In this document: positions 1 through 64,000 of the stretch, piece by piece
How positions within the stretch are numbered: the first letter of the stretch is position 1
Layout of the letters: every line of letters starts with the position of its first letter
DNA from: Fusobacterium varium
GTDB taxonomy: Bacteria; Fusobacteriota; Fusobacteriia; Fusobacteriales; Fusobacteriaceae
Length of the DNA stretch: 64,000 nt
Direction: 5' to 3'
Assembly (NCBI GenBank): GCA_002356455.1
Contig: AP017968.1
Coordinates: 1,984,001 to 2,048,000, forward strand
The notes under the pieces: generated by a model
What the model saw: the letters and a program-made list of their open reading frames with translations, nothing else
The model's database searches: none
Told to the model about the DNA's origin: nothing
Program-made: the position numbers and the translations under genes

Positions 1-190
1 AGTGCTTGGACGCTGGTTATTTAATTTTTAATAATCTGCTGACACTTAAAAATAGTATAATTATAAAATATTCAGCAATAGCTTTACTTCTGAATATCAT
101 CATTTATGCTCATGATAAATTCTTTATGATAATAATATAACACTAATCTAAAAGATTGTCAAAATGTTGTTGTTTATTAAGTTTTGCACT

Positions 191-826
191 TCATAACTTT
201 TTCTTTATAATTTTTGCAGGAACTCCCACAGCAACCACATTTTCTGGAATATTTTTAATTACAGTAGCTCCAGCTCCAATAATACTTCCTTTTCCAATTT
301 TAATATTATTAATAACTGTGCTTCCTATTCCCATAAATACTCTTTCACCAACATTGACATGCCCTGCTATAGATACTTTAGGACATATATTTGTAAAGTT
401 TTTAATAATACAGTCATGTTCAATAACTGTCTGAGTATTTATAATACACCCAATCCCTATCTCAGAATTTATATTTATTACAGCACCTGCCAGTATGGTA
501 GTACCTTGTGATATTTTAGCTGATAAATTTATAATAGCTGTTGGATGAATAATAGTTGCCAAAGATATTCCCATTGATATCAGTTTCATTGTTTTTATTT
601 TACGCAGCTCATTATCACCTGTTGCAACAATGACTTCATCATAAAGCTTCATAAGTTTTTCAATATCTTCCTTGTTTTCTTCATAAATTAGAAAATCAGG
701 AATCTGACGATGCCCCTTTTCTTTAAAATCCAACATATCTATTTTACTATACTTATTCATTGCTAAAGCACAGTCCAGTGTTACAGCTCCTTGATCTCCA
801 GCTCCCCATATCAGCAGTTTTTTCAT
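191..826 (-). CDS. NeuD/PglD-like sugar O-acyltransferase
   Basis: Probable acetyltransferase of the NeuD/PglD family, which uses acetyl-CoA to acetylate nucleotide sugars or sialic acid for surface glycans. Residues 1-80 form a small Rossmann-like domain that opens with a glycine-rich loop (LLIWGAGDQG). The second half is hexapeptide repeats of a left-handed beta-helix, for example the stretch around NICPKVSIAGHVNVGERVFMG. About 211 aa, normal for the family. I chose the ATG at 826 because GGAG lies 9 bases upstream; a longer frame up to 892 has no better site. No other glycan genes are visible, so the acceptor is unknown. The family call is good; the substrate is not known. Confidence 0.8.
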   Translation of the reverse strand: MKKLLIWGAGDQGAVTLDCALAMNKYSKIDMLDFKEKGHRQIPDFLIYEENKEDIEKLMKLYDEVIVATGDNELRKIKTMKLISMGISLATIIHPTAIINLSAKISQGTTILAGAVININSEIGIGCIINTQTVIEHDCIIKNFTNICPKVSIAGHVNVGERVFMGIGSTVINNIKIGKGSIIGAGATVIKNIPENVVAVGVPAKIIKKKL

Positions 827-883
827 TCCATCATCTCCATAGACATTTTCTATATTCCTATAATATTTTGATTGGAAAACACC

Positions 884-928
884 AATAATCACAAACTTCT
901 ATTTTTTAAATAAAGGCTTGTGATTATT
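884..928. repeat. perfect 11-bp inverted repeat upstream of the acyltransferase
   Basis: AATAATCACAA (884-894) and its exact complement TTGTGATTATT (918-928) flank a 23-base loop. It lies about 60 bases upstream of the acyltransferase start. Read on the plus strand it is followed by a T-rich run, so it could be a plus-strand terminator. It could also be an operator or a leader hairpin for the minus-strand gene. Function not assigned. Confidence 0.4.
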
Positions 929-1337
929 TTCATTTTTTTAATATTATTCAGTAATTATAATTTTTGCTGTATTCTTAATTTTTCTTTTTTATAACAGAAA
1001 ATTTCATTATTTTAGTATATTAGAAAACATGCTTGAACATTATAAAATGATCTATTTCCTATTTCAATAGCATCTGCAATTATCTTTTACATTTTTCATA
1101 ATCAAGTGTTTGATAAATTCAAAACTCCAAAGTTATATACTCCATTTTCTACTCTCATATTTTATAATTTATTTAGCTTTTCTCCTAACTTTTTTTAAAT
1201 AACTTTATGATCAATGATTTTATGTTTTTTAAAATATTTTATCTGCTTTATAGTTTTTCTAATCAAATTTTTATGTCAATATATATTTCTATTACTCTTC
1301 TTTCTAGTAATTTTGGACTATATTATATTCCATTTTT
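929..1337. other. intergenic, no gene recognised
   Basis: About 400 AT-rich bases between the acyltransferase promoter region and the end of the flavodoxin gene. Short open frames are present on the plus strand but are low-complexity Phe/Leu/Ser strings without ribosome sites. I see no RNA gene or clear terminator. Confidence 0.5.
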
Positions 1338-1871
1338 CTATTTTAATACTTTCTCAAGCCATTCTTTTATTTCGCTTTCTGAAATACTTCCTCTTACTGC
1401 TTTTCCTTCTTTTTCTACATTTCCATCAGGTACTGCTTTTGTCAAATCTGAAATACTTCTTCCTAGTCCACTTCCTTGATGAGTTGCAAATGGAATGATC
1501 TTCTTTCCACTGAGATTATTTTCATTTAAAAAACTAAAAACTGGCATCGGCATTGTTCCCCACCAAATTGGATACCCTAAAAAGATTGTGTCATATTCAT
1601 CTAAATTCTCTGCTTTACTTTTTAAAGGAGGCAGATATCCCTCTGCCAGCTCTTTTTTAGCCTGATCTGTTGTTGCCCTGTATTCTTCTGGATACAGATT
1701 TACAATTTCTATTTCAAATATATCTCCATTTATCTCTTTTTGTATCTGTTCAGCAACTTTCTTTGTAGTCCCTGTACGACTGAAATATATTACCAATATA
1801 TTATTTTCAGCTCCATATGTTGAAAAAACAGATATTATTCCAAGCAAAAGCATTATCAAATATTTTCTCAT
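1338..1871 (-). CDS. exported flavodoxin
   Basis: Flavodoxin-fold FMN protein of 177 aa. An N-terminal hydrophobic segment (residues 3-20) ends in STYGA-E, a plausible signal peptidase I site, so the mature protein should lie outside the cytoplasm. The phosphate-binding loop of FMN follows at once (VIYFSRTGTTKKVA, about residues 27-40), and the GYPIWWGTMP motif near residue 98 is typical of the short flavodoxin group. The ATG at 1871 has AGGAGG upstream. The following genes at 2109-3240 also encode exported proteins. An exported flavodoxin is unusual because most act in the cytosol. The electron partner is unknown. Confidence 0.85.
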   Translation of the reverse strand: MRKYLIMLLLGIISVFSTYGAENNILVIYFSRTGTTKKVAEQIQKEINGDIFEIEIVNLYPEEYRATTDQAKKELAEGYLPPLKSKAENLDEYDTIFLGYPIWWGTMPMPVFSFLNENNLSGKKIIPFATHQGSGLGRSISDLTKAVPDGNVEKEGKAVRGSISESEIKEWLEKVLK

Positions 1872-2108
1872 GCTGTCCTCCTTTTAATTTTTTAATTACT
1901 TCAAATAAAAGACTTTTTAACTTGCTTTCTTTGTAAAGAATACCACTTAGAGTCAACTTCAAGTCAAGAAAAAATTTTATTTTTAATCAAATTTATTTCC
2001 ACTAAACTTAAAGTTTAAATATTAAAAGTTTCAATGATTCTCCTATCAAGCATCATCAGTATAAAATATAGCTACTGTTTACACTTTTATATTCTTTTCT
2101 AAATATTT

Positions 2109-2804
2109 CTATTTTTTTATTATCTTATCAAATATTTCTCTTGCATTTTTTCCCTGCTTTTTTCCTATTTTTTTATCAAAGACATCAATTATTCCATTAA
2201 TCTGCTCTTTTGTAAGTCCTGCATTCATTCCAAGATTAAAATGAGCTGCAAGCTGTGGATTTACACCTGACATATTTCCAAGAGCAGCTATTGTTACTAT
2301 CTCCCTTGTCTGAAAATCCAAAATATCTCTCCCAAATAAATCTCCAAATAAATGTCCTTTCAAAAATTCATCCACTGCTGGAGCAAAATTATATATTCCT
2401 CCCTGTACTGGTGCTCCTACTAATTTTGTTTGAACTTCTGTTCCATACTCTACACTGTTTCTGTTGCTTGGAATAGGAGTAATATCTCTTCCTATTTCAT
2501 CTTTTATTCCTTTTGCCTCCCTTTCAGACAGTACATTCATAAAAACCCCCATTCCATTTAAACTTCGAGGAAATCCACAATAAGCATAAGTATGAACTAA
2601 TATTTCTTTTATTTCATTTACAGTAAGTCCTGCGTCTAATCCATCATTTAGTGAAATTTTCAAATCTTCTAAATCTCCACTGGCTGTAAAAGCAGATATT
2701 CTCACTATTTCCTGTTGCTTTTGATTTAATCCCTTCTCCTCTGCTCCAAGAGCAGATGTAAAACCAAATACAGATATTAAAAGCATAATAAATCTTCTTT
2801 TCAT
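2109..2804 (-). CDS. exported carboxymuconolactone decarboxylase-like protein
   Basis: AhpD/CMD-family protein of about 231 aa with two tandem CMD-like helical domains (roughly residues 30-105 and 140-225), after a signal peptide ending in SALGA-E. The first domain has AYCGFPRSLNGMG, matching the conserved helix of the family. Its redox pair is incomplete, because only one Cys of the usual CxxC is seen, so classical AhpD peroxidase activity is doubtful. The first possible start (GTG at 2813) lies inside the Shine-Dalgarno sequence, so I use the ATG at 2804 with GAGGTG upstream. It is 13 bases downstream of the cyclophilin-like gene and probably in its operon. Substrate unknown. Confidence 0.8.
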   Translation of the reverse strand: MKRRFIMLLISVFGFTSALGAEEKGLNQKQQEIVRISAFTASGDLEDLKISLNDGLDAGLTVNEIKEILVHTYAYCGFPRSLNGMGVFMNVLSEREAKGIKDEIGRDITPIPSNRNSVEYGTEVQTKLVGAPVQGGIYNFAPAVDEFLKGHLFGDLFGRDILDFQTREIVTIAALGNMSGVNPQLAAHFNLGMNAGLTKEQINGIIDVFDKKIGKKQGKNAREIFDKIIKK

Positions 2805-2817
2805 AAGATTCACCTCA

Positions 2818-3240
2818 TTATTTATTTATTCTTTCAATTTTTACAGATATACTTTTATCAATCTCTTTCAATTCTTCAGCTCCACTTTCTATTTTTCCTA
2901 AAGGTACAAGTCCTTTTGAATGTCTGAAATCTCTATAAAAAAATGCTAAATTTCCCCATGGAGAATAATAGGTCAAATCTCCTTTATGAGGAGTACAACT
3001 GTCTGATGCCTGACTTATGTCAAGTTTTTGAGGAAGATAGGTTATTTTTTCTATATTGCTGTAATCTTCAAATTCTAATGTTAATGGTAGCTGTTCTAAT
3101 AAACTTTCTGCTGCACTATTATTTTCTAAAACCACTATTATTTCTTTATTATCAAAAGAAAATTTTATTTTTTCCTCTGCACCATAAGCTATTATTGAAA
3201 GAAATATTACTGTTACTATTAATACAATTTTCAATTTCAT
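2818..3240 (-). CDS. exported cyclophilin-like protein
   Basis: A 140-aa protein with an N-terminal signal segment ending in IAYGA-E. The mature part fits the small cyclophilin-like beta-barrel family found beside flavodoxins in anaerobes: strand pattern KIKFSFDNKEIIVVLENN, LPLTLEFEDY, and the conserved GDLTYYSPWGNLAFFYRDF segment. The loops needed for proline isomerase activity are not evident, so an enzymatic role is uncertain. It heads the pair with the CMD-like gene. The shared signal-peptide style with the flavodoxin suggests one extracytoplasmic pathway. Family call moderate, function unknown. Confidence 0.7.
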   Translation of the reverse strand: MKLKIVLIVTVIFLSIIAYGAEEKIKFSFDNKEIIVVLENNSAAESLLEQLPLTLEFEDYSNIEKITYLPQKLDISQASDSCTPHKGDLTYYSPWGNLAFFYRDFRHSKGLVPLGKIESGAEELKEIDKSISVKIERINK

Positions 3241-3395
3241 AATTTTATCCCTTCTCTCTTATCACTCTGATAATACTTATTTTTTCTTTCTATTTTTTTA
3301 TTTGACTAATATATTATTTTTTCTATTTGTTTGTTCATCTATATAATATTTTATTTTCTCTTTATAGCTTTTTACTTTTATATCATCATATTTTT

Positions 3396-3830
3396 TTATA
3401 ATTTATTATATTCTTTATCATCAACTGGTTCACACCATTCATTTGAACAATTTTCACCTGGCACTTCAACAGCTATATGACTAAACCATGAATCTGCCTT
3501 TGCTCCATGCCAGTGCTTTACTTCAGGAGCTATAACAATTATCATTCCCGCTTTAAGGCTCACTGCCTTCTTTCCTTCTTCCTGATACCATCCTTCACCT
3601 GCTGTGCAGATTAAAATCTGTCCTCCTCCTTTATCAGCATGATGAATGTGCCAATTATTACGACATCTTGGCTCAAATGTCACATTTGCAAGAAATACGG
3701 AAGAAGCTCCCTGTTCCATAAGAAAATTTAAAAACGAATTTCCTGTGAAATATTCTGCATATGCATCATTAGGTTTTCCAATTCCAAAAATATTTATTTT
3801 TTCAAATTCCTCTTTTTTCATTGTTTTCAT
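3396..3830 (-). CDS. cupin-domain protein
   Basis: Single-domain cupin of 144 aa. Motif 1 is visible as NNWHIHHADKGGGQILICTAGEGWYQEEG (shown by its parts: NWHIHH, about residue 60, then the G-x5-G turn). Motif 2 is IAPEVKHWHGA (about residue 107). The His and Glu residues would hold a metal. No signal peptide is present, unlike its neighbours. Cupins of this group often sit beside CMD-like genes, and sometimes are fused to them, which fits here. Substrate unknown. The ATG at 3830 has AGGA 5 bases upstream. Confidence 0.8.
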   Translation of the reverse strand: MKTMKKEEFEKINIFGIGKPNDAYAEYFTGNSFLNFLMEQGASSVFLANVTFEPRCRNNWHIHHADKGGGQILICTAGEGWYQEEGKKAVSLKAGMIIVIAPEVKHWHGAKADSWFSHIAVEVPGENCSNEWCEPVDDKEYNKL

Positions 3831-4051
3831 ACTATCCTACTCTCCTTATATATATTTTAATAAGCAATTTTTTAACGTTTTTTAAAAATAATTTTTTTAT
3901 ATCTCCCATTTTAATTAGAATGAAAATATAATATTTTTCTAACTTTTTAATTTTTATTCAGATTATTAAAATTTATTTTTTAACTGGAGTTTAGCAATAA
4001 TACAATATTGAAAATCCAATTTCATTTTAAAATCCTCCTTCAATATTATTA

Positions 4052-4396
4052 CTATTTGCTGTCAATGTTTTTACGAATTTCATGTCTGATGTAATCTAAA
4101 TTGCCCAGTTGTTTCTCACATATATGAATCTTCTCCAGTATTTGATTTCTTTTTTCATTGAGCAGTTTCATTTTTTTTATATCTCCCTTTTCATCTATTG
4201 TTTGTATTTTTATATAGTCCTCAATCTCTTTCACATCAAATCCACTGTCCTGTAACAATAAAATTAACTTTAACTTTTCTAAATCTGAATCATTACATTT
4301 ATTTTCTACTTTTATTCTGCAAAATCCACAGTTTTTATATTCCTGAACAGCTTCATCAGATATATTATAATATCTTATTATTTCATCAAATATCAT
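4052..4396 (-). CDS. MerR-like transcriptional regulator
   Basis: A 114-aa protein resembling a MerR-family regulator. Its N-terminal part has the winged-helix pattern (ISDEAVQEYKNCGF, then LEKLKLILLLQDSGFDVKEIEDYI, typical of MerR helices 3-4). The C-terminal part is a helical coiled coil (about residues 60-105) for dimerisation. The usual N-terminal Y(S/T)IGEVAKLTGVS helix is weak, so this is a divergent member. A cysteine pair at CGFCRI could bind metal or act as a redox sensor, but this is inference. I prefer the ATG at 4396 over the GTG at 4405 because the AGGAAG site is too close to the GTG. Confidence 0.6.
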   Translation of the reverse strand: MIFDEIIRYYNISDEAVQEYKNCGFCRIKVENKCNDSDLEKLKLILLLQDSGFDVKEIEDYIKIQTIDEKGDIKKMKLLNEKRNQILEKIHICEKQLGNLDYIRHEIRKNIDSK

Positions 4397-4426
4397 CTCT
4401 CTCACTTCCTGATTACCCTTTAAATA

Positions 4427-4462
4427 AAAAAATGCAGCTACCCTATTGGATAACTACATTTT
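4427..4462 (-). terminator. terminator of the LysR-type gene
   Basis: On the minus strand a 15-bp stem (4448-4462 with 4429-4443, three G-U pairs) with an AATA loop is followed by a run of Us. The plus-strand copy has mismatches at the same places, so the element is built for the minus strand. It separates lysR from the merR-like gene. Confidence 0.8.
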
Positions 4463-4490
4463 AACTTTATTATTTTATTATGTCCAATAC

Positions 4491-5381
4491 TTAGTTTGTA
4501 TCATTAAAAATGCCTGAAATGTATTTTTTAATATATTCAATAAATGCTGATGCAACTGGAGAAAAAGCCTGATTTTTTTTCCATACCAGCACTGTTGTTG
4601 ACTCTAATTTAGGGAAAAGAGGAATAAAAGAAAGTCCATCATATTGACAATCTAGTTTTGGTGTAATTACAACTCCTATTCTATTTTTTGCCATAATGGC
4701 CATATTATATAAGAGATTTCCACTGGCAACAATTTTAATTTCTTCTGAATGTATTCCAAACCAGTTTTTTAATTCTTTCTGCAAAGTTTCACGTTTAGTC
4801 ATAATCAGTGGTATATTAATTAAATCTTTAGAAGTCACATTCTTTTTTTTGACTAATTCTGAATCTTTATTTATAAGTATACCCCATTCTTCTTTTACAG
4901 GAAGTCTTATAAATTCATATCTAGTAATATCAACTGGTTCAACCAGCAATCCCAAATCAAGAACTCCCCTTTCAATCTTTTCTTTAATATTATCTGAATT
5001 TCCACTGTAAATTTCATAATATATTTGTGGATGTTTTTTCTGAAATGAGGCAAGCAGCATAGATAAGAATTGTGAACTTTGTAATTCTCCGCTCCCTATT
5101 ACAAGTTCTCCAACAAGATTTTCTTCTTTTTGAGAAAATTCACGCTCTGTCTTATCAGCAAGAGAAACAATTTCCTCAGCTCTACGTTTTAGTAACATTC
5201 CATCATCAGTTAAAATAATACGATGTCTGCTTCTGTGAAAAAGTTTTACTCCAAGTTCTTCCTCAAGCTGCATTAATTGTCTTGAAAGGGTAGGCTGTGT
5301 AATATGCAGAAGGGCAGCAGCTCTGGTTATATTTTCTTCTCTTGCTGTCATTAAAAAATATTTTAATACTCTTATTTCCAT
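4491..5381 (-). CDS. LysR-family transcriptional regulator
   Basis: LysR-type regulator of 296 aa, normal length. The N-terminal winged helix-turn-helix is clear (ITRAAALLHITQPTLSRQL, residues 18-36), followed by the linker helix. A periplasmic-binding-protein-like effector domain runs from about residue 90 to the end (GELVIGSGELQ onwards). It lies upstream of the exported redox-protein genes on the same strand, but a terminator follows it, so it is not their operon partner. It could still regulate them, which is inference. Inducer unknown. The start has AAAGGAG upstream. Confidence 0.9.
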   Translation of the reverse strand: MEIRVLKYFLMTAREENITRAAALLHITQPTLSRQLMQLEEELGVKLFHRSRHRIILTDDGMLLKRRAEEIVSLADKTEREFSQKEENLVGELVIGSGELQSSQFLSMLLASFQKKHPQIYYEIYSGNSDNIKEKIERGVLDLGLLVEPVDITRYEFIRLPVKEEWGILINKDSELVKKKNVTSKDLINIPLIMTKRETLQKELKNWFGIHSEEIKIVASGNLLYNMAIMAKNRIGVVITPKLDCQYDGLSFIPLFPKLESTTVLVWKKNQAFSPVASAFIEYIKKYISGIFNDTN

Positions 5382-5521
5382 TTACTTTGCTCCTTTCACT
5401 TATTTTTAATTAATTATGTCAAATTATTTATTCTTTATTTATTCTTTATTAAAAATAAATCAAACTAAAAAATATTCACTGATAATTTTACTGTCATTTT
5501 TAACAATTTACTTTTACATTG

Positions 5522-5549
5522 TAAAAAACTCCTATTTATAAAATAGGAG
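5522..5549 (-). terminator. terminator of the cardiolipin synthase gene
   Basis: CTCCTATTT and AAATAGGAG form a 9-bp stem with a 3-base loop, followed on the minus strand by six Us. The stop codon of the upstream gene (5536-5538) lies inside the stem. Confidence 0.9.
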
Positions 5550-6984
5550 CAAGTAAACGACATATTGATTCTTTAAATTTAATATAATAACCTCTGTTGC
5601 TATATTCACTTCTCAGCATCTTACTACTGACTTTCATATCCCTATAAAATATTTCTCTAAATTCCTCAGCTACATCTTTTTCATATATATTTATGTTTAT
5701 TTCAAAATTCTGATAGAAACTTCTATTATCAAAATTTGCAGTTCCTATACTAACTATTTCGCTATCAGCCATAATCATTTTACTATGAAGGAATCCTTTA
5801 TTGTACCTATATACCTTTACTCCTAAATCCAGAAGTTCTCCCACAAAATATTGATTTACCCAATATATAAAGAAATGATCTGGTCTGTCAGGTATCATTA
5901 TTTTTATATGAACTCCTGACATAGCTGCTATCTTCAAAGCTTCTAATACTGTATCATCAGGAACAAAATATGGTGTCTGTATATAGATATAATTTTTTGC
6001 TTCCATTATTATTTTTAAAAATGTATCTCTCATAGTCCTAAATTGATAATTTGGACCACTGCTCACCACCTGAGCATATCCAGAATATTTTCCTCTGTCC
6101 TTTATTACCTCCTGTATGGCTTCTCTTTCATATTGGTATTTTTTTTCTTCATATTCTATATGTTTTTTCTTTACTATTCCCCATGAAAAAAAGAACTCTC
6201 TTTCCAGTTCAAGCGCTACTTCTCCAAAAGCTCTCACACCTGTATCTCTCCAATATCCTAATTTACCTTTGCCAAGATATTCATCTCCAATATTGAATCC
6301 CCCAATATATCCCAGTTTACTGTCAACAATACACAATTTTCTATGATCTCTATAGTTTGCTCTTAAGTTAGCTATCTTTAGAAATGGGAAATGGGATGGG
6401 AAAAATATTTCCACATCTATTTTATTTTCTCTCATTTTTCTAAGCATTCTTCGACTAGTACCACCAGCTTCATCTGCTATGATTTTGATATCTACCCCTT
6501 CTTTTGCCTTTTGAATCAAAATATCAACTATAGATTTTCCTAATTCATCATATTTGAATATATAGTATTCCATATATATAGTTTTTTCTGCCCTTTTCAA
6601 ATCATTTATCATGCTATTAAAAAAATGATTTCCCTCAGTAAATATTTTCATTGAATTAAGAGTAGTTAATCTATTCTTTGAAGATATTTCAAGATAGGAA
6701 ATTAACTGCTTCCATCTTACTAAATCAGCCCTTTCAGAAGATTTAATAACTTTTTTACTGTGAAGAAATTTCCATTTATAAAACTGATTTACCACTCTTT
6801 TTTTCTGAAAACTAAGTCCGAAAAATAAATAGGCTATAAAACCTAAATATGGAGCAAGTATAAGTATTGTTATCCAAAAAAGTGTATATACTGGCTTTCT
6901 TCGTTCAATCAAAATAATGATAATAAGAAATACCATATTTATGATTGCTATATAATCTTTAAAAAAAGTAATAACTAGATTCAT
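5536..6984 (-). CDS. cls: cardiolipin synthase
   Basis: Membrane phospholipase D-family cardiolipin synthase, which joins two phosphatidylglycerol molecules into cardiolipin and glycerol. 482 aa, the usual bacterial length. Two N-terminal membrane helices (about residues 5-25 and 34-56) are followed by two HKD catalytic motifs: RDHRKLCIVDSKLGYIGG near residue 216 and LHSKMIMADSEIVSIGTANFD near residue 398. The start has GAGGTG upstream. Monocistronic by context, with its own terminator overlapping the stop codon. Confidence 0.93.
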   Translation of the reverse strand: MNLVITFFKDYIAIINMVFLIIIILIERRKPVYTLFWITILILAPYLGFIAYLFFGLSFQKKRVVNQFYKWKFLHSKKVIKSSERADLVRWKQLISYLEISSKNRLTTLNSMKIFTEGNHFFNSMINDLKRAEKTIYMEYYIFKYDELGKSIVDILIQKAKEGVDIKIIADEAGGTSRRMLRKMRENKIDVEIFFPSHFPFLKIANLRANYRDHRKLCIVDSKLGYIGGFNIGDEYLGKGKLGYWRDTGVRAFGEVALELEREFFFSWGIVKKKHIEYEEKKYQYEREAIQEVIKDRGKYSGYAQVVSSGPNYQFRTMRDTFLKIIMEAKNYIYIQTPYFVPDDTVLEALKIAAMSGVHIKIMIPDRPDHFFIYWVNQYFVGELLDLGVKVYRYNKGFLHSKMIMADSEIVSIGTANFDNRSFYQNFEININIYEKDVAEEFREIFYRDMKVSSKMLRSEYSNRGYYIKFKESICRLLAPIL

Positions 6985-7136
6985 TTAATCACCTCTATAC
7001 ATAAGATAATAGCATTTTTTTAAAAATTTTTCTAATTAATAATTTGAATTTTAATTTACGATTTCCTTTTTCTTATTAAATTTTTTTATAGATTTTGAAT
7101 TAAGTGTTTTTTTCTTGACTTTTTGAAATTTTTTTG

Positions 7137-7165
7137 TTGTTAAATTAATCATTTTAAGTTATACT
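7137..7165 (+). promoter_or_regulatory. candidate promoter of the SIR2-like unit
   Basis: TTGTTA (7137-7142), a 17-base spacer and TATACT (7160-7165) give a reasonable sigma-70 match. It would start RNA about 35 bases before the ATG at 7206. A second TTGACT lies at 7115-7120 but has a weaker partner. Confidence 0.5.
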
Positions 7166-7205
7166 AATAGTGATAGAACAATTAACTAACAAGGTAGGTG
7201 ATACC

Positions 7206-8015
7206 ATGAATAACTTTTTTGATAAGTTTGAAAAAGATCAAAAATTGAATCTTTTTACTGGAGATTTTCTAAGCAAAATCACTGGTTACCCAACAAGACT
7301 TGAAATAGCCGAATCTGTTCTGTCTGATATCAAACAGTCAGCTAAAGGCTATATTAAAAATATAAATTCTTTAGCTGAAACATCTCAGACTTATCTTGAT
7401 GCAGTAGTAAATTCAAAAAAAGGATTAATAAAACACATCAGAGAAATTTTTGATTTAAAACATCATAAAAATGTTGAAATATATAGTGATATCTTTAATT
7501 CTGGATATTTTGAAGCTATATTTACCATGAATTATGATGTAATAATTGAACGTTTGTTTGCTAATCTTGTTTCTGTATCTACTCCTTTAAAGCCATCAAA
7601 AACAACTGAAGGAAAAATAAGATTTTATAAAATTATGGGGACTATCTATAATTCTGAAGATCTTTTTTTGACAAGCCAAGATATCAGAAAATTAAAAGTC
7701 CTTGAATTTTATAAAGACTTTTTTAATAATTTAAGTTTAGAACTGACAAGTAGACCTACTATTTTTTTGGGAGTAGATCTTAAAGATCCAGATTTCTTAA
7801 ATATGCTTGATTTTCTTTTATCAATGACAAAAAACAATGAACAGCCTGTCTATGTGGTAACATCAACTTCCATAATAGATCCTAAGGTTACTGACTTTAT
7901 AAATAAATATAACATAAAACTTACAACATTAAGTGAAAAAGAGCTTCTTGCTAATCTTCATACTGTAATTGATGCTGATGGAGATGATGTTTTAAAAAAA
8001 AAGTTAGTAAGGTAA
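7206..8015 (+). CDS. degenerate SIR2-like domain protein
   Basis: A 269-aa protein with the order of motifs of SIR2-like proteins: a nucleotide loop at LFTGDFLSKITGYPT (near residue 19), TMNYDVIIERLF (about residue 113), then KIMGTIYNSEDLFLTSQDI and FLGVDLKDPDF. The first glycine loop is altered, and the usual catalytic His before Gly (LHG) is Met (IMG), so NAD hydrolysis may be lost. I use the ATG at 7206, with AAGGTAGG upstream. The frame ends with ...LKKKLVR right after a run of nine As, while the neighbouring -1 frame stays open for 408 more codons (next entry). The fold call is from motif order only. It may be a scaffold or sensor rather than an enzyme. Confidence 0.6.
   Translation: MNNFFDKFEKDQKLNLFTGDFLSKITGYPTRLEIAESVLSDIKQSAKGYIKNINSLAETSQTYLDAVVNSKKGLIKHIREIFDLKHHKNVEIYSDIFNSGYFEAIFTMNYDVIIERLFANLVSVSTPLKPSKTTEGKIRFYKIMGTIYNSEDLFLTSQDIRKLKVLEFYKDFFNNLSLELTSRPTIFLGVDLKDPDFLNMLDFLLSMTKNNEQPVYVVTSTSIIDPKVTDFINKYNIKLTTLSEKELLANLHTVIDADGDDVLKKKLVR
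7997..8003 (+). promoter_or_regulatory. candidate -1 ribosomal frameshift site
   Basis: A AAA AAG sits in the zero frame of the SIR2-like gene within a run of nine As (7994-8002). This is the best-known bacterial -1 slippery heptamer, as in dnaX. A GGAG at 7980-7983 lies 13 bases upstream and could act as the stimulatory Shine-Dalgarno. Slipping back by one base joins the two frames. A true mutation, a sequencing error or RNA polymerase slippage would look the same here. Confidence 0.5.
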
Positions 8016-9226
8016 TATCTCTAGGAGAACATACCACAGAGCATCTGGATATTACCAACAAAAATAGTAAAAATAATATTGATACCATTAAAATACCATT
8101 GTTTCCAGAAGATTCTTCTGAAAAATACATAATAGAAAATAATAAAACAAATAATGAAATCTCTGATAACTCTATTTCTGTAAACAAAGACACTGGTATA
8201 GTTCAGAATAACGATGAAATAATTACCTCAATGGATAATATAATTTCTGATGACTCTATTTCTGTAAATGAAGATATTAATATAGTTCAGAATAACAATG
8301 AAACAATTACCTCAACGAATAATATAATTTCTGATAATTCTGTTTTTATAAACGAAGATATTAAAAAAGTTGCAGCTGGAGAAAACACTGAACCTAGACA
8401 TATAGTTATTTCAACTGATAACCCATCTTTTGAAAGTGGTCTTGAAATAAAATATACTTCTTTACAGCTTAAAAATTTTCCAATTAGGTACAAAAATTTC
8501 TCCGAAAAAATGGATTTTGATGAAATAGTAAATATTGGTACTACTTCAATAAAGATTGGAAATACTAGTATTCATAATGTTACATTAAAAATACTGGTAT
8601 ACAGTAAATTTAAGTTGTTAGAAATAAAAACCAGAGAATTTAAACTGGCTTTAAGTATAGAGCTTAATGATAAGCAAACACTTGTTAAAAAAGATGATTA
8701 CTTTAAATATGATATCCATGATAAAGTTAAAACTTCTCGTTTAAGTGAAGTTGTGGAAATTTTCAAAAGAATATTTGCTGGTGAAAATATTACTTTTAAA
8801 TATAATCAGCTTATAGGAGATATATCTTTTGAAAACAGACTTGAAGTTTATAAATTTACTATTATAACTGAAACTATTAACTCATATAAATTTATAACAA
8901 ATGAACTGGAACTTTATAAAGAAAAAAATATAAATGATGTTAAAGATAGTTTTTACTCACTTTTTCTTTTAAATTCTTATTTGAAAGATGAAAACCTTTC
9001 TAACTGGGTTAATTTCAGAATAAAAAATAATTATAATATCCTTCCAGGAGATATAGTAAGTTTTGAAAAAATACATAATTTACAGCTCCATGGAATAAAT
9101 TTTGATTTAAAAGAACATGTTAAACTTATAGAACCTATTTCTCCTAGAGAAATAAATGAAAAAAATGAAATATGCTGTTATAGAAAAGCAGTGGAAATAA
9201 CTTTAGAAAAAATAAAAAAAATCTAA
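8003..9226 (+). CDS. frameshift-linked C-terminal protein with tandem repeats
   Basis: Open frame of about 408 codons, lying -1 to the SIR2-like gene and starting at the slippery run. It has no ATG, GTG or ribosome site at its beginning; the first usable start is a TTG at 8099 without a Shine-Dalgarno, so it probably is read only as an extension. The first third is acidic and Ser/Asn-rich and contains a 28-residue tandem repeat (core IISDDSISVNEDINIVQNNN), about 2.6 copies. The rest (from about 8390) is a mixed alpha/beta domain that I do not recognise. It ends 16 bases before the alarmone synthetase. If joined, the product would be about 675 aa. Confidence 0.6.
   Translation, partial: VSKVISLGEHTTEHLDITNKNSKNNIDTIKIPLFPEDSSEKYIIENNKTNNEISDNSISVNKDTGIVQNNDEIITSMDNIISDDSISVNEDINIVQNNNETITSTNNIISDNSVFINEDIKKVAAGENTEPRHIVISTDNPSFESGLEIKYTSLQLKNFPIRYKNFSEKMDFDEIVNIGTTSIKIGNTSIHNVTLKILVYSKFKLLEIKTREFKLALSIELNDKQTLVKKDDYFKYDIHDKVKTSRLSEVVEIFKRIFAGENITFKYNQLIGDISFENRLEVYKFTIITETINSYKFITNELELYKEKNINDVKDSFYSLFLLNSYLKDENLSNWVNFRIKNNYNILPGDIVSFEKIHNLQLHGINFDLKEHVKLIEPISPREINEKNEICCYRKAVEITLEKIKKI
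8156..8375 (+). repeat. 84-bp in-frame tandem repeat
   Basis: About 2.6 copies of an 84-bp unit encoding 28 residues each (ISDNSISVN... / ISDDSISVN... / ISDNSVFIN...). It keeps the reading frame and makes a low-complexity linker between the SIR2-like part and the C-terminal domain. Confidence 0.8.
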
Positions 9227-9242
9227 TATGAAGAGGTGAAGT

Positions 9243-10025
9243 ATGTCTGACTTATTGGATAAAGATCAGTTTTTCAAAAACTTTTGTATTGATGAAGAGT
9301 ATTTTGAATCTACAGGATTGATCTGGGATGAATTAGTAAAGATATATGAAGATTATAATAAACTTGTTCCTTATCTTGAAAAAGAAGCAGAACATATAGT
9401 ATCAAAACTTATAGATGTACCTAATGTACATTCAGTGAGAAGGAGAGTAAAAAAACCTGAACACCTTATAGAAAAAATAATCCGTAAAGGAAATAAATAT
9501 GTGAGCAGAGGCATTTCTGTTGAAACATACAAAGACATAGTGACTGACCTCATAGGTATCAGAGTTCTCCATTTATTTAAAGATGACTGGAGAGGAATAC
9601 ATGATGAAATAATGAAATTATGGGAAATAAGAGAAACTCCTCAGGTAAATATAAGACGTGGAGATTACAATGTAGCTCAGCTTCAGGAAAGTATTTCTGA
9701 ACTAAATTGTGAAATAGTAGTAAGAGATCATGGTTATCGTTCTGTACATTATCTTATTGGGATACCTGTAACAAGTCATGATGAAATTCTTGTAGAAATA
9801 CAAGTTAGAACAGTTTTTGAAGAAGCATGGAGCGAGATTGATCATTTGATGAGATATCCATATGACATTGACAATCCTATTATTACTGAATATCTTGGTA
9901 TTTTTAATAGAATTGTAGGAAGTGCTGATGAAATGGGAACTTTTATCAAAAATATGAAATCTCAATTCACTGTACATCCGGGAGAAGACACTCACTATAG
10001 AGAACTTGATAATAAATTCAAATAG
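9243..10025 (+). CDS. small alarmone synthetase (RelA/SpoT synthetase domain)
   Basis: Stand-alone (p)ppGpp synthetase-type protein of 260 aa, moving pyrophosphate from ATP to GDP or GTP in the cytoplasm. The synthetase domain fills residues 50-205: VRRRVKKPEHLIEKI, YKDIVTDLIGIRVLHLF with the metal-binding Asp, HGYRSVHYLI for substrate binding, and EIQVRTVFEEAWSEIDH with the catalytic Glu. All key residues appear intact. No hydrolase, TGS or ACT domain. It starts 16 bases after the preceding frame with a GAGGTG site, so it is co-transcribed with the SIR2-like unit. Related synthetases act either in stress signalling or as toxins of toxin-antitoxin systems; which applies here is not decided. 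Confidence 0.88.
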   Translation: MSDLLDKDQFFKNFCIDEEYFESTGLIWDELVKIYEDYNKLVPYLEKEAEHIVSKLIDVPNVHSVRRRVKKPEHLIEKIIRKGNKYVSRGISVETYKDIVTDLIGIRVLHLFKDDWRGIHDEIMKLWEIRETPQVNIRRGDYNVAQLQESISELNCEIVVRDHGYRSVHYLIGIPVTSHDEILVEIQVRTVFEEAWSEIDHLMRYPYDIDNPIITEYLGIFNRIVGSADEMGTFIKNMKSQFTVHPGEDTHYRELDNKFK

Positions 10026-10030
10026 TGATT

Positions 10031-10070
10031 AAAAATCTTCAATATTTAACATAATATTGAAGATTTTTTT
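10031..10070 (+). terminator. terminator after the alarmone synthetase
   Basis: A perfect 16-bp stem (10031-10046 with 10053-10068), a 6-base loop and a T tract. It closes the SIR2-like/synthetase operon. Confidence 0.93.
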
Positions 10071-10117
10071 ATAATTTATGATAATTCTTTTATTTATATA
10101 AAATTAGGGGGAATGAA

Positions 10118-10789
10118 ATGAAATACTTTAAAAACATCTGTCTTATTTCAGCTTTTTTTCTTTTAATCAGCTGTGATAGCCCTTATATTAAAGATAAAAC
10201 TCCAAGAACTAACACAACACAAAAAAATATTCCTTCAAAAGTAGTAAAGACACCTGCAAAGGAAAAACCTATTACTAAAACTACTGACTATGCTGTTATC
10301 CATTATATCAGCAATGCTAAATATGCAAAACTAAAAAATGAACTTTTAGCTGATGAAATGGATAAAATAAATTCAAAAATTAAAAAAGATGATAAAGTCA
10401 AGGTAATCTCACTTTTATCAAATGATGATAAGTATTCTTCTCAATTTCAAAATTTTTGGAATAGAGTCCTTACATTGAATCTCAAAGGGAATCCAGAATC
10501 TCTCATCAATTCTCATGCTATAGAGTTAGCAGGAAAAATATTACTGGTAAAAGATGAAAAAATAGCTGTAATAACTTCAGAACAGGAAAATCTATATTTA
10601 ACTGGTGCTCTGTTGTATATAAAAAAGACTTATCCTGATTTTAATAAACTTGACATAAACATTTATTCCATAGATTCTCCAATTAATATAGGAGAATACA
10701 CAAAAGATTATAAAAATTTACATTTTAAATATTATAAAATACAAGAAGACCAGCTTATAAAAGATGATAAATTTGCTTTTTTAAGCTGA
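10118..10789 (+). CDS. lipoprotein of unknown function
   Basis: A 223-aa predicted lipoprotein. The N-terminus has a signal peptide with lipobox LISC-D (Cys at residue 19), so it should be anchored to a membrane after lipidation. A basic, Thr/Pro/Lys-rich linker follows (residues 25-55), then a globular domain with Lys-rich helices. No enzyme motif recognised. A GGGGG site precedes the ATG. It lies 19 bases upstream of the MFS transporter and may be in its operon. Confidence 0.8.
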   Translation: MKYFKNICLISAFFLLISCDSPYIKDKTPRTNTTQKNIPSKVVKTPAKEKPITKTTDYAVIHYISNAKYAKLKNELLADEMDKINSKIKKDDKVKVISLLSNDDKYSSQFQNFWNRVLTLNLKGNPESLINSHAIELAGKILLVKDEKIAVITSEQENLYLTGALLYIKKTYPDFNKLDINIYSIDSPINIGEYTKDYKNLHFKYYKIQEDQLIKDDKFAFLS

Positions 10790-10807
10790 ACTTCATAATC
10801 ACAGGGG

Positions 10808-12010
10808 ATGTTTTTATTGGAAATAAAAAAACAAATGACAAGATTTTTTATACTTTATTTTTGTGTCAATCTTATTAATAACCTTATTCATCCTGTTACT
10901 CCTGCATACGTTGAATCTTTGAATATGCCTGATTATGTTTTTGGATTACTCTTTGCTACAATGTCTTTTTCAAACTTTTTATTTTCTCCTTTCTGGGGAG
11001 AATTGAGTGATAGAAAAGGAAGAGTTACAGTTATCAGAATATGTATGACAGGTTACGCTGTTGGGCAGTTTGGTTTTGCTGTTTGTGATAGTTTGCCTTT
11101 TATTTTATTTTTCAGATTTTTTGCTGGTATATTTTCAGGTGGATTTTTAGTAACAGCTCTTGCATATATTTCAGATATGACTAAGGGACATGAAAGAACA
11201 AAAACTTTATCTTTTTTTGCAGCATTGGTTACAATGGCAGTATCTGTAGGATTTTTTATAGGTGGATTTTTAGGTAAACTAAATATTTATTATACTTTTA
11301 TGCTCCAAATACCTCTGCTGCTTATTGAAACTTTTTTATTTAAAATTTTCCTTCCTGAAAGTTTAAGTGAAGAAAAACGAATAAAAGAAAAGATAAATTT
11401 CAAGAAAATAATAAAGATAATAGATATAGAAAAAGGAAAGGAAATTCTTACTTTTCCTATTGTAATATTTTTCATTGGAGTTATACTTACTGAATTTTCC
11501 AGAGTTGGCTTTAACAACAGCTTTAACTTTTATATAAAGTCTGCTCTTAATCTTCCTCCATCATACAATGGCGGAATAATGGGGATGATTGGTATTCTTG
11601 GACTCTTTGCCAATCTTACTATAAATATGTGGCTTGCTAATAAGTTTGATTTAAGAAAAATTTTTCCTGTAATACTTTTTTCAAACAGCATTATGGGTAT
11701 ATTTGTACTTATATTCAGTTCTAAAATATTTATCTTCTTTTTATTCAGTGTATTGTTCTACATATTCAATGCAATATATGTTCCTATACAACAGTCATTA
11801 TTTACTAGAGGTCAAAGCAGTAATTATGGACTTTTATCAGGATATTTCAATTCAGCTAAATCTTTTGGAATGATAACTGGTTCATTATTTACTGGATTTA
11901 TATATGAAATAAACAAACTTTTGCCTTTTGCAGCAGTTACAATAGTTTTGTTTATAGCTGGTACAGTATATGCCTGCAATTATTTTCAGTACAAAAAAAT
12001 TGAATCATAG
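10808..12010 (+). CDS. MFS drug/metabolite transporter
   Basis: Major facilitator superfamily protein of about 400 aa with 12 predicted membrane helices. The conserved loop 2-3 motif is seen as GELSDRKGRVTVIR (near residue 63), placing it in the drug:H+ antiporter-like group (TetA/Bcr style). The start is uncertain: AGGGG directly abuts the ATG at 10808 but is 9 bases from an in-frame TTG at 10817, so the TTG may be the true start. Substrate not predictable. Followed after 26 bases by a DMT exporter. Confidence 0.82.
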   Translation: MFLLEIKKQMTRFFILYFCVNLINNLIHPVTPAYVESLNMPDYVFGLLFATMSFSNFLFSPFWGELSDRKGRVTVIRICMTGYAVGQFGFAVCDSLPFILFFRFFAGIFSGGFLVTALAYISDMTKGHERTKTLSFFAALVTMAVSVGFFIGGFLGKLNIYYTFMLQIPLLLIETFLFKIFLPESLSEEKRIKEKINFKKIIKIIDIEKGKEILTFPIVIFFIGVILTEFSRVGFNNSFNFYIKSALNLPPSYNGGIMGMIGILGLFANLTINMWLANKFDLRKIFPVILFSNSIMGIFVLIFSSKIFIFFLFSVLFYIFNAIYVPIQQSLFTRGQSSNYGLLSGYFNSAKSFGMITGSLFTGFIYEINKLLPFAAVTIVLFIAGTVYACNYFQYKKIES

Positions 12011-12036
12011 AATTTATATTAAGAGGGGGAAAGATT

Positions 12037-12966
12037 ATGAATGATGAATCTAAATCATCATATTTTTCAAGAGGCACTGTTGTATTTACTCTAGCAATGA
12101 TATATTGTATTCTGGGAGGAAGTGCTTTTCCCAGTATAAAACTTGGCTATACTCTTTTCAATATCAAATCTGGGGCCACTGCTGCAATCATTTTGTTTGC
12201 AGGATTACGCTTTACATTAGCAGGCATAGCTACAATAGCTGTTGGAAGTATTATACATAAATCTTTTTTATTCCCAGCTAAAGGTAATTTTTCCAAAATA
12301 GCATTTTTAGGATTTATTCGTACTACTATTTTTTATTCCTTGATGTATCTTGGACTTGCTGGTACAAGTGGAATAAAAGCATCTGTCATAAATGGGACTA
12401 ATCTGGTCTTTGCTATGCTAGCTTCTTGTTTTATCTTTCATCAGGAAAAGTTTACTACAATAAAATGTATTGCAGGATTATTATGCTTTTCTGCTATTGT
12501 CCTTCTGAATTTAGATGGAGATTTTACTTTTTCCTTCACTTTCAGAGGAGAGGGATTATTGCTTCTAAGTGCAGTAGTATTCGGGCTTTCAGATTGTATA
12601 ACTAAAATGTTTTCAACAAATGAAAATGCTGTTACATTAAGTGGGTGGCAATTTTTAATAGGTGGGTCTTTTCTTCTATTAATAGGAATTGGATTAGGAG
12701 GAAGACTGCATATTGAAAATATTGAAGCTTTTTTCATTCTTTTTTATCTGGTATTTGTTTCTTCCATTACATTTGTGACTTGGGGAATACTTTTAAAATA
12801 CAATCCTATATCAAAAATAGTTGGTTATAAAGCTATGGAACCTATATTTGGAACTTTATTATCTGCCATAGTTCTTTCTGAATATCATAGTCTTGGACTG
12901 GAAACTATTGCTGCCCTTGCACTTGTATGTACAGGAATTACACTTTTGAATTGTTATAATAAATAA
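12037..12966 (+). CDS. EamA/DMT-family transporter
   Basis: Drug/metabolite transporter superfamily protein of 309 aa with ten hydrophobic segments arranged as two EamA repeats (about residues 15-150 and 170-305). The second repeat ends with the typical YKAMEPIFGTLLSAIVLSE motif. Such proteins export amino acids or other small metabolites, but the substrate cannot be inferred. It has a strong GAGGGGG site and is followed by a terminator. Confidence 0.87.
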   Translation: MNDESKSSYFSRGTVVFTLAMIYCILGGSAFPSIKLGYTLFNIKSGATAAIILFAGLRFTLAGIATIAVGSIIHKSFLFPAKGNFSKIAFLGFIRTTIFYSLMYLGLAGTSGIKASVINGTNLVFAMLASCFIFHQEKFTTIKCIAGLLCFSAIVLLNLDGDFTFSFTFRGEGLLLLSAVVFGLSDCITKMFSTNENAVTLSGWQFLIGGSFLLLIGIGLGGRLHIENIEAFFILFYLVFVSSITFVTWGILLKYNPISKIVGYKAMEPIFGTLLSAIVLSEYHSLGLETIAALALVCTGITLLNCYNK

Positions 12967-12981
12967 TGCTTCATTGTATAA

Positions 12982-13020
12982 AAAAGAGGGTAGCCAATAT
13001 TCAGAAGGCTACCCTCTTTT
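12982..13020. terminator. bidirectional terminator between the DMT gene and purD
   Basis: A perfect 14-bp stem, AAAAGAGGGTAGCC with its complement (12982-12995 and 13007-13020), and an 11-base loop. It is flanked by an A run on the left and a T run on the right, so it can stop transcription from both converging operons. Confidence 0.93.
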
Positions 13021-13026
13021 AAATTT

Positions 13027-14280
13027 TTATCTATATAGTACTCCAATATCTTTTCTATAACATTTATCTGTAAATTCAATCTTTTCAGCATCTGCATAAG
13101 CTTTCGCTCTTGCATCTTCCAGGTCATTTCCTACAGCCACTACATTCAATACTCTTCCGCCATTAGTCAGAAGTTTTTCATTTTCCAGCTTAGCTCCAGC
13201 TACAAAAACCATATTGTCTGCTTTTTCTATTCCAGTTATTGCATATCCTTTCTTATAAGCTTCAGGATATCCACCAGAAGCAAGAACTACACAGCAAGCT
13301 GACTTATTGCTCCATTTTACTTCAGCAGTATCTAATTTTCCTTCTAAAGCACTTTCAAGAAGTTCCACAAAATCTGATTCAAGTAAAGGTAAAACTACTT
13401 GAGTTTCAGGATCTCCCATTCTCATATTATATTCAAGAAGGTATACTCCCTTTTCATTTATCATAAGACCAAAGAAAATGACTCCTGCAAAATTCATTCC
13501 TTCAGCTTTGATACCTTCTAAAGTTGGATTCATAATTCCTGTAATAAAAGCATCATACACTTCTTTCGTTACATAAGGATTAGGAGCTATTGTCCCCATT
13601 CCTCCAGTATTTAGTCCTGTTTCCTTTTCTCCTATCTTTTTATGATCTTTAGCAGATATAAAAGGAAGTATAATTTTAGAATCTGTAACTGATAATATAG
13701 AAGCTTCTACTCCATCTAAAAATTCTTCAACAACTATTTCTTCTCCAGCACTGCTGAATACTTTATCTACCATGATTTCATCTACAGCTTTCAAAGCCTC
13801 TTCTAAATTCTGACATATAAGAACTCCTTTTCCTGCTGCAAGCCCACTGGCTTTTACAACTAACGGAAATTCACAAGTTTTTATATATTCTGTTGCTTTT
13901 TCAGGACAAGTAAATATTTCATAAGCAGCAGTTTTCACTCCATATTTTTTCATAAAATCCTTTGCATATGCTTTTGATCCTTCTAAAAGAGCAGCTTTTT
14001 TATCTGGTCCAAATATTTTCAGTCCTTTTTCTTGGAATTTATCCACTATTCCATCTACAAGAAGTTCTTCACTTCCCACAATAGTAAGATCTATATTTTC
14101 TTTTACAGCAAATGCTAAAAGTTCATCTATTCCTTTTATATTTACATTCTCTCCTTTTGGAAGTGTTGCAGTTCCTCCGTTACCAGGAGCACAGAAAACT
14201 TTTTCTACATTTTTATTCTGGCTTACTTTCCAGCAGATAGCATGTTCTCTTCCACCGCTGCCAACTACTAATATTTTCAT
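13027..14280 (-). CDS. purD: phosphoribosylamine-glycine ligase
   Basis: GAR synthetase, step 2 of purine synthesis: phosphoribosylamine + glycine + ATP to GAR. 417 aa, normal. The N-terminal MKILVVGSGGREHAICWK motif is diagnostic, and the ATP-grasp domain is seen at FPLVVKASGLAAGKGV (near residue 138) and GVIFFGLMINEKGVYLLEYNMRMGDPETQ (parts GVIFFGLM and NMRMGDPETQ, about residues 265-290). Last gene of the purine operon, 20 bases after purH and just before the terminator. Confidence 0.97.
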   Translation of the reverse strand: MKILVVGSGGREHAICWKVSQNKNVEKVFCAPGNGGTATLPKGENVNIKGIDELLAFAVKENIDLTIVGSEELLVDGIVDKFQEKGLKIFGPDKKAALLEGSKAYAKDFMKKYGVKTAAYEIFTCPEKATEYIKTCEFPLVVKASGLAAGKGVLICQNLEEALKAVDEIMVDKVFSSAGEEIVVEEFLDGVEASILSVTDSKIILPFISAKDHKKIGEKETGLNTGGMGTIAPNPYVTKEVYDAFITGIMNPTLEGIKAEGMNFAGVIFFGLMINEKGVYLLEYNMRMGDPETQVVLPLLESDFVELLESALEGKLDTAEVKWSNKSACCVVLASGGYPEAYKKGYAITGIEKADNMVFVAGAKLENEKLLTNGGRVLNVVAVGNDLEDARAKAYADAEKIEFTDKCYRKDIGVLYR

Positions 14281-14300
14281 ACTTTAATATCTCCTTTGTA

Positions 14301-15806
14301 TTAGTGTTTGAAGTGTCTCATCCCAGTGAATACCATTGAAATTCCATGCTCATTACATGCATCAATAGATTCCTGATCTCTCATAGAACCACCTGGCTGA
14401 ATGATAGCTCTTATTCCAGCTTTTGCACATTCATCAACAACATCTCTGAATGGAAAGAAAGCATCAGAAGCAAGAATAGCTCCTTCTATTTTATCTCCTG
14501 CTCTTTCTATTGCCTGTCTAGTTGGCCATATTCTGTTAGTTTCACCATTTCCAATTCCTACTGCCATCATATCTTTTACTACAACAATAGCATTTGACTT
14601 TACATGTTTTACCACTTTCATTCCAAAGATAAGGTTTTCCATTTCTTCAGCAGTTGGAGCTTTCTCAGTAACTGCTTCATAATCAGTAGTAAAGCTTAAA
14701 TCTTCATCTTGAATAAGAAGTCCTCCATCTACTTTTACCATATTGATTTTATCCTGTGGTGTATGTTTGCATTTTATAACTCTAAGATTTTTCTTAGTTT
14801 TAAGTACTTCTAAAGCTTCATCAGTAAATGATGGTGCTATTACAATCTCTAAGAATATTTTTATCATTTCCCTAGCTGTATCTGCATCTACTTCTTTATT
14901 TAAAGCTACTATTCCACCAAAAATAGACACAGGATCACATTCATAAGCTTTTACATAAGCTTCATGAACATCTTTGCCAATAGCTGCTCCACAAGGAGTA
15001 GAGTGTTTCAAGCCACAGCATGCAGGCTCTATAAATTCACATACAGTTCTCCAAGCTACATCCATATCTCTTAGATTGTTAAATGAAAGTTCCTTCCCAT
15101 TTAACTGTTCAAAGTCTTTCATAGCTCCTGTATCAGTAGTAGATACATAATATGCAGCCTTCTGATGTGGATTTTCTCCATATCTAAGATCCATTAATTT
15201 TTCATATGAAGCATTTAGATATTTAGGTATCTCATCTCCCAATAAGAATTGAGATATAGCCGCATCATAAGCTGATGTTAGATTAAATACTTTTCCAGCC
15301 AGTCTTTTTTTAGTTTCAAATGTAACCTCTCCAGTTTCCATTTCTTTCATTACTGTTTCATAATCAGCAGTGTCACTTATAACTACTACATCTTTAAATG
15401 ATTTAGCAGCAGATCTCAGCATAGTAGGCCCACCAATATCTATAAATTCTACTTTTTCTTCAAAAGTAAGGTCTTCATTTACTTTCTTAAAGAAAGGATA
15501 AAGATTTACAACCACCATATCAATAGTAGATATTCCTCTTTCTTTAATAGTCGCCATATGTTCAGCATTATCTCTTATTGCAAGTATTCCCCCATGAATA
15601 ACTGGATGAAGAGTTTTCACTCTTCCATCAAGCATTTCAGGAGCTCCAGTAACTTCAGCAACCTCTATTACAGGCACTCCATTTTCTTTTAAATGTTTAT
15701 ATGTTCCACCTGTTGAAATTATTTCTACTCCATGTTTAACTAAAAAGTTAGCAAATTCTAATATACCATTCTTATCAAAAACTGATATTAATGCTCTTTT
15801 CATCAA
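14301..15806 (-). CDS. purH: AICAR formyltransferase / IMP cyclohydrolase
   Basis: Bifunctional enzyme for the last two steps to IMP, using 10-formyl-THF. 501 aa, normal. The N-terminal MGS-like cyclohydrolase domain ([42 protein letters not shown]) covers about residues 1-195. The C-terminal transformylase domain includes [14 protein letters not shown], the [11 protein letters not shown] catalytic Lys-His region, and the final FTGMRHFKH. It lies between purN and purD. Confidence 0.97.
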
Positions 15807-15819
15807 CTTTTTCTCCTTT

Positions 15820-16395
15820 TTATCTCTCTGATATTATTTTAGAAATAGATTTTGGTAAAAGTTTGTGTTCTTCTACTAATATTCTTTTTTGAAGAATTTC
15901 AGCAGTATCCCCTTGCATTACAGGAACTTTTACTTGAAAGATTATCTCTCCGCTGTCCACTCCATTATCTACATAGTGAACTGTACACCCGCTTTCTTTT
16001 TCTCCTGCTGCAAGGACTGCTTCATGTACTTTTATTCCATACATTCCAGGTCCTCCAAATTTAGGAAGAAGTGATGGATGAATATTGATTATCTTCCCTT
16101 TCCATTTTTCCACAAATTCTTCATCAATTATAGATAAAAATCCTGCAAGAACTATAAGATCTACTTCTTTTTCAGAAACGACTCTGTCTATCTCCCTGCA
16201 CAATTCTTTTTTAAAAACTTTTCTGTCAAGAACACAGCTTACTATCCCTTGTTCAGCTGCTCTCTCCACTCCATAACATTCTCTGTCTCCAATGACACAG
16301 GCTATTTCACAGGCCAGCTCTCTACTCTTCGACTTCTCTATTATAGATTGAAGATTGCTTCCTCCTCCTGATACTAATACTGCTATCTTAAACAT
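15820..16395 (-). CDS. purN: phosphoribosylglycinamide formyltransferase
   Basis: GAR transformylase, folate-dependent step 3. 191 aa, normal. [19 protein letters not shown] at the N-terminus, [10 protein letters not shown], and the catalytic [17 protein letters not shown] motif (Asn-His near residue 105) with the Asp in VDSGEII. It overlaps purM by 13 bases, which points to translational coupling. Needs 10-formyl-THF, made by fhs at the head of the operon. Confidence 0.96.
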
Positions 16396-17384
16396 AGACC
16401 TTTCTCTCCCTTTTGAACATATCCTATCTCAAAAGCTTCCTCTCCATGTTTTGCCAATTCTTCTATTACACCATTTTTATCTTTAGAATCTACTACCAAA
16501 ACAAATCCTACACCCATATTGAATGTACCATACATTTCACTTTCAGGTATTTCTCCCTCTTTTTGAATATATTTGAATATATCAAGAACTCTTAATTTAT
16601 CTTTGAAAACTACTGGCTGGTGTCCTTCACTTATAGTTCTAGGAAGATTTTCAGGAAGACCTCCTCCAGTTATGTGAGCCATTCCTTTTACATTATATTT
16701 TTCTAACACAGCTAATACAGGTTTAACATATATTTTTGTAGGTGTTAAAAGAGTTTCACTGATAGGCTTTCCATTAAAATCTTTAGTATAATCAGTTATT
16801 ACTTTTCTTACTAATGAGAATCCATTGCTGTGTACTCCAGAAGAAGGTATAGCTATAAGGATATCTCCCTCAGAAGTAGTACTTCCATTTATTATTTTAG
16901 ACTTTTCTACTGCCCCTACACAAAAACCAGCAATATCATAATCTCCCACTTTATAAAATCCTGGCATTTCAGCAGTTTCTCCACCAATAAGTGCTGCTCC
17001 TGCCTGATAACATCCCTCTGCTACTCCTGAAACAAGTTCAGCTGCTATTTCAGCATCTAGTTTTCCACAAGCTAGATAATCCAAGAAGAATATAGGTTTT
17101 GCTCCATGACAGAGTACATCATTTACACACATAGCCACAGCATCTATTCCTACTGTATCATATTTTTTCGATGTCAATGCTACTTCAAGTTTTGTTCCTA
17201 CTCCATCAGTTCCAGAAACTAATACAGGATTTTCATATTTTCCCAATTCATACATAGCTCCAAAACTTCCAAGTCCATTAAGTACACTGCTGTTTTGAGT
17301 TTTAGCTACTGCTTTTTTCATAAGTTCCACTGCCTTGTAACCTTCTTCTTTATCTACTCCAGCTTCTTTATAAGAAATTGCCAT
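16383..17384 (-). CDS. purM: phosphoribosylformylglycinamidine cyclo-ligase
   Basis: AIR synthetase, which closes the imidazole ring using ATP. 333 aa, normal. Typical motifs: SYKEAGVDKEEGYKAVELMK, LVSGTDGVGTKLEVA, MCVNDVLCHGAKPIFFLDY, and GGGLPENLPR. Spaced 21 bases from purF. Confidence 0.97.
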   Translation of the reverse strand: MAISYKEAGVDKEEGYKAVELMKKAVAKTQNSSVLNGLGSFGAMYELGKYENPVLVSGTDGVGTKLEVALTSKKYDTVGIDAVAMCVNDVLCHGAKPIFFLDYLACGKLDAEIAAELVSGVAEGCYQAGAALIGGETAEMPGFYKVGDYDIAGFCVGAVEKSKIINGSTTSEGDILIAIPSSGVHSNGFSLVRKVITDYTKDFNGKPISETLLTPTKIYVKPVLAVLEKYNVKGMAHITGGGLPENLPRTISEGHQPVVFKDKLRVLDIFKYIQKEGEIPESEMYGTFNMGVGFVLVVDSKDKNGVIEELAKHGEEAFEIGYVQKGEKGLCLR

Positions 17385-17405
17385 TTTTTCCTCCCAAATA
17401 ATTTT

Positions 17406-18803
17406 TTACTCTTCTGTTGGTGTACACATAGGATATTCCCCACTGAAACATCCCACACAATAATCTTTACAATTTAATGATTTTATCATATTATCCATTG
17501 ATAAGTAATCCAATGTATCTGCATTTATCTCTTTTCTTATCTCATCAACTGTCATCCTAGCAGCTATAAGTTCTTCTCTGTGTGCAGTATCTATTCCATA
17601 GAAACAAGAATATTTAACTGCTGGAGAAGCTGATCTGAAGTGAACTTCCTTAGCTCCTGCTCTTCTTATTAAGTCAATAAGTATTTTACTTGTTGTTCCT
17701 CTTACTAGAGAGTCATCAATGATTACTACTCTTTTTCCTTCAAGCTGTACTCTTAAAGGATTAAGTTTTACCATTACAGCCTGTTCTCTTAAAGCTTGAG
17801 TTGGTTTGATAAATGTTCTTCCAATATATTTATTTTTGATAAGCCCCATAGCATATGGTATTCCACTTTCTTCAGCATATCCAATAGCTGCTGGTATTCC
17901 CGAATCTGGTACTCCAATAACAATATCAGCTTCAATTTTCATCTGTTTAGCCAGAAGTCTTCCAGCTTTTACTCTTGCTTCATATACATTTATTCCATCT
18001 ATAATACTATCAGGCCTTGCAAAGTAAATATGCTCAAATGAACAAGGTGCTACTTTATTATTTTCAGCATATCTGATTGATTTAACTCCTGTTTCATCTA
18101 TGATTACCATTTCTCCAGCTTCTACATCTCTTATCAGATGCCCCCCTATAGAATCTATAGCACATGATTCAGAAGCAAGGAAATAATCTCCCTCATCATT
18201 CATTCCAAGACATAGAGGCCTGATTCCATATGGATCTCTTACTCCTATAAGTTTGTTGTCTGCTAATATTACCAAAGCATAAGCTCCTTTTATAGCTCCA
18301 ACTGTACTTCTGATAGCTTCTTCAAACCCGTTCATAGCTTTTCTGGCTACCATTTTTATTATTACTTCTGAGTCAGTAGTAGATGTAAAAGTAGCTCCTC
18401 CATCTTCTAATAATTCTCTGATTACTTTAGTATTTGTCAAATTTCCATTATGAGCAACTGCTATTTGTCCAAGTTTAAATCTGCTTTCCAAAGGCTGTGC
18501 ATTTTCTATTTTGCTTTCACCAGTAGTTGAATATCTTACATGCCCTATGGCTGCATTTCCTTTTAAATTATTTAGAGTTTCCTGTGTAAATACATCAGCT
18601 GTAAGTCCCATACCTTTATATGTTATTAATTCTCCATTATTCGAAACAGTTATTCCTGCACTTTCCTGTCCTCTGTGTTGAAGAGCATATAGGGCATAGT
18701 AAGTTAATTGTGAAACTTCTTTTTGAGTTTTGCTGTATACTCCGAAAACTCCACATTCCTCTTCCATTTTGTCCTTTGCTAACATCATTTCTGTGCAGTT
18801 CAT
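17406..18803 (-). CDS. purF: amidophosphoribosyltransferase
   Basis: First committed step, PRPP + glutamine to phosphoribosylamine. 465 aa. The N-terminal 16 residues look like a propeptide ahead of the nucleophile Cys (EEE-CGVFGV, residue 17). The glutaminase domain is followed by the PRPP site at VVIIDDSLVRGTTSK. C-terminal CKDYCVGCFSGEYP resembles the Bacillus-type PurF that carries a 4Fe-4S cluster. Its ATG overlaps the purC stop (TAATG). Confidence 0.97.
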   Translation of the reverse strand: MNCTEMMLAKDKMEEECGVFGVYSKTQKEVSQLTYYALYALQHRGQESAGITVSNNGELITYKGMGLTADVFTQETLNNLKGNAAIGHVRYSTTGESKIENAQPLESRFKLGQIAVAHNGNLTNTKVIRELLEDGGATFTSTTDSEVIIKMVARKAMNGFEEAIRSTVGAIKGAYALVILADNKLIGVRDPYGIRPLCLGMNDEGDYFLASESCAIDSIGGHLIRDVEAGEMVIIDETGVKSIRYAENNKVAPCSFEHIYFARPDSIIDGINVYEARVKAGRLLAKQMKIEADIVIGVPDSGIPAAIGYAEESGIPYAMGLIKNKYIGRTFIKPTQALREQAVMVKLNPLRVQLEGKRVVIIDDSLVRGTTSKILIDLIRRAGAKEVHFRSASPAVKYSCFYGIDTAHREELIAARMTVDEIRKEINADTLDYLSMDNMIKSLNCKDYCVGCFSGEYPMCTPTEE

Positions 18804-19519
18804 TATTCAGCCCCCAATCTTTTTAAGACTTCTATATATGCTTCTTCTATTCCGCCTAAATCTCTTCTAAATCTGTCTTTATCTAATTTCATACCAGTTT
18901 CTTTATCCCATAATCTGCAAGTATCTGGAGTGATTTCATCTGCAAGAAGGATTTCTCCTTTATTATTTTTACCAAACTCTATTTTGAAGTCAACTAAAGT
19001 AATTCCTATTTTATCAAAAGCATTTTTCAACAGGTCATTGATTTGCCCAGTTATTCTATAGATCTCAGCTAGCTCTTCATAAGTAGCAAGTCCTAGTGCA
19101 ACTGCATGGTGATCATTTATTAATGGATCTCCATAAGCATCATTTTTATAGCAAATTTCAAATATAGTATTTACAGGTTTAGTTCCCTCTTCTACCCCTA
19201 CTCTTTTAGCCATTGATCCAGCTATAACATTTCTCACTATTACTTCTAAAGGAAATATTTTTACTTTTTGACAAAGTTGATCTCTATCATTAAGTACTTC
19301 TACCAAATGAGTTTTTATCCCATTTTTTTCAAGCATTTCAAACAGCATTGCAGTTATTTTATTATTCATTATCCCTTTGTTTTCTATAGTTCCCTTTTTA
19401 GCTCCATTTCCTGCTGTTGCATCATCTTTGTAATGAATAATAACTAAATTTTCATCATCAGTTGAGTATACTTGTTTAGCTTTTCCTTCATAAATAAATT
19501 CTTTTTTTTGTGCAGACAT
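18803..19519 (-). CDS. purC: SAICAR synthase
   Basis: Phosphoribosylaminoimidazole-succinocarboxamide synthase, adding aspartate to CAIR with ATP. 238 aa, normal for bacteria. Motifs: [49 protein letters not shown], and [13 protein letters not shown]. The following purine enzyme PurB is not in this window. Confidence 0.97.
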
Positions 19520-19582
19520 TTCTTTTTTTCCTCCTAGAAATAATTAATGTATTAAAATTAAAAAATTCTTGATTAAGTTATT

Positions 19583-20062
19583 TTATAGCTCTACCCCAGT
19601 TTCATTATCAGCTATAAATTTTGCTTTCATATCTTTTCTGAATTTTACAAGTTTCTCTTTTAATTCAGGACATTTTAAAGAAAACATTTGTACTGCAAGC
19701 ATTCCAGCATTATATGAGTTATTAACTCCAACTGTTGCTACTGGAATAGATTTAGGCATCTGTACTATTGAAAGAAGTGCATCCATTCCATTAAAAGCTG
19801 CTTCAATAGGTACTCCTATTACAGGAAGCACAGTTTTAGATGCTATAACCCCAGGAAGATGGGCAGCCAACCCAGCTCCTGCTATTATTACTTCATATCC
19901 ATCTTTTTCTAGTTTTTCCAATGTTTCTTCTAATTTTTCTGGTACTCTGTGAGCAGAAAGAACATGAGCAGAATATTCAATTCCAAACTCTTTTAAGCAG
20001 TTAGCTGCTCCCTTCATTTTATCTGTATCTGATTTACTACCAAATATTATGGCAACTTTCAT
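19583..20062 (-). CDS. purE: N5-CAIR mutase / AIR carboxylase
   Basis: PurE of 159 aa. FGSKSDTDKMKGAANCL (substrate loop), SAHRVPEKLEE, AGAGLAAHLPGVIASKT and GMDALLSIVQMPKSIPVATVGV are all family motifs. No purK is present in the operon, and the end of the core reads NNSYNAGMLAVQ rather than the class I GxxNAALLA pattern. I infer a class II enzyme that carboxylates AIR with CO2 directly, but this needs alignment. Confidence 0.93.
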   Translation of the reverse strand: MKVAIIFGSKSDTDKMKGAANCLKEFGIEYSAHVLSAHRVPEKLEETLEKLEKDGYEVIIAGAGLAAHLPGVIASKTVLPVIGVPIEAAFNGMDALLSIVQMPKSIPVATVGVNNSYNAGMLAVQMFSLKCPELKEKLVKFRKDMKAKFIADNETGVEL

Positions 20063-20109
20063 TTTTTACTATCCTCCTAAGAATATCTATTATTTAAAAT
20101 ATTTAAATT

Positions 20110-23100
20110 CTATTTAAAGTATTTAACTCCATTTTCAAATATCTTTTGTTCTTTGTTTCCAGTGATATTTTTGAAAATATTTTTACCTGCTCTTTCAGAA
20201 TGTCCCATTTTACCAAATACTTTACCATCTATTGAAGTGATCCCTTCAATAGCACATGTAGAGGCATTAGGATTAAATCTAAACTCATTAGTAGGAATTC
20301 CATCAAGATTTACATATTGAGTTGCTACTTGTCCATTTTCAAATAGTTTTTTGATAACTTCATCATTAGCGAAGAATCTTCCCTCTCCATGTGATACAGC
20401 TATTTCAAATTCCTCTCCAGTTTCAATTCCTGCTAGCCATGGTGAATTATTTGAAGTAACTTTTGTTTTTACCATTTGAGAAACATGTCTACCTATCTTG
20501 TTGAATGTAAGAGTTGGAGAATTTTCAGTAACTTTTCCAATTTCTCCATATGGCAGAAGTCCTGATTTTACAAGAGCTTGGAATCCGTTACAAATACCTA
20601 GTATCAATCCATCTCTTTCTAGGAATTTGGCTATTGCTTCTGCTATCTTAGGATTTGTAAGTACAGTTGCAATGAATTTTCCTGATCCATCAGGCTCATC
20701 TCCAGAACTGAATCCTCCTGGAAACATAAGTATTTGTGAATTATTTATCTCTTTTACCATTTTTTCTATTGAATCATTGATATAATCTTGAGTTATATTT
20801 CTAAATAAAAGTATGTTAGCCTCTGCTCCAGCTTTTTCAAATACTCTGGCTGAATCATATTCACAGTTAGTTCCTGGAAATGCTGGCACTAATACTCTTG
20901 GTTTGGCAATTTTATTTTTACATACTATTATTTCTTTCTTTTCATATGGTGTCCAGATGTAATTTTCTACTTTTTCTATTGTTTTGTGTGGGAATACTGG
21001 GAATAGTTTATCCAACCATACTTTTTCTCCTTCAGTCATGCAGATTTCTTTATCCCCAACTGCTATCTTGTACTCTTTTATTGTTTCTCCCAACAGCTCT
21101 ACATTTTTACCTGTAAGCTCTTTAGAAGTTTCTACTACAAATGTTCCATATCCTAACTTGAACAACTCTTCTCCAAGATCAGCTATTTTAGCTCCAACTC
21201 TGTTTCCTAGAGTCATTTTACTTACAGCTTCAGCTATTCCACCTCTTTTTAAAGTCATTGCTGACAGGATAGTTCCATTTTTAATATTTTCATATACAAA
21301 CTCGAAGTTTTCTTTAAGCTCCTCTATATTCGGCATATAGTTATCAAGCATATGATGTCTTACTAAGTATATTTTATTTCCAACAGCTTTAAATTCTGGT
21401 GATATAACAACACTTGCTTTTACAGGAGTTACTGCAAAAGATATAAGTGTAGGTGGTACATGAATATCATTAAATGTTCCACTCATTGAGTCTTTTCCAC
21501 CAATAGCTGGAATTCCAAATCCTCTTTGTGCTTCTATAGTTCCTAACAATGCTGAGAATGGTTTTCCCCAGTTCATTGGATTTTGTCCAAGTTTTTGGAA
21601 GTATTCTTGGAATGAAAGTCTTACAGTCTTGTAGTCTGCTCCCACTGCAACTAATTTAGCAAGAGATTCAACTACTGCATAAGCTCCTCCATGGAATTGC
21701 GACCAAGATGAAAGCACTGGGTCATATCCCCAAGTAATAGCAGAAGCTGTATCAGTTTCTCCTTTTAATAGAGGTATTTTTTGTACACTTACATCAGTAG
21801 GTGTCATTTGATATTTTCCACCAAAAGGCATAAGTACTGTTGTTGCTCCTATTGTAGCATCAAATATCTCCATAAGTCCTTTTTGAGAAGCTACATTTAA
21901 AGAAGAAAGCATATTCATCCATCTGTCTTTAATATCTGCTCCTTCAAAATTAACTGCATTCAATGGAGTATTTTCTTTTATATCTTCAACTTCTACAGTA
22001 GTTTCTTGAGTAACTCCGTTAGTATCAAGGAAGTCTCTTGAAATATCTACTATTTTCTTTCCTTTAAAATTAAGAACAAGTCTATTGTCATCTGTTACCA
22101 CTGCAACTTCTGTTGCTAAAAGGTTTTCTTTTCCTGCAAGTTCCATAAATTTTTCTTTGTCTTTAGCTTCGATTACTACTGCCATTCTCTCTTGTGATTC
22201 AGAGATTGCAAGTTCAGTACCACTAAGTCCAAAGTATTTAGTAGGAACTACATCAAGATTTATATCAAGCCCTGGAGCTAATTCTCCAATAGCTACTGAT
22301 ACTCCTCCAGCACCAAAGTCATTACATTTTTTTATAAGTCTAGTAACTTCTGGATTTCTGAATAATCTTTGTATTTTTCTCTCTTCTGGTGCATTTCCTT
22401 TTTGAACTTCTGCACCACATAATCTCAATGAATCTCCTGTATGCTCTTTAGATGAACCAGTTGCTCCTCCGCAACCATCTCTTCCAGTTTTTCCTCCTAA
22501 CAGGATAACTATATCCCCTTTAGAAGCATTTTCCCTTCTCACCCAGTCAGCTGGTACAGCACCAACTACTGCTCCTACTTCCATTCTTTTTGCTTTATAT
22601 CCATCATGATATATTTCAGATACATGTCCAGTTGTAAGTCCAATCTGGTTACCATAAGCTGCATATCCACTTGCTGCTCCAGTAGTTATTTTCTTTTGAG
22701 GAAGTTTTCCTTGAAGTGTATCTTCAAGTTTTTCCAATGGATTACCAGAACCAGTTACTCTTATAGCCTGATAAACATATGATCTTCCTGATAATGGATC
22801 TCTTATAGCTCCACCAAGACAAGTAGAAGCTCCTCCAAATGGTTCAATCTCTGTAGGATGGTTATGAGTTTCGTTCTTAAACATAAGAAGCCATTTCTCC
22901 ATTTGTCCATCTACATCTACATCAATATATACAGAGCAGGCATTGATTTCATCAGATACTTCTAAGTCATCAAGTTTTCCGCTTTTTCTCATTTCTTTTC
23001 CACAGATAGTTGCCATATCCATAAGAGAGATATATTTCTTTTCAAGTCTCTCTCCATGTACGAACTCTCTTGCTTTTAAATATTCATCAAAAGCTTTTTG

Positions 23101-23835
23101 AAGTGTATCTCCAAAAGAAGTTTTTGGGAATACTATATCTTTTATTTTTGTTTCAAATGTAGTATGTCTGCAATGGTCAGACCAGTAAGTATCCAACACT
23201 TTTATTTCTGTTTCAGTAGGGTCTCTTTTTTCAGTATTTTTAAAGTACTCCTGAACAAAAGCCACATCTGCTAATGTCATTGCCAGTCCTAATTCTTCTC
23301 TAAAAGCTTTTAATTCATCTATACTGTAATTTATAAATCCATTGAAAACAGGAACATCTTGTGCCTTTTCTCCTTCTTCTATCTCTAATTTAGTGAGGTC
23401 TTTCTCTCTCATCTCAACTGGGTTGATATAATATTTTTTAACTTTCTCTATATCTGCTTCTGTTATTTCCCCTTCAAGAATAATAACCTTTCCACTGGTA
23501 ACAGATACATTTTGATTTTTATCAGATATCAGATTTAAACATTGCATAGCTGAGTCAGCTCTCTGGTCAAACTGTCCTGGTAAAAATTCTACTGCAAAAT
23601 ATTTTGCTCCTTTAGTATCAAGAGTTTCAGTTACAGTATCAGTAACTATTTCTGAGAATATAAGCTTTTTAGCTTCTGCTAATTCAGCAGCTTCAATATT
23701 AAATACATCATAACAATTAAGAAGTCTTACTTTTGAAAGTTTTAGATCTTGAAAACTTTCTTTTAATTCATTTTCTAATCTCTTAGCCTCTAAATCAAAT
23801 CCAGCTTTCTTTTCAACATAAATACGATAATTCAT
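20110..23835 (-). CDS. purL: phosphoribosylformylglycinamidine synthase, single-chain
   Basis: Large PurL of 1241 aa making FGAM from FGAR, ATP and glutamine. The order is: N-terminal PurS-like domain, two AIRS-like halves (KNETHNHPTEIEPFGGASTC near residue 320 is the key ATP/substrate loop; second half near GIPAIGGKDSMSGTF), and a C-terminal class I glutaminase (PGGFSSGDEPDG, nucleophile in LGICNGFQAL, SHGEGRF). This is the form known from Proteobacteria and some Clostridia, not the split PurS/Q/L. AGGGGG precedes the ATG. Confidence 0.97.
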   Translation of the reverse strand: MNYRIYVEKKAGFDLEAKRLENELKESFQDLKLSKVRLLNCYDVFNIEAAELAEAKKLIFSEIVTDTVTETLDTKGAKYFAVEFLPGQFDQRADSAMQCLNLISDKNQNVSVTSGKVIILEGEITEADIEKVKKYYINPVEMREKDLTKLEIEEGEKAQDVPVFNGFINYSIDELKAFREELGLAMTLADVAFVQEYFKNTEKRDPTETEIKVLDTYWSDHCRHTTFETKIKDIVFPKTSFGDTLQKAFDEYLKAREFVHGERLEKKYISLMDMATICGKEMRKSGKLDDLEVSDEINACSVYIDVDVDGQMEKWLLMFKNETHNHPTEIEPFGGASTCLGGAIRDPLSGRSYVYQAIRVTGSGNPLEKLEDTLQGKLPQKKITTGAASGYAAYGNQIGLTTGHVSEIYHDGYKAKRMEVGAVVGAVPADWVRRENASKGDIVILLGGKTGRDGCGGATGSSKEHTGDSLRLCGAEVQKGNAPEERKIQRLFRNPEVTRLIKKCNDFGAGGVSVAIGELAPGLDINLDVVPTKYFGLSGTELAISESQERMAVVIEAKDKEKFMELAGKENLLATEVAVVTDDNRLVLNFKGKKIVDISRDFLDTNGVTQETTVEVEDIKENTPLNAVNFEGADIKDRWMNMLSSLNVASQKGLMEIFDATIGATTVLMPFGGKYQMTPTDVSVQKIPLLKGETDTASAITWGYDPVLSSWSQFHGGAYAVVESLAKLVAVGADYKTVRLSFQEYFQKLGQNPMNWGKPFSALLGTIEAQRGFGIPAIGGKDSMSGTFNDIHVPPTLISFAVTPVKASVVISPEFKAVGNKIYLVRHHMLDNYMPNIEELKENFEFVYENIKNGTILSAMTLKRGGIAEAVSKMTLGNRVGAKIADLGEELFKLGYGTFVVETSKELTGKNVELLGETIKEYKIAVGDKEICMTEGEKVWLDKLFPVFPHKTIEKVENYIWTPYEKKEIIVCKNKIAKPRVLVPAFPGTNCEYDSARVFEKAGAEANILLFRNITQDYINDSIEKMVKEINNSQILMFPGGFSSGDEPDGSGKFIATVLTNPKIAEAIAKFLERDGLILGICNGFQALVKSGLLPYGEIGKVTENSPTLTFNKIGRHVSQMVKTKVTSNNSPWLAGIETGEEFEIAVSHGEGRFFANDEVIKKLFENGQVATQYVNLDGIPTNEFRFNPNASTCAIEGITSIDGKVFGKMGHSERAGKNIFKNITGNKEQKIFENGVKYFK

Positions 23836-23886
23836 CGTGCCCCCTGCAATTATATTTTATTATTAATTTTTTTACTTTCAGTTAAA

Positions 23887-25551
23887 TTAGAATAGTCCGT
23901 CAATTTTTCCATTTTCATCAATGTCTATAGATTCAGCTGCTGGTTTTTTAGGAAGTCCTGGCATATCTATTATATCTCCTGCCATAGCTACTATAAATCC
24001 TGCTCCAGCTGATATTCTCAATTCTTTTACAGATACTGTAAATCCAGTAGGTCTTCCTAGAAGTGCTGCATTATCTGATAATGATTTTTGAGTTTTTGAC
24101 ATACACACTGGAAGTTTTCCATATCCAAGTTCATCTATAGTTTTAAGCATTTTCTTAGCAGGACCAGTAAATTCTACTCCATCTGCTCCATATATTTCTT
24201 TTGCTATTTTCTCTATTTTTTCTTTTATACTCATATCTAAATCATATAGTGGAGTATAGTTGTCAGTTCCTTTTTCTAATTGAGCAAGAACTTCTTCAGC
24301 AAGAGCGATTCCTCCCTCTCCACCTTTAGCCCATACTTCACAAAGAGCTACTGGCACTCCAAATTCTCTACAGTGTTTATCAACAAATTCAAGTTCTTTT
24401 TCAGTGTCGCTTACAAATCTGTTAATAGCAACTACTACTGGTAAATTATATTTTTTCATATTTTCTATGTGCTTATCTAAGTTAGCTATTCCTTTTTCTA
24501 ATGCTTCAAGATTCTCTTCTGAAAGTTCCTTAGCTCCACCGTGGTGTTTTAAAGCTCTTACAGTTGCTACTACAACTACACAGTTAGGAGTAAGCCCACC
24601 TTTTCTGCATTTTATATCAAGGAATTTTTCTGCTCCAAGATCAGCAGCAAATCCAGCTTCAGTTATTGCATAATCAGAAAGTTTAAGTGCAAGTTTAGTA
24701 GCTAGAATAGAGTTGCATCCATGAGCTATATTTGCAAAAGGTCCTCCATGAATAAATACTGGTGTATTTTCTAATGTCTGTACAAGGTTTGGTTTGATAG
24801 CTTCTTTAAGAAGTGCTGCAATAGCTCCTTCTATTTTAAGATCTCCTACTTTAAGAGCTTTTCCATCTCTTGCATAACCAAATACCATACTTCTTATTTT
24901 ATCTTTAAGATCTGAAAGTGATGTAGCAAGACATAATGCCGCCATTATTTCAGATGCAACAGTGATTTGGAATGAACTTTCTCTAGGAATTCCATTAGCC
25001 TTTCCTCCAAGTCCTATCACTATATTTCTAAGTGCTCTGTCATTCATATCCAGAACTCTTTTCCAAGTTATTTTAGTAAGATCTATATCCAGAACATTTC
25101 CAGAATTGATATGATTATCTATACAAGCTGCTATTAAGTTGTGAGCAACTCCAATAGCATGAAGATCTCCTGTAAAATGTAAATTTATATCCTCCATAGG
25201 TATAACCTGTGAATGTCCTCCACCAGTAGCTCCACCTTTCATTCCGAATACCGGCCCCAATGACGGTTCTCTAAGAGCTGCAATAGAAGATTTTCCAAGT
25301 TTGTTAAGTGCTTGTGTAAGTCCAACTGTAACAGTTGATTTCCCTTCCCCAGCAGGAGTAGGTGTGATAGCTGTAACTAATACCAGTTTCCCATCTTTCT
25401 TGTTCTCTAGGTTTTTAAGTACTTTCAAATCTACCTTAGCTTTGTATTTACCATATTGTTCGATGCTGTCCTCATCAAGTCCTATCTTTTTTGCGATTTC
25501 CATAATGTTGACTATTTTAGCTTCCTGTGCAATTTGAATATCAGTTTTCAC
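23887..25551 (-). CDS. fhs: formate-tetrahydrofolate ligase
   Basis: Makes 10-formyl-THF from formate, THF and ATP; it feeds PurN and PurH downstream. About 555 aa with the GTG at 25551, which has GGGAGG at a good distance; an upstream frame to 25605 has no ribosome site. Motifs: [20 protein letters not shown] (nucleotide loop), [21 protein letters not shown], and [16 protein letters not shown]-like segment near residue 330. First gene of the purine operon, behind a long regulated leader. Confidence 0.96.
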
Positions 25552-25579
25552 AAATTTCCTCCCTTGAAATTTTATATAA

Positions 25580-25634
25580 ATAATTAAAAAGGTCCAAGTA
25601 CACACTCATTCCGTTAAGTGCACACTTAGACCTT
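25580..25634 (-). terminator. leader terminator upstream of fhs
   Basis: On the minus strand AAGGTC-U-AAGU...(about 17 bp, some G-U pairs) pairs with ...ACTT-G-GACCTT around a loop near 25604-25617, followed by a U tract. The stop codon of the 27-codon small ORF (25626-25628) sits inside the 5' half of the stem, so a ribosome at that stop would block the hairpin. Confidence 0.85.
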
Positions 25635-25709
25635 TATTTTTTCTTTAGGCTGATTTACTATATTTTTATTCTGTACTATTTTCTTTTTTATTCTTTTATG
25701 AGATAACAT
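25626..25709 (-). CDS. 27-codon leader small ORF
   Basis: Small ORF between the purine riboswitch and the fhs terminator. The ATG at 25709 is preceded by AAAGGAGG eight bases away, one of the best ribosome sites in the window. The peptide is MLSHKRIKKKIVQNKNIVNQ plus seven residues (PKEKIKV), very basic: 9 Lys and 1 Arg in 27. It has no membrane segment and no match I recognise. Since its stop codon lies in the terminator stem, its translation may control readthrough into fhs-purL. It may work as a leader peptide, a small functional protein, or both. Evidence is the ribosome site and position only. Confidence 0.6.
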   Translation of the reverse strand: MLSHKRIKKKIVQNKNIVNQPKEKIKV

Positions 25710-25817
25710 AGTATAATCCTCCTTTAAATTGTTTTAAGCACTTCATTTCAAAATTCTATTCAGATGAAGTAAATCTTTTTTTCAAAAAATCAAAAAACAA
25801 AGATTATATATGTATAC

Positions 25818-25886
25818 TTCACCCATAGCAGCTATTTTAAGGTTAGCCGTAGAAACTCCTGTCCATATCACAGGTATATATGAGTT
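25818..25886 (-). ncRNA. purine riboswitch, guanine type
   Basis: On the minus strand the aptamer reads CTCATATATA, P2 stem CCTGT/ACAGG with loop GATATGG, the conserved AGTTTCTAC joining segment, P3 GGCTA/TAGCT with loop ACCTTAAAA, then CTATGGGTGAAG. These are the invariant parts of the purine riboswitch. The discriminating base just before the 3' P1 strand is C, which selects guanine (or hypoxanthine) rather than adenine. It begins about 12 bases after the predicted RNA start. High purine should turn off the fhs-pur operon. Confidence 0.92.
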
Positions 25887-25904
25887 CTTTATTACCTTAC
25901 TTTT

Positions 25905-25933
25905 AGAGTATCATATATACTGAATTTTGTCAA
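25905..25933 (-). promoter_or_regulatory. promoter of the fhs-pur operon
   Basis: On the minus strand TTGACA (25928-25933), 17 bases, then TACTCT (25905-25910) with a TG extension. The start would be near 25898, just before the riboswitch aptamer. Confidence 0.7.
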
Positions 25934-25991
25934 AACAAATGTGACAAAGAAAGAAAAGATTAATTAGTTTTACAGTTATTATATATTTTGT

Positions 25992-26444
25992 TTATTTGCC
26001 GAAATTTTGCTCAGATAAACGTACGATTAAACCTTCAACAGCAAGTATATATCCTTCTTTTCCAAAACCACATATCTGGCCTATACATGCAGGAGCTGTG
26101 TATGATTTATGTCTAAATTCTTCTCTCTGATGTATATTTGAAAGATGAACTTCAACAGTTGGTATATTTATACTTTTTATTGCATCATAAAGAGCTATTG
26201 AAGTATGAGTATAAGCTCCTGGATTTATAACTATTCCATCATACTTTTCCATATATGCCATTTGAAGTATATTTATCATTTCTCCTTCTATATTGCTTTG
26301 AAATATATTTATTTCAATGTCACGATTATCAAGTCTATCCATAATATGTCTGCATACATCTTGATAATTATCCTGTCCATATATATTTTTCTCCCTTATA
26401 CCTAGAAAATTTAAGTTAGGTCCATTTAATATCATTATTTTCAT
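25992..26444 (-). CDS. aroQ: type II 3-dehydroquinate dehydratase
   Basis: Third step of the shikimate pathway. 150 aa, the type II dodecameric form. MILNGPNLNFLGIREKNIYG holds the flexible loop with the catalytic Tyr, INPGAYTHTSIALYDAI the Asn/His region, and VEVHLSNIHQREEFRH the substrate-binding segment. It lies 14 bases after aroE in a small operon that comes between the purine leader and the transporter genes. Confidence 0.96.
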   Translation of the reverse strand: MKIMILNGPNLNFLGIREKNIYGQDNYQDVCRHIMDRLDNRDIEINIFQSNIEGEMINILQMAYMEKYDGIVINPGAYTHTSIALYDAIKSINIPTVEVHLSNIHQREEFRHKSYTAPACIGQICGFGKEGYILAVEGLIVRLSEQNFGK

Positions 26445-26458
26445 TATATCTCTCCCTA

Positions 26459-27277
26459 TTATCCTATAAAATTATCTGCTAAATAACTATAAAGTTCCTC
26501 TCCCAATGAATCATCAAATTTTGTTTCCTGCCATATTTCCTGTGCTTTTACTGCCTGCTCAATAAGCATATAAAGTCCATCAGCACACTGCAGCCCATTT
26601 TTTTCAGCCAATTTTAGAAATTCTGTTTTCAATGGATTATAAACTATATCTACTGCTGCTTTAAATCTTTTTATAACCTTTTCATCTACTGGAGAAACTC
26701 CAATATTTGGATGCATTCCCACAGGTGTTGTATTTATTACAATATCTCCTTCCAAAAAGTTTTCATAGATAGCTATACTAATATATGGAAATTTTTCCAA
26801 AAGATCAGTAAGTTTATTTGAAAGAGTTCTTGATACTACTTTTATACTTTTTGCTCCCAGAGCATGAAGAGCTGTTATTACAGACTTGGCTGCTCCTCCA
26901 GTTCCCAATACTACACATTCCCTATTTTTTATCACTATATCTCCTCTTTCCAACAACCTTATAAATCCATAATAGTCACTGTTATATCCATAGCTTTTTC
27001 CATCTTTTACTTTAAGAACATTTACAGCTCCTATTTTTTCTGCCTCTTCAGATAAAAAATCTATTTTTGAAAGAAGTGTTTCTTTATATGGGATAGTTAT
27101 ATTAACTCCTTCTATTCCCATTATCTTCATCCCTTCTATTATATTTTCAGCATTGCTTTTCTCTACCTCATAGAGAGAATAATATCCTTTTATTTCATAT
27201 CTTTCAAATATATATTGATGAATGACAGGAGAAAGGGAATGTCCAAGCTTCTCTCCTATAAGTCCATAAGTTTTCAT
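26459..27277 (-). CDS. aroE: shikimate dehydrogenase
   Basis: NADP-dependent reduction of 3-dehydroshikimate. 272 aa, normal. Substrate site GEKLGHSLSPVIHQ, catalytic Lys in NITIPYKETLL, and the nucleotide loop VLGTGGAAKSVITAL near residue 124. A strong AAAGGGG site precedes the ATG. Forms a two-gene operon with aroQ. Confidence 0.95.
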   Translation of the reverse strand: MKTYGLIGEKLGHSLSPVIHQYIFERYEIKGYYSLYEVEKSNAENIIEGMKIMGIEGVNITIPYKETLLSKIDFLSEEAEKIGAVNVLKVKDGKSYGYNSDYYGFIRLLERGDIVIKNRECVVLGTGGAAKSVITALHALGAKSIKVVSRTLSNKLTDLLEKFPYISIAIYENFLEGDIVINTTPVGMHPNIGVSPVDEKVIKRFKAAVDIVYNPLKTEFLKLAEKNGLQCADGLYMLIEQAVKAQEIWQETKFDDSLGEELYSYLADNFIG

Positions 27278-27454
27278 ATTCTTACCCCTTTGTTTTCTAT
27301 TTTAAATTCATTATAGCATAACTGTACCATAAAAAAAAGAGCAGCTAAAAGCAGAAATATAATTTTAAAACTTTTCTTACCAGAAAGATTATCTCCCACT
27401 GATTTTCAAATTTCTAAAGTTTAATCTAACTTTTTGCCACTCTATTTATCAACA

Positions 27455-28444
27455 TTATTTTGTTGTATTTCTTAATACATCTTTATATTGCATATACTCA
27501 TCTTCTATTTTTTGCAGATAAGCTTTTGCTTCTTCAGTTGTCAATACTTTTGCCTGTTGGCTGAATCCAATTTTCAATTTTTCAGCATATTCAGGTGTTC
27601 CTACCACTTTTTCTGCAATTTCACTCATTTTAGCTACTATTGCTGGATCGGTTCCTTTAGGGAAAGCTATAATATATGGGTTATTCATTTCCATATCTAC
27701 TCCACTTTCTTTAGCTGTTGGTACATCTCCCAAGTAAGGGTTTCTCTCTCCATTGTATTGAGCCAGAGCTACCATATCACCATTTTGTACATAATCTTTT
27801 ATACTTCCATAAGCTATGGATGCTACATCTATTCTTCCACCTAAGAGATTTGTAACTTTTTCAGATGTTGAACCTATATCAGCAAGTTTTAACTTTACTC
27901 CTGTTTTATCTTGAAGAATCAGTACTTGTAGATGTGAGAATCCTCCAAATTCTGTTCCATATATAATACTTTCAGGGTTAGCCTGACTTTTTTCTATAAG
28001 ATCTTTTAATGAAGTGATTCCTGACTGTTTACTTGCTACTAATACTGATCCTCCATCTATTGCTGGAATACATGCTACATCAAATTCTTTAAAATCATAA
28101 TCTGATATTCCAGATACATAATTTACCACCATTGGACCTGAGTGAGTAAACAACGCTTTGTATCCATTAGCAGGTGTTGCTTTTATACTTTCTGTAGCTG
28201 CCAATCCAGAAGCTCCAGGCATGTTAGTTACTACTAGTGGTTTTTTAGTTTCTTTTTCAAAGAACTCTCCAAATGTTCTGGCATTAAAGTCTGTATCTCC
28301 TCCAGCTGATGCATGAAGAACTACTTCTACTGGTTTATTTGGCCATACTGCTGCATCTTTTCCGCCATCTTTTTTTCCTCCACAACCAGATAATATTGCT
28401 GTAGCACATAATCCCATTAGAAATATTTTCCCAAATTTTTTCAT
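27455..28444 (-). CDS. tripartite tricarboxylate transporter, substrate-binding lipoprotein
   Basis: TctC/Bug-family solute receptor of 329 aa. The lipobox ILSGC-GG puts the Cys at about residue 21, so it is a membrane-anchored lipoprotein. WPNKPVEVVLHASAGGDTDFNAR is cut here to WPNKPVEVVLHASAGG, the typical first strand and ligand loop, followed by VVTNMPGASGLAA. It binds an organic acid outside the inner membrane and delivers it to TctA/TctB. Being next to a glucarate dehydratase, the ligand may be a sugar diacid (inference). Confidence 0.93.
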   Translation of the reverse strand: MKKFGKIFLMGLCATAILSGCGGKKDGGKDAAVWPNKPVEVVLHASAGGDTDFNARTFGEFFEKETKKPLVVTNMPGASGLAATESIKATPANGYKALFTHSGPMVVNYVSGISDYDFKEFDVACIPAIDGGSVLVASKQSGITSLKDLIEKSQANPESIIYGTEFGGFSHLQVLILQDKTGVKLKLADIGSTSEKVTNLLGGRIDVASIAYGSIKDYVQNGDMVALAQYNGERNPYLGDVPTAKESGVDMEMNNPYIIAFPKGTDPAIVAKMSEIAEKVVGTPEYAEKLKIGFSQQAKVLTTEEAKAYLQKIEDEYMQYKDVLRNTTK

Positions 28445-28470
28445 TGATAAATCCCTCCGTTTTCATATAT

Positions 28471-29979
28471 TTATGCTATTTTCATTACTTTGCATTTTTT
28501 ACAGTATCCAAATAACATATATCCTAAATACAAAATAGTTGCTACTAAAAATACACTAGCTATTGGCTTTGAGAAAAAATCTAATATATTATTATCAGAA
28601 AGTATAAGTCCTCTTCTAAGGTTTTCCTCTGCCATTCTTCCTAAAATAAATCCTATTATAAATGGTGATTGTGGTACTTTGAATTTAACAAATATATATC
28701 CTAATATACCAAATACCAGAATAGCTATAACATCAAATGTCCTGCTAGCAAGAGCAAAAGCTCCAACTGTTGTAAATACTATAACAATAGGAAGCAGCAT
28801 ATATTTGGGTACTCTCAGCACCTGAGCAAATATTCTCAATCCAAAGAACTCTACTATCAACATAAGAAAAGCTCCTATAAACATGGCTGCAAATATTGCA
28901 AATACCAATGAAGCATTATTTTTAAACAGTAATGGTCCTGGAACAATACCATGTACCATGAAAGCTCCAAGAAGAACTGCAGTAGCTCCATCTCCTGGTA
29001 TTCCCAAAGTAAGAAGAGGTATCATTGCTCCTCCTACAGAGGCATTATTTGAAGTTTCAGAAGCAACAACACCATCAGGTATTCCAGTTCCAAATTTTTC
29101 AGGATATTTAGATCTGCTTTTTATAACATTATACGCAATCAAATTAGAAGTAGACCCTCCAATACCTGGTATTATTCCTATAACTATTCCAATAACAGAA
29201 GCTACCAAAGCATTCCATTTTTGTGCTAAAAAATCTTTTACAGAAAATCCAAATCCTTTTACATCTTTCATATTCACTTCTATTTTTTCCTGTTTAGTAG
29301 AAAATTTAATAGTTTCAGATGTAAGAAGTATTTCTGTTATAGCAAAAAGCCCTATCAATACTGTTAAAGTATTAAATCCTCCCACTAACTGAGGACTTCC
29401 AAATGTAAATCTTTTTACGGCATCTGTTGGTGACAACCCCACTGTTGCAAATCCTATTCCCATAAATGCTGCAAAGAATGCTTTTGGTAATGAACTTCCT
29501 GCCAACGAAGTTATCAATACAATTGCAAACATAGCTATTGCAAAGTATTCATGCGGTCCAAACTGTAATGCCACTTTTGCAAGAAGTGGTGAAATAAATA
29601 CAAGTGCTAAAGTACTCACTACTGTACCTATAAAACTAAATACTACTCCCATTCCAAGTGCTTCCATGACTCGTCCATTATTTTTCATTGGAAGTCCATC
29701 AAAACAGGTAGCTATTGATGATGGTGTTCCTGGGATCCCTATCAATATTGCTGAAATAAGTCCTCCTGAAGTTCCACCAATATATAGTGATATTAAAAAA
29801 CAAATTCCAACTGCTGGTGACATTGCATATGTAAAGGGCAGCCCTAAAACCAGTCCCATTACTGTAGATAATCCTGGAACCGCTCCAAATACTATTCCTA
29901 CAGCAGTTCCTATCAACATAAGTATAAGTGTATATGGTTGTAACGCTGTCAACAGACCTTCTCCAAATAATTCAAACAT
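28471..29979 (-). CDS. tripartite tricarboxylate transporter, large permease
   Basis: TctA-family membrane protein of 502 aa with about 12 helices. The family signatures are visible: GIVFGAVPGLSTVMGLVLGL near the start, GGTSGGLISAILIGIPGTPSS, and the second-half copy IVIGIIPGIGGSTSNLIAYN with GIPGDGATAVLLGAFM. It forms the transport channel with TctB. Strong GGAGGTGAG site. Same operon as TctC, TctB and gudD. Confidence 0.94.
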   Translation of the reverse strand: MFELFGEGLLTALQPYTLILMLIGTAVGIVFGAVPGLSTVMGLVLGLPFTYAMSPAVGICFLISLYIGGTSGGLISAILIGIPGTPSSIATCFDGLPMKNNGRVMEALGMGVVFSFIGTVVSTLALVFISPLLAKVALQFGPHEYFAIAMFAIVLITSLAGSSLPKAFFAAFMGIGFATVGLSPTDAVKRFTFGSPQLVGGFNTLTVLIGLFAITEILLTSETIKFSTKQEKIEVNMKDVKGFGFSVKDFLAQKWNALVASVIGIVIGIIPGIGGSTSNLIAYNVIKSRSKYPEKFGTGIPDGVVASETSNNASVGGAMIPLLTLGIPGDGATAVLLGAFMVHGIVPGPLLFKNNASLVFAIFAAMFIGAFLMLIVEFFGLRIFAQVLRVPKYMLLPIVIVFTTVGAFALASRTFDVIAILVFGILGYIFVKFKVPQSPFIIGFILGRMAEENLRRGLILSDNNILDFFSKPIASVFLVATILYLGYMLFGYCKKCKVMKIA

Positions 29980-30001
29980 TTCTTCTCACCTCCCTTATTT
30001 T

Positions 30002-30487
30002 CTATAAAAATACATCTAGTAATCCACCAGGGAGGAAGATACTAAACCCAAAATAAAATAGATAATATATTCCTACTGAAAAGAGCAGGGAAATTATCAG
30101 ATAAACAATCTGATTTTTCTTAACATAACTTGGCGTCAATATATTCATCTCTAGAAACAGAAATACAAATGTTGTTATAATGAATCCTATACTAGAATAA
30201 AGTAAAATGTATAGAGCTATCAAAACAAACGTACACACTACTGTTTTCATATCAAAGCCTTTCTTTTCCACTTCTTCCTTTGGAGTTTTAAGTCCTCTTC
30301 CTGTTTGCAGTACTCCAATCACTATAATCAAAATACTGATAAGAGAGGGTACAAATCTTGAATCAAATAACTGAGATCTTGTTCCAGGTATTTGAAGTAC
30401 TAATATTCCATATGCTGCTCCACATAAGAGCATAATAATTCCTAATACAGTATCTTTACTTTCCCAATTTAAACTTTTGTTACTCAT
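30002..30487 (-). CDS. tripartite tricarboxylate transporter, small permease
   Basis: TctB-like protein of 161 aa with four hydrophobic segments (about residues 15-35, 42-60, 85-110, 125-150). Small TTT subunits are poorly conserved, and the call depends on size, topology and place between TctA and the glucarate dehydratase gene. Confidence 0.85.
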   Translation of the reverse strand: MSNKSLNWESKDTVLGIIMLLCGAAYGILVLQIPGTRSQLFDSRFVPSLISILIIVIGVLQTGRGLKTPKEEVEKKGFDMKTVVCTFVLIALYILLYSSIGFIITTFVFLFLEMNILTPSYVKKNQIVYLIISLLFSVGIYYLFYFGFSIFLPGGLLDVFL

Positions 30488-30501
30488 AAATCTCTCCTTC
30501 C

Positions 30502-31857
30502 TTATCTAATCATACAAGGTTTTTTAGAATCATATTTCCAGTCTTTTATTAAATACTGCATTACCAGTGCATCATCACGATCTCTGAACTTAGCTGGCAT
30601 TGTTTTATATAACTCATGAGCTTTCAATAATTTTTCCATATCAATTTCTACTCCAAGTCCTGGCTTATCAGTTATTTTTATAACTCCATCCTTTATCACA
30701 GGAGATTCTTTAGTAAGCCCTTGCCCGTCCTGCCATATATAATGAGTATCTACAGGTGTAATCTTTCCTGGTGCAGCTGCTGCTACTTGAGCAAATGTTG
30801 CAAGAGTTATGTCAAAGTGATTGTTTGAGTGTGATCCCCAAGTCAATCCCCAATCTTTTAGTATATATGCCATTCTTATACTTCCGTTTAATGTCCAAAA
30901 GTGAGGGTCAGCAAGTATTATATCTACTGATTTTAAAGCAGCTGCATGATAGAATTGTCTCCAGTTAGTAGCTATCATATTTGTTGCAACTTTTAATCCA
31001 GTAGCATTTTTAAATTCTGCCATTATCTCTCTGCTTGAAAATCCAGCTTCTGGTCCACATGGATCTTCCATATATGCCACTACATTATTTTTATCCTTAC
31101 ATAATCTTATTGCTTCTTCTAAAGTCCATGCTCCATTGGGATCAAGATTTACTCTTGCTTTTGGAAAAGCTCTGTGAAGTGCTTCAATAGCTTTCATTTC
31201 CTCTTCTCCTTTTAATACTCCCCCTTTTAATTTAAAATCTTTAAATCCGTATCTTTCATAAAGAGCTTTTGCCTGTTCTACTACTGCTTCAGGAGTAAGA
31301 GTTTCTTTTCTTCTCACTTCCTCCCATTTATCTTTACAGTCACTCTCTATTAAATAAGGAAGATCAGTTTTCTTTGTATCAGCTATATAAAATAAATACC
31401 CTAGAAAAGGAACCTCTTCTCTTTGAATTCCTCCATCCCCTAATAAAGATGCCATAGGTTTGTTTACATATTTTCCTAATAAGTCAAGCATTGCACATTC
31501 TACAGCAGCTTCAGCCTGAACTACAAATTTCAAATTGCTTATATTCAGTTCTTGAAGTCCTTCTCCACTGTCTCCTTTTACTTTTTGTCCATTTTTTCTT
31601 ATATTTGTTATTACCTGTCTATAATCTGCTATTTCTGCTCCTATTACTATTGGTTTATAACTTTCAAGCATCTCAGTGATAGCTTCTCCTCCATGTATTT
31701 CTCCTATTCCTTTGTTTCCAGTTTCATCTTCTAATATTACTATATTTCTAGTAAAATATGGTGCGTGACATCCACTAAGTGTCAAAAGCATGCTGTCATA
31801 TCCTGCTACTGGATATACGTCCATTTTTACTACCTTTGGCGAACCCTTCTTTTCCAT
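30502..31857 (-). CDS. gudD: glucarate dehydratase
   Basis: Enolase-superfamily sugar-acid dehydratase of 451 aa: D-glucarate to 5-keto-4-deoxyglucarate. The superfamily residues fit the glucarate group: the KLKGG base (K-x-K, near residue 209), metal ligands in NLDPNGAW and YMEDPCG, the Asn in NMIATN, and the His in SHSNNHFDI (near residue 341). It heads an operon with the three transporter genes (15-26 base gaps), so uptake and first breakdown of a sugar diacid are linked. The next enzymes (aldolase, reductase) are not in the window. Confidence 0.92.
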   Translation of the reverse strand: MEKKGSPKVVKMDVYPVAGYDSMLLTLSGCHAPYFTRNIVILEDETGNKGIGEIHGGEAITEMLESYKPIVIGAEIADYRQVITNIRKNGQKVKGDSGEGLQELNISNLKFVVQAEAAVECAMLDLLGKYVNKPMASLLGDGGIQREEVPFLGYLFYIADTKKTDLPYLIESDCKDKWEEVRRKETLTPEAVVEQAKALYERYGFKDFKLKGGVLKGEEEMKAIEALHRAFPKARVNLDPNGAWTLEEAIRLCKDKNNVVAYMEDPCGPEAGFSSREIMAEFKNATGLKVATNMIATNWRQFYHAAALKSVDIILADPHFWTLNGSIRMAYILKDWGLTWGSHSNNHFDITLATFAQVAAAAPGKITPVDTHYIWQDGQGLTKESPVIKDGVIKITDKPGLGVEIDMEKLLKAHELYKTMPAKFRDRDDALVMQYLIKDWKYDSKKPCMIR

Positions 31858-32124
31858 AAACTTTCCTCCATCATTATAGTTTAATAGAATAAATACTCAG
31901 TTATTAAAACATAATTATCTAATTTCGTATATCGTATCATAATAATTTTATACAGGATATATTATAAAAAACAAAAATAGCTATCAAAAATTGTCATAAG
32001 TAACATAAAAGAAATTGCACTAAGTCAAAAGTAAGCTTATTTACTATTCAATTTATAATATTCATTTTCTATTTTATTTAAGATTTAAATAAAATTTATA
32101 AGAAAATTTAAAAATTATTTTAAA
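31858..32124. other. intergenic, upstream region of gudD
   Basis: About 270 AT-rich bases between the gudD start and the terminator of the next operon. It should hold the gudD promoter, but I could not pick a convincing pair of boxes. No RNA gene seen. Confidence 0.4.
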
Positions 32125-32166
32125 TATAAAAAGCTGCAGATGAATTTAATCATCCACAGCTTTTCT
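32125..32166 (-). terminator. terminator of the Hdr-Flx operon
   Basis: Minus-strand hairpin with an 8-bp lower stem (AAAAGCTG with CAGCTTTT, 32129-32136 and 32157-32164), a two-base mismatch and a 5-bp upper stem, followed by a U-rich stretch. It lies about 30 bases after the M20 peptidase gene. Confidence 0.85.
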
Positions 32167-32197
32167 TAAATTTTAAACATTGTATTTCTACTTATAA

Positions 32198-33313
32198 TTA
32201 TATTATCTTTCTATCAATCATCTTTCTAACTACAACTTTAGCTAAGTTAATTCTTTCTTCAACAGTAGATATATCTAAATATTCATTTTTACTGTGAGCT
32301 TCTCCACCAACAGGACCTACAGCATCAACAACTCCTACTCCTAATACACCTAGGAAATTTCCATCAGAACATCCTCCAGCTACTTCCCAATCATATTTTA
32401 TTCCCATTTCAGCTTTGCTTTCATCAAAAAGATCACGAAGTACAGCTGATTTATCATTTAATACTAATGGAGGTCTGTATCCTATTTCTTCAAGTTCTAC
32501 TTTAATTCCTTTAACTAATGGATTTGCTTTTAAATCTTCCATAGTTTTTCTTATAGTTTCAAAGAATTCCACTTGATGTGATCTTCCTTCAAATTTAATA
32601 CAAGCATAGTCAGGAACAATATTTACTCCACTTCCACCTTCTATAAGCCCCACATTAAGTGAGTTTTTTATATCCCAATTATGAAGTTTAGATATTTCAG
32701 TTACCCAACGAGAAGCTTCAAGAATAGCATTAATTCCCTCTTGTGGATAGTTTCCTGCATGAGAAGATTTTCCAAAGAACTCAACCTTGTATTTTACAAG
32801 TCCTTTTCTTTCTATTACAGCATTTCCATTTTTACGAGCTGGTTCAAATACCATTGCATATTTTGCATTCTTTCCTACTTCTTCTATTACAGATCTTGAA
32901 TAACGAGAACTGATTTCTTCATCTGTATTCATCACAAGAGCGATTGTTATATCCTCATTTTTAAATTCTTTAGCAACTTCTATCATAGAAAGTACACCTG
33001 ATTTCATATCATATACCCCTGGTCCTGTTGCTATATTTCCTTCAAGTTTATATGTCCATGCTGGTACAGTTCCTCTAGGAAATACAGTATCATTATGACC
33101 TAAGAACATAAGATCTATGTCTTCACTATCTCTATTTTTAGCTACTAATACAGGATTCTTCCCATCATTTTGAGGATATACTTTTAGTATCCATTCATTT
33201 TCAAGTTCTTTTTTGAAAAATTCTGTAACTTCCTGTACACCTTCAGGTACATTACTTCCACAATCAATATTTACTAATTTTTCTAAATCTGCTAAATATT
33301 TTTTCATATCCAT
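32198..33313 (-). CDS. M20-family metallopeptidase (glutamate carboxypeptidase type)
   Basis: Two-zinc M20 amidohydrolase of 371 aa, closest in motif pattern to carboxypeptidase G2. Metal ligands: FLGHNDTVFP (His), GPGVYDMKSG (bridging Asp), MNTDEEISS (catalytic Glu and ligand), FEPAR, and a C-terminal His in GEAHSKNEY. A dimerisation domain is seen after KSSHAGNYPQEG. No signal peptide, so it is cytoplasmic. It is the last gene of the operon, 28 bases after the DcuC-type carrier. The substrate is not known, but it may release an amino acid or diacid from an N-acyl or peptide conjugate. Confidence 0.88.
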   Translation of the reverse strand: MDMKKYLADLEKLVNIDCGSNVPEGVQEVTEFFKKELENEWILKVYPQNDGKNPVLVAKNRDSEDIDLMFLGHNDTVFPRGTVPAWTYKLEGNIATGPGVYDMKSGVLSMIEVAKEFKNEDITIALVMNTDEEISSRYSRSVIEEVGKNAKYAMVFEPARKNGNAVIERKGLVKYKVEFFGKSSHAGNYPQEGINAILEASRWVTEISKLHNWDIKNSLNVGLIEGGSGVNIVPDYACIKFEGRSHQVEFFETIRKTMEDLKANPLVKGIKVELEEIGYRPPLVLNDKSAVLRDLFDESKAEMGIKYDWEVAGGCSDGNFLGVLGVGVVDAVGPVGGEAHSKNEYLDISTVEERINLAKVVVRKMIDRKII

Positions 33314-33341
33314 TTTATGTAATCCCCCTTAATTTTTTATA

Positions 33342-34709
33342 TTATCCAAATAAAATCATATTAGTGATAAGAACTGCTAATAGTCCTCCGATCATTGGAG
33401 CTGCTGTTCTTTTTACAACATCAAATGGAGATACTCCTGAAATTCCTGCAACTGCAACTATAACTGCAGTAATAGGAGAAATGCTTCTTGCTATTCCTGC
33501 TGCTAATTGCATTGGCATTAACATAACAATTGGATTAAGATCAACTGAAGCTGCCACTGCTGGTGCTAATGCAGCAAAAGCGAAGAATGGAGCATTCCCT
33601 GATCCCATAAGGATAGAAGAAATTGCTATTATAGCAGTCATAACCAAGATCATTGGCTGAGGTCCAAGTCCTGCTGATTTAGTAGAATCAATAAGAGCTG
33701 ATATAACTCCTATTCTTGTAAGTCCAAGAGCAAAGAATTCTCCAGCTACAATCAGAGTAATAACATTAGCAAATTGACTTCCCATTGCTGTAAATACTAT
33801 TTTCAATTCAGCAAGAGTACTTTTAAATGCTTTTCTTCTAATACCTTCAATAAGCATACTCAACCCAATACTCATAAACATAGCTTCTACAACATCCACT
33901 TTGATACTGCTTCCAGTTAATGGGCTGAACATAAGTATTATAATCAATGGAATAATAGGTAAAAAAGCATAGAACCCAGGAACTTTTCCTTCAGTACCCA
34001 TTTCTTTTTCAAACTCAGCTTCTTCTTTTGCTTTTTCTGCTAAATCCATTTTCTTATCCATAGCTTTATTTACAAAATAATGAATAACTGTAATAACAAT
34101 AACTGTAACTATTGCCACTGGAATTTGATAGTCAACAAAGTATAGAGCTGCATCCATCTCTGCTGTCTTAGAAGCTAGAACAGCATTTCCAGAAGCAGGT
34201 CCCAGGTCAAGACAAGCTGATGTTCCTATTACTGCAGTTGCTGCTAGAGGCGATACTCCAAGAGATACAACAATAGGATATACAGTTACCATTAAAAGTA
34301 CTCCAAGTCCAGATGCACTTGGGATGAATACATTAAGTATTTGACCTACTACATATGATAATGCAAGTACTATATATGGAGAGTTAAGTTTTTGTAGAGG
34401 TTTAATAGCAACCTTTACAAGAGCTTTACTCGCTCCTATATGGTCCATGTATTTAGCAAATGCTGATACTATCATGATAGCTATTCCAAGACTTCCTGTA
34501 GTCTTGATAAAGTTAGCTTTCAGTTGAGCAAATACATCAAGATAAAGTGATCCTGTTCCACCTTTTGCAAGAATAGGAGTTCCGTTAAAAACCACAGCAG
34601 CTAATAAAAGTATAGCTCCCCCAAGCAGTAGAACCCCTTGTGCATAATACTTTTTAACAATAAGATATCCAACTGCCACTATAACCAAAATTGCAACGAT
34701 AAAATTCAT
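33342..34709 (-). CDS. DcuC-family C4-dicarboxylate transporter
   Basis: Anaerobic C4-dicarboxylate carrier family protein of 455 aa with about 12 hydrophobic segments and the typical IPSASGLGVLLMVTVYPI and ACLDLGPASGNAVLASK motifs of DcuC-like proteins. Members exchange fumarate for succinate or export succinate. Placement directly after the fumarate reductase genes (19-base gap) supports fumarate or a related acid as substrate. A GGGGG site precedes the ATG. Confidence 0.87.
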   Translation of the reverse strand: MNFIVAILVIVAVGYLIVKKYYAQGVLLLGGAILLLAAVVFNGTPILAKGGTGSLYLDVFAQLKANFIKTTGSLGIAIMIVSAFAKYMDHIGASKALVKVAIKPLQKLNSPYIVLALSYVVGQILNVFIPSASGLGVLLMVTVYPIVVSLGVSPLAATAVIGTSACLDLGPASGNAVLASKTAEMDAALYFVDYQIPVAIVTVIVITVIHYFVNKAMDKKMDLAEKAKEEAEFEKEMGTEGKVPGFYAFLPIIPLIIILMFSPLTGSSIKVDVVEAMFMSIGLSMLIEGIRRKAFKSTLAELKIVFTAMGSQFANVITLIVAGEFFALGLTRIGVISALIDSTKSAGLGPQPMILVMTAIIAISSILMGSGNAPFFAFAALAPAVAASVDLNPIVMLMPMQLAAGIARSISPITAVIVAVAGISGVSPFDVVKRTAAPMIGGLLAVLITNMILFG

Positions 34710-34728
34710 TTTGTTCCCCCTTTATATT

Positions 34729-36339
34729 TTAGTTTTGTTTGTCTGCACCATGTCTGTAACGAGGAAGCAGCATAGGAGATACTCTGTCAGTTTCTACTCC
34801 ATTTGCTTTTAATGCTTCATGATATTCTGCTATATGATCTAGTGTAAGGTCTTTTACTTCAACCTCTTTACTCTTAGTTCCAGCATTTTTACCAGCTCTA
34901 CGCCCAAATACTATTATATCCAACAATGAATTTCCCATAAGTCTGTTTCTTCCGTGGATTCCTCCAGCACATTCCCCAGCTACAAATAGGTTTTCTATTT
35001 TAGTTTCTCCTTTATCATTGATTAGAAGTCCTCCATTTTGATAATGAAGTGTTGGGTAGATAAGAATTGGTTCTTTTCTCATATCTATTCCAAATTTTTC
35101 AAACATCCTAAACATTGCAGGAAGTCTTTTTTCCAATGTTCCTTCTCCATGTATCATGTCGATTAATGGAGTGTCAAGCCATACTCCAACTTCTCCAGTT
35201 GGTGTAGGAATTCCTTTTCCTTTTACATTACATTCATTGATGATAGCAGATGCTTCAATATCTCTTGTTTCCAAGTGATATACAAACTGCTCACCATCTA
35301 TGTTAAGAGGTGTTGCTCCAAGTCCTCTTACTTTTTCAGTTACTAGAGCACCAAATATTTGTGATGGGAATGCAACTCCTGTAGGGTGATATTGAATAGT
35401 ATCAGCAAAAGCAAGTTCTGCTCCTACTCTGTATCCTAATACTAGTCCATCAGCTGTTGCCCCATAGTGATTAGAAGTAGGAAATCCATGATAGTGAAGT
35501 CTTCCTGCTCCTCCTGTAGCCAGTATTACAGTTTTAGCCTTTGCTACTGAGTATTCTTTAGTTTCAAGATTGTATAATACAGCTCCTGCTACTTTTCCAT
35601 CTGTATCTTTTATAAGTTCTACTGCTGGTGAAAACTCTATTACTTCTACACCTTTATTTCTTACTTCATCTCTAAGTACACGCATTATTTCTGCTCCACT
35701 GTAGTCAGCAGCAGCGTGCATTCTTTTTCTTGAAGTTCCTCCACCATGCTGTGTATGCATAGTTCCATCCTCTTCCTTATCGAACATTACTCCAAGTTCA
35801 TTAAGCCATTGGATAGCTCCTGGTGCATCATGTACTAATGCTTTTGCTAGTTCAGGGATGTTTGTGAAGTGTCCTCCACCTAATACATCTAGGTAGTGTC
35901 TAGCAGGTGAATCATCTGGTTTATCAGCAGCTTGGATTCCTCCCTCAGCCATCATAGTGTTAGCATCTCCAAAACGAAGTTTAGTAGCTATCATTACTTT
36001 TGCTCCAGCATTGTGTGCTTCCAGTGCAGCAGCAGCTCCTGCTCCCCCTGCTCCTATTATAAGAACATCTACATCATAGTCTATTCTATTAAGGTCTACT
36101 TTATCTAATTCTACTCTGCTTTTTGCTTCTATAAGATCAGCCAGTTCCAAAGGTACTTTATCTCCAGAATTTACTCCAAGATTAAGTGGTCTAAATCCAC
36201 TTTCCACATAGTCTGGGTGATTATTTCTTAATATTTCTAATTTAGCTTCTGGAGATAATCTTGGAAAATCATGCCCCATTCTGCTTGGACGAGTTGCCTC
36301 AACTTTTTTTATTAATTCTCTCATTTCTGCCGTATACAT
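34729..36339 (-). CDS. fumarate reductase-type flavoprotein
   Basis: FAD-binding protein of the succinate dehydrogenase/fumarate reductase family, 536 aa. FAD loop VLIIGAGGAGAAAALEAH near residue 93; substrate residues in IQYHPTGVAFP, EKVRGLGA (catalytic Arg), YPTLHYQNGG and GRNRLMGNSLLD. The segment where SdhA/FrdA carry covalent-FAD His reads FGDANTMMAEGGIQ, without His, so FAD is probably non-covalent, as in TfrA or aspartate oxidase. An N-terminal extension of about 85 residues precedes the FAD loop. Pairs with the Fe-S gene 22 bases upstream. No membrane-anchor gene is present. Confidence 0.88.
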   Translation of the reverse strand: MYTAEMRELIKKVEATRPSRMGHDFPRLSPEAKLEILRNNHPDYVESGFRPLNLGVNSGDKVPLELADLIEAKSRVELDKVDLNRIDYDVDVLIIGAGGAGAAAALEAHNAGAKVMIATKLRFGDANTMMAEGGIQAADKPDDSPARHYLDVLGGGHFTNIPELAKALVHDAPGAIQWLNELGVMFDKEEDGTMHTQHGGGTSRKRMHAAADYSGAEIMRVLRDEVRNKGVEVIEFSPAVELIKDTDGKVAGAVLYNLETKEYSVAKAKTVILATGGAGRLHYHGFPTSNHYGATADGLVLGYRVGAELAFADTIQYHPTGVAFPSQIFGALVTEKVRGLGATPLNIDGEQFVYHLETRDIEASAIINECNVKGKGIPTPTGEVGVWLDTPLIDMIHGEGTLEKRLPAMFRMFEKFGIDMRKEPILIYPTLHYQNGGLLINDKGETKIENLFVAGECAGGIHGRNRLMGNSLLDIIVFGRRAGKNAGTKSKEVEVKDLTLDHIAEYHEALKANGVETDRVSPMLLPRYRHGADKQN

Positions 36340-36361
36340 CTATTAAAAACCTCCATTCCTA

Positions 36362-37042
36362 CTATTTAGTGATATCTCTGTGATTGTATAGATCTTTAAG
36401 TTCATCTATACTTTTATTCATCATTTCATCTAATTCCGCATCTAATTTACCAGCGTTGATTTCTTCAACTCTTTCCATTAAATGTTTACTCTTAGGAGCT
36501 ATATGTTTTCCAGTAATACGACGAGCCAGAAGTCCTACATTGTAGTGAGTTATTCCAGCAGGACATTTTGATGCACATATTCCACATCCTACACAGTCAA
36601 ATGATTCATGAGCACATTTCTCAAATTCTCCTCTTTGTGCATATGCAATATACTGCATTACATTGATTCCTTGAGAACATCCTTTTGTACAAGCATTACA
36701 TCCTATACATTTGTATATTTCAGGATATTTTTCTACCATAGTATCAGCAGAAGCTTCTACTTTATCCATATCATAAACTGCTTTTTTCCCTGGGAAGAAA
36801 GGAATTTGTGTAAGATACATTCCATCTTCTACCTCACTTTGACAAGCAAGAGTTACTTTAAGTTCACTTTGTCCCTGCACTCTATATACAGTAGCACAAG
36901 CTCCACAGAATCCTGATCTGCATCCGCAGCTTCTTATAAGCTGATATCCTGCATATTCCATAGAATCCATTATTGTTAGAGTTGAAGGTACAGTATATTT
37001 TTTACCTAATATATATATATCAACCATTTTCTTTTCAGCCAT
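36362..37042 (-). CDS. fumarate reductase-type iron-sulfur subunit
   Basis: A 226-aa protein like TfrB/FrdB. A plant-type 2Fe-2S domain comes first (CRSGFCGAC, then LAC; C-x4-C-x2-C). Then come two four-Cys sites, CIGCNACTKGC (near residue 118) and CVGCGICASKC (near residue 150), so two 4Fe-4S clusters rather than the 4Fe/3Fe pair of quinone-linked FrdB. The CCG domain that ends methanogen TfrB is absent; a separate HdrB is encoded in the same operon instead. It should pass electrons to the flavoprotein encoded next. Confidence 0.87.
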   Translation of the reverse strand: MAEKKMVDIYILGKKYTVPSTLTIMDSMEYAGYQLIRSCGCRSGFCGACATVYRVQGQSELKVTLACQSEVEDGMYLTQIPFFPGKKAVYDMDKVEASADTMVEKYPEIYKCIGCNACTKGCSQGINVMQYIAYAQRGEFEKCAHESFDCVGCGICASKCPAGITHYNVGLLARRITGKHIAPKSKHLMERVEEINAGKLDAELDEMMNKSIDELKDLYNHRDITK

Positions 37043-37074
37043 TTATCTCTCCTTACTATGATTTTTTCTCAATA

Positions 37075-37935
37075 TTAATATTCATTTGGAAGTTCTAAAA
37101 TTTCATCACATCTAAATACAGGACCATCCTTACACACATATTTATCCCCAATGTTGCAACGTCCGCATTTTCCTACACCACATTTCATTTTAAGTTCCAA
37201 TGTAGTGAATACCTGCTCTTTTTTAAATCCTATTTCTTCCAAACCTTGAAGTACAAATTTAATCATGATTGGAGGTCCACACACAAGAGCAACTTTGTTA
37301 TTATCAAGACCAAGCTCTTTTACATAGTTTGGTACAAATCCAACATGTCCATCCCATCCTTCAAATTCTCTGTCTACTGTCAGATGTACATTTGTATCTT
37401 TCTGAGCAGGCCATACTTTGAAAATATCATTTTGATGTACCAGATCATCTGGAGTACGTGACCCATAAACGATATCCACTTTTCCATAGTTTTCTCTGTT
37501 ATCCATTACATAGTTAATAACTGAACGAAGGGGAGCAAGCCCTATACCTCCAGCTATGAACAGAAGGTCTTTACCTTTCAATACATCTGCTTCTTCTACA
37601 GGGAAGTTATTTCCATATGGTCCTCTTATACCAATTTCTGCTCCTTCTTCAAGCTGATGTATATAGTCAGTTACTATTCCACATTTTTTTATACTGCATT
37701 CCATGTAATCTTTTACAGTAGGAGATGAAGTTATAGAAAATATAGCTTCTCCTATTGGAGGAACTGACAGCATAGCACATTGACCTGGCATAAAGTCAAA
37801 AGGTTTTCCTCCTTCTGGGCTCTCTATTCTAAATGTAGTAACATCAGGAGTATCTCTTCTGATATTAGTTATTATTGCCACTTTAGGCATTAAAGGATCA
37901 TTGTCATGATCATGACATCCGCAACCACAACTCAT
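37075..37935 (-). CDS. flxA: FlxA-like NAD(P)H-binding flavoprotein
   Basis: FAD/NAD(P) oxidoreductase of 286 aa in the ferredoxin-NADP reductase superfamily. FAD domain to about residue 115, NAD(P) domain with FIAGGIGLAPLRSV and the CGPP motif near residue 225, then a C-terminal CGVGKCGRCN...C site for a 2Fe-2S cluster. Expected to feed NADH electrons into the Hdr complex. Oddity: the N-terminus is MSCGCGCHDHDND, a Cys/His-rich cluster that could bind a metal. Gap of 1 base from flxB. Confidence 0.85.
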   Translation of the reverse strand: MSCGCGCHDHDNDPLMPKVAIITNIRRDTPDVTTFRIESPEGGKPFDFMPGQCAMLSVPPIGEAIFSITSSPTVKDYMECSIKKCGIVTDYIHQLEEGAEIGIRGPYGNNFPVEEADVLKGKDLLFIAGGIGLAPLRSVINYVMDNRENYGKVDIVYGSRTPDDLVHQNDIFKVWPAQKDTNVHLTVDREFEGWDGHVGFVPNYVKELGLDNNKVALVCGPPIMIKFVLQGLEEIGFKKEQVFTTLELKMKCGVGKCGRCNIGDKYVCKDGPVFRCDEILELPNEY

Positions 37936-37936
37936 A

Positions 37937-38965
37937 TTATTCCTCCCCCAATCTTTTTATTACTCTTACAATATTTAATCCCACAGGACATTTCTCAACA
38001 CATCTTCCACATCCTACACAAGAGTACATTCCCTCATGATTTTTTGGATAATATACAAGTTTGTGCATAAATCTTTGTCTTACTCTCTGTAATTGATTGG
38101 TTCTTGGATTTCCATGAGCCATACGAGTAAAGTCTGATATCATACAAGAGTCCCAACATCTATATCTTTCTCCAGCATTTCCTCCATCATAATCTTTTAC
38201 ATCATAGCAGTGACAAGTTGGACATACAAATGTACAAGAACCACATGCAAGGCACTTTTTGCTGATATCTCCCCAGAAATCTTCCATATCAAAAAGCTCC
38301 TGCTGTTCCTTTGTTATTTTTTTTGGATCAAGTTCTCTTAAAGGAAGTGACTCCATTTTCTCTTTAATTTCTTTTTTTAGTATTTCAAGAGCACTTATAT
38401 CTTCAGCTTCTTCAAGTATAGAAGATACAGAAGCTGTAAGTTTTTCTCCTTTTTCACTTTTAGTTTCCCATAAGATATAGTCTCCCATATCCCAAGTAAC
38501 TATATCAGAAGCTGGTGAAGCTTCAGCCGCCTCTATTCCAAAAGCACTGCAGAAACAAGTTTCTTCTGGTGAATTACATGCCATAGTTACTATGATTCCT
38601 TTTTCTCTATGGGCTCTATAATATGTGTCTACTGGTTCTCTCAGAAATATGTTATCCATTATTTTAAAACTTGCTGCATCACAGTTTCTTACACCAAAAA
38701 GTACATAATCTCTTCCCACTACATTCACTGGTGTCAGTTCAAGTTTTTTCCTTGTATTCTTAAATTTTAAATATGTTTCAGTTTGTGGAAAAACAAATTC
38801 TTTCACAGATGAATTTGTCTTAAGTACATCTAATCTTACATTTTTATTAACTGTATAACTTCCAAAATTTACAAGAGTACCATTTTCCATTGGAAGAAAT
38901 AAATCAAAATTATTATTAATAGCTTCCCATAATTCTGGCAATCTGCTTTTTAATACTTTTTTCAT
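37937..38965 (-). CDS. flxB: FlxB-like iron-sulfur protein
   Basis: A 342-aa 4Fe-4S protein resembling sulfite reductase subunit A and FlxB. The N-terminal 230 residues form a large domain with VLFGVRNCDAASF and CFCSAFG. Two cluster sites follow: CLACGSCTFVC-PTCHCYD (near residue 245) and CVGCGRCVEKC (near residue 319). Its start overlaps the flxC stop (TAATG). It should carry electrons from FlxA towards FlxD-HdrA. Confidence 0.8.
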   Translation of the reverse strand: MKKVLKSRLPELWEAINNNFDLFLPMENGTLVNFGSYTVNKNVRLDVLKTNSSVKEFVFPQTETYLKFKNTRKKLELTPVNVVGRDYVLFGVRNCDAASFKIMDNIFLREPVDTYYRAHREKGIIVTMACNSPEETCFCSAFGIEAAEASPASDIVTWDMGDYILWETKSEKGEKLTASVSSILEEAEDISALEILKKEIKEKMESLPLRELDPKKITKEQQELFDMEDFWGDISKKCLACGSCTFVCPTCHCYDVKDYDGGNAGERYRCWDSCMISDFTRMAHGNPRTNQLQRVRQRFMHKLVYYPKNHEGMYSCVGCGRCVEKCPVGLNIVRVIKRLGEE

Positions 38966-39840
38966 TATTTACCTCCTTTTTTTACTGCAAAATTATCTTT
39001 ATCTTCTAGAGTATATGATACCAATGGTGCTGGAGTTTCAGAATCAAGTCCTGCTTCCCATGTTCCATAAGTTTCATTAATATCTTTTATTATTTTTCTA
39101 TTTAATAAATCAAGTCTGATATGAGCAGGACATATTCTTGCACATTCTCCACAGTCCACACAGTTTCCAGCTACATGGTAAGCTCTTGTCAAGTGGAAGA
39201 ATCCATTTTCAGGAGCTACATTAGCTTTTCCTAAAACATTTATCTCATCATTATCAAATACACATTTTACACAGCTGCATGCTGGACATATATTACGACA
39301 GACATTACATCTGATACATCTTGAAAATTCATTACTCCAGAATTCATATCTTTCATCAGCAGTCATATTTTCAAGTATTTTTACTTCTCTAAATCTCTCT
39401 TCAGTATCAACTTCAGAAGTTATTTCCTCCCCTAACAGTTCATCATATACTACTGGAGTAGGATGAAGACAAGTTTCACATTTTGTATATTTATTATTTT
39501 TAGAATCAACCATTCCATTACATGGAACTCCCCATATATAAACTTTTTCTCTGTCTATTCTATGGTCCTTTAATAGCTGGTTTAATCCTAATGAATCGCA
39601 TCCTTTTAAAAATATTCCAATTTTTTCATATTTCTGTGTTTGTTCCATAAGGTATTTGCTTAGGTTGTTTATACAGTAAGCATCTAATACAAGTTTATCT
39701 GCCTGTTCAGCATCAGTGATGAAAACTGGTATAGATTCAAATGAGAAATCTCCTTTTTCCCAACCAATTACCATTTGGACTTTATTACTTGAAAGTGCTT
39801 CTTTAGCTATTTTTCTAATTTTTTCAGTCATTATTTCCAT
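38965..39840 (-). CDS. flxC: FlxC-like iron-sulfur protein
   Basis: A 291-aa protein with two 4Fe-4S sites in the C-terminal half (CIRCNVCRNIC-PACSC near residue 180 and CVDCGECARIC near residue 235) and extra Cys at CETCLHP. The N-terminal part resembles F420-hydrogenase beta-type or FlxC proteins. I use the first ATG, with GAGGG upstream; it overlaps flxD by 10 bases. Role inferred from operon and cluster layout. Confidence 0.78.
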   Translation of the reverse strand: MEIMTEKIRKIAKEALSSNKVQMVIGWEKGDFSFESIPVFITDAEQADKLVLDAYCINNLSKYLMEQTQKYEKIGIFLKGCDSLGLNQLLKDHRIDREKVYIWGVPCNGMVDSKNNKYTKCETCLHPTPVVYDELLGEEITSEVDTEERFREVKILENMTADERYEFWSNEFSRCIRCNVCRNICPACSCVKCVFDNDEINVLGKANVAPENGFFHLTRAYHVAGNCVDCGECARICPAHIRLDLLNRKIIKDINETYGTWEAGLDSETPAPLVSYTLEDKDNFAVKKGGK

Positions 39841-40280
39841 CTACCATCCCTCAACTTTTTATTTGGTCCAAGTCTATGAACGTTTTCCAATACTTCATTC
39901 ATTACTGTAGCAAATTTATTTGCTTCTGCAGCTGATATCCAGTCTATTTTAAAACGTTCTTTTTCTATTCCCATATATTCAAGAAGATTGATGAAAACAG
40001 AGAAACGACGTCTTGTGTAATAGTTTCCTGTTGAGTAGTGGCAGTCCCCTGGATGACATCCTGCAATAACTACTCCATCTGCACCTTTTTGGAAAGCACG
40101 AATTATGAAGTTAGTATTTACTCTGCAAGAGCATGGAACACGAATTATTTTTACATTAGCAGGGTAGTTCAATCTGCTTGTCCCTGCTAGGTCTGCACCT
40201 GCATAACTACACCAGTTACAGCAGAATGCAACTATCAAAGGTTTGAATTCTTCTTTTTCTACTTTTTCTACAGACGACAT
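39831..40280 (-). CDS. flxD: MvhD/FlxD-type 2Fe-2S subunit
   Basis: A 149-aa homologue of MvhD, which links an electron donor to HdrA. Cysteines in FCCNWCSYAGADLAG, VPCSCRVN, and AGCHPGDCHYSTGNYYTRRR (first part AGCHPGDCHYS) match the family. Overlaps hdrA by 13 bases, so the two are likely translationally coupled, in keeping with direct contact of the proteins. Confidence 0.9.
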   Translation of the reverse strand: MSSVEKVEKEEFKPLIVAFCCNWCSYAGADLAGTSRLNYPANVKIIRVPCSCRVNTNFIIRAFQKGADGVVIAGCHPGDCHYSTGNYYTRRRFSVFINLLEYMGIEKERFKIDWISAAEANKFATVMNEVLENVHRLGPNKKLRDGRWK

Positions 40281-42253
40281 ATTGCATCTACCTCCGCCAT
40301 AATTTGTTTATTTGAGAATCCTCTCAGGTCAATTGCTCCTGGACGGCAAGATACTGTACATCCTCCACATCCTTGACATAGTGCATCATTTACTGTTGCC
40401 ACTAATCTTCTTACAACTTTTCCATGGTCTCTGATATCAGTCATTTTTAGAGAGATAGCATCGTATGGACACATTTGTGCACATTGACCACATCCACTGC
40501 AAAGATCTGTATTTACAGAAGATACACAAGGGTTATTTACAAGTTTATCCTTGCAAAGCAGAATTATTGCTTTTGCTGCTGCTGCACTGGCTTGTGCCAC
40601 TGTTTCAGGAATATCTTTAGGTCCTTGACAAGCTCCTGCTAAGTATATTCCTGCTGAAGCTGTTTCTACTGGTTTTAGTTTTGGATGTGCCTCTGTAAAG
40701 AAGTTGTTTGTATCTGTACTGATGTTAAGCTTTCTTTTTAAAGCTACTGCATCATCTTTAGCTCTTGTAGCTGCTGCCAGTACTACCATATCAGCATCTA
40801 TTACAACTGTCTGTCCAGTAAGTGCATCTACACCATTTACCATTAGTTTATCCCCTTCTGGGAATACTTTTCCAACCATACCTTTGATATATTGAACTCC
40901 ATATTCTTCAACTGCTCTTCTCTGGAATTCATCAAAGTTTTTACCAGGTGTTCTTACATCTATATAGAATACATATGCTTCAATATCTGGGTATTTATCT
41001 CTAAGAAGCATTGCATGTTTTGCTGTATACATACAACAGATTTTTGAACAGTAAGGTTTTCCTCTGTCACTTGTATCTCTTGAACCAACACATTGTACAA
41101 AAACTACTTTCTTAGGTTTTGTATGATCTGAAGGTTTAAGGAATTTTCCGTGAGTAGGTCCCGCTGCATTTGTAAGTCTTTCAAACTCCAGCGAAGTTAT
41201 TACATTAGGGTGAGAATAATTATATTCACCTAACTTCTCAAGATTGATAAGGTCATATCCAGTAGCTACTACTATAGCTCCATATCTTTCTTCTATAATT
41301 TCATCTTTTTGAGAGAAATCTATAGCTTTTGCCATACAAAGTTTTTCACAGATTCCACATTTTCCAGTTGCCATTTTTATACATTGAGTACTATCGATTA
41401 CTGGTACATTAGGTACTGCCTGTGCAAATGCTTTATATATAGCTCCTCTTTTAGTTAGATTTTCTTCAAATTCATTTCCTGCTTTTCTTGAAGGACATTT
41501 TTCAACACAGATTCCACACCCTGTACATTTATCCATATCTACATAACGAGCTTTTTTCTTTATAGATACTGTAAAGTTTCCTACATAACCATTTACAGCT
41601 TCTATTTCACTGTATGTATGTAAAGTAATGTTTGGATGCATAGAAGCATCAACCATTTTAGGTGTTAAGATACAAGCTGAACAGTCAAGTGTAGGGAATG
41701 TCTTATCTAACTGAGCCATTTTTCCACCTATACTTGGTTGCTTCTCAACTATATCTACTTTGAATCCAGCATCAGCTATATCAAGGGCTGTCTGTATGCC
41801 AGCAATTCCCCCTCCAATTACCAATGCTCTTTTTTCTACTCCACTCTCTCCAGATACTAACGGAGCATTAAGAATAGCTTTTGCCACAGCAGCTTTTACA
41901 AGTGCTATTGCTTTTTCTGTTCCCTGCTCTTTATCTTTGTGTACCCATGAACAGTGTTCTCTTATATTCGCTATCTCAACAAGATATGGGTTCAATCCAG
42001 CTTTTGCAGCTGCATTACGAAATGTTGTTTCATGCATTCTAGGAGAACATGAAGCAACTACTACTCTATCTAAATTATATTCTTTTATAGCATCTTTTAA
42101 TAAATTTTGCCCTATCTCAGAGCACATATATTGATAATTTGTTGAATAAACTACTCCAGGAATATCCTTTGCTACCTCAGATACTCTCTCTACATCTACA
42201 GTACCTGCTATATTATTCCCGCACCAACAAACAAAAACTCCAACTCTTTGCAA
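40268..42253 (-). CDS. hdrA: heterodisulfide reductase subunit A-like, bifurcating flavoprotein
   Basis: HdrA of 661 aa, the site of flavin-based electron bifurcation. N-terminal VFVCWCGNNIAGTVDV, FAD loop ALVIGGGIAGIQTALD near residue 143, LDCSACILTPKM, ferredoxin site CTGCGICVEKC, CGICEKLC, and a C-terminal pair CSGCGQCAQMC and CQGCGGCTVSC. The start is a TTG with AGGAGG seven bases upstream. It belongs with HdrB, HdrC and FlxD. Bacteria lack the CoM-CoB disulfide, so the physiological acceptor must differ; the fumarate reductase of this operon is the likely one (inference). Confidence 0.92.
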   Translation of the reverse strand: MQRVGVFVCWCGNNIAGTVDVERVSEVAKDIPGVVYSTNYQYMCSEIGQNLLKDAIKEYNLDRVVVASCSPRMHETTFRNAAAKAGLNPYLVEIANIREHCSWVHKDKEQGTEKAIALVKAAVAKAILNAPLVSGESGVEKRALVIGGGIAGIQTALDIADAGFKVDIVEKQPSIGGKMAQLDKTFPTLDCSACILTPKMVDASMHPNITLHTYSEIEAVNGYVGNFTVSIKKKARYVDMDKCTGCGICVEKCPSRKAGNEFEENLTKRGAIYKAFAQAVPNVPVIDSTQCIKMATGKCGICEKLCMAKAIDFSQKDEIIEERYGAIVVATGYDLINLEKLGEYNYSHPNVITSLEFERLTNAAGPTHGKFLKPSDHTKPKKVVFVQCVGSRDTSDRGKPYCSKICCMYTAKHAMLLRDKYPDIEAYVFYIDVRTPGKNFDEFQRRAVEEYGVQYIKGMVGKVFPEGDKLMVNGVDALTGQTVVIDADMVVLAAATRAKDDAVALKRKLNISTDTNNFFTEAHPKLKPVETASAGIYLAGACQGPKDIPETVAQASAAAAKAIILLCKDKLVNNPCVSSVNTDLCSGCGQCAQMCPYDAISLKMTDIRDHGKVVRRLVATVNDALCQGCGGCTVSCRPGAIDLRGFSNKQIMAEVDAICRL

Positions 42254-42277
42254 TCTCTTTCCTCCTCACAAAACAGT

Positions 42278-42691
42278 TTATTTACTATATTTACGAAATG
42301 CACTAACAATAGCTTGCTGCGGCATTTTTTTATCTGACATTATTTCTGGTACATCTTCAGGAATTAATTTACTGCTTCCTTTTTTTCTTACAATAGTTAG
42401 ACGAACTGCTTCCATCAGTTTACAAAGATCTACATTTCTAGGACAACGAGAAGCACAAGTGAAACAAGAAGCACAAGTCCATATAGTTTTACTATTTTTT
42501 ATTGTTTCTACATCTCCCATTTGCAGATATCTTATTACCTGATGAGGAAGTATATCCATTCCATCTGTAGCGGGACATCCAGCAGAACATTTTCCACACT
42601 GCATACAGTTTGCTGTTTTTTCTCTACTAATTTCTTCTATTATAAGTACATCTTTTTTATCTTTATTGAAAACTACTTTATCTCTTTCCAA
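42278..42691 (-). CDS. hdrC: heterodisulfide reductase subunit C-like
   Basis: HdrC-type ferredoxin of 137 aa with two 4Fe-4S sites, CMQCGKCSAGC (near residue 34) and CASCFTCASRC (near residue 74). It bridges HdrA and HdrB. The start is a TTG with GGGAGG upstream, the same rare choice as in hdrA. Gaps of 24-27 bases to its neighbours. Confidence 0.9.
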   Translation of the reverse strand: MERDKVVFNKDKKDVLIIEEISREKTANCMQCGKCSAGCPATDGMDILPHQVIRYLQMGDVETIKNSKTIWTCASCFTCASRCPRNVDLCKLMEAVRLTIVRKKGSSKLIPEDVPEIMSDKKMPQQAIVSAFRKYSK

Positions 42692-42718
42692 TTTTTCCTC
42701 CCTGTCTTTAGAAATACT

Positions 42719-43489
42719 TTACTTAACTCCTAAAGCTTCAGCCAAAATCTCTGAAAAATAACTTACAGATGCTGTATCTTTAAGTTCCAAGTTATACTTG
42801 CACAAAGGACAAGCTGTAACAATTTCCTCTGCTCCATTATCCAAAGCTGATTTTATTATCTTACTGCTCATTTTTTCTGTAAGCTCTTTATTATTTACAG
42901 CAAGATATGCTCCACAGCATTCTGTCCTATATGGGTAAAGTACTGGAGTTCCTCCAAGTGCTTTTATGAAATTTTCTATTATTGATGGATTTTCTGGATC
43001 ATCAAAATTCATTGCTTTTTTAGGTTTTAAAAGCATACATCCATAATAAGCTGCAATTTTACGATTCAAAGGTTTCACGACTTTTTCTGCTATCTTATCA
43101 AATCCTATTTCATCTCTTAACATTTCAAGATAGTGAATTACTTCACCTTCTCCTGAGTAGTTGTTTTCTAATTGCAGATAATTATTAACTTTTCTTCTCA
43201 TATCTTCATTAGATTTTAATTCTTCATTTGTTCTTTTGATTACATGATGACATGCAGAACATATAGTCACAAGTTTCTCTCCCTTGGCATAAGAAGCAGC
43301 TAAACTTCTTACTGAAGAAAGTTTTGTAGCAATTTCATCTGAACCTAATGGAAATACAGCACCACAGCATTGCCAATCTTTCTGCTCTTCCAATTCTACA
43401 CCTAAAGCAGCAGCTGAATCTAAGGCATATTTCTCAAGGTCTTGTGCTTTAGTTTTTAAAGTACAACCAGGATAATAGCTAAATTTCAT
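42719..43489 (-). CDS. hdrB: heterodisulfide reductase subunit B-like
   Basis: HdrB of 256 aa with both CCG-type Cys motifs intact: YYPGC, WQCCG and CSACH (first domain), then AAYYGC, TECCGAY and CPLC (second domain). In methanogens these hold two non-cubane 4Fe-4S clusters that reduce a disulfide. First gene of the operon. Either it reduces an unknown bacterial disulfide or it delivers electrons to the fumarate reductase Fe-S subunit. Confidence 0.92.
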   Translation of the reverse strand: MKFSYYPGCTLKTKAQDLEKYALDSAAALGVELEEQKDWQCCGAVFPLGSDEIATKLSSVRSLAASYAKGEKLVTICSACHHVIKRTNEELKSNEDMRRKVNNYLQLENNYSGEGEVIHYLEMLRDEIGFDKIAEKVVKPLNRKIAAYYGCMLLKPKKAMNFDDPENPSIIENFIKALGGTPVLYPYRTECCGAYLAVNNKELTEKMSSKIIKSALDNGAEEIVTACPLCKYNLELKDTASVSYFSEILAEALGVK

Positions 43490-44153
43490 TTCTTCTCTTC
43501 CCTCCCTATTATTAAATTAATATCTTTTAATTTCTATTTTTGTAAAAAAACTTTTATTTACTGTATCTTATAAAACCAATTTTCCATTTGTGAACTATTT
43601 TGGAAATCAAAGTTTTAATTAAGTACTAAATATATTAATATATTTATAATATATTGTACACGATATGTCAAATGTTTTTTTATAGATTTTTCCATAAAAA
43701 AGAATTTATATCCTCTTTGTTGAGATTAGATGTTTATATCCAAATCCTATATAGCTGACTTTATAGAGTTTTTTTATAAAATTGAAAGGAGAAATAATAA
43801 AGAAAAAAAACAGTTTAATAAATAAATTTAATTGTAGTTTGATAATTTTTTATTATTTTAAAAATAATTAATTACAATTATTACTTAAATAAATTTTTTT
43901 ATAAAAATACATTATTCTTTAATCTATTTTATAGAGTCTAAATTAATCTTTTTCCAAATTAACAAATATTATTCTAAATAATGATAGAAAAATTAGAATA
44001 TAATATATAGATTTCAATTTTTTATTTCTAAATATATTCTATATTATCAAGAAATAAAAATTACTTTATAATTTTAATGAGATTTTAATTTCTCTTTTAT
44101 TATATTTTTCTCTTCTAAAAAACTATTTTCTTCATATTATTGTAGTCCAAAAT
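43490..44153. other. long AT-rich intergenic region
   Basis: About 660 bases between the divergent hdrB and DUF2628-like genes. Apart from the minus-strand promoter at 43643-43671 I see no open frame with a ribosome site, no tRNA-like fold and no clear terminator. The roughly 147-base leader before hdrB could hold a regulatory element I do not recognise. Confidence 0.4.
43643..43671 (-). promoter_or_regulatory. promoter of the Hdr-Flx-fumarate reductase operon
   Basis: On the minus strand a perfect TTGACA (43666-43671), a 17-base spacer and TATAAA (43643-43648). RNA would start near 43636, giving a leader of about 147 bases. Surrounding AT-rich repeats could be an operator. Confidence 0.75.
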
Positions 44154-44182
44154 TTGACTTATTTTTCTATTTTTGGTATAAT
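44154..44182 (+). promoter_or_regulatory. promoter of the DUF2628-like gene
   Basis: TTGACT (44154-44159), 17-base spacer, TATAAT (44177-44182): a near-consensus sigma-70 promoter 35 bases before the ATG. Confidence 0.85.
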
Positions 44183-44216
44183 CGATTATATATAGTACTA
44201 TCATAGGAGGTATACT

Positions 44217-44630
44217 ATGAAAAATCCACTGTTAATAGAAGATGTTGAATTTATTGAAAATAATATTGAGTGCTTTCAGGAACATGTTGGAAGCGGTTTC
44301 AATCATTATATGAATGAATGGCTTTCTGATAATGTAAAATTTAATTTTTGGGCATTTTTTCTGGCTCCTTTCTGGCTAGGTTATCGTGGCCTTTATGAAT
44401 ATGCCATTTTATATATAATTTTTATTAATATTACTTCAGACCATCTTCCTTCAGTATACTTGGCATTTATTTTTCTTTTCCCTACATATCTAGGCTTTAA
44501 AGGAAATATTTTATATTTTGAAAAAGTGAAAAATAACATAAAAAAAGGCAGAAGAGCAAGTGGCGGCGTGATAGGAATTATTATTGTGATACTTCTTCAA
44601 GTTGCTGTTTTTAATGTATTTTACAATTAA
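44217..44630 (+). CDS. DUF2628-like small membrane protein
   Basis: A 137-aa protein with a soluble N-terminus (about 45 residues), then three hydrophobic segments. FNFWAFFLAPFWLGYRGLYEYA is represented here by FNFWAFFLAPFWLGYRGLY, the signature of DUF2628 proteins, in which a Trp/Phe-rich helix precedes a short loop. GGAGG upstream of the ATG and a strong promoter. Single gene. Function unknown in the family. Confidence 0.75.
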   Translation: MKNPLLIEDVEFIENNIECFQEHVGSGFNHYMNEWLSDNVKFNFWAFFLAPFWLGYRGLYEYAILYIIFINITSDHLPSVYLAFIFLFPTYLGFKGNILYFEKVKNNIKKGRRASGGVIGIIIVILLQVAVFNVFYN

Positions 44631-44726
44631 ATAAAAAATGAGTGGTTAATAAATAAAATTAGATTTTTTCAGTAAAAAGATTTTCATTAATTTTATTCAT
44701 AAAATATATAGAAATACAACAATTAA

Positions 44727-44755
44727 AATTTCATAGCTATTTAGCTACTGAAATT
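44727..44755 (-). terminator. possible terminator downstream of nfi
   Basis: AATTTCA and TGAAATT (7 bp) with an inner AGCT/AGCT pairing. On the minus strand it is followed by TTTAATTG, and it lies about 108 bases past the endonuclease V stop. Weak U tract, so tentative. Confidence 0.4.
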
Positions 44756-44862
44756 CACTTTAACTAATATATTCTTTTTTACATTTTATTTATTTCATTA
44801 ATTATGACAAATCTTTTCAATTTTTTAAATTCTAATTCTGCTTATAAATCACTCATTTTATA

Positions 44863-45570
44863 TTACCTATTATTTTTATAGAAATCTCTCATTTTATGTG
44901 TTGCTATATCTGCATATCTTGTTGGAAGTGGAATATGACTTTCCTTTCCTATCAACATCATTATTATTTCAATAGCTGTTTCCAGTTTTATGTGATTACC
45001 TACTGATACAAATATGGGTTTTACTCCTTTATGTGTCCTCAAAGCTGCACCATATACTTTATTTTCTATTACTATTTTAGTATAGGCTCCCTTTATATCC
45101 TCTGGCATTATAAATTCTGTCTCATCTATTTTATAATAACTTTTAGCAACTCCTATAGATGGTTTATTTAAGTAAAAAGAAGCATGAGTTGCTATTCCCA
45201 TATTTCTTGGATGAAGATAGCCATTTCCATCAAAAACATATAAGTCTGCTTTAATACTTAATTTTTCAACTGTTTCTAATATCAATGAAAGTTCTCTAAA
45301 CGATAAATATCCTGCTATATATGGAAACACTATATCTCCTTTAGTATTTTTTTCTTCAATAATCTCTCTTGTGTTCATATCGATAACAGTTATACAACAC
45401 ACAGCAGTTTCCTTTTTATTTTCCATCCAATATGCTAAATCTATCCCAGCCACATATTTGATATCTTCTATTTTAAAATCATCTTTTAATTCAACTTTAT
45501 TTCTTAATTCTAACTGTATTTCTTTACATCTATCCTCTGATATAAATAAAAAATCTTTTTTATAATTCAT
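44863..45570 (-). CDS. nfi: endonuclease V
   Basis: DNA repair enzyme that nicks near deoxyinosine. 235 aa, normal. The catalytic Asp lies in YVAGIDLAYW (near residue 43), the second acid in LYVFDGNGYLHPRNMG, which also holds the substrate-binding loop, and a third acidic site follows in AIEIIMMLIG. Start with GAGG upstream. Monocistronic, beside the insertion sequence. Confidence 0.92.
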   Translation of the reverse strand: MNYKKDFLFISEDRCKEIQLELRNKVELKDDFKIEDIKYVAGIDLAYWMENKKETAVCCITVIDMNTREIIEEKNTKGDIVFPYIAGYLSFRELSLILETVEKLSIKADLYVFDGNGYLHPRNMGIATHASFYLNKPSIGVAKSYYKIDETEFIMPEDIKGAYTKIVIENKVYGAALRTHKGVKPIFVSVGNHIKLETAIEIIMMLIGKESHIPLPTRYADIATHKMRDFYKNNR

Positions 45571-45613
45571 AGTTCCTCACTTAATTATTTTATAATTTAT
45601 TTTTTATAAAGTA

Positions 45614-45632
45614 AAAGGGGCTGTTGCAAATT
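45614..45632 (+). repeat. IS left inverted repeat
   Basis: AAAGGGGCTGTTGCAAATT, exact complement of the right end. Confidence 0.93.
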
Positions 45633-45771
45633 AGTGATTGATAAACTAATTTGTGCAGCTTCTCTTATTTTTCATAAAAAAATAGAAATCTATTTTATAG
45701 ATTTCTGCTAATTTATATTTTTATATTTATTTTTAAGTATCAAAAAAAGAAGTAGATGATTTTTTATTTAT

Positions 45772-47250
45772 CTAAGCTACTTTTAATGAGTGAAGTGTTG
45801 TTCCTAAGCGATTATTTATATTTCTGCTTAGATATCTGTTGAAGTTGTAAGCGATACAAAACAAACATATTTCTCTTAAAACACTTTTTTTACTTCGAAC
45901 TTTTAATTTTCGCAATTTCATATCTTCTTTCAAAACTGCAAAAGCACCTTCTACTTGAATACTTCTGTTCATTCTTAATTGTTTTCCATAATTGCTTGAT
46001 ACATTCTCTTTTGATTTATTTGATAAAATTCTAAATCTCGCATTGTACTTAATTTTTTTGTTAGTTTCAGGATTCCAAAAATATTGAACTGTATTATTTT
46101 TGTTAGAGTATAGAAATTCTAATTCTAATCCATCTTTTCTAAATAGCTTATTTTCAGAATGATTATATATTAAATTTTCTACTCTGTTTAAATCATTTTT
46201 AAACTTTCTGATTTTAGATTTTTCAAAATATATTGGTTTTATGTATGAAGTATAGTCCATTTTTTCCAAATATTCATAATTTGAAATACTTTCATATCCT
46301 GCATCAGCTACAATATTTTTAATTTCTAAATTTTGAGATGAAATTTTCTCTAAAAATGGAATCAAAGTTTTAGAATCAGAAGGGTTAGAAAAAATTTCAT
46401 ATGAAGAAATATATTCACTAATCACTCCTATTTGTAGATTATATCCAGGTTTTAATTGACCATTTCTCATATGGTCATCTTTCATTCTCATAAAAGTAGC
46501 ATCTATATCAGTTTTTGAATAGCTATTTCTACCATTAAGATTTTTAAAATGATTAGAATATTTTTGATACTTTTCTAAGTATTCTGCGCATAATTCTAAA
46601 TACTTTTGCTCTTTAGATTTTCTCTTTCCTCTACCTTTGACTATTTGAAAATTCAAATTAGAAAGATATGAATATATTTCAAGGAAGTTGTCATATTGTA
46701 AGTTGAAATCATCATTAAAATTTGAAATTAGTTCAAGAATTTTTTCATCTAATCTATCTCTGTATTTCTCAATAGATTTTTTCCAAACAAATGAATATTT
46801 ATTAGCATATGCTTCAATTTTAGTGCCATCAATATATATTGTTTCAGTGGAAATATTTTCCATTTCAAAAATTTTTTCAACGAATTGTTCAAATAGATCT
46901 GGAAGAATATCTTCAGTTTTTACTAAGAATCTAGAAATAGTAGAGTGATCAGGAATTTTAGAATCTTGTAAAAGAAACCTAAATTTAATATTTTCATGGC
47001 AAGCCATTTCTATATCTCTAGTAGAAGTTAAATTGCGCGAATAGGCATAAACAATGATAGAAAACATTCTGATAGGATGTACCTTTGTTTTGTAAGAAAA
47101 TACTTGCATTAAACTACTAAAATCTAATCCCTCCAATATTGAGCTAAGTTTTCTTACAGGATCATTATCAGAAATTTCATATTGTAAAAAGTTAAAAAGT
47201 TTAGGTTGATTTAATTGAAAAAAAATGTTATTATTAGTTGGTTTTTGCAT
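45772..47250 (-). CDS. IS1182-family transposase
   Basis: DDE transposase of 492 aa, full length. N-terminal DUF772-like domain with FSIIVYAYSRNLTSTRDIE and the motif DHSTISRFL (near residue 102), then DDE core residues in ETIYIDGTKIEAYANKY (first Asp), IVADAGYES (second Asp) and a C-terminal Glu around RSIQVEGAFAVLK. The ribosome site is weak, as usual for transposases. Looks functional. Confidence 0.93.
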   Translation of the reverse strand: MQKPTNNNIFFQLNQPKLFNFLQYEISDNDPVRKLSSILEGLDFSSLMQVFSYKTKVHPIRMFSIIVYAYSRNLTSTRDIEMACHENIKFRFLLQDSKIPDHSTISRFLVKTEDILPDLFEQFVEKIFEMENISTETIYIDGTKIEAYANKYSFVWKKSIEKYRDRLDEKILELISNFNDDFNLQYDNFLEIYSYLSNLNFQIVKGRGKRKSKEQKYLELCAEYLEKYQKYSNHFKNLNGRNSYSKTDIDATFMRMKDDHMRNGQLKPGYNLQIGVISEYISSYEIFSNPSDSKTLIPFLEKISSQNLEIKNIVADAGYESISNYEYLEKMDYTSYIKPIYFEKSKIRKFKNDLNRVENLIYNHSENKLFRKDGLELEFLYSNKNNTVQYFWNPETNKKIKYNARFRILSNKSKENVSSNYGKQLRMNRSIQVEGAFAVLKEDMKLRKLKVRSKKSVLREICLFCIAYNFNRYLSRNINNRLGTTLHSLKVA

Positions 47251-47371
47251 AGGTATATTATATTAGAAATTTGAAAAAATTTTTAGTATTTTATACCTTT
47301 TTTTATTTAAAAAGAAAAAGCTGACAAGAAGAAAACTTCAAGTCAGCTTTTTTGATAATTGGGCTGTTTTA

Positions 47372-47390
47372 AATTTGCAACAGCCCCTTT
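47372..47390 (-). repeat. IS right inverted repeat
   Basis: Exact complement of the 19-base left end. Confidence 0.93.
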
Positions 47391-47394
47391 CTTG

Positions 47395-48078
47395 TTATTT
47401 AAAATAAAATGGATATTCTTCAATGAAATATTCAAGTTTTGCTGGCAATCTTGAAAAATGCTCATTAAGCAATTCATGAACTATATCCTTTCTCTTATTT
47501 TTAATTGTATCTAATATCTTTAAATGACTTTCTTGAATAAAATTATCTTTTATCTTATTTGATGAATTCAAAACTCTAACTCTTTGGTAATCAAAAAAAT
47601 TATCTGTAGTTACTTTAAATAAATCCCTATACCCTACTCCTTCAAATATCATTTGGTGAAACTCTACATCTAACTTATGAAATTCTACATAATCTCTAGT
47701 TGTATCAAGGATAAATTTTTGCTTTGCAAGATTATCTTCTAATCTTTTTAAATGCTCTTCTGAAAAATTGTCACATGCTAATTGTATCATTTTCTCTTCT
47801 ACACAGATTCTTAACATTCTTCCATCTTCGAATTTTTCTTTATCTATTTTAGTAACAAAAGTTCCACTTTGAGGAAGTGTTTCTATTAATCCATCATGCT
47901 TTAAAAGAATAAGTGCCTCTCTGATAGGTGTACGGCTCATATTAAGAGAATGGAACAAATCAATTTCACGAAGCTCTTCTCCCGGCTTTAAATCAAGCCT
48001 AAGTATATTCTCTTTCAATATTTTATATGCAAAACTAGAATTTGTTTTTCCCATTATATCGTCGTATATCTTTAGCAC
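47395..48078 (-). CDS. GntR-family (FadR-type) transcriptional regulator
   Basis: FadR-subfamily regulator of 227 aa: N-terminal winged helix (LNMSRTPIREALILLKHDGLI, first part LNMSRTPIREALILL) and a C-terminal helical FCD domain with metal-binding type residues (VEFHKLDVEFHQMI, ESHLKILDTI). GTG start at 48078 with AGAGGG upstream. The insertion sequence sits immediately after its stop codon, so its former downstream neighbour or terminator may have been displaced. Target genes unknown. Confidence 0.88.
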   Translation of the reverse strand: MLKIYDDIMGKTNSSFAYKILKENILRLDLKPGEELREIDLFHSLNMSRTPIREALILLKHDGLIETLPQSGTFVTKIDKEKFEDGRMLRICVEEKMIQLACDNFSEEHLKRLEDNLAKQKFILDTTRDYVEFHKLDVEFHQMIFEGVGYRDLFKVTTDNFFDYQRVRVLNSSNKIKDNFIQESHLKILDTIKNKRKDIVHELLNEHFSRLPAKLEYFIEEYPFYFK

Positions 48079-48229
48079 AAAATCCCTCTTTTCTTAAAGT
48101 TAATTTATTATCTCTTATTATACTCTAATACTTAATTAACTAATTGTCAAGAGGCCTAACCTATTGAAATAATATATTAAACTTATAACAAAAAGAAAAA
48201 TATGTCCTCAAAATCAAATTAAATGATAA

Positions 48230-48874
48230 TTATTTTTTCAAAATTTTTTTATTAAGATCAATAATTTTTTTACATATATTCTCTGCCCCGACAATATCAC
48301 TTACAAGACATATCCTTTGAGCTCCTCTATTTATTATTTCATTTATATTATAATCTTTTATTCCACCTATAGCTACAAAGGGCATATGAATATTTTTTAC
48401 AGCAAATTCTAAATATTCCAGTCCCACTGGAGCTGTATCTTTTGTAGTAGTAGGAAATATAGGTCCTACTCCAATATAATCTACATTTTCATTATTATAA
48501 GCTGCCATTCCCTGTCCTTCTGAATGAGTAGATAAACCTATGATTTTATCTGTACCTATAAGTTTTCTTACATCATCTGGCTTCATATCATCCTGTCCTA
48601 CATGTACTCCATCAGCATCTATCAACATAGCGATAGCCACATCATCATTCACTATAAAAAGTACATTATTTTTTCTGCAAAGTTCTCTTATTGCTTTTGC
48701 TTCTTCAATCTTTTCTCCAGAGCTTTTTCTTTTATCTCTATATTGAATTATTTTGATTCCACCTTTTATCATTTCCTCTACACATTGATAATTGCTTTTT
48801 CCATTGGCAAAATTATCCCCTGTTATTCCATAGAGCCCTTTTGGTATATTTATTCTATTCCTCAATATATCCAC
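48230..48874 (-). CDS. thiE: thiamine-phosphate synthase
   Basis: Joins HMP-PP and thiazole phosphate into thiamine phosphate. 214 aa TIM barrel. IIQYRDKRKSSGEKIEEA, FIVNDDVAIAMLIDADGVHVGQDD (parts FIVNDDV and DGVHVGQDD), GLSTHS, and GVGPIFPTTTKDTAP, with AIGGI near the end, are all family motifs. Overlaps thiF by 20 bases. Last gene of the thi operon. Confidence 0.95.
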   Translation of the reverse strand: MDILRNRINIPKGLYGITGDNFANGKSNYQCVEEMIKGGIKIIQYRDKRKSSGEKIEEAKAIRELCRKNNVLFIVNDDVAIAMLIDADGVHVGQDDMKPDDVRKLIGTDKIIGLSTHSEGQGMAAYNNENVDYIGVGPIFPTTTKDTAPVGLEYLEFAVKNIHMPFVAIGGIKDYNINEIINRGAQRICLVSDIVGAENICKKIIDLNKKILKK

Positions 48875-49397
48875 CTCTCTTTAATGCTATTTCTGCCATA
48901 AGAGCAGATATTACAGATACCTTATGAGAATATGTTTTATAATTGTAAATATCTTTTTGAAAATCTCCTACTATATATAAATTTTTTCCTGCCTCTTTAA
49001 CTTGAATTTCCTTACAATCATGGCTGGCTATTCCTGAGGCAGATATTATAATTTTTCCTAGTGGATATAATTCTTCTACAAGCATGCCTTTATACTCTTT
49101 TTTATCGAAGCCTTCTATTATTATATCACAGTCTTGAAAAAATTCTTTTATATTCTCTCTTTCAAATTTAATAATTTTATATTGAAAATCCCCATTAGGA
49201 TTTATCTTTTTCAGATTTTCATATAACATCTCTGCTTTATATTTTCCTATTTGTTCTTTAAAATAAAACTGTCTGTTTAGGTTAGATTCTTCAATAACAT
49301 CAAAGTCACCAAATTTTAATTCTTTTACACCTGTTCTGACAAGATGTACAGCTACATTAGATCCTATTCCTCCACTTCCAGCTATTCCTATTTTCAT
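48855..49397 (-). CDS. thiF: ThiS adenylyltransferase
   Basis: E1-like enzyme that adenylates the C-terminus of ThiS. 180 aa, the short form. KIGIAGSGGIGSNVAVHLVR is the ATP loop, and the Arg in NLNRQFY binds ATP. The Cys pairs for zinc in longer ThiF proteins are not seen. I start at the ATG at 49397, which overlaps the thiH stop as ATGA with GGGAG upstream, rather than at 49412. Confidence 0.9.
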   Translation of the reverse strand: MKIGIAGSGGIGSNVAVHLVRTGVKELKFGDFDVIEESNLNRQFYFKEQIGKYKAEMLYENLKKINPNGDFQYKIIKFERENIKEFFQDCDIIIEGFDKKEYKGMLVEELYPLGKIIISASGIASHDCKEIQVKEAGKNLYIVGDFQKDIYNYKTYSHKVSVISALMAEIALKRGGYIEE

Positions 49398-50500
49398 ACT
49401 AATGTCTCCCAATCTTTATACACTACTTCCAGTCCTCTTTCTCTTATAGCTTTCACTATTTCCTCTACATTTCTATTATCAGTTATATCAAATTGAGCAG
49501 TAGATTCATTTTCATGAGAATAACCTCCAACTTCTGTTTTTGAGCCAGCAGAAAATTTTGTTACTCCCAAAGCTACAATATTATCTCTCATCATAGCACT
49601 CTCTCTAGTTGAAAGAGTTATTCCGGCTTTTGGCTGAAATATTCTATTAGCAAGAAGAATCTGTACAAAAGTTAAATCATCTACAGCATAGCTGTCTTTT
49701 AGATTTCCCTCTGCTTCATTTACTCTGGGAAAAGATATGCTGAATTCACTGTTAGGATAATTTTCTATAAGATATTTTAAATGCAGCCCTGTTTTAAAGG
49801 CATCACTTCTAATTCCTCCCAATCCAAGAAGAGCACCTATTCCAATTGTTCTAATTCCTGCTTTTGCCCCTCTCTCAGGTGTATCTAAACGATATTTAAA
49901 ATTTCTTTTCTCTCCAGAAAGATGTACTTGTTCATATCTTGTTTCATCATATGTTTCCTGATATACTGTAAGCCCATCTAATCCATCTTCTACTAAATAT
50001 CTGTAGTCTTCTTCATCCAAAGGCATTACTTCTATTGAAACAGATGAAAAATATTTTTTTAATACATCTATTCCCCCTTTAAGATATTCTTTATCTACTA
50101 ATCCTTTTGCCTCTCCTGTAAGAAGAAGTATATTTCCTATTCCTGTCTTAACTATTTCCTGTGCTTCATGTTCTATTTCTTCATATTTCATATGTCTTCT
50201 TTTTATATGATTTTTTTTTGAAAAACCACAATAAACACAATTGCTTGTACAATAATTAGAAACATATATAGGAAGATACAGCCCTATTACATTTCCAAAA
50301 TGCTGTCTTGTAAGTTTTGTAGCTTTTACTGCCATTTCTTCCAGATGATTTTGTGCTTTAGGAGAAAGAAGATTCAAATAATCATAAACACTTAATTTAT
50401 CTTTTTTTATACTTTCCCTTATATCATCATCTGCAACACTAGAAAAATAATTTTCAAAATCAAAATCTTTCCATTTTACAAGTTCATCATAGTAACTCAC
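49394..50500 (-). CDS. thiH: 2-iminoacetate synthase
   Basis: Radical-SAM tyrosine lyase making dehydroglycine for the thiazole ring in anaerobes. 368 aa. The cluster motif is CTSNCVYCGF (near residue 85; C-x3-C-x2-C). GTG start directly after the thiG stop; its ribosome site AGAGGTGAC is in the 3' end of thiG. Use of ThiH rather than ThiO fits an anaerobe. Confidence 0.96.
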   Translation of the reverse strand: MSYYDELVKWKDFDFENYFSSVADDDIRESIKKDKLSVYDYLNLLSPKAQNHLEEMAVKATKLTRQHFGNVIGLYLPIYVSNYCTSNCVYCGFSKKNHIKRRHMKYEEIEHEAQEIVKTGIGNILLLTGEAKGLVDKEYLKGGIDVLKKYFSSVSIEVMPLDEEDYRYLVEDGLDGLTVYQETYDETRYEQVHLSGEKRNFKYRLDTPERGAKAGIRTIGIGALLGLGGIRSDAFKTGLHLKYLIENYPNSEFSISFPRVNEAEGNLKDSYAVDDLTFVQILLANRIFQPKAGITLSTRESAMMRDNIVALGVTKFSAGSKTEVGGYSHENESTAQFDITDNRNVEEIVKAIRERGLEVVYKDWETLV

Positions 50501-51277
50501 TTATTTGTCACCTCTGAAAAGAAATCCAGTCAATGGTGATGAAGCACTGGCATATTTCTTTTCCTCAGCAATTTTCGCAAGAAAAGCTTCTCTTCCAGCT
50601 TTTACAGCTAGTGAAAAAGCTCTTCCCATTTTTACTGGATCCTGAGCTGTAGCTATTGCTGTGTTTACAAGAACAGCATCACATCCCATTTCCATAGCTA
50701 TTGCTGCATCAGATGGTCTTCCTATTCCCGCATCTACTATAATAGGCACTCTGTTGTTTTCCAGCATCATTTCAATAAGAGGTTTAGTAACTATTCCTCT
50801 ATTTGAACCAATAGGAGAGCCTAAAGGCATAACTGCTGCTGCTCCTGCATCTTCCATTCTTTTTGCAGCTATAAGATCAGGCATCATATATGGAAGTACA
50901 ATAAATCCTTCATCAGCTAATATTTTTGTAGCTTTTATAGTTTCTGAATTATCTGGCATAAGATATTGCGAATCATTAATTATTTCTATTTTAATAAAAT
51001 CTCCACATCCAGCTTCTCTTGCGATTCTTGCTATTTTTACTGCTTCTTCTGCTGTTCTTGCTCCTGAAGTATTAGGTAAAAGTGTTATGTGCTTAGGTAT
51101 ATAATTTAAAATATTTTCTTTAGGATTTTGAAAATTTATTCTTCTCAATGCCATTGTTATTATTTGTGATCCACTGGCTTCCAGCATAGGAGCTACTAAA
51201 TTTTTATCAGAAAATTTTCCTGTTCCTGTAAGAAGTCTGCTCCCAAATTCATGTCCTTTTAATATAAATTTATCCAT
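50501..51277 (-). CDS. thiG: thiazole synthase
   Basis: Forms the thiazole phosphate ring. 258 aa barrel. Motifs: [62 protein letters not shown] and the late [11 protein letters not shown]. The catalytic Lys lies in the FIKIE segment. Preceded by 346 bases without a gene, so it may have an extra promoter. Confidence 0.96.
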
Positions 51278-51623
51278 TTTCCCTTCCTTTTCTATTCAAT
51301 ATATGTAAATAAAAATCAGATTAAATTTTAAAACTTCAAAAAGATTTGTATAGTTAATTAAAATAAACAAAGCATAAAATATATTTATAATATCTTTCCA
51401 TAAAACAGTAATAAAATATCTCTGATTAACAGAACTACTATATTACAATCTAGCCACTGATTCTCTTATATTTTATAAGTAAAATTAAAACAAATCTTTC
51501 TATTGAAAAGTTCTTAAAATTATATTCCTGATTATAATTCACACAAATTTTTTAAAATATAAATCTCTTATTCATATTCAATATTAAAATTTTCTAAAAA
51601 TATCATTGCAGCTATTTTAATAA
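51278..51623. other. gap within the thi operon
   Basis: 346 AT-rich bases between thiS and thiG. No open frame with a ribosome site, no TPP-riboswitch sequence and no strong terminator hairpin is visible. A decayed gene or a second promoter could be present. Confidence 0.4.
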
Positions 51624-51836
51624 TTATCCTCCAGATACAAAAGAAAGTACTTCTATTTCAGCATTTTCAAATATCTCACTTTCTTTCCATCTATCTTTTT
51701 TCACTATTTCATCATTTACAAGAACAACTGCTCCATTGAGTTCTATTGCCCACTCTTCCTCTAATTTTTTAAGAAGTTTCTGGACTGTAAAATTTCTTTC
51801 TATTGAATAGCTCTTTCCATTTAAAATTATATCCAT
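51624..51836 (-). CDS. thiS: sulfur carrier protein ThiS
   Basis: Ubiquitin-like sulfur carrier of 70 aa, ending in the required Gly-Gly (SFVSGG), which is adenylated by ThiF and turned into thiocarboxylate. Beta-grasp pattern with VVLVNDEIVKKDRW. Sits 17 bases after thiC. AAAGGAAG site. Confidence 0.93.
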   Translation of the reverse strand: MDIILNGKSYSIERNFTVQKLLKKLEEEWAIELNGAVVLVNDEIVKKDRWKESEIFENAEIEVLSFVSGG

Positions 51837-51853
51837 ATTCTTCCTTTCTATTC

Positions 51854-53131
51854 TTAATCCAGAATCTCATTGCATCTTTTCATTGGACATAAATCTCCAC
51901 ACATAGTGCATACCTCTTCTTCTATTGGAGCAGAGGATGCTCTGTATGCTTCTGCTTTTTCAGGGTCTATACATTCTGTGAACATTCCTTTCCAGTTAAG
52001 TTCTCCCCTAAATTTACTCATTCTGTGATCCCATTCTATAGCACCTTTTATTCCTTTCGCTATATCAGCAGCATGTCCTGCAATTCTTGATGCCATTATT
52101 CCCTCTTTCATATCTTCAAGAGTAGGCAGTCTTAAATGTTCTGCTGGTGTTACATAGCAAAGAAAGTCTGCTCCTGAAGATGCTGCAATAGCTCCACCAA
52201 TAGCGGCTGTAATATGGTCATATCCAGGAGCAATATCTGTAACTAAAGGTCCTAATACATAAAAAGGTGCATTGTGGCATAACTTTTTTTCAATCTGCAT
52301 ATTTGTTACTATCTCATGCATAGGTACATGCCCTGGTCCTTCTATCATTACCTGTACATCTTTTGCCCAAGCTCTTTTTGTAAGTTCCCCAAGTATAAGC
52401 AATTCTTGTATCTGAGGTGCATCTGTTGAATCATGAATACTTCCAGGTCTAAGTCCATCTCCCAGACTAAGTGTAACATCATATTTTCTACAGATATCAA
52501 GAAGTCTGTCATAATGCTCAAAGAAAGGATTTTCTCTATCATTCAGCATCATCCATTGAAAAAGTATAGAACCTCCTCTGCTTACAATTTTAGTTAATCT
52601 TTTATTATTTTTTAATCTATCTACACAAGTTCTGTTTAATCCAGCATGAATAGTAAGAAAATCTATTCCATCTTCACAATGTTCTTCTACTACTCTAAAT
52701 AATTCTTCAATAGACATATCCTTTATATTTTTTCCTAATTTTGCAACTGCATCATACATTGGTACTGTTCCAAGCATAACTGATGATTTATCTACAAGTT
52801 CTCTTCTGAACTTTTTAGTATCTCCAAAAGTGCTTAAGTCCATTATTGCATCAGCACCATATTCAATAGCTTTCTGTACCTTTACCATTTCCCCGCAATA
52901 ATCACAACAGTCTTCTGATACTCCAAGATTTACATTAACTTTAGTTTTTGTTCCTTCTCCCACTGCTCTTGGATAAATATTTTTATGGTTAATATTGGCT
53001 GGTATAACAACTCTTCCTTGAGCCATTTTTTCCATAAGCTCCTCTTTTGCCATATTTTCATCTCTTGCTACTATCTCCATCTCTTTTGTGAAGATACCTT
53101 TTTTAGCTGCTTCCATTTGTGTAGAATACAT
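51854..53131 (-). CDS. thiC: HMP-P synthase (radical SAM)
   Basis: Makes the pyrimidine part of thiamine from AIR, so it draws on the purine pathway. 425 aa, the compact anaerobe form. [63 protein letters not shown] and the C-terminal cluster motif [11 protein letters not shown] (C-x2-C-x3-C). First gene behind the TPP riboswitch, with CAGGAGG upstream. Confidence 0.96.
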
Positions 53132-53171
53132 ATTTTTCCTCCTGTTATTTTTATTCCTGAACTATAGGGCA

Positions 53172-53209
53172 GAAAATAAAAAATGCCCTATACCAAACGG
53201 TACAGAGCA
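53172..53209 (-). terminator. riboswitch-controlled terminator before thiC
   Basis: On the minus strand TGCTCTGTACC and GGTATAGGGCA form an 11-bp stem with a GTTT loop, then TTTTTTATTTT. The 3' half (TATAGGGCA) can instead pair with TGCCCTATA about 12 bases further on (to 53163), a competing hairpin. This is the likely expression platform of the TPP riboswitch. Confidence 0.88.
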
Positions 53210-53261
53210 ATTGTTTTTCTTCCTGCCAGCTAAAATTCAATAAGGCTGAAAAAATAAACTC

Positions 53262-53342
53262 GCTTCCCTCCGCTGGTACTATCCAGATCAGGTTCCAAGG
53301 GTCAGGTTTTATCCTTCTCAGCTTTTCAGCTCCCCTAGCAGT
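53262..53342 (-). ncRNA. TPP riboswitch (THI element)
   Basis: Minus strand: CTAGGGGAGCTGAAAAGCT, then CTGAGAAGG, CCTGACCCTTGGAACCTGAT, and CTGGATAGTACCAGCGGAGGG at the 3' end (here cut to GGATAGTACCAGCGGAGGG). These are the conserved cores of the TPP aptamer. It should stop thiC-thiE transcription when TPP is abundant. Confidence 0.97.
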
Positions 53343-53366
53343 TTAATTATTATTTTCTTTTTTACG

Positions 53367-53395
53367 ATTATATTCCTTAAAAATAGTTTTGTCAA
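53367..53395 (-). promoter_or_regulatory. promoter of the thi operon
   Basis: On the minus strand perfect TTGACA (53390-53395), 17-base spacer, perfect TATAAT (53367-53372). RNA start near 53360, just ahead of the TPP aptamer. Confidence 0.88.
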
Positions 53396-53451
53396 ATCTT
53401 TTATTTTATTCTTACACACTATTGAAAATTCTTAAAGTAAAATGTCCTTTT

Positions 53452-54804
53452 CTATTTAAAGCTTCCTTCTTTTCTATTATATTCTTCCAGTCCTTTTTTA
53501 ACTATACCGGATAATCCAATAAGTGCGATTATATTAGGCAGTACCATAAGGCCATTGAACATATCAGCAAGTTCCCATACTAGTTCCACTTTCAAAAGAC
53601 AGCCTAAAAATATGAAAACTAAAACCACATATGAATATATGTTCACACTTTTCTTACTGGAAAAAAGATATCTGATATTTGCTTCACCAAAGAAATACCA
53701 GCCTATAATAGTAGAAAAAGCAAAGAAAAAGAGAGCAACAGCTACAAATATTGTTCCTAATTGTCCCATTCCTTGTTTAAATGCAAACTGTGTCAATGAT
53801 ATACCTGTCATTTTTCCATCTATTGGTACATTTGACAATATTATAAGAGCAGTTATAGTAAGTATTATAAATGTATCAAAAAATACTCCAAACATTGCAA
53901 CTATACCTTGATCTATAGGATTCCTGACTTTGGCTATAGCATGGGCATGAGGTGTACTTCCCATTCCTGCTTCATTGGAAAACAATCCTCTTGCAACTCC
54001 ATATCTCACAGCCTGCTTCACCCCCACTCCTAATAATCCACCAGTGGCAGCTTTAGGATTAAATGCTCCTACAAATATCATTTCTATACCATGGATAGTT
54101 CCACTTAGGTTAGAAAGGAGTATATATAGTCCTCCTACCATATACAATACAGCCATAAAAGGAACTATTTTTTCTGTAAAAGAAGCTATTTGTTTAACTC
54201 CACCTCTGAATATAAGTCCTGCTATAACAACTGTTACAGCTCCCATTATTACAGGACTTATTCCAAATGCTTCATTAAATGCTTCTCCAATAGAATTTGC
54301 CTGCACCATATTTCCTACAAACCCAAGAGCAATTATTATAGTTATGGAAAAGAATACTGCTAGACCTTTACATTTTAGTCCTTTGCTGATATAAAATGCT
54401 GGTCCTCCTCTCACCTCTCCATTTATATCCTCTTTATATATCTGAGCAAGAACAGCTTCAGCAAATATAGTTGCCATTCCAAAAAAAGCTGTAACCCACA
54501 TCCAGAATATAGCTCCAGGTCCTCCTGCTGCTATAGCAGTAGCTGCCCCAGCCAGATTTCCAGTTCCAACCTGTGCCGCCACAGCAGTAGCCAATGATTG
54601 AAATGAATTCATTCCCTGGGAATCAGCCTGACCCTTTCTTGAGCCTCTATGAAATACCCTTCTAACACTGTCCATAAATCTAGTGACCTGAACTCCTTTC
54701 AGCATCACTGTAAACATTATTCCTGTTCCACACAGTAAAAAAATCAATAAGTAACTCCAAAGAACATTGTTTATGCTCTTCACAATCTGCAATATGCTGT
54801 CCAT
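53452..54804 (-). CDS. sodium:alanine/glycine symporter (AGCS family)
   Basis: Inner-membrane amino acid carrier of 450 aa with about 11 helices. Typical AGCS motifs: AAQVGTGNLAGAATAIAAGGPGAIFWMW (parts AQVGTGNLAGAATAI and GGPGAIFWMW near residue 80), EAVLAQIYKE, and GLFSNEAGMGSTPHAHA (near residue 275). Imports alanine or glycine with Na+. AGGAGG upstream. A strong hairpin precedes it. Confidence 0.93.
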   Translation of the reverse strand: MDSILQIVKSINNVLWSYLLIFLLCGTGIMFTVMLKGVQVTRFMDSVRRVFHRGSRKGQADSQGMNSFQSLATAVAAQVGTGNLAGAATAIAAGGPGAIFWMWVTAFFGMATIFAEAVLAQIYKEDINGEVRGGPAFYISKGLKCKGLAVFFSITIIIALGFVGNMVQANSIGEAFNEAFGISPVIMGAVTVVIAGLIFRGGVKQIASFTEKIVPFMAVLYMVGGLYILLSNLSGTIHGIEMIFVGAFNPKAATGGLLGVGVKQAVRYGVARGLFSNEAGMGSTPHAHAIAKVRNPIDQGIVAMFGVFFDTFIILTITALIILSNVPIDGKMTGISLTQFAFKQGMGQLGTIFVAVALFFFAFSTIIGWYFFGEANIRYLFSSKKSVNIYSYVVLVFIFLGCLLKVELVWELADMFNGLMVLPNIIALIGLSGIVKKGLEEYNRKEGSFK

Positions 54805-55169
54805 TTTCCCTCCTCTTTCCCTAAGAATTTCAATAGTGTTATAATAAAAGTCCTATATCAACTATAGGACTTTTAAGATTTATTTATGATACATTATTTT
54901 CATTTTAATGTCAACATGAAATTTTATTTTCTTTTATTTTAGATAAAAATAGTTCTTTTTTAGTACTATAATCCTATTTTTTTATATATCAATAAAAGTT
55001 TTTAACTTTAAATCAAGTATTTAAGAACAATGTAATAGACTCTTAACTATTTAATAAATAATCAAAGTAAATAGTTGAAAGTTATTATTTTTTTTGTTTA
55101 TTATCTATTTCTTAATTACTTTTTTTACTATTCTATTTTTACTAACTCTTTGATAACATCAATACCTTA
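54805..55169. other. intergenic between the CDI region and the AGCS gene
   Basis: AT-rich region holding the hairpin at 54846-54874 and otherwise no open frame, RNA gene or clear promoter that I can support. Confidence 0.45.
54846..54874. terminator. strong hairpin upstream of the AGCS gene
   Basis: Perfect 12-bp stem AAAAGTCCTATA with its complement, 5-base loop, flanked by T/A-rich ends. It lies 42 bases before the AGCS start on the minus strand, so it may stop readthrough from the CDI locus or act as an attenuator. Confidence 0.7.
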
Positions 55170-55173
55170 ATGA

Positions 55174-55195
55174 GCAGCCCCAAAATTTAGGCTGC
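55174..55195 (-). repeat. module-end hairpin (a)
   Basis: GCAGCC/GGCTGC stem just past the stop of the gene at 55210. On the minus strand the element starts TTTATAG and ends TCATTAAG, a pattern shared with two other hairpins (56192-56216 and 58067-58091). Confidence 0.7.
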
Positions 55196-55209
55196 CTATA
55201 AAATATTAA

Positions 55210-55812
55210 TTATTTATTTTTCCAAGGAAGTGTTTTTTCTTCCATTGTTAAATCATCTGCATTTTCTGTTACATAGTTGAATATCTTTTCAACTACTGTT
55301 AAATTGAAGTTAGGAGCATCAAAATAATATTTAAATTTTTCTATATCTTCCTTCCAATTTGGATAGTTTTTTTTATACTCATTCATAAATTCTTCTGTTG
55401 CTCCCAGTATTTCATAGTCTTCCATAGTTAATATTATTGCCCAATTTTTTTTTGAAGAATAAATTACGTTTTCAAGAAGTATTTCTAAGTTATTATATTC
55501 TTCATAAGAAATATTTTTATTTAAGGAGATTAAGCTATCTTCTTCAGTTAAAATAAATTCATTATTTTTATATCCTTCACTTAAATAAATATAAAAACAT
55601 TTTTCTCCAAATTGTTTCATTGTTTTTATAAGAGTTTCATATTGTTTCTGTGTTATATGAAAAGAATTTTCATCTTCTTCAAATTGAGATAAAATAAGTT
55701 TTTTAGGTATTAAATCATTATTAAAATTATTTATTTCATCAAAATTTGAATTTTTTATTAAAATTTGATATTTATTTTTAGCTTCTACAATATTTATTTT
55801 TGAGTTTTCCAT
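55210..55812 (-). CDS. putative immunity protein of the decayed toxin module
   Basis: A 200-aa acidic, soluble protein without signal peptide or membrane helices. It contains Glu/Asn-rich helices and ends VEKIFNYVTENADDLTMEE... No known immunity family recognised. Its start overlaps by 19 bases the end of a frameshifted toxin-tip remnant, and it is followed by a module-end hairpin, the layout of the intact CDI modules. I infer it is an immunity gene kept after its toxin decayed, which would protect against sister cells. GGAGG lies upstream of the ATG. Confidence 0.55.
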   Translation of the reverse strand: MENSKINIVEAKNKYQILIKNSNFDEINNFNNDLIPKKLILSQFEEDENSFHITQKQYETLIKTMKQFGEKCFYIYLSEGYKNNEFILTEEDSLISLNKNISYEEYNNLEILLENVIYSSKKNWAIILTMEDYEILGATEEFMNEYKKNYPNWKEDIEKFKYYFDAPNFNLTVVEKIFNYVTENADDLTMEEKTLPWKNK

Positions 55813-56172
55813 GTAAAGTCCTCCGTTTTTTCAATAAATTTTATTTTTTCTAATCCTTTTATTCCTTGTAAAGTTATTGTAGGAACATATTCAGAAGCTG
55901 GAGAAGAAACCGCTCTATATGAAAAAATAATTCCATCTTTATTTTTTCCTAAAATAGTTCCATTAGGAACTCTTTTTATTGTTTCTGATAGTACATGAGA
56001 ATCAAAAAAATTTTTAGCATCTTTATCATTTCATTAGTTACTTTCATATTTTCTCTATTCCTTACTAAAGAATACTTTTTTATTAAGAAAAAGTCTTGAT
56101 TTTTTATAATCATTTAAAATAACTATCATTATTTGAATTAATTATTTCTCCATTGTTAGCAAAGAAAAATAT
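55794..56172 (-). pseudogene. decayed CdiA-type toxin tip
   Basis: Protein-like sequence is spread over three frames. From the 5' side: FFFANNGEIINSNNDSYFK then a stop; a second frame with NDYKNQDFFLIKKYSLVRN and ENMKVTNEMI; then a third with DAKNFFDSHVLSETIKRVPN, ILGKNKDGIIFSYRAVSSPA and a final TEDFTWKTQK before a stop at 55794. At least two frameshifts separate the pieces and there is no start codon. It lies between the hairpin ending the previous module and the immunity-like gene, so it looks like a broken toxin tip. Toxin type unknown. Confidence 0.65.
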
Positions 56173-56191
56173 CTATTTAATCTTTTAATAA

Positions 56192-56216
56192 GTAGCCTAA
56201 AATTTTCTTAGGCTAC
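56192..56216 (-). repeat. module-end hairpin (b)
   Basis: GTAGCCTAA with TTAGGCTAC, just past the stop of the immunity gene at 56237. It shares the TTTATAG start and TTATTAA end with the other module-end hairpins. Confidence 0.75.
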
Positions 56217-56236
56217 CTATAAAACATTAAAGTTTT

Positions 56237-56764
56237 TTACTTTGTTTCTCTTTGTTCTAATATTAAATTTTTTATTATATTGTAATCATTTTCTGATAAA
56301 TCATATCCAAAGCTATAAGTTTTATTTTCATAAGTTAACTTCATTAATCTATATTTGTTAGGATTCAAAATTGAAAATAGAAACTTTGTAGGCATTTTTA
56401 AAGTTATATACATTCTTAAGCTTGTTTCAAATAAAGTGCTATATGACACATCGAGAAAATCATCATTGACTATTTTTATCTTTTTTAATGGAATTTTAAA
56501 AAAAGAATAAGTTATCAATATTTTATTTTTTTTTATAATCATTTCTTCATCAGCAAGATATGAAAGTCTATATGGAATAATACTTAAAATATGTAATCCT
56601 ACTCCAATAATAAAAAAATATATCATTATTTTATAGCTAAAAAATGGTAAACTTAGTAATGATATAAATAGAAGTATTATAAATTGTATAATCAAAGGAA
56701 CTCTTAAATATTTCCCATTATATTTTTTTATAATTACTTCATTTTTTGATTTTAATATTTTCAT
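56237..56764 (-). CDS. membrane immunity protein candidate
   Basis: About 175 aa. Two hydrophobic segments near residues 25-65 (VPLIIQFIILLFISLLSLPF and the following MIYFFIIGVGLHIL), then a cytoplasmic beta-rich domain of PH-like look (ITYSFFKIPLKKIKIV). Start chosen at 56764, because the upstream ATG at 56776 contains the GGAGG used as ribosome site. It overlaps the orphan toxin tip by 26 bases. A membrane-located immunity protein suggests that the orphan toxin acts at the inner membrane (inference). Confidence 0.6.
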   Translation of the reverse strand: MKILKSKNEVIIKKYNGKYLRVPLIIQFIILLFISLLSLPFFSYKIMIYFFIIGVGLHILSIIPYRLSYLADEEMIIKKNKILITYSFFKIPLKKIKIVNDDFLDVSYSTLFETSLRMYITLKMPTKFLFSILNPNKYRLMKLTYENKTYSFGYDLSENDYNIIKNLILEQRETK

Positions 56765-58052
56765 TATTGCCTCCATTTAGCTTTTCTTTTCTAATATTCC
56801 ATAATAATTTTCTTGATAAAATATCTATTTTTACTGCATTAGTAATCGCACTTTCTTTAGTAGCCGCTAAAACTTCAATTTCTTTAGCAGTTTCTATCAT
56901 TTGATTATTTATTTTTATACCTTCTATATTTCTTATGATTGAGCTATCAATACTTGTATGTACTTCTATTGATGGCATTCCTTCAGGGCTTATTCCTATA
57001 TTATATTTTATTCCCATAAAATTATTATTACTATCTAATAATATTTCTCCACCAAATATATTAACTGCTCCTCCTATCACCCTAGAATACCCTTCTATAT
57101 CTTTACTGCTATTGGCATGTGGTAAAATTACCATACTTGTTGAAGCTCCTAGTGAAGGTGTTCCAAATCCAATTCCAATATCAAATGTATTAACTTCATT
57201 TCCTTCACCTGTTTTAGTATCAATGACATAATATTGTGTCATTCCTACATTTACTCTTCCTATAACTGGTGCCCCAGCAATATTATTTGAACTATCAGAT
57301 ACAGCTATTTTCTCTTTATTTTCTTCAGGAATACCATCTATTATCTTCTGAGCCTCACTTCCACTTATATCTTTTCCTGCATATTTCTTTTGGAAGTTTT
57401 CTTCATACTCTGCTGTTGGTTCTTTTTGGCTTACTGCTCCTGATACTGTATTCTCCATTCTTTTTGCTGTACTTTCTGTATTTGTGTCATAACTATTAAA
57501 ATGTCCAAGTTCATGTGCTAATAAGCTTAATACTTTATCTGAATCTGCTGATGCTAGTACTTTTCTATCTATTACTATTTTATTATGATTTGGTGCTGCA
57601 AAAGCTTCCTGTCCTGGTGGAAGATCTCCTATTAGTATTTCTGGTATTTCCCCTTCGTATCCTACATTTAATGCAAAAAAATCTAACAAATCTTTTGTTC
57701 TATTTCCTTTTTCATTTAATTTATCAGCCAGTATTTCTCCATTTTCATCCAGTACTTTTTCATCAAGTTTTACTAATCCTGGATATTTCTCTGCTGTTTT
57801 TTTCAATATATTTCCATATATTTTTTCTTTAATTGTATTATTTTTTCCTCCTACTCCTGAATCTGTTATTCCTTCATATATTGCTTCCAGATAATCTCCA
57901 GCTTCTGCTATCTTATCTCTTTCTGCTTTATTCAAAAGATCAGTATGTAGGTCTACATCCAATACTCTGTCTTCATCTTTTGTTATTTCCTGCGCTTTAT
58001 TTATGTCAGTATTGAATCCTAATTCCTCAGCAGTTTTACTTTGTCCTGCTAT
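56739..58052 (-). pseudogene. orphan CdiA toxin tip (silent cassette)
   Basis: Open frame of about 438 codons with no ATG and no ribosome site; the first start-like codon is a TTG at 57962, and upstream of 58052 there are stops. It begins with TAEELGFNTDINKAQEITKD and VLDVDLHTDLLNKAERDKIA, nearly identical to the main CdiA. A pre-toxin domain with LLAHELGHFNSYD (57501-57515, zinc-metalloprotease-like) follows, then a different Gly/Asn-rich beta-type tip (DIGIGFGTPSLGAST, YNIGISPEGMPSIEV). It can be expressed only by recombination into the main gene or by another route. Toxin type not recognised. Confidence 0.75.
57895..58037 (-). repeat. 143-bp repeat, orphan copy
   Basis: Matches 61037-61179 at 136 of 143 bases by direct comparison (7 differences, 95%). 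It encodes the conserved pre-toxin entry segment and marks where orphan and main genes can recombine. Confidence 0.95.
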
Positions 58053-58066
58053 TCATAATGACTTAT

Positions 58067-58091
58067 TGAACAGCTCAAATATATTGAGCTG
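58067..58091 (-). repeat. module-end hairpin (c)
   Basis: ACAGCTCAA with TTGAGCTGT, just past the stop at 58107. Starts TTTATAG and ends TCAATAAG on the minus strand, like the other two. Confidence 0.75.
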
Positions 58092-58106
58092 TCTATAAAT
58101 TATTAA

Positions 58107-58718
58107 TTAAAAAGATTTAGTACTTTTTTTAAAAATGAAGATTTTTTTCTCATTAACCTTTTTATATTCTAAACTTTCTAATTTGTCTTCTATCTCTAAA
58201 ACAAACTCTTCAAATTTTTTACTCAAATATGAATAACTTACTTCTTCTAATTCTTCAGTAAAGTCATCAATTACTACATCTTCTTTCCCTGAAAAAATTT
58301 CTTTTTTCTTTAAGTTTTCAAATCTATTTATGATGTATTCTTCAAATGTATTTTCTTCTACTAATGAATATTCAGGCTCTTTGTTTTCTTTTATATTGAG
58401 ATGAATCACTCCAAAATCAACTCTTTCCATTGCATAAGAGCTATCACAATATAGATAGAATATATCATCTATCCCTTTTTTTATAGCTACATTGTATAAT
58501 TCTTTGAGTAAAATTTCATTATTTCTAAAAGTATTCAAATATTGCCAACACCCTTTGGAAAGAAGTATTCCCTTAGATTCATCTATATATTCAATTCCAT
58601 CATATTCTAATTCTAGCAATATTCCTATAAATTCCTCATCATCTAATAAATCATCTTTCATTAATCTATTGTCTTTTTTATAAATTATTTTCAAATATAC
58701 ATCCGTTATTTCTGCCAT
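58107..58718 (-). CDS. second immunity-like protein of the active module
   Basis: About 203 aa, very acidic, soluble, no signal peptide. Predicted alternating helices and strands with a long Glu/Lys helix at the end (FEEFVLEIEDKLESLEYKK). Not a family I recognise. Start at the ATG at 58718 with AAAGGAG upstream; the TTG two codons earlier lies closer to the site. It follows the Imm49-like gene by about 20 bases and precedes a module-end hairpin. Could be a second immunity protein or an accessory factor. Confidence 0.5.
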   Translation of the reverse strand: MAEITDVYLKIIYKKDNRLMKDDLLDDEEFIGILLELEYDGIEYIDESKGILLSKGCWQYLNTFRNNEILLKELYNVAIKKGIDDIFYLYCDSSYAMERVDFGVIHLNIKENKEPEYSLVEENTFEEYIINRFENLKKKEIFSGKEDVVIDDFTEELEEVSYSYLSKKFEEFVLEIEDKLESLEYKKVNEKKIFIFKKSTKSF

Positions 58719-58740
58719 GTTCAACTCCTTTTACTATAAT

Positions 58741-59598
58741 TTAATCCTTTGGAGAATATTTTTCAATCCATTCACTTTGAGGAGCATTATAGTCAAATTC
58801 CTTCATAAAATCATAAGGGTCTTCATATTCTTCATCTGGTAAAGGATCATATTTAATAAGTTCCTTTGGTGCAAGTTCATGATCTATCTCTAAATCATAC
58901 CCATGAATAGAGGCTATTTTTCCATACACTAATACTTGAAGTTGTAAATAAAAATTAAAATTTGGCATCATATTATATACAGCTATTTTTGCTGTTTTAG
59001 GAATTAATAATTTATTTAAAGCTTCTTTCATTTTATCAATATTTTTTTCTGCTAATCCTTGAAAAAATTCATAATCTAATATTCTTTTCTTCATATCTTT
59101 TGGAACATCATTTAAAAAGATATTACTTCTTTTTTTTAAATTTTCCCAATCTCCTTTTAGGGCTAATAAAGTATCTCTATTATGAAATAACAACATAGAA
59201 TTTCCTTTATGGTAATCTGTTTTTTCTTCATAGCAAATAATATCAATATTTTTTATCAAATAATTCATTAAATTTTTATTATCTGACATTAATATTGTAA
59301 AAAAATTACTTATATTATAACCTGAGTTTCCCCATCTTTTATTTCTTTTTCCAAGAATAGAAAGTTTTCCAGCAATATAACAATTTCTTTTAAAATTATT
59401 TATAGTTCTATTTTCAAAATAAGACATTGTGGCTTTTGATTCATAAAAATTTTCTAAACTCCACATACATGCAAAAGGATTTCCTTTCCTATATTTTATA
59501 TATTCTAAATCTTTTAATTCATCTTCATAATTCAAATTATTCTTTATCATTTCTTTCTCTTCATTAAATTCCTTCTTACTTTTGCATAAAAAATACAT
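58741..59598 (-). CDS. Imm49-family immunity protein
   Basis: A 285-aa all-helical soluble protein whose C-terminal half fits the immunity 49 family: a helical run with DYEFFQGLAEKNIDKMKEAL, then LQVLVYGKIASIHGYDLEID and APKELIKYDPLPDEEYEDP. It lies 15 bases after the cdiA stop, the normal place of the cognate immunity gene, and should neutralise the tip toxin in the cytoplasm. Family assignment is from recall of the pattern. Confidence 0.75.
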   Translation of the reverse strand: MYFLCKSKKEFNEEKEMIKNNLNYEDELKDLEYIKYRKGNPFACMWSLENFYESKATMSYFENRTINNFKRNCYIAGKLSILGKRNKRWGNSGYNISNFFTILMSDNKNLMNYLIKNIDIICYEEKTDYHKGNSMLLFHNRDTLLALKGDWENLKKRSNIFLNDVPKDMKKRILDYEFFQGLAEKNIDKMKEALNKLLIPKTAKIAVYNMMPNFNFYLQLQVLVYGKIASIHGYDLEIDHELAPKELIKYDPLPDEEYEDPYDFMKEFDYNAPQSEWIEKYSPKD

Positions 59599-59613
59599 AA
59601 ATCCCTCCTTATA

Positions 59614-62600
59614 TTAATCTGAAATTACCTCTACTGGTAAAAGAATTACTTTTCCATTAGTTTTATCTACCCCTATAACTCCTGTATTTATTTTATTATT
59701 TTTTAATTTTTCTAATAACAATTTCTTTGTTTCAGTATTTTTAATCTTTCGTGCCACTGCTTCTATCCATTCTGGTGAAAGTTGATTCTTTCCATCAGCT
59801 CCTTTTTTTAAAATACTAAAAGTTCCATCTTTAGACATTTGCTTACTATCTAATATGATTAATGAGCTTCCATCTTTAGAAACTAATATGTGATCTATTC
59901 CATTATTTGAACCATATTTCCCCCCCTCTATTAATGTATATTTTTTTTCTTTAGCCAATTTATTTACTAATTCTTCAGTTAATTCTCCACTATGGTCTCC
60001 TTCTTTTATAATCTTTTGAACTAACTTTTTATCTTCCAATGAATTTACTATTATTTCTTGTCCTGCATTTTTTATTTTAGTTTTATTAAATGTTCCACTA
60101 GAGTTTGGTGATACAACTTCATTTATAAATTCAAATTCTTTAGTTCCAGGTTTTAATCTTCCAATTACTTTTCCTGACTTTGAAACAATGTATTTTCCTG
60201 CTGGCGTACTTAAAACATATTTTCCTCCTATTTTAAGTAAAGCCCCTGCTGTCTCTCCTACTATAGCTCCTTCTATTTGTTCTAATATGAAATCTTTTGG
60301 AATTGGAGTAACAACCAATCTTCCATCTTTCATTTCATCTAATACTATTACTTTATTACCATTATAATAAAGTTGTCCATTTTTATTTTCTAAATTATTT
60401 ACTTCAACTATATCTGGAGCTCCAGCTGTCTGTGGAGAAAATACAAAATCAATAATTGTTCCTACTAATTTTTCTTTATATTCATCAGGAATTCTATTTT
60501 CTAGCTCTTTTGATTCTTCCAGACTTGGCAGATCCTTATATTTATCTTTTATTGAAGCCAGATATTCATTATAATCTTTTTCTTCTTCTGGTTTTATATT
60601 TTCTATTTTGCTTCCTATATTTTCTGCTGTTTTTTCATCTTTATCATATTTTACTAAATGACCTAATTCATGTCCTAGTTTTTGTAATACATCTGGACTA
60701 TTTAAGGAATCTTGACTTATAAAGATTATTTCTTTTCCATTTTTACTGTCTTCTGTTCTATAACCTTTACTGCTGTCTACTGCAAAGGATTTTTCTCCTA
60801 TATGTATTTCTGGCATTGGTCCTGTATATTTTCTGTCCTTTAAGAATCCTTCTACTAAGTCTGTCAATGCCATTCTTTTTTCTTCTAATGATATTTTTTC
60901 ATCAAGAAATAGTCCTGATACTCCTGATTTTTTTATATAGTCATTTAATAGATTCCCATATCTATTTTCTTTATATGTATTAAATATTCCACCATCATTT
61001 GAATTAATTATTGCTTCTGCCAGATCTCCTATTTTCTCTCCAGCTTGTGCTATCTTATCTCTTTCTGCTTTATTCAAAAGATCTGTATGTAGGTCTACAT
61101 CCAGTACTCTGTCTTCATCTTTTGTTATTTCCTGTGCTTTATTTATATCTGTATTGAATCCTAACTCCTCAGCAGTTTTCTCTTCTCCTTTTACTACAAA
61201 TTCTGTATTTACTGCTGTTGCATTTGTATCCTGTCTCTTATCTTGTCCTCCTGTTATTATTGAGACATCTGATACTCCTGCTCCTTTTATGTTGATTCCA
61301 CCACCACTGACTTTATTTGTATCTTTATCTTTCAGATGTTCTACTGTTACATTGTCAGCTTTTACTATCAGCTTATTTTCTTCGCTTTCAGACCCTATCA
61401 CCACTCCACTATTTGTGAAGTCTTTACTTTCTATTGTTCCCCCTTCTTTTGCTATTATACTTGTCTGATCACTTACCCAGTCCTTTTCTCCCTTTCCTTT
61501 ATTGTAATTTACATTTAATTCTGAAGGTAATGGAGTAAATTTGATGCTTCCACCTTTATTTTCTGATTTTGATGTTCCTGTATCTTTAGAAGATGAGATT
61601 ATTACCTCTTCTCCTTTTATCTCTACTCTGCCAGCTTCTACATTTGCTCCCTCATATTTTACTGTTTCTCCTGCTTCTGCTCTGTGAGTTCCTCCTACTT
61701 CAAATTTAGAGTTTACATTTGTTGTCCCTTCTCCCTTTCCTTTTCCTTTATTTTGAGACACAGTGACTCCACCTAAAATACCAGATGGATCTGTTGATAT
61801 ACTTAGATCAGCATTTATTCCACTAGATGAAGATTTACTTGAATAATTATATTTATCTTTTGAAGATTGAACAATTATATCTTTATCTGCTTTCAAGTTC
61901 AAATCTTTCTCTGTTTTGATATCAGTTCCTTCTATCAATACATTTCCTTCTGATGAAGTAATATTTATATCTCCATTAGATTCCAGTTTATTTTTTACAC
62001 TGTTCTCATTAGATGAATGTGATTCTGATTTACTTTTATTTATTCCAGCAGATACACTTATGTAATCATTTACATCTTTTGATATTCCACTTATATTTTC
62101 TAATGAAGAATTTTTAGAATCAGTTTTATAGTTATCAGAAGTTACTTTTCCAATAGCATCTGCTCCATCTTTTATAGCTCCTACCAGATCAGATGCAGTA
62201 TTAGCTATATCATATGAATTTCCACCAAAATCTGTAAGTTTATCTATATTCTTGACATTTTCTATTGTATTTGTGATAGAACTTTGAATTCCTACATTTA
62301 CCCCTATAGATGTAGATTTATGTTTTTCATCTACAGTAGTTTTGTTTTTAGCTGTAGTTAATTCTACTCCTTTTGTTCCACTTATGTCAATTCCCTCATT
62401 TCCATAGATATCTACAGATTTAAGTTCTGCTTTCCCTCCATCAGCTTCTATTGTGACTTTACCTTGAGACACAATATTTGAAGCTATATTTTCTGTGGCA
62501 GTAGTCTTTATCTCATCTTTAGATTTTCCATAAGAGAGACTTATTCCTCCACCACCAATAGACCCTGCAAAACCTTTTTTCTTTTGCTTTATCTCTTGGA

Positions 62601-64000
62601 ATGATTTTTCCTCTACTGGATTTATGCTGACATCTGTTCCTTTCAATGTTACATTTCCTGTAGATACTATTGTTACTCCTTCCAGCATGATTCCTTTATC
62701 TGCTACATATGTTGTTCCTCCTGTTCCAGATATAGTATTTGCTTTTATTGCATCTTCCTTATAGCTCTCACTAGATTTTGAACTTCCTGTCAGACCAAGG
62801 AATCCCTTTTTAGTAGTTTTCTTATAGCTGTAGTTAATATCTTTTACAGCTCCCTGTATAATATCTCCACCAGCATTGATTTCTGCTTTTCCTTCAGTTC
62901 CTGCCTGAATATTGCTTCCAATTATTGAAGTATTATTTCCACTTGCTATGTTGATATTTTCCCCTATTAAATTAGAACTGTTGTGAGAAGTTGTATATTT
63001 AATCTCAGTAGAAGACTTGCTTCTTCCAAAGCTTTTCTTTTTACTCTTCTGTTTCTCATAATAATCTGTATCTACTGATGCTGTTATATTTATATTTTCT
63101 CCTGCTGCTGCATTGAGATTATTTTCAGCTATAACATTTGAACCTTTGACATTTATATTTTTTTCTGCATTAAGAGTTACATTATTTCCTTCTATACTTC
63201 CACCAAAGTTTTTATTGCTCTCAGTAATAGTATAATTTTTACCTCCTCCTATTTTTTCATAATTATATATTTCTACTGTATCCAGATTTATATCTTTAGC
63301 ATTGATATTTAAATTATCTTCTGCCTTTACTAATGCCCCTGTATTCTCAAAATTTTCAGCAGCGTTAATATTTATATTGCCTCCTGTCATAGAAGCTGTA
63401 TTTTCCACTCTGGAAACAGTCTTCTTTCCACCAAGTACATTTTCTCTGTATATAGTCTTGTTTGCAATATTCCCCTTTAAAGATTCCAGATTCAAATCAT
63501 TTTCAGCATTAATTTCAGCTCCAATATTGCTTATATCTCCTACAGACACTATGTTTATATTATTTCCTTTGATTCCTGCCTTATAGTCTCCCAATACTGA
63601 TTTATTTAATAATTCATCAGTATTTATAGTAACATTTCCAGTTGATTGTATTTTACCAGTATTATTTACTGTTACAGCTGAAATATTTAGTGATTCTCCA
63701 GCATACAGACCACTTTGATTATCTCCTAATGAAGCTAAAGTTTCTTTAGATAGATATACTTTAGGCACAAGAACTTTTACTCCGTTTACTTCCTCTTCCA
63801 CATACCAGATGATGTCTTCTTTCAGATTATTTATCTGCTCTGCTGTTAAAGATGTTCCTATTGATAAATTCATATCTTCCATAGCTTTAACAGAGTTATC
63901 ATAAAGAATCTGCATCTGCTCTTTATCATTTGTAGCTCCATTTAAGTATCTTGCCCCTGTACTTTCTAGTATAGCTCTATTGACAAATTTTGTTTCAAAA
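59614..64000 (-). CDS. CdiA-like contact-dependent toxin, partial (3' end)
   Basis: C-terminal 1461 or so residues of a giant exoprotein; the frame is open across the right window edge. From about 64000 to 61200 it is filamentous-haemagglutinin-type beta-helix repeats (NINAAENFENTGALVKAEDN, NNVTLNAEKNINVKGS) with KKKSFGRSKS and KKGFLGLTGSSKSS linkers. Then comes the entry segment TAEELGFNTDINKAQEITKD, a pre-toxin domain with LGHELGHLVKYDKDE (60658-60672), and the tip. The tip has GIDHILVSKDG...LIILDSKQ (about 59841-59905), a PD-(D/E)XK-nuclease-like pattern, suggesting a DNase or RNase. Secretion partner (TpsB/CdiB) is not in the window. Confidence 0.88.
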   Translation of the reverse strand, partial: FETKFVNRAILESTGARYLNGATNDKEQMQILYDNSVKAMEDMNLSIGTSLTAEQINNLKEDIIWYVEEEVNGVKVLVPKVYLSKETLASLGDNQSGLYAGESLNISAVTVNNTGKIQSTGNVTINTDELLNKSVLGDYKAGIKGNNINIVSVGDISNIGAEINAENDLNLESLKGNIANKTIYRENVLGGKKTVSRVENTASMTGGNININAAENFENTGALVKAEDNLNINAKDINLDTVEIYNYEKIGGGKNYTITESNKNFGGSIEGNNVTLNAEKNINVKGSNVIAENNLNAAAGENINITASVDTDYYEKQKSKKKSFGRSKSSTEIKYTTSHNSSNLIGENINIASGNNTSIIGSNIQAGTEGKAEINAGGDIIQGAVKDINYSYKKTTKKGFLGLTGSSKSSESYKEDAIKANTISGTGGTTYVADKGIMLEGVTIVSTGNVTLKGTDVSINPVEEKSFQEIKQKKKGFAGSIGGGGISLSYGKSKDEIKTTATENIASNIVSQGKVTIEADGGKAELKSVDIYGNEGIDISGTKGVELTTAKNKTTVDEKHKSTSIGVNVGIQSSITNTIENVKNIDKLTDFGGNSYDIANTASDLVGAIKDGADAIGKVTSDNYKTDSKNSSLENISGISKDVNDYISVSAGINKSKSESHSSNENSVKNKLESNGDINITSSEGNVLIEGTDIKTEKDLNLKADKDIIVQSSKDKYNYSSKSSSSGINADLSISTDPSGILGGVTVSQNKGKGKGEGTTNVNSKFEVGGTHRAEAGETVKYEGANVEAGRVEIKGEEVIISSSKDTGTSKSENKGGSIKFTPLPSELNVNYNKGKGEKDWVSDQTSIIAKEGGTIESKDFTNSGVVIGSESEENKLIVKADNVTVEHLKDKDTNKVSGGGINIKGAGVSDVSIITGGQDKRQDTNATAVNTEFVVKGEEKTAEELGFNTDINKAQEITKDEDRVLDVDLHTDLLNKAERDKIAQAGEKIGDLAEAIINSNDGGIFNTYKENRYGNLLNDYIKKSGVSGLFLDEKISLEEKRMALTDLVEGFLKDRKYTGPMPEIHIGEKSFAVDSSKGYRTEDSKNGKEIIFISQDSLNSPDVLQKLGHELGHLVKYDKDEKTAENIGSKIENIKPEEEKDYNEYLASIKDKYKDLPSLEESKELENRIPDEYKEKLVGTIIDFVFSPQTAGAPDIVEVNNLENKNGQLYYNGNKVIVLDEMKDGRLVVTPIPKDFILEQIEGAIVGETAGALLKIGGKYVLSTPAGKYIVSKSGKVIGRLKPGTKEFEFINEVVSPNSSGTFNKTKIKNAGQEIIVNSLEDKKLVQKIIKEGDHSGELTEELVNKLAKEKKYTLIEGGKYGSNNGIDHILVSKDGSSLIILDSKQMSKDGTFSILKKGADGKNQLSPEWIEAVARKIKNTETKKLLLEKLKNNKINTGVIGVDKTNGKVILLPVEVISD
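61037..61179 (-). repeat. 143-bp repeat, copy in cdiA
   Basis: Partner of 57895-58037, same orientation, 3.1 kb apart. Sequence after it diverges fully between the two tips. Confidence 0.95.

What the first reader, a model, noticed from the sequence alone, without database searches (positions are those of the whole stretch)
7137..10070. SIR2-like protein, frameshift-joined repeat protein and small alarmone synthetase in one operon
A promoter, three tightly packed frames and a 16-bp-stem terminator define a closed unit. The first protein has the motif order of SIR2-like domains found in many antiphage systems, and the last is an apparently complete (p)ppGpp synthetase, a class that includes toxins. 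I know of no described system with this pair. A defence or toxin-type role is inference.
Basis: partly seen in the sequence, partly recalled or inferred. Interest (0 to 1): 0.75.

Follow-up and report, generated by a model that had tools for sequence, protein, structure and literature searches.

The report
Conserved frameshifted SIR2-fold gene beside alarmone synthetase
This bacterial gene unit, shared across the Fusobacteriaceae, encodes a SIR2-shaped protein that has lost a key catalytic residue, and the ribosome apparently has to slip back one base at a built-in signal to make its long form; next to it is a small (p)ppGpp-making enzyme, so it looks like a core housekeeping unit under unusual translational control and not a phage-defence island.

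Summary
An SIR2-like ORF (7206-8015), a second ORF in the -1 frame (to 9226) and a small alarmone synthetase (SAS, 9243-10025) form one unit, ended by a perfect 16-bp stem. The toxin/defence reading is not supported. The SIR2-like gene is single-copy in nearly all 51 of 61 Fusobacteriaceae genomes that have it, with conserved neighbours and no phage match. Its fold matches ThsA and DSR2, but the ThsA H152 position is never His (0 of 48 sequences). The SAS is family-wide.

The real finding is the frame junction. In 28 of 32 split loci the SIR2 ORF ends 2-4 codons after an in-phase A_AAA_AAG (or A_AAA_AAA), the dnaX-type slip site, and the C-terminal domain (X) follows in the -1 frame. In 14 loci a 9-12 bp stem overlapping the stop codon follows; it shows compensatory changes. 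Other lineages encode SIR2-X in frame, so the long protein is real. I conclude this is conserved programmed -1 frameshifting in a core, non-mobile gene, giving a 269-aa short and a 673-aa long product. X matches no known family or solved fold. Function is inferred: a nucleotide-related regulator partnered with the SAS in most lineages. Nothing was tested at the bench.

The parts
7206..8015 (+). SIR2-fold ORF (0 frame), 269 aa; lacks the ThsA H152 equivalent (Met144 here)
   Evidence: Pfam SIR2_2 E=1.7e-17; AlphaFold model and Foldseek match to ThsA/KomC/DSR2; residue counts
7980..7983 (+). SD-like GGAG, 13 nt before the slip site (possible stimulator)
   Evidence: enriched across loci, modest
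7997..8003 (+). Slippery heptamer A_AAA_AAG in phase (inside the A9 run 7994-8002)
8011..8056 (+). Downstream stem: arms 8011-8020 and 8047-8056, 7-nt spacer from the slip site, overlaps the 0-frame stop 8013-8015
8003..9226 (+). -1 frame: disordered-looking linker with 84-nt repeats (8151-8318) and C-terminal domain X
8429..9223 (+). Domain X as modelled (265 aa, pLDDT 92); no known family or confident fold match
9243..10025 (+). Small alarmone synthetase (SAS), 260 aa, own RBS AGAGGTGA
10031..10070 (+). Intrinsic terminator, 16-bp stem plus U run

Best explanation
The unit is a vertically inherited core operon of Fusobacteriaceae whose first gene uses dnaX-type programmed -1 ribosomal frameshifting. 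Ribosomes read the SIR2-fold domain, reach A_AAA_AAG, are slowed by a hairpin about 7 nt downstream (and probably by an SD-like pairing upstream), and a fraction slip back one base. Non-shifting ribosomes stop at the stop codon at the foot of the hairpin and make a short SIR2-only protein (269 aa). Shifting ribosomes add a linker and domain X (673 aa). That the shift is programmed rests on comparative sequence evidence only. The function is inferred: the SIR2 fold is probably not an NAD+ hydrolase and more likely binds a nucleotide or acts as a scaffold, with the short/long ratio setting a regulatory state. In most lineages it is co-encoded with, and may regulate, the (p)ppGpp synthetase next to it. 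The confidence given is for the frameshift and the core-gene status; for the regulatory role alone it is about 0.3.
For: Junction: 28 of 32 split loci carry the in-phase heptamer just before the stop; elsewhere in the same genes the chance is about 1.8% per 8-codon window, and the two codons are AAA-AAG at 25 of 28 sites versus 13 of 110 Lys-Lys pairs elsewhere. Stem: in all 10 g1 loci plus G030, G033, G036 and G037, ranked in the top 0-3.3% of positions in each gene. Covariation on 13 distinct stems: 5 of 8 pairs changed on both sides, score 0.401 versus 0.108 shuffled (0/500), slid controls at most 0.24. Window fold z=-2.6 to -2.8. Synonymous conservation is highest or near highest at the junction in four clades. 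X is homologous in split and in-frame forms. In G027 the -1 frame has no ATG/GTG/TTG for 866 nt, so independent initiation of X from those codons is excluded there. SAS directly follows X in 34 genomes. No His at the H152 position.
Against: No protein, ribosome-profiling or reporter data. g2, g3, g8, g13 and G034 have the heptamer but no clear stem. Four split genomes lack the heptamer. Some g5 genomes and g11, g12 and g14 have SIR2-X in frame with no evident short product, so the short form is not universally required. The window's own A9 also permits transcriptional slippage. In g8, g13 and g14 the SAS lies elsewhere in the genome and g12 shows no SAS match, so the partnership with the SAS is not obligatory. 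The stem arms were chosen because they pair, which favours the pairing counts.
Confidence: 0.85

Rival explanations
1. The frame change is made by transcriptional slippage at the A run, not by the ribosome.
For: The window has A9, and A9-A10 runs are known to slip in dnaX of Thermus (PMC3711429). Cetobacterium sp. 2A (G002) has A10 and is in frame.
Against: Most relatives have only A6 or A7 before the G, where RNA polymerase slips little; the conserved phase, the AAA-AAG ending and the hairpin at ribosomal spacing fit ribosomal slipping.
Confidence: 0.1
2. Two separate proteins: X is translated on its own by coupling or re-initiation.
For: Public annotation of Ilyobacter polytropus lists two CDS; g4-type loci lack the heptamer.
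Against: No conserved start codon with SD-like element at the head of the -1 frame; none at all for 866 nt in G027; several lineages carry SIR2-X as one ORF.
Confidence: 0.08
3. Antiphage or toxin-type system: SIR2 NADase effector with an alarmone toxin.
For: Fold and sequence nearest to ThsA; SAS enzymes include toxins.
Against: Core and essentially single-copy in the family, not patchy; ThsA H152 equivalent never His; no phage match; PADLOC matches are to the SIR2 domain only.
Confidence: 0.07
4. Pseudogene or phase-variable gene.
For: Frameshift at a homopolymer; G020 has an internal stop and contig end; G002 has A10 and is in frame.
Against: All 28 heptamer loci keep X in the same -1 phase although run length varies; both parts conserved across genera; synonymous constraint at the junction.
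Confidence: 0.03

Closest known systems
dnaX programmed -1 frameshifting (E. coli tau/gamma)
   Same: A_AAA_AAG slip site, SD-like element upstream, hairpin downstream, one gene giving two C-terminal forms
   Different: Different gene. Here the shift makes the long form (in E. coli dnaX the short one), an arrangement PMC3711429 reports for some other dnaX genes; the hairpin covers the 0-frame stop
ThsA (Thoeris), DSR2 and KomC SIR2 NADases
   Same: SIR2 fold, nearest in sequence (6lhx E=7e-11) and structure (Foldseek E=8e-11)
   Different: ThsA H152 equivalent lost, GAG motif altered, ThsA's SLOG part not matched, core vertical gene, unknown X domain
Small alarmone synthetases RelP/RelQ; fpRel is listed for Fusobacteria by Atkinson 2011 (PMC3153485)
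   Same: RelA_SpoT domain with synthetase motifs; nearest solved structures are GTP pyrophosphokinases of this class
   Different: Far below the NCBIfam YjbM cut-off (38 versus 320 bits); subgroup membership not tested
copA -1 frameshifting in E. coli (PMC5009743)
   Same: A chromosomal, non-mobile bacterial gene with -1 frameshifting
   Different: There the shift gives a short product; here it extends the protein

Membership tests
Programmed -1 ribosomal frameshifting (dnaX type) | In-phase slippery heptamer X_XXY_YYZ | tested here: met
   28 of 32 split loci; window 7997-8003
Programmed -1 ribosomal frameshifting (dnaX type) | Downstream structure starting 5-8 nt after the slip site (PMC4066793) | tested here: met
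   Window: 7 nt spacer, 10-bp stem; 14 loci of g1, g5 and g6 with covariation; absent or unclear in g2, g3, g8, g13
Programmed -1 ribosomal frameshifting (dnaX type) | Upstream SD-like stimulator | tested here: inconclusive
   At least 4 matching nt in 71% of loci versus 30% of control positions; strongest in g3, weak in several g1 loci
Programmed -1 ribosomal frameshifting (dnaX type) | Both frames conserved and the fused product used | tested here: met
   X conserved; in-frame fusions in relatives
Programmed -1 ribosomal frameshifting (dnaX type) | Measured shift product | not testable with these tools
   needs a reporter or mass spectrometry
SIR2 antiphage NADase (ThsA-like) | SIR2 fold | tested here: met
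SIR2 antiphage NADase (ThsA-like) | Catalytic Asn and His (ThsA N112 and H152; both mutations abolish NAD+ cleavage, PMC7272460) | tested here: not met
   Asn in 31 of 48, His in 0 of 48
SIR2 antiphage NADase (ThsA-like) | Patchy, mobile distribution usual for defence genes | tested here: not met
   51 of 61 genomes in the family, partly syntenic
Small alarmone synthetase | RelA_SpoT synthetase domain with conserved motifs, stand-alone | tested here: met
   a separate long RelA_SpoT protein (735 aa frame) exists in the genome
Toxic SAS | Growth inhibition neutralised by an antitoxin | not testable with these tools
   no assay; core distribution argues against

The most novel reading that the evidence does not exclude
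The frameshift is a regulatory sensor that couples the state of translation to the dose of a nucleotide-binding SIR2 pseudo-enzyme and its alarmone synthetase; and in the F. gastrosuis/F. vincentii lineage the same junction is bridged by an undescribed recoding event at TAT GCC TRA, flanked by an SD-like GGTGAT and a hairpin just after the stop.
Probability: 0.15. Interest if true: 0.85.

Novelty: new variant of a known kind. Interest (0 to 1): 0.68.

Why it matters
[quoted passage not shown] This adds a gene conserved across a bacterial family, with natural variants of the signal (heptamer plus stem, heptamer alone, another junction, in-frame fusion) that make it a natural series for studying how such signals arise and are lost. 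It also points to a SIR2-fold pseudo-enzyme and an unknown domain X tied, in most lineages, to a (p)ppGpp synthetase, so a link between alarmone control and SIR2-like proteins becomes testable. It is a warning for annotation: the Ilyobacter polytropus record lists the two halves as separate proteins, and SIR2 hits of this type should not be counted as defence genes.

Tried and rejected
Defence reading: rejected on distribution and on the missing catalytic residue. Pseudogene or sequencing error: rejected by conservation. Independent start for X: no conserved start. Known family or fold for X: Pfam, PDB sequence, Foldseek on PDB and on viral models, and VIA-align gave nothing convincing; the weak barrel-like matches (Z up to 4.1) cover residues 19-138 only, and the rest was barely tested. 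Rfam: no match. First genome-contig scan with the single SIR2 protein found nothing, and the SIR2 alignment was too diverse to scan with; the SAS alignment worked. SAS relatives outside the phylum (L132-L140) have no SIR2-X beside them. Literature searches for Fusobacterium with SIR2 and frameshifting, or SIR2 with alarmone terms, found no report of this system; Antonov 2013 and Atkins 2016 do not mention it in the text searched, but their supplementary cluster lists were not read. A first attempt to hand in the report was malformed and nothing was accepted.

Full report
The window lies in a 4.12-Mb Fusobacteriaceae genome (G000, position C1:1984001-2048000); the named relatives recovered are Fusobacterium, Cetobacterium, Propionigenium and Ilyobacter. 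The promoter match is not above chance.

Distribution. The SIR2-like protein was found in 51 of 61 genomes of the family, once per genome except one duplicated match in G015; most genomes without it are incomplete or belong to g7, g9 and g10. Domain X was found in 52 of 98 genomes of the phylum, all in this family. The SAS was found in nearly all of the family and, at this level of similarity, not in the other families of the order. The own genome also has one long RelA_SpoT protein. The SAS directly follows X in 34 genomes and in an F. vincentii record. In g8 and g13 SIR2-X sits between a Lon protease and glutamine synthetase III with no SAS nearby; in g8, g13 and g14 the SAS is elsewhere, and in g12 it was not found.

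The SIR2 domain. Profile search gives ThsA as the nearest solved protein (6lhx, E=7e-11), and the model matches ThsA, KomC and DSR2. ThsA needs N112 and H152 (PMC7272460). Across 48 aligned sequences (one a duplicate) the H152 column holds L, F, M, N or Y and never H; the N112 column holds N in 31; the GAG motif is altered to GDF or similar. Loss of NAD+ hydrolysis is the likely consequence but is inferred.

The junction. In 28 of 32 split loci the 0-frame ORF ends 2-4 codons after an in-phase A_AAA_AAG (25) or A_AAA_AAA (3), and X continues in the -1 frame. In-phase heptamers occur elsewhere in the same genes at 0.0022 per codon, about 1.8% for an eight-codon window, and the two codons are AAA-AAG far more often than at other Lys-Lys pairs. 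In all ten g1 loci and in G030, G033, G036 and G037 a 9-12 bp stem overlaps the 0-frame stop; its score lies in the top 0-3.3% of positions within each gene. Thirteen distinct stems show 96% pairing and two-sided changes at five of eight pairs, beyond shuffled and slid controls. Caveats: the arms were picked because they pair, related sequences are not independent, and a combined probability over loci ignores kinship. An SD-like stretch upstream is enriched but not universal. Synonymous codons are most conserved, or nearly so, at the junction in four clades. These are the known ingredients of bacterial -1 frameshifting (PMC4066793).

The long product. X aligns over about 230 residues between split genomes and those in which SIR2 and X are one ORF: G002, four g5 genomes, g11, g12 and g14. 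G002 differs from its split relatives by an A10 run that puts X in frame. In G027 the -1 frame has no usual start codon for 866 nt. So the SIR2-X protein is the product to be expected, 673 aa in the window if the slip occurs on the AAG at 8001-8003, beside a 269-aa short form.

Exceptions. g6 (G036, G037) has CAA AAA CAG before an 11-12 bp stem at the same place, a plausible single-tRNA slip. The g4 loci (F. gastrosuis, G016) and F. vincentii end in TAT GCC TRA with no A run, an SD-like GGTGAT 12-15 nt upstream and a hairpin just after the stop. How X is reached there is unexplained. g2, g3, g8, g13 and G034 have the slip site without a clear stem.

Function. X has a confident model (pLDDT 92) but no known family or convincing fold match. 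My best reading, held at about 0.3, is a SIR2-fold regulator or scaffold, perhaps nucleotide-binding, whose long form acts with the SAS in most lineages. Shown by sequence: conservation, frames, slip site, stem, loss of His. Inferred: that the shift happens, its efficiency, loss of NADase activity, partnership with the SAS.

Comparison. As a mechanism it works like dnaX frameshifting. As a gene it is not dnaX, nor a member of the SIR2 antiphage NADases, since a defining catalytic residue was tested and not met. The literature held here gave no report of this gene or pairing, with the limits that many journals and the supplementary lists were not covered.

Noticed in passing
L141 near 3744-3830 (F. 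vincentii NZ_CP084075.1); G015 and G016 junctions: SIR2 frame ends TAT GCC TGA/TAA with no A run, an SD-like GGTGAT 12-15 nt upstream and a hairpin right after the stop; X is open in the -1 frame. Way of joining unknown.
   Followed up: partly
G002 (L048), SIR2-X junction: An A10 run puts SIR2 and X in frame, while the close relative G001 has the split form with A7.
   Followed up: partly
NZ_CP084075.1: A 2.1-Mb record called a plasmid (pSB055A) in the plasmid collection; the size and the core genes found on it suggest a chromosome.
   Followed up: no
G020 contig C47 end: SIR2 frame has an internal stop and the contig ends there; no SAS or X found in this genome, a possible lineage-specific loss or assembly gap.
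   Followed up: no
G015 C1:14003 and C1:1799066: SIR2-X-SAS region appears twice in a single-contig F. gastrosuis assembly, near both ends, perhaps an uncut overlap of a circular contig.
   Followed up: no
window 8151-8318 and relatives: Linker between SIR2 and X varies greatly in length among species (X frame 267-518 aa in split genomes) and carries 84-nt repeats here.
   Followed up: partly
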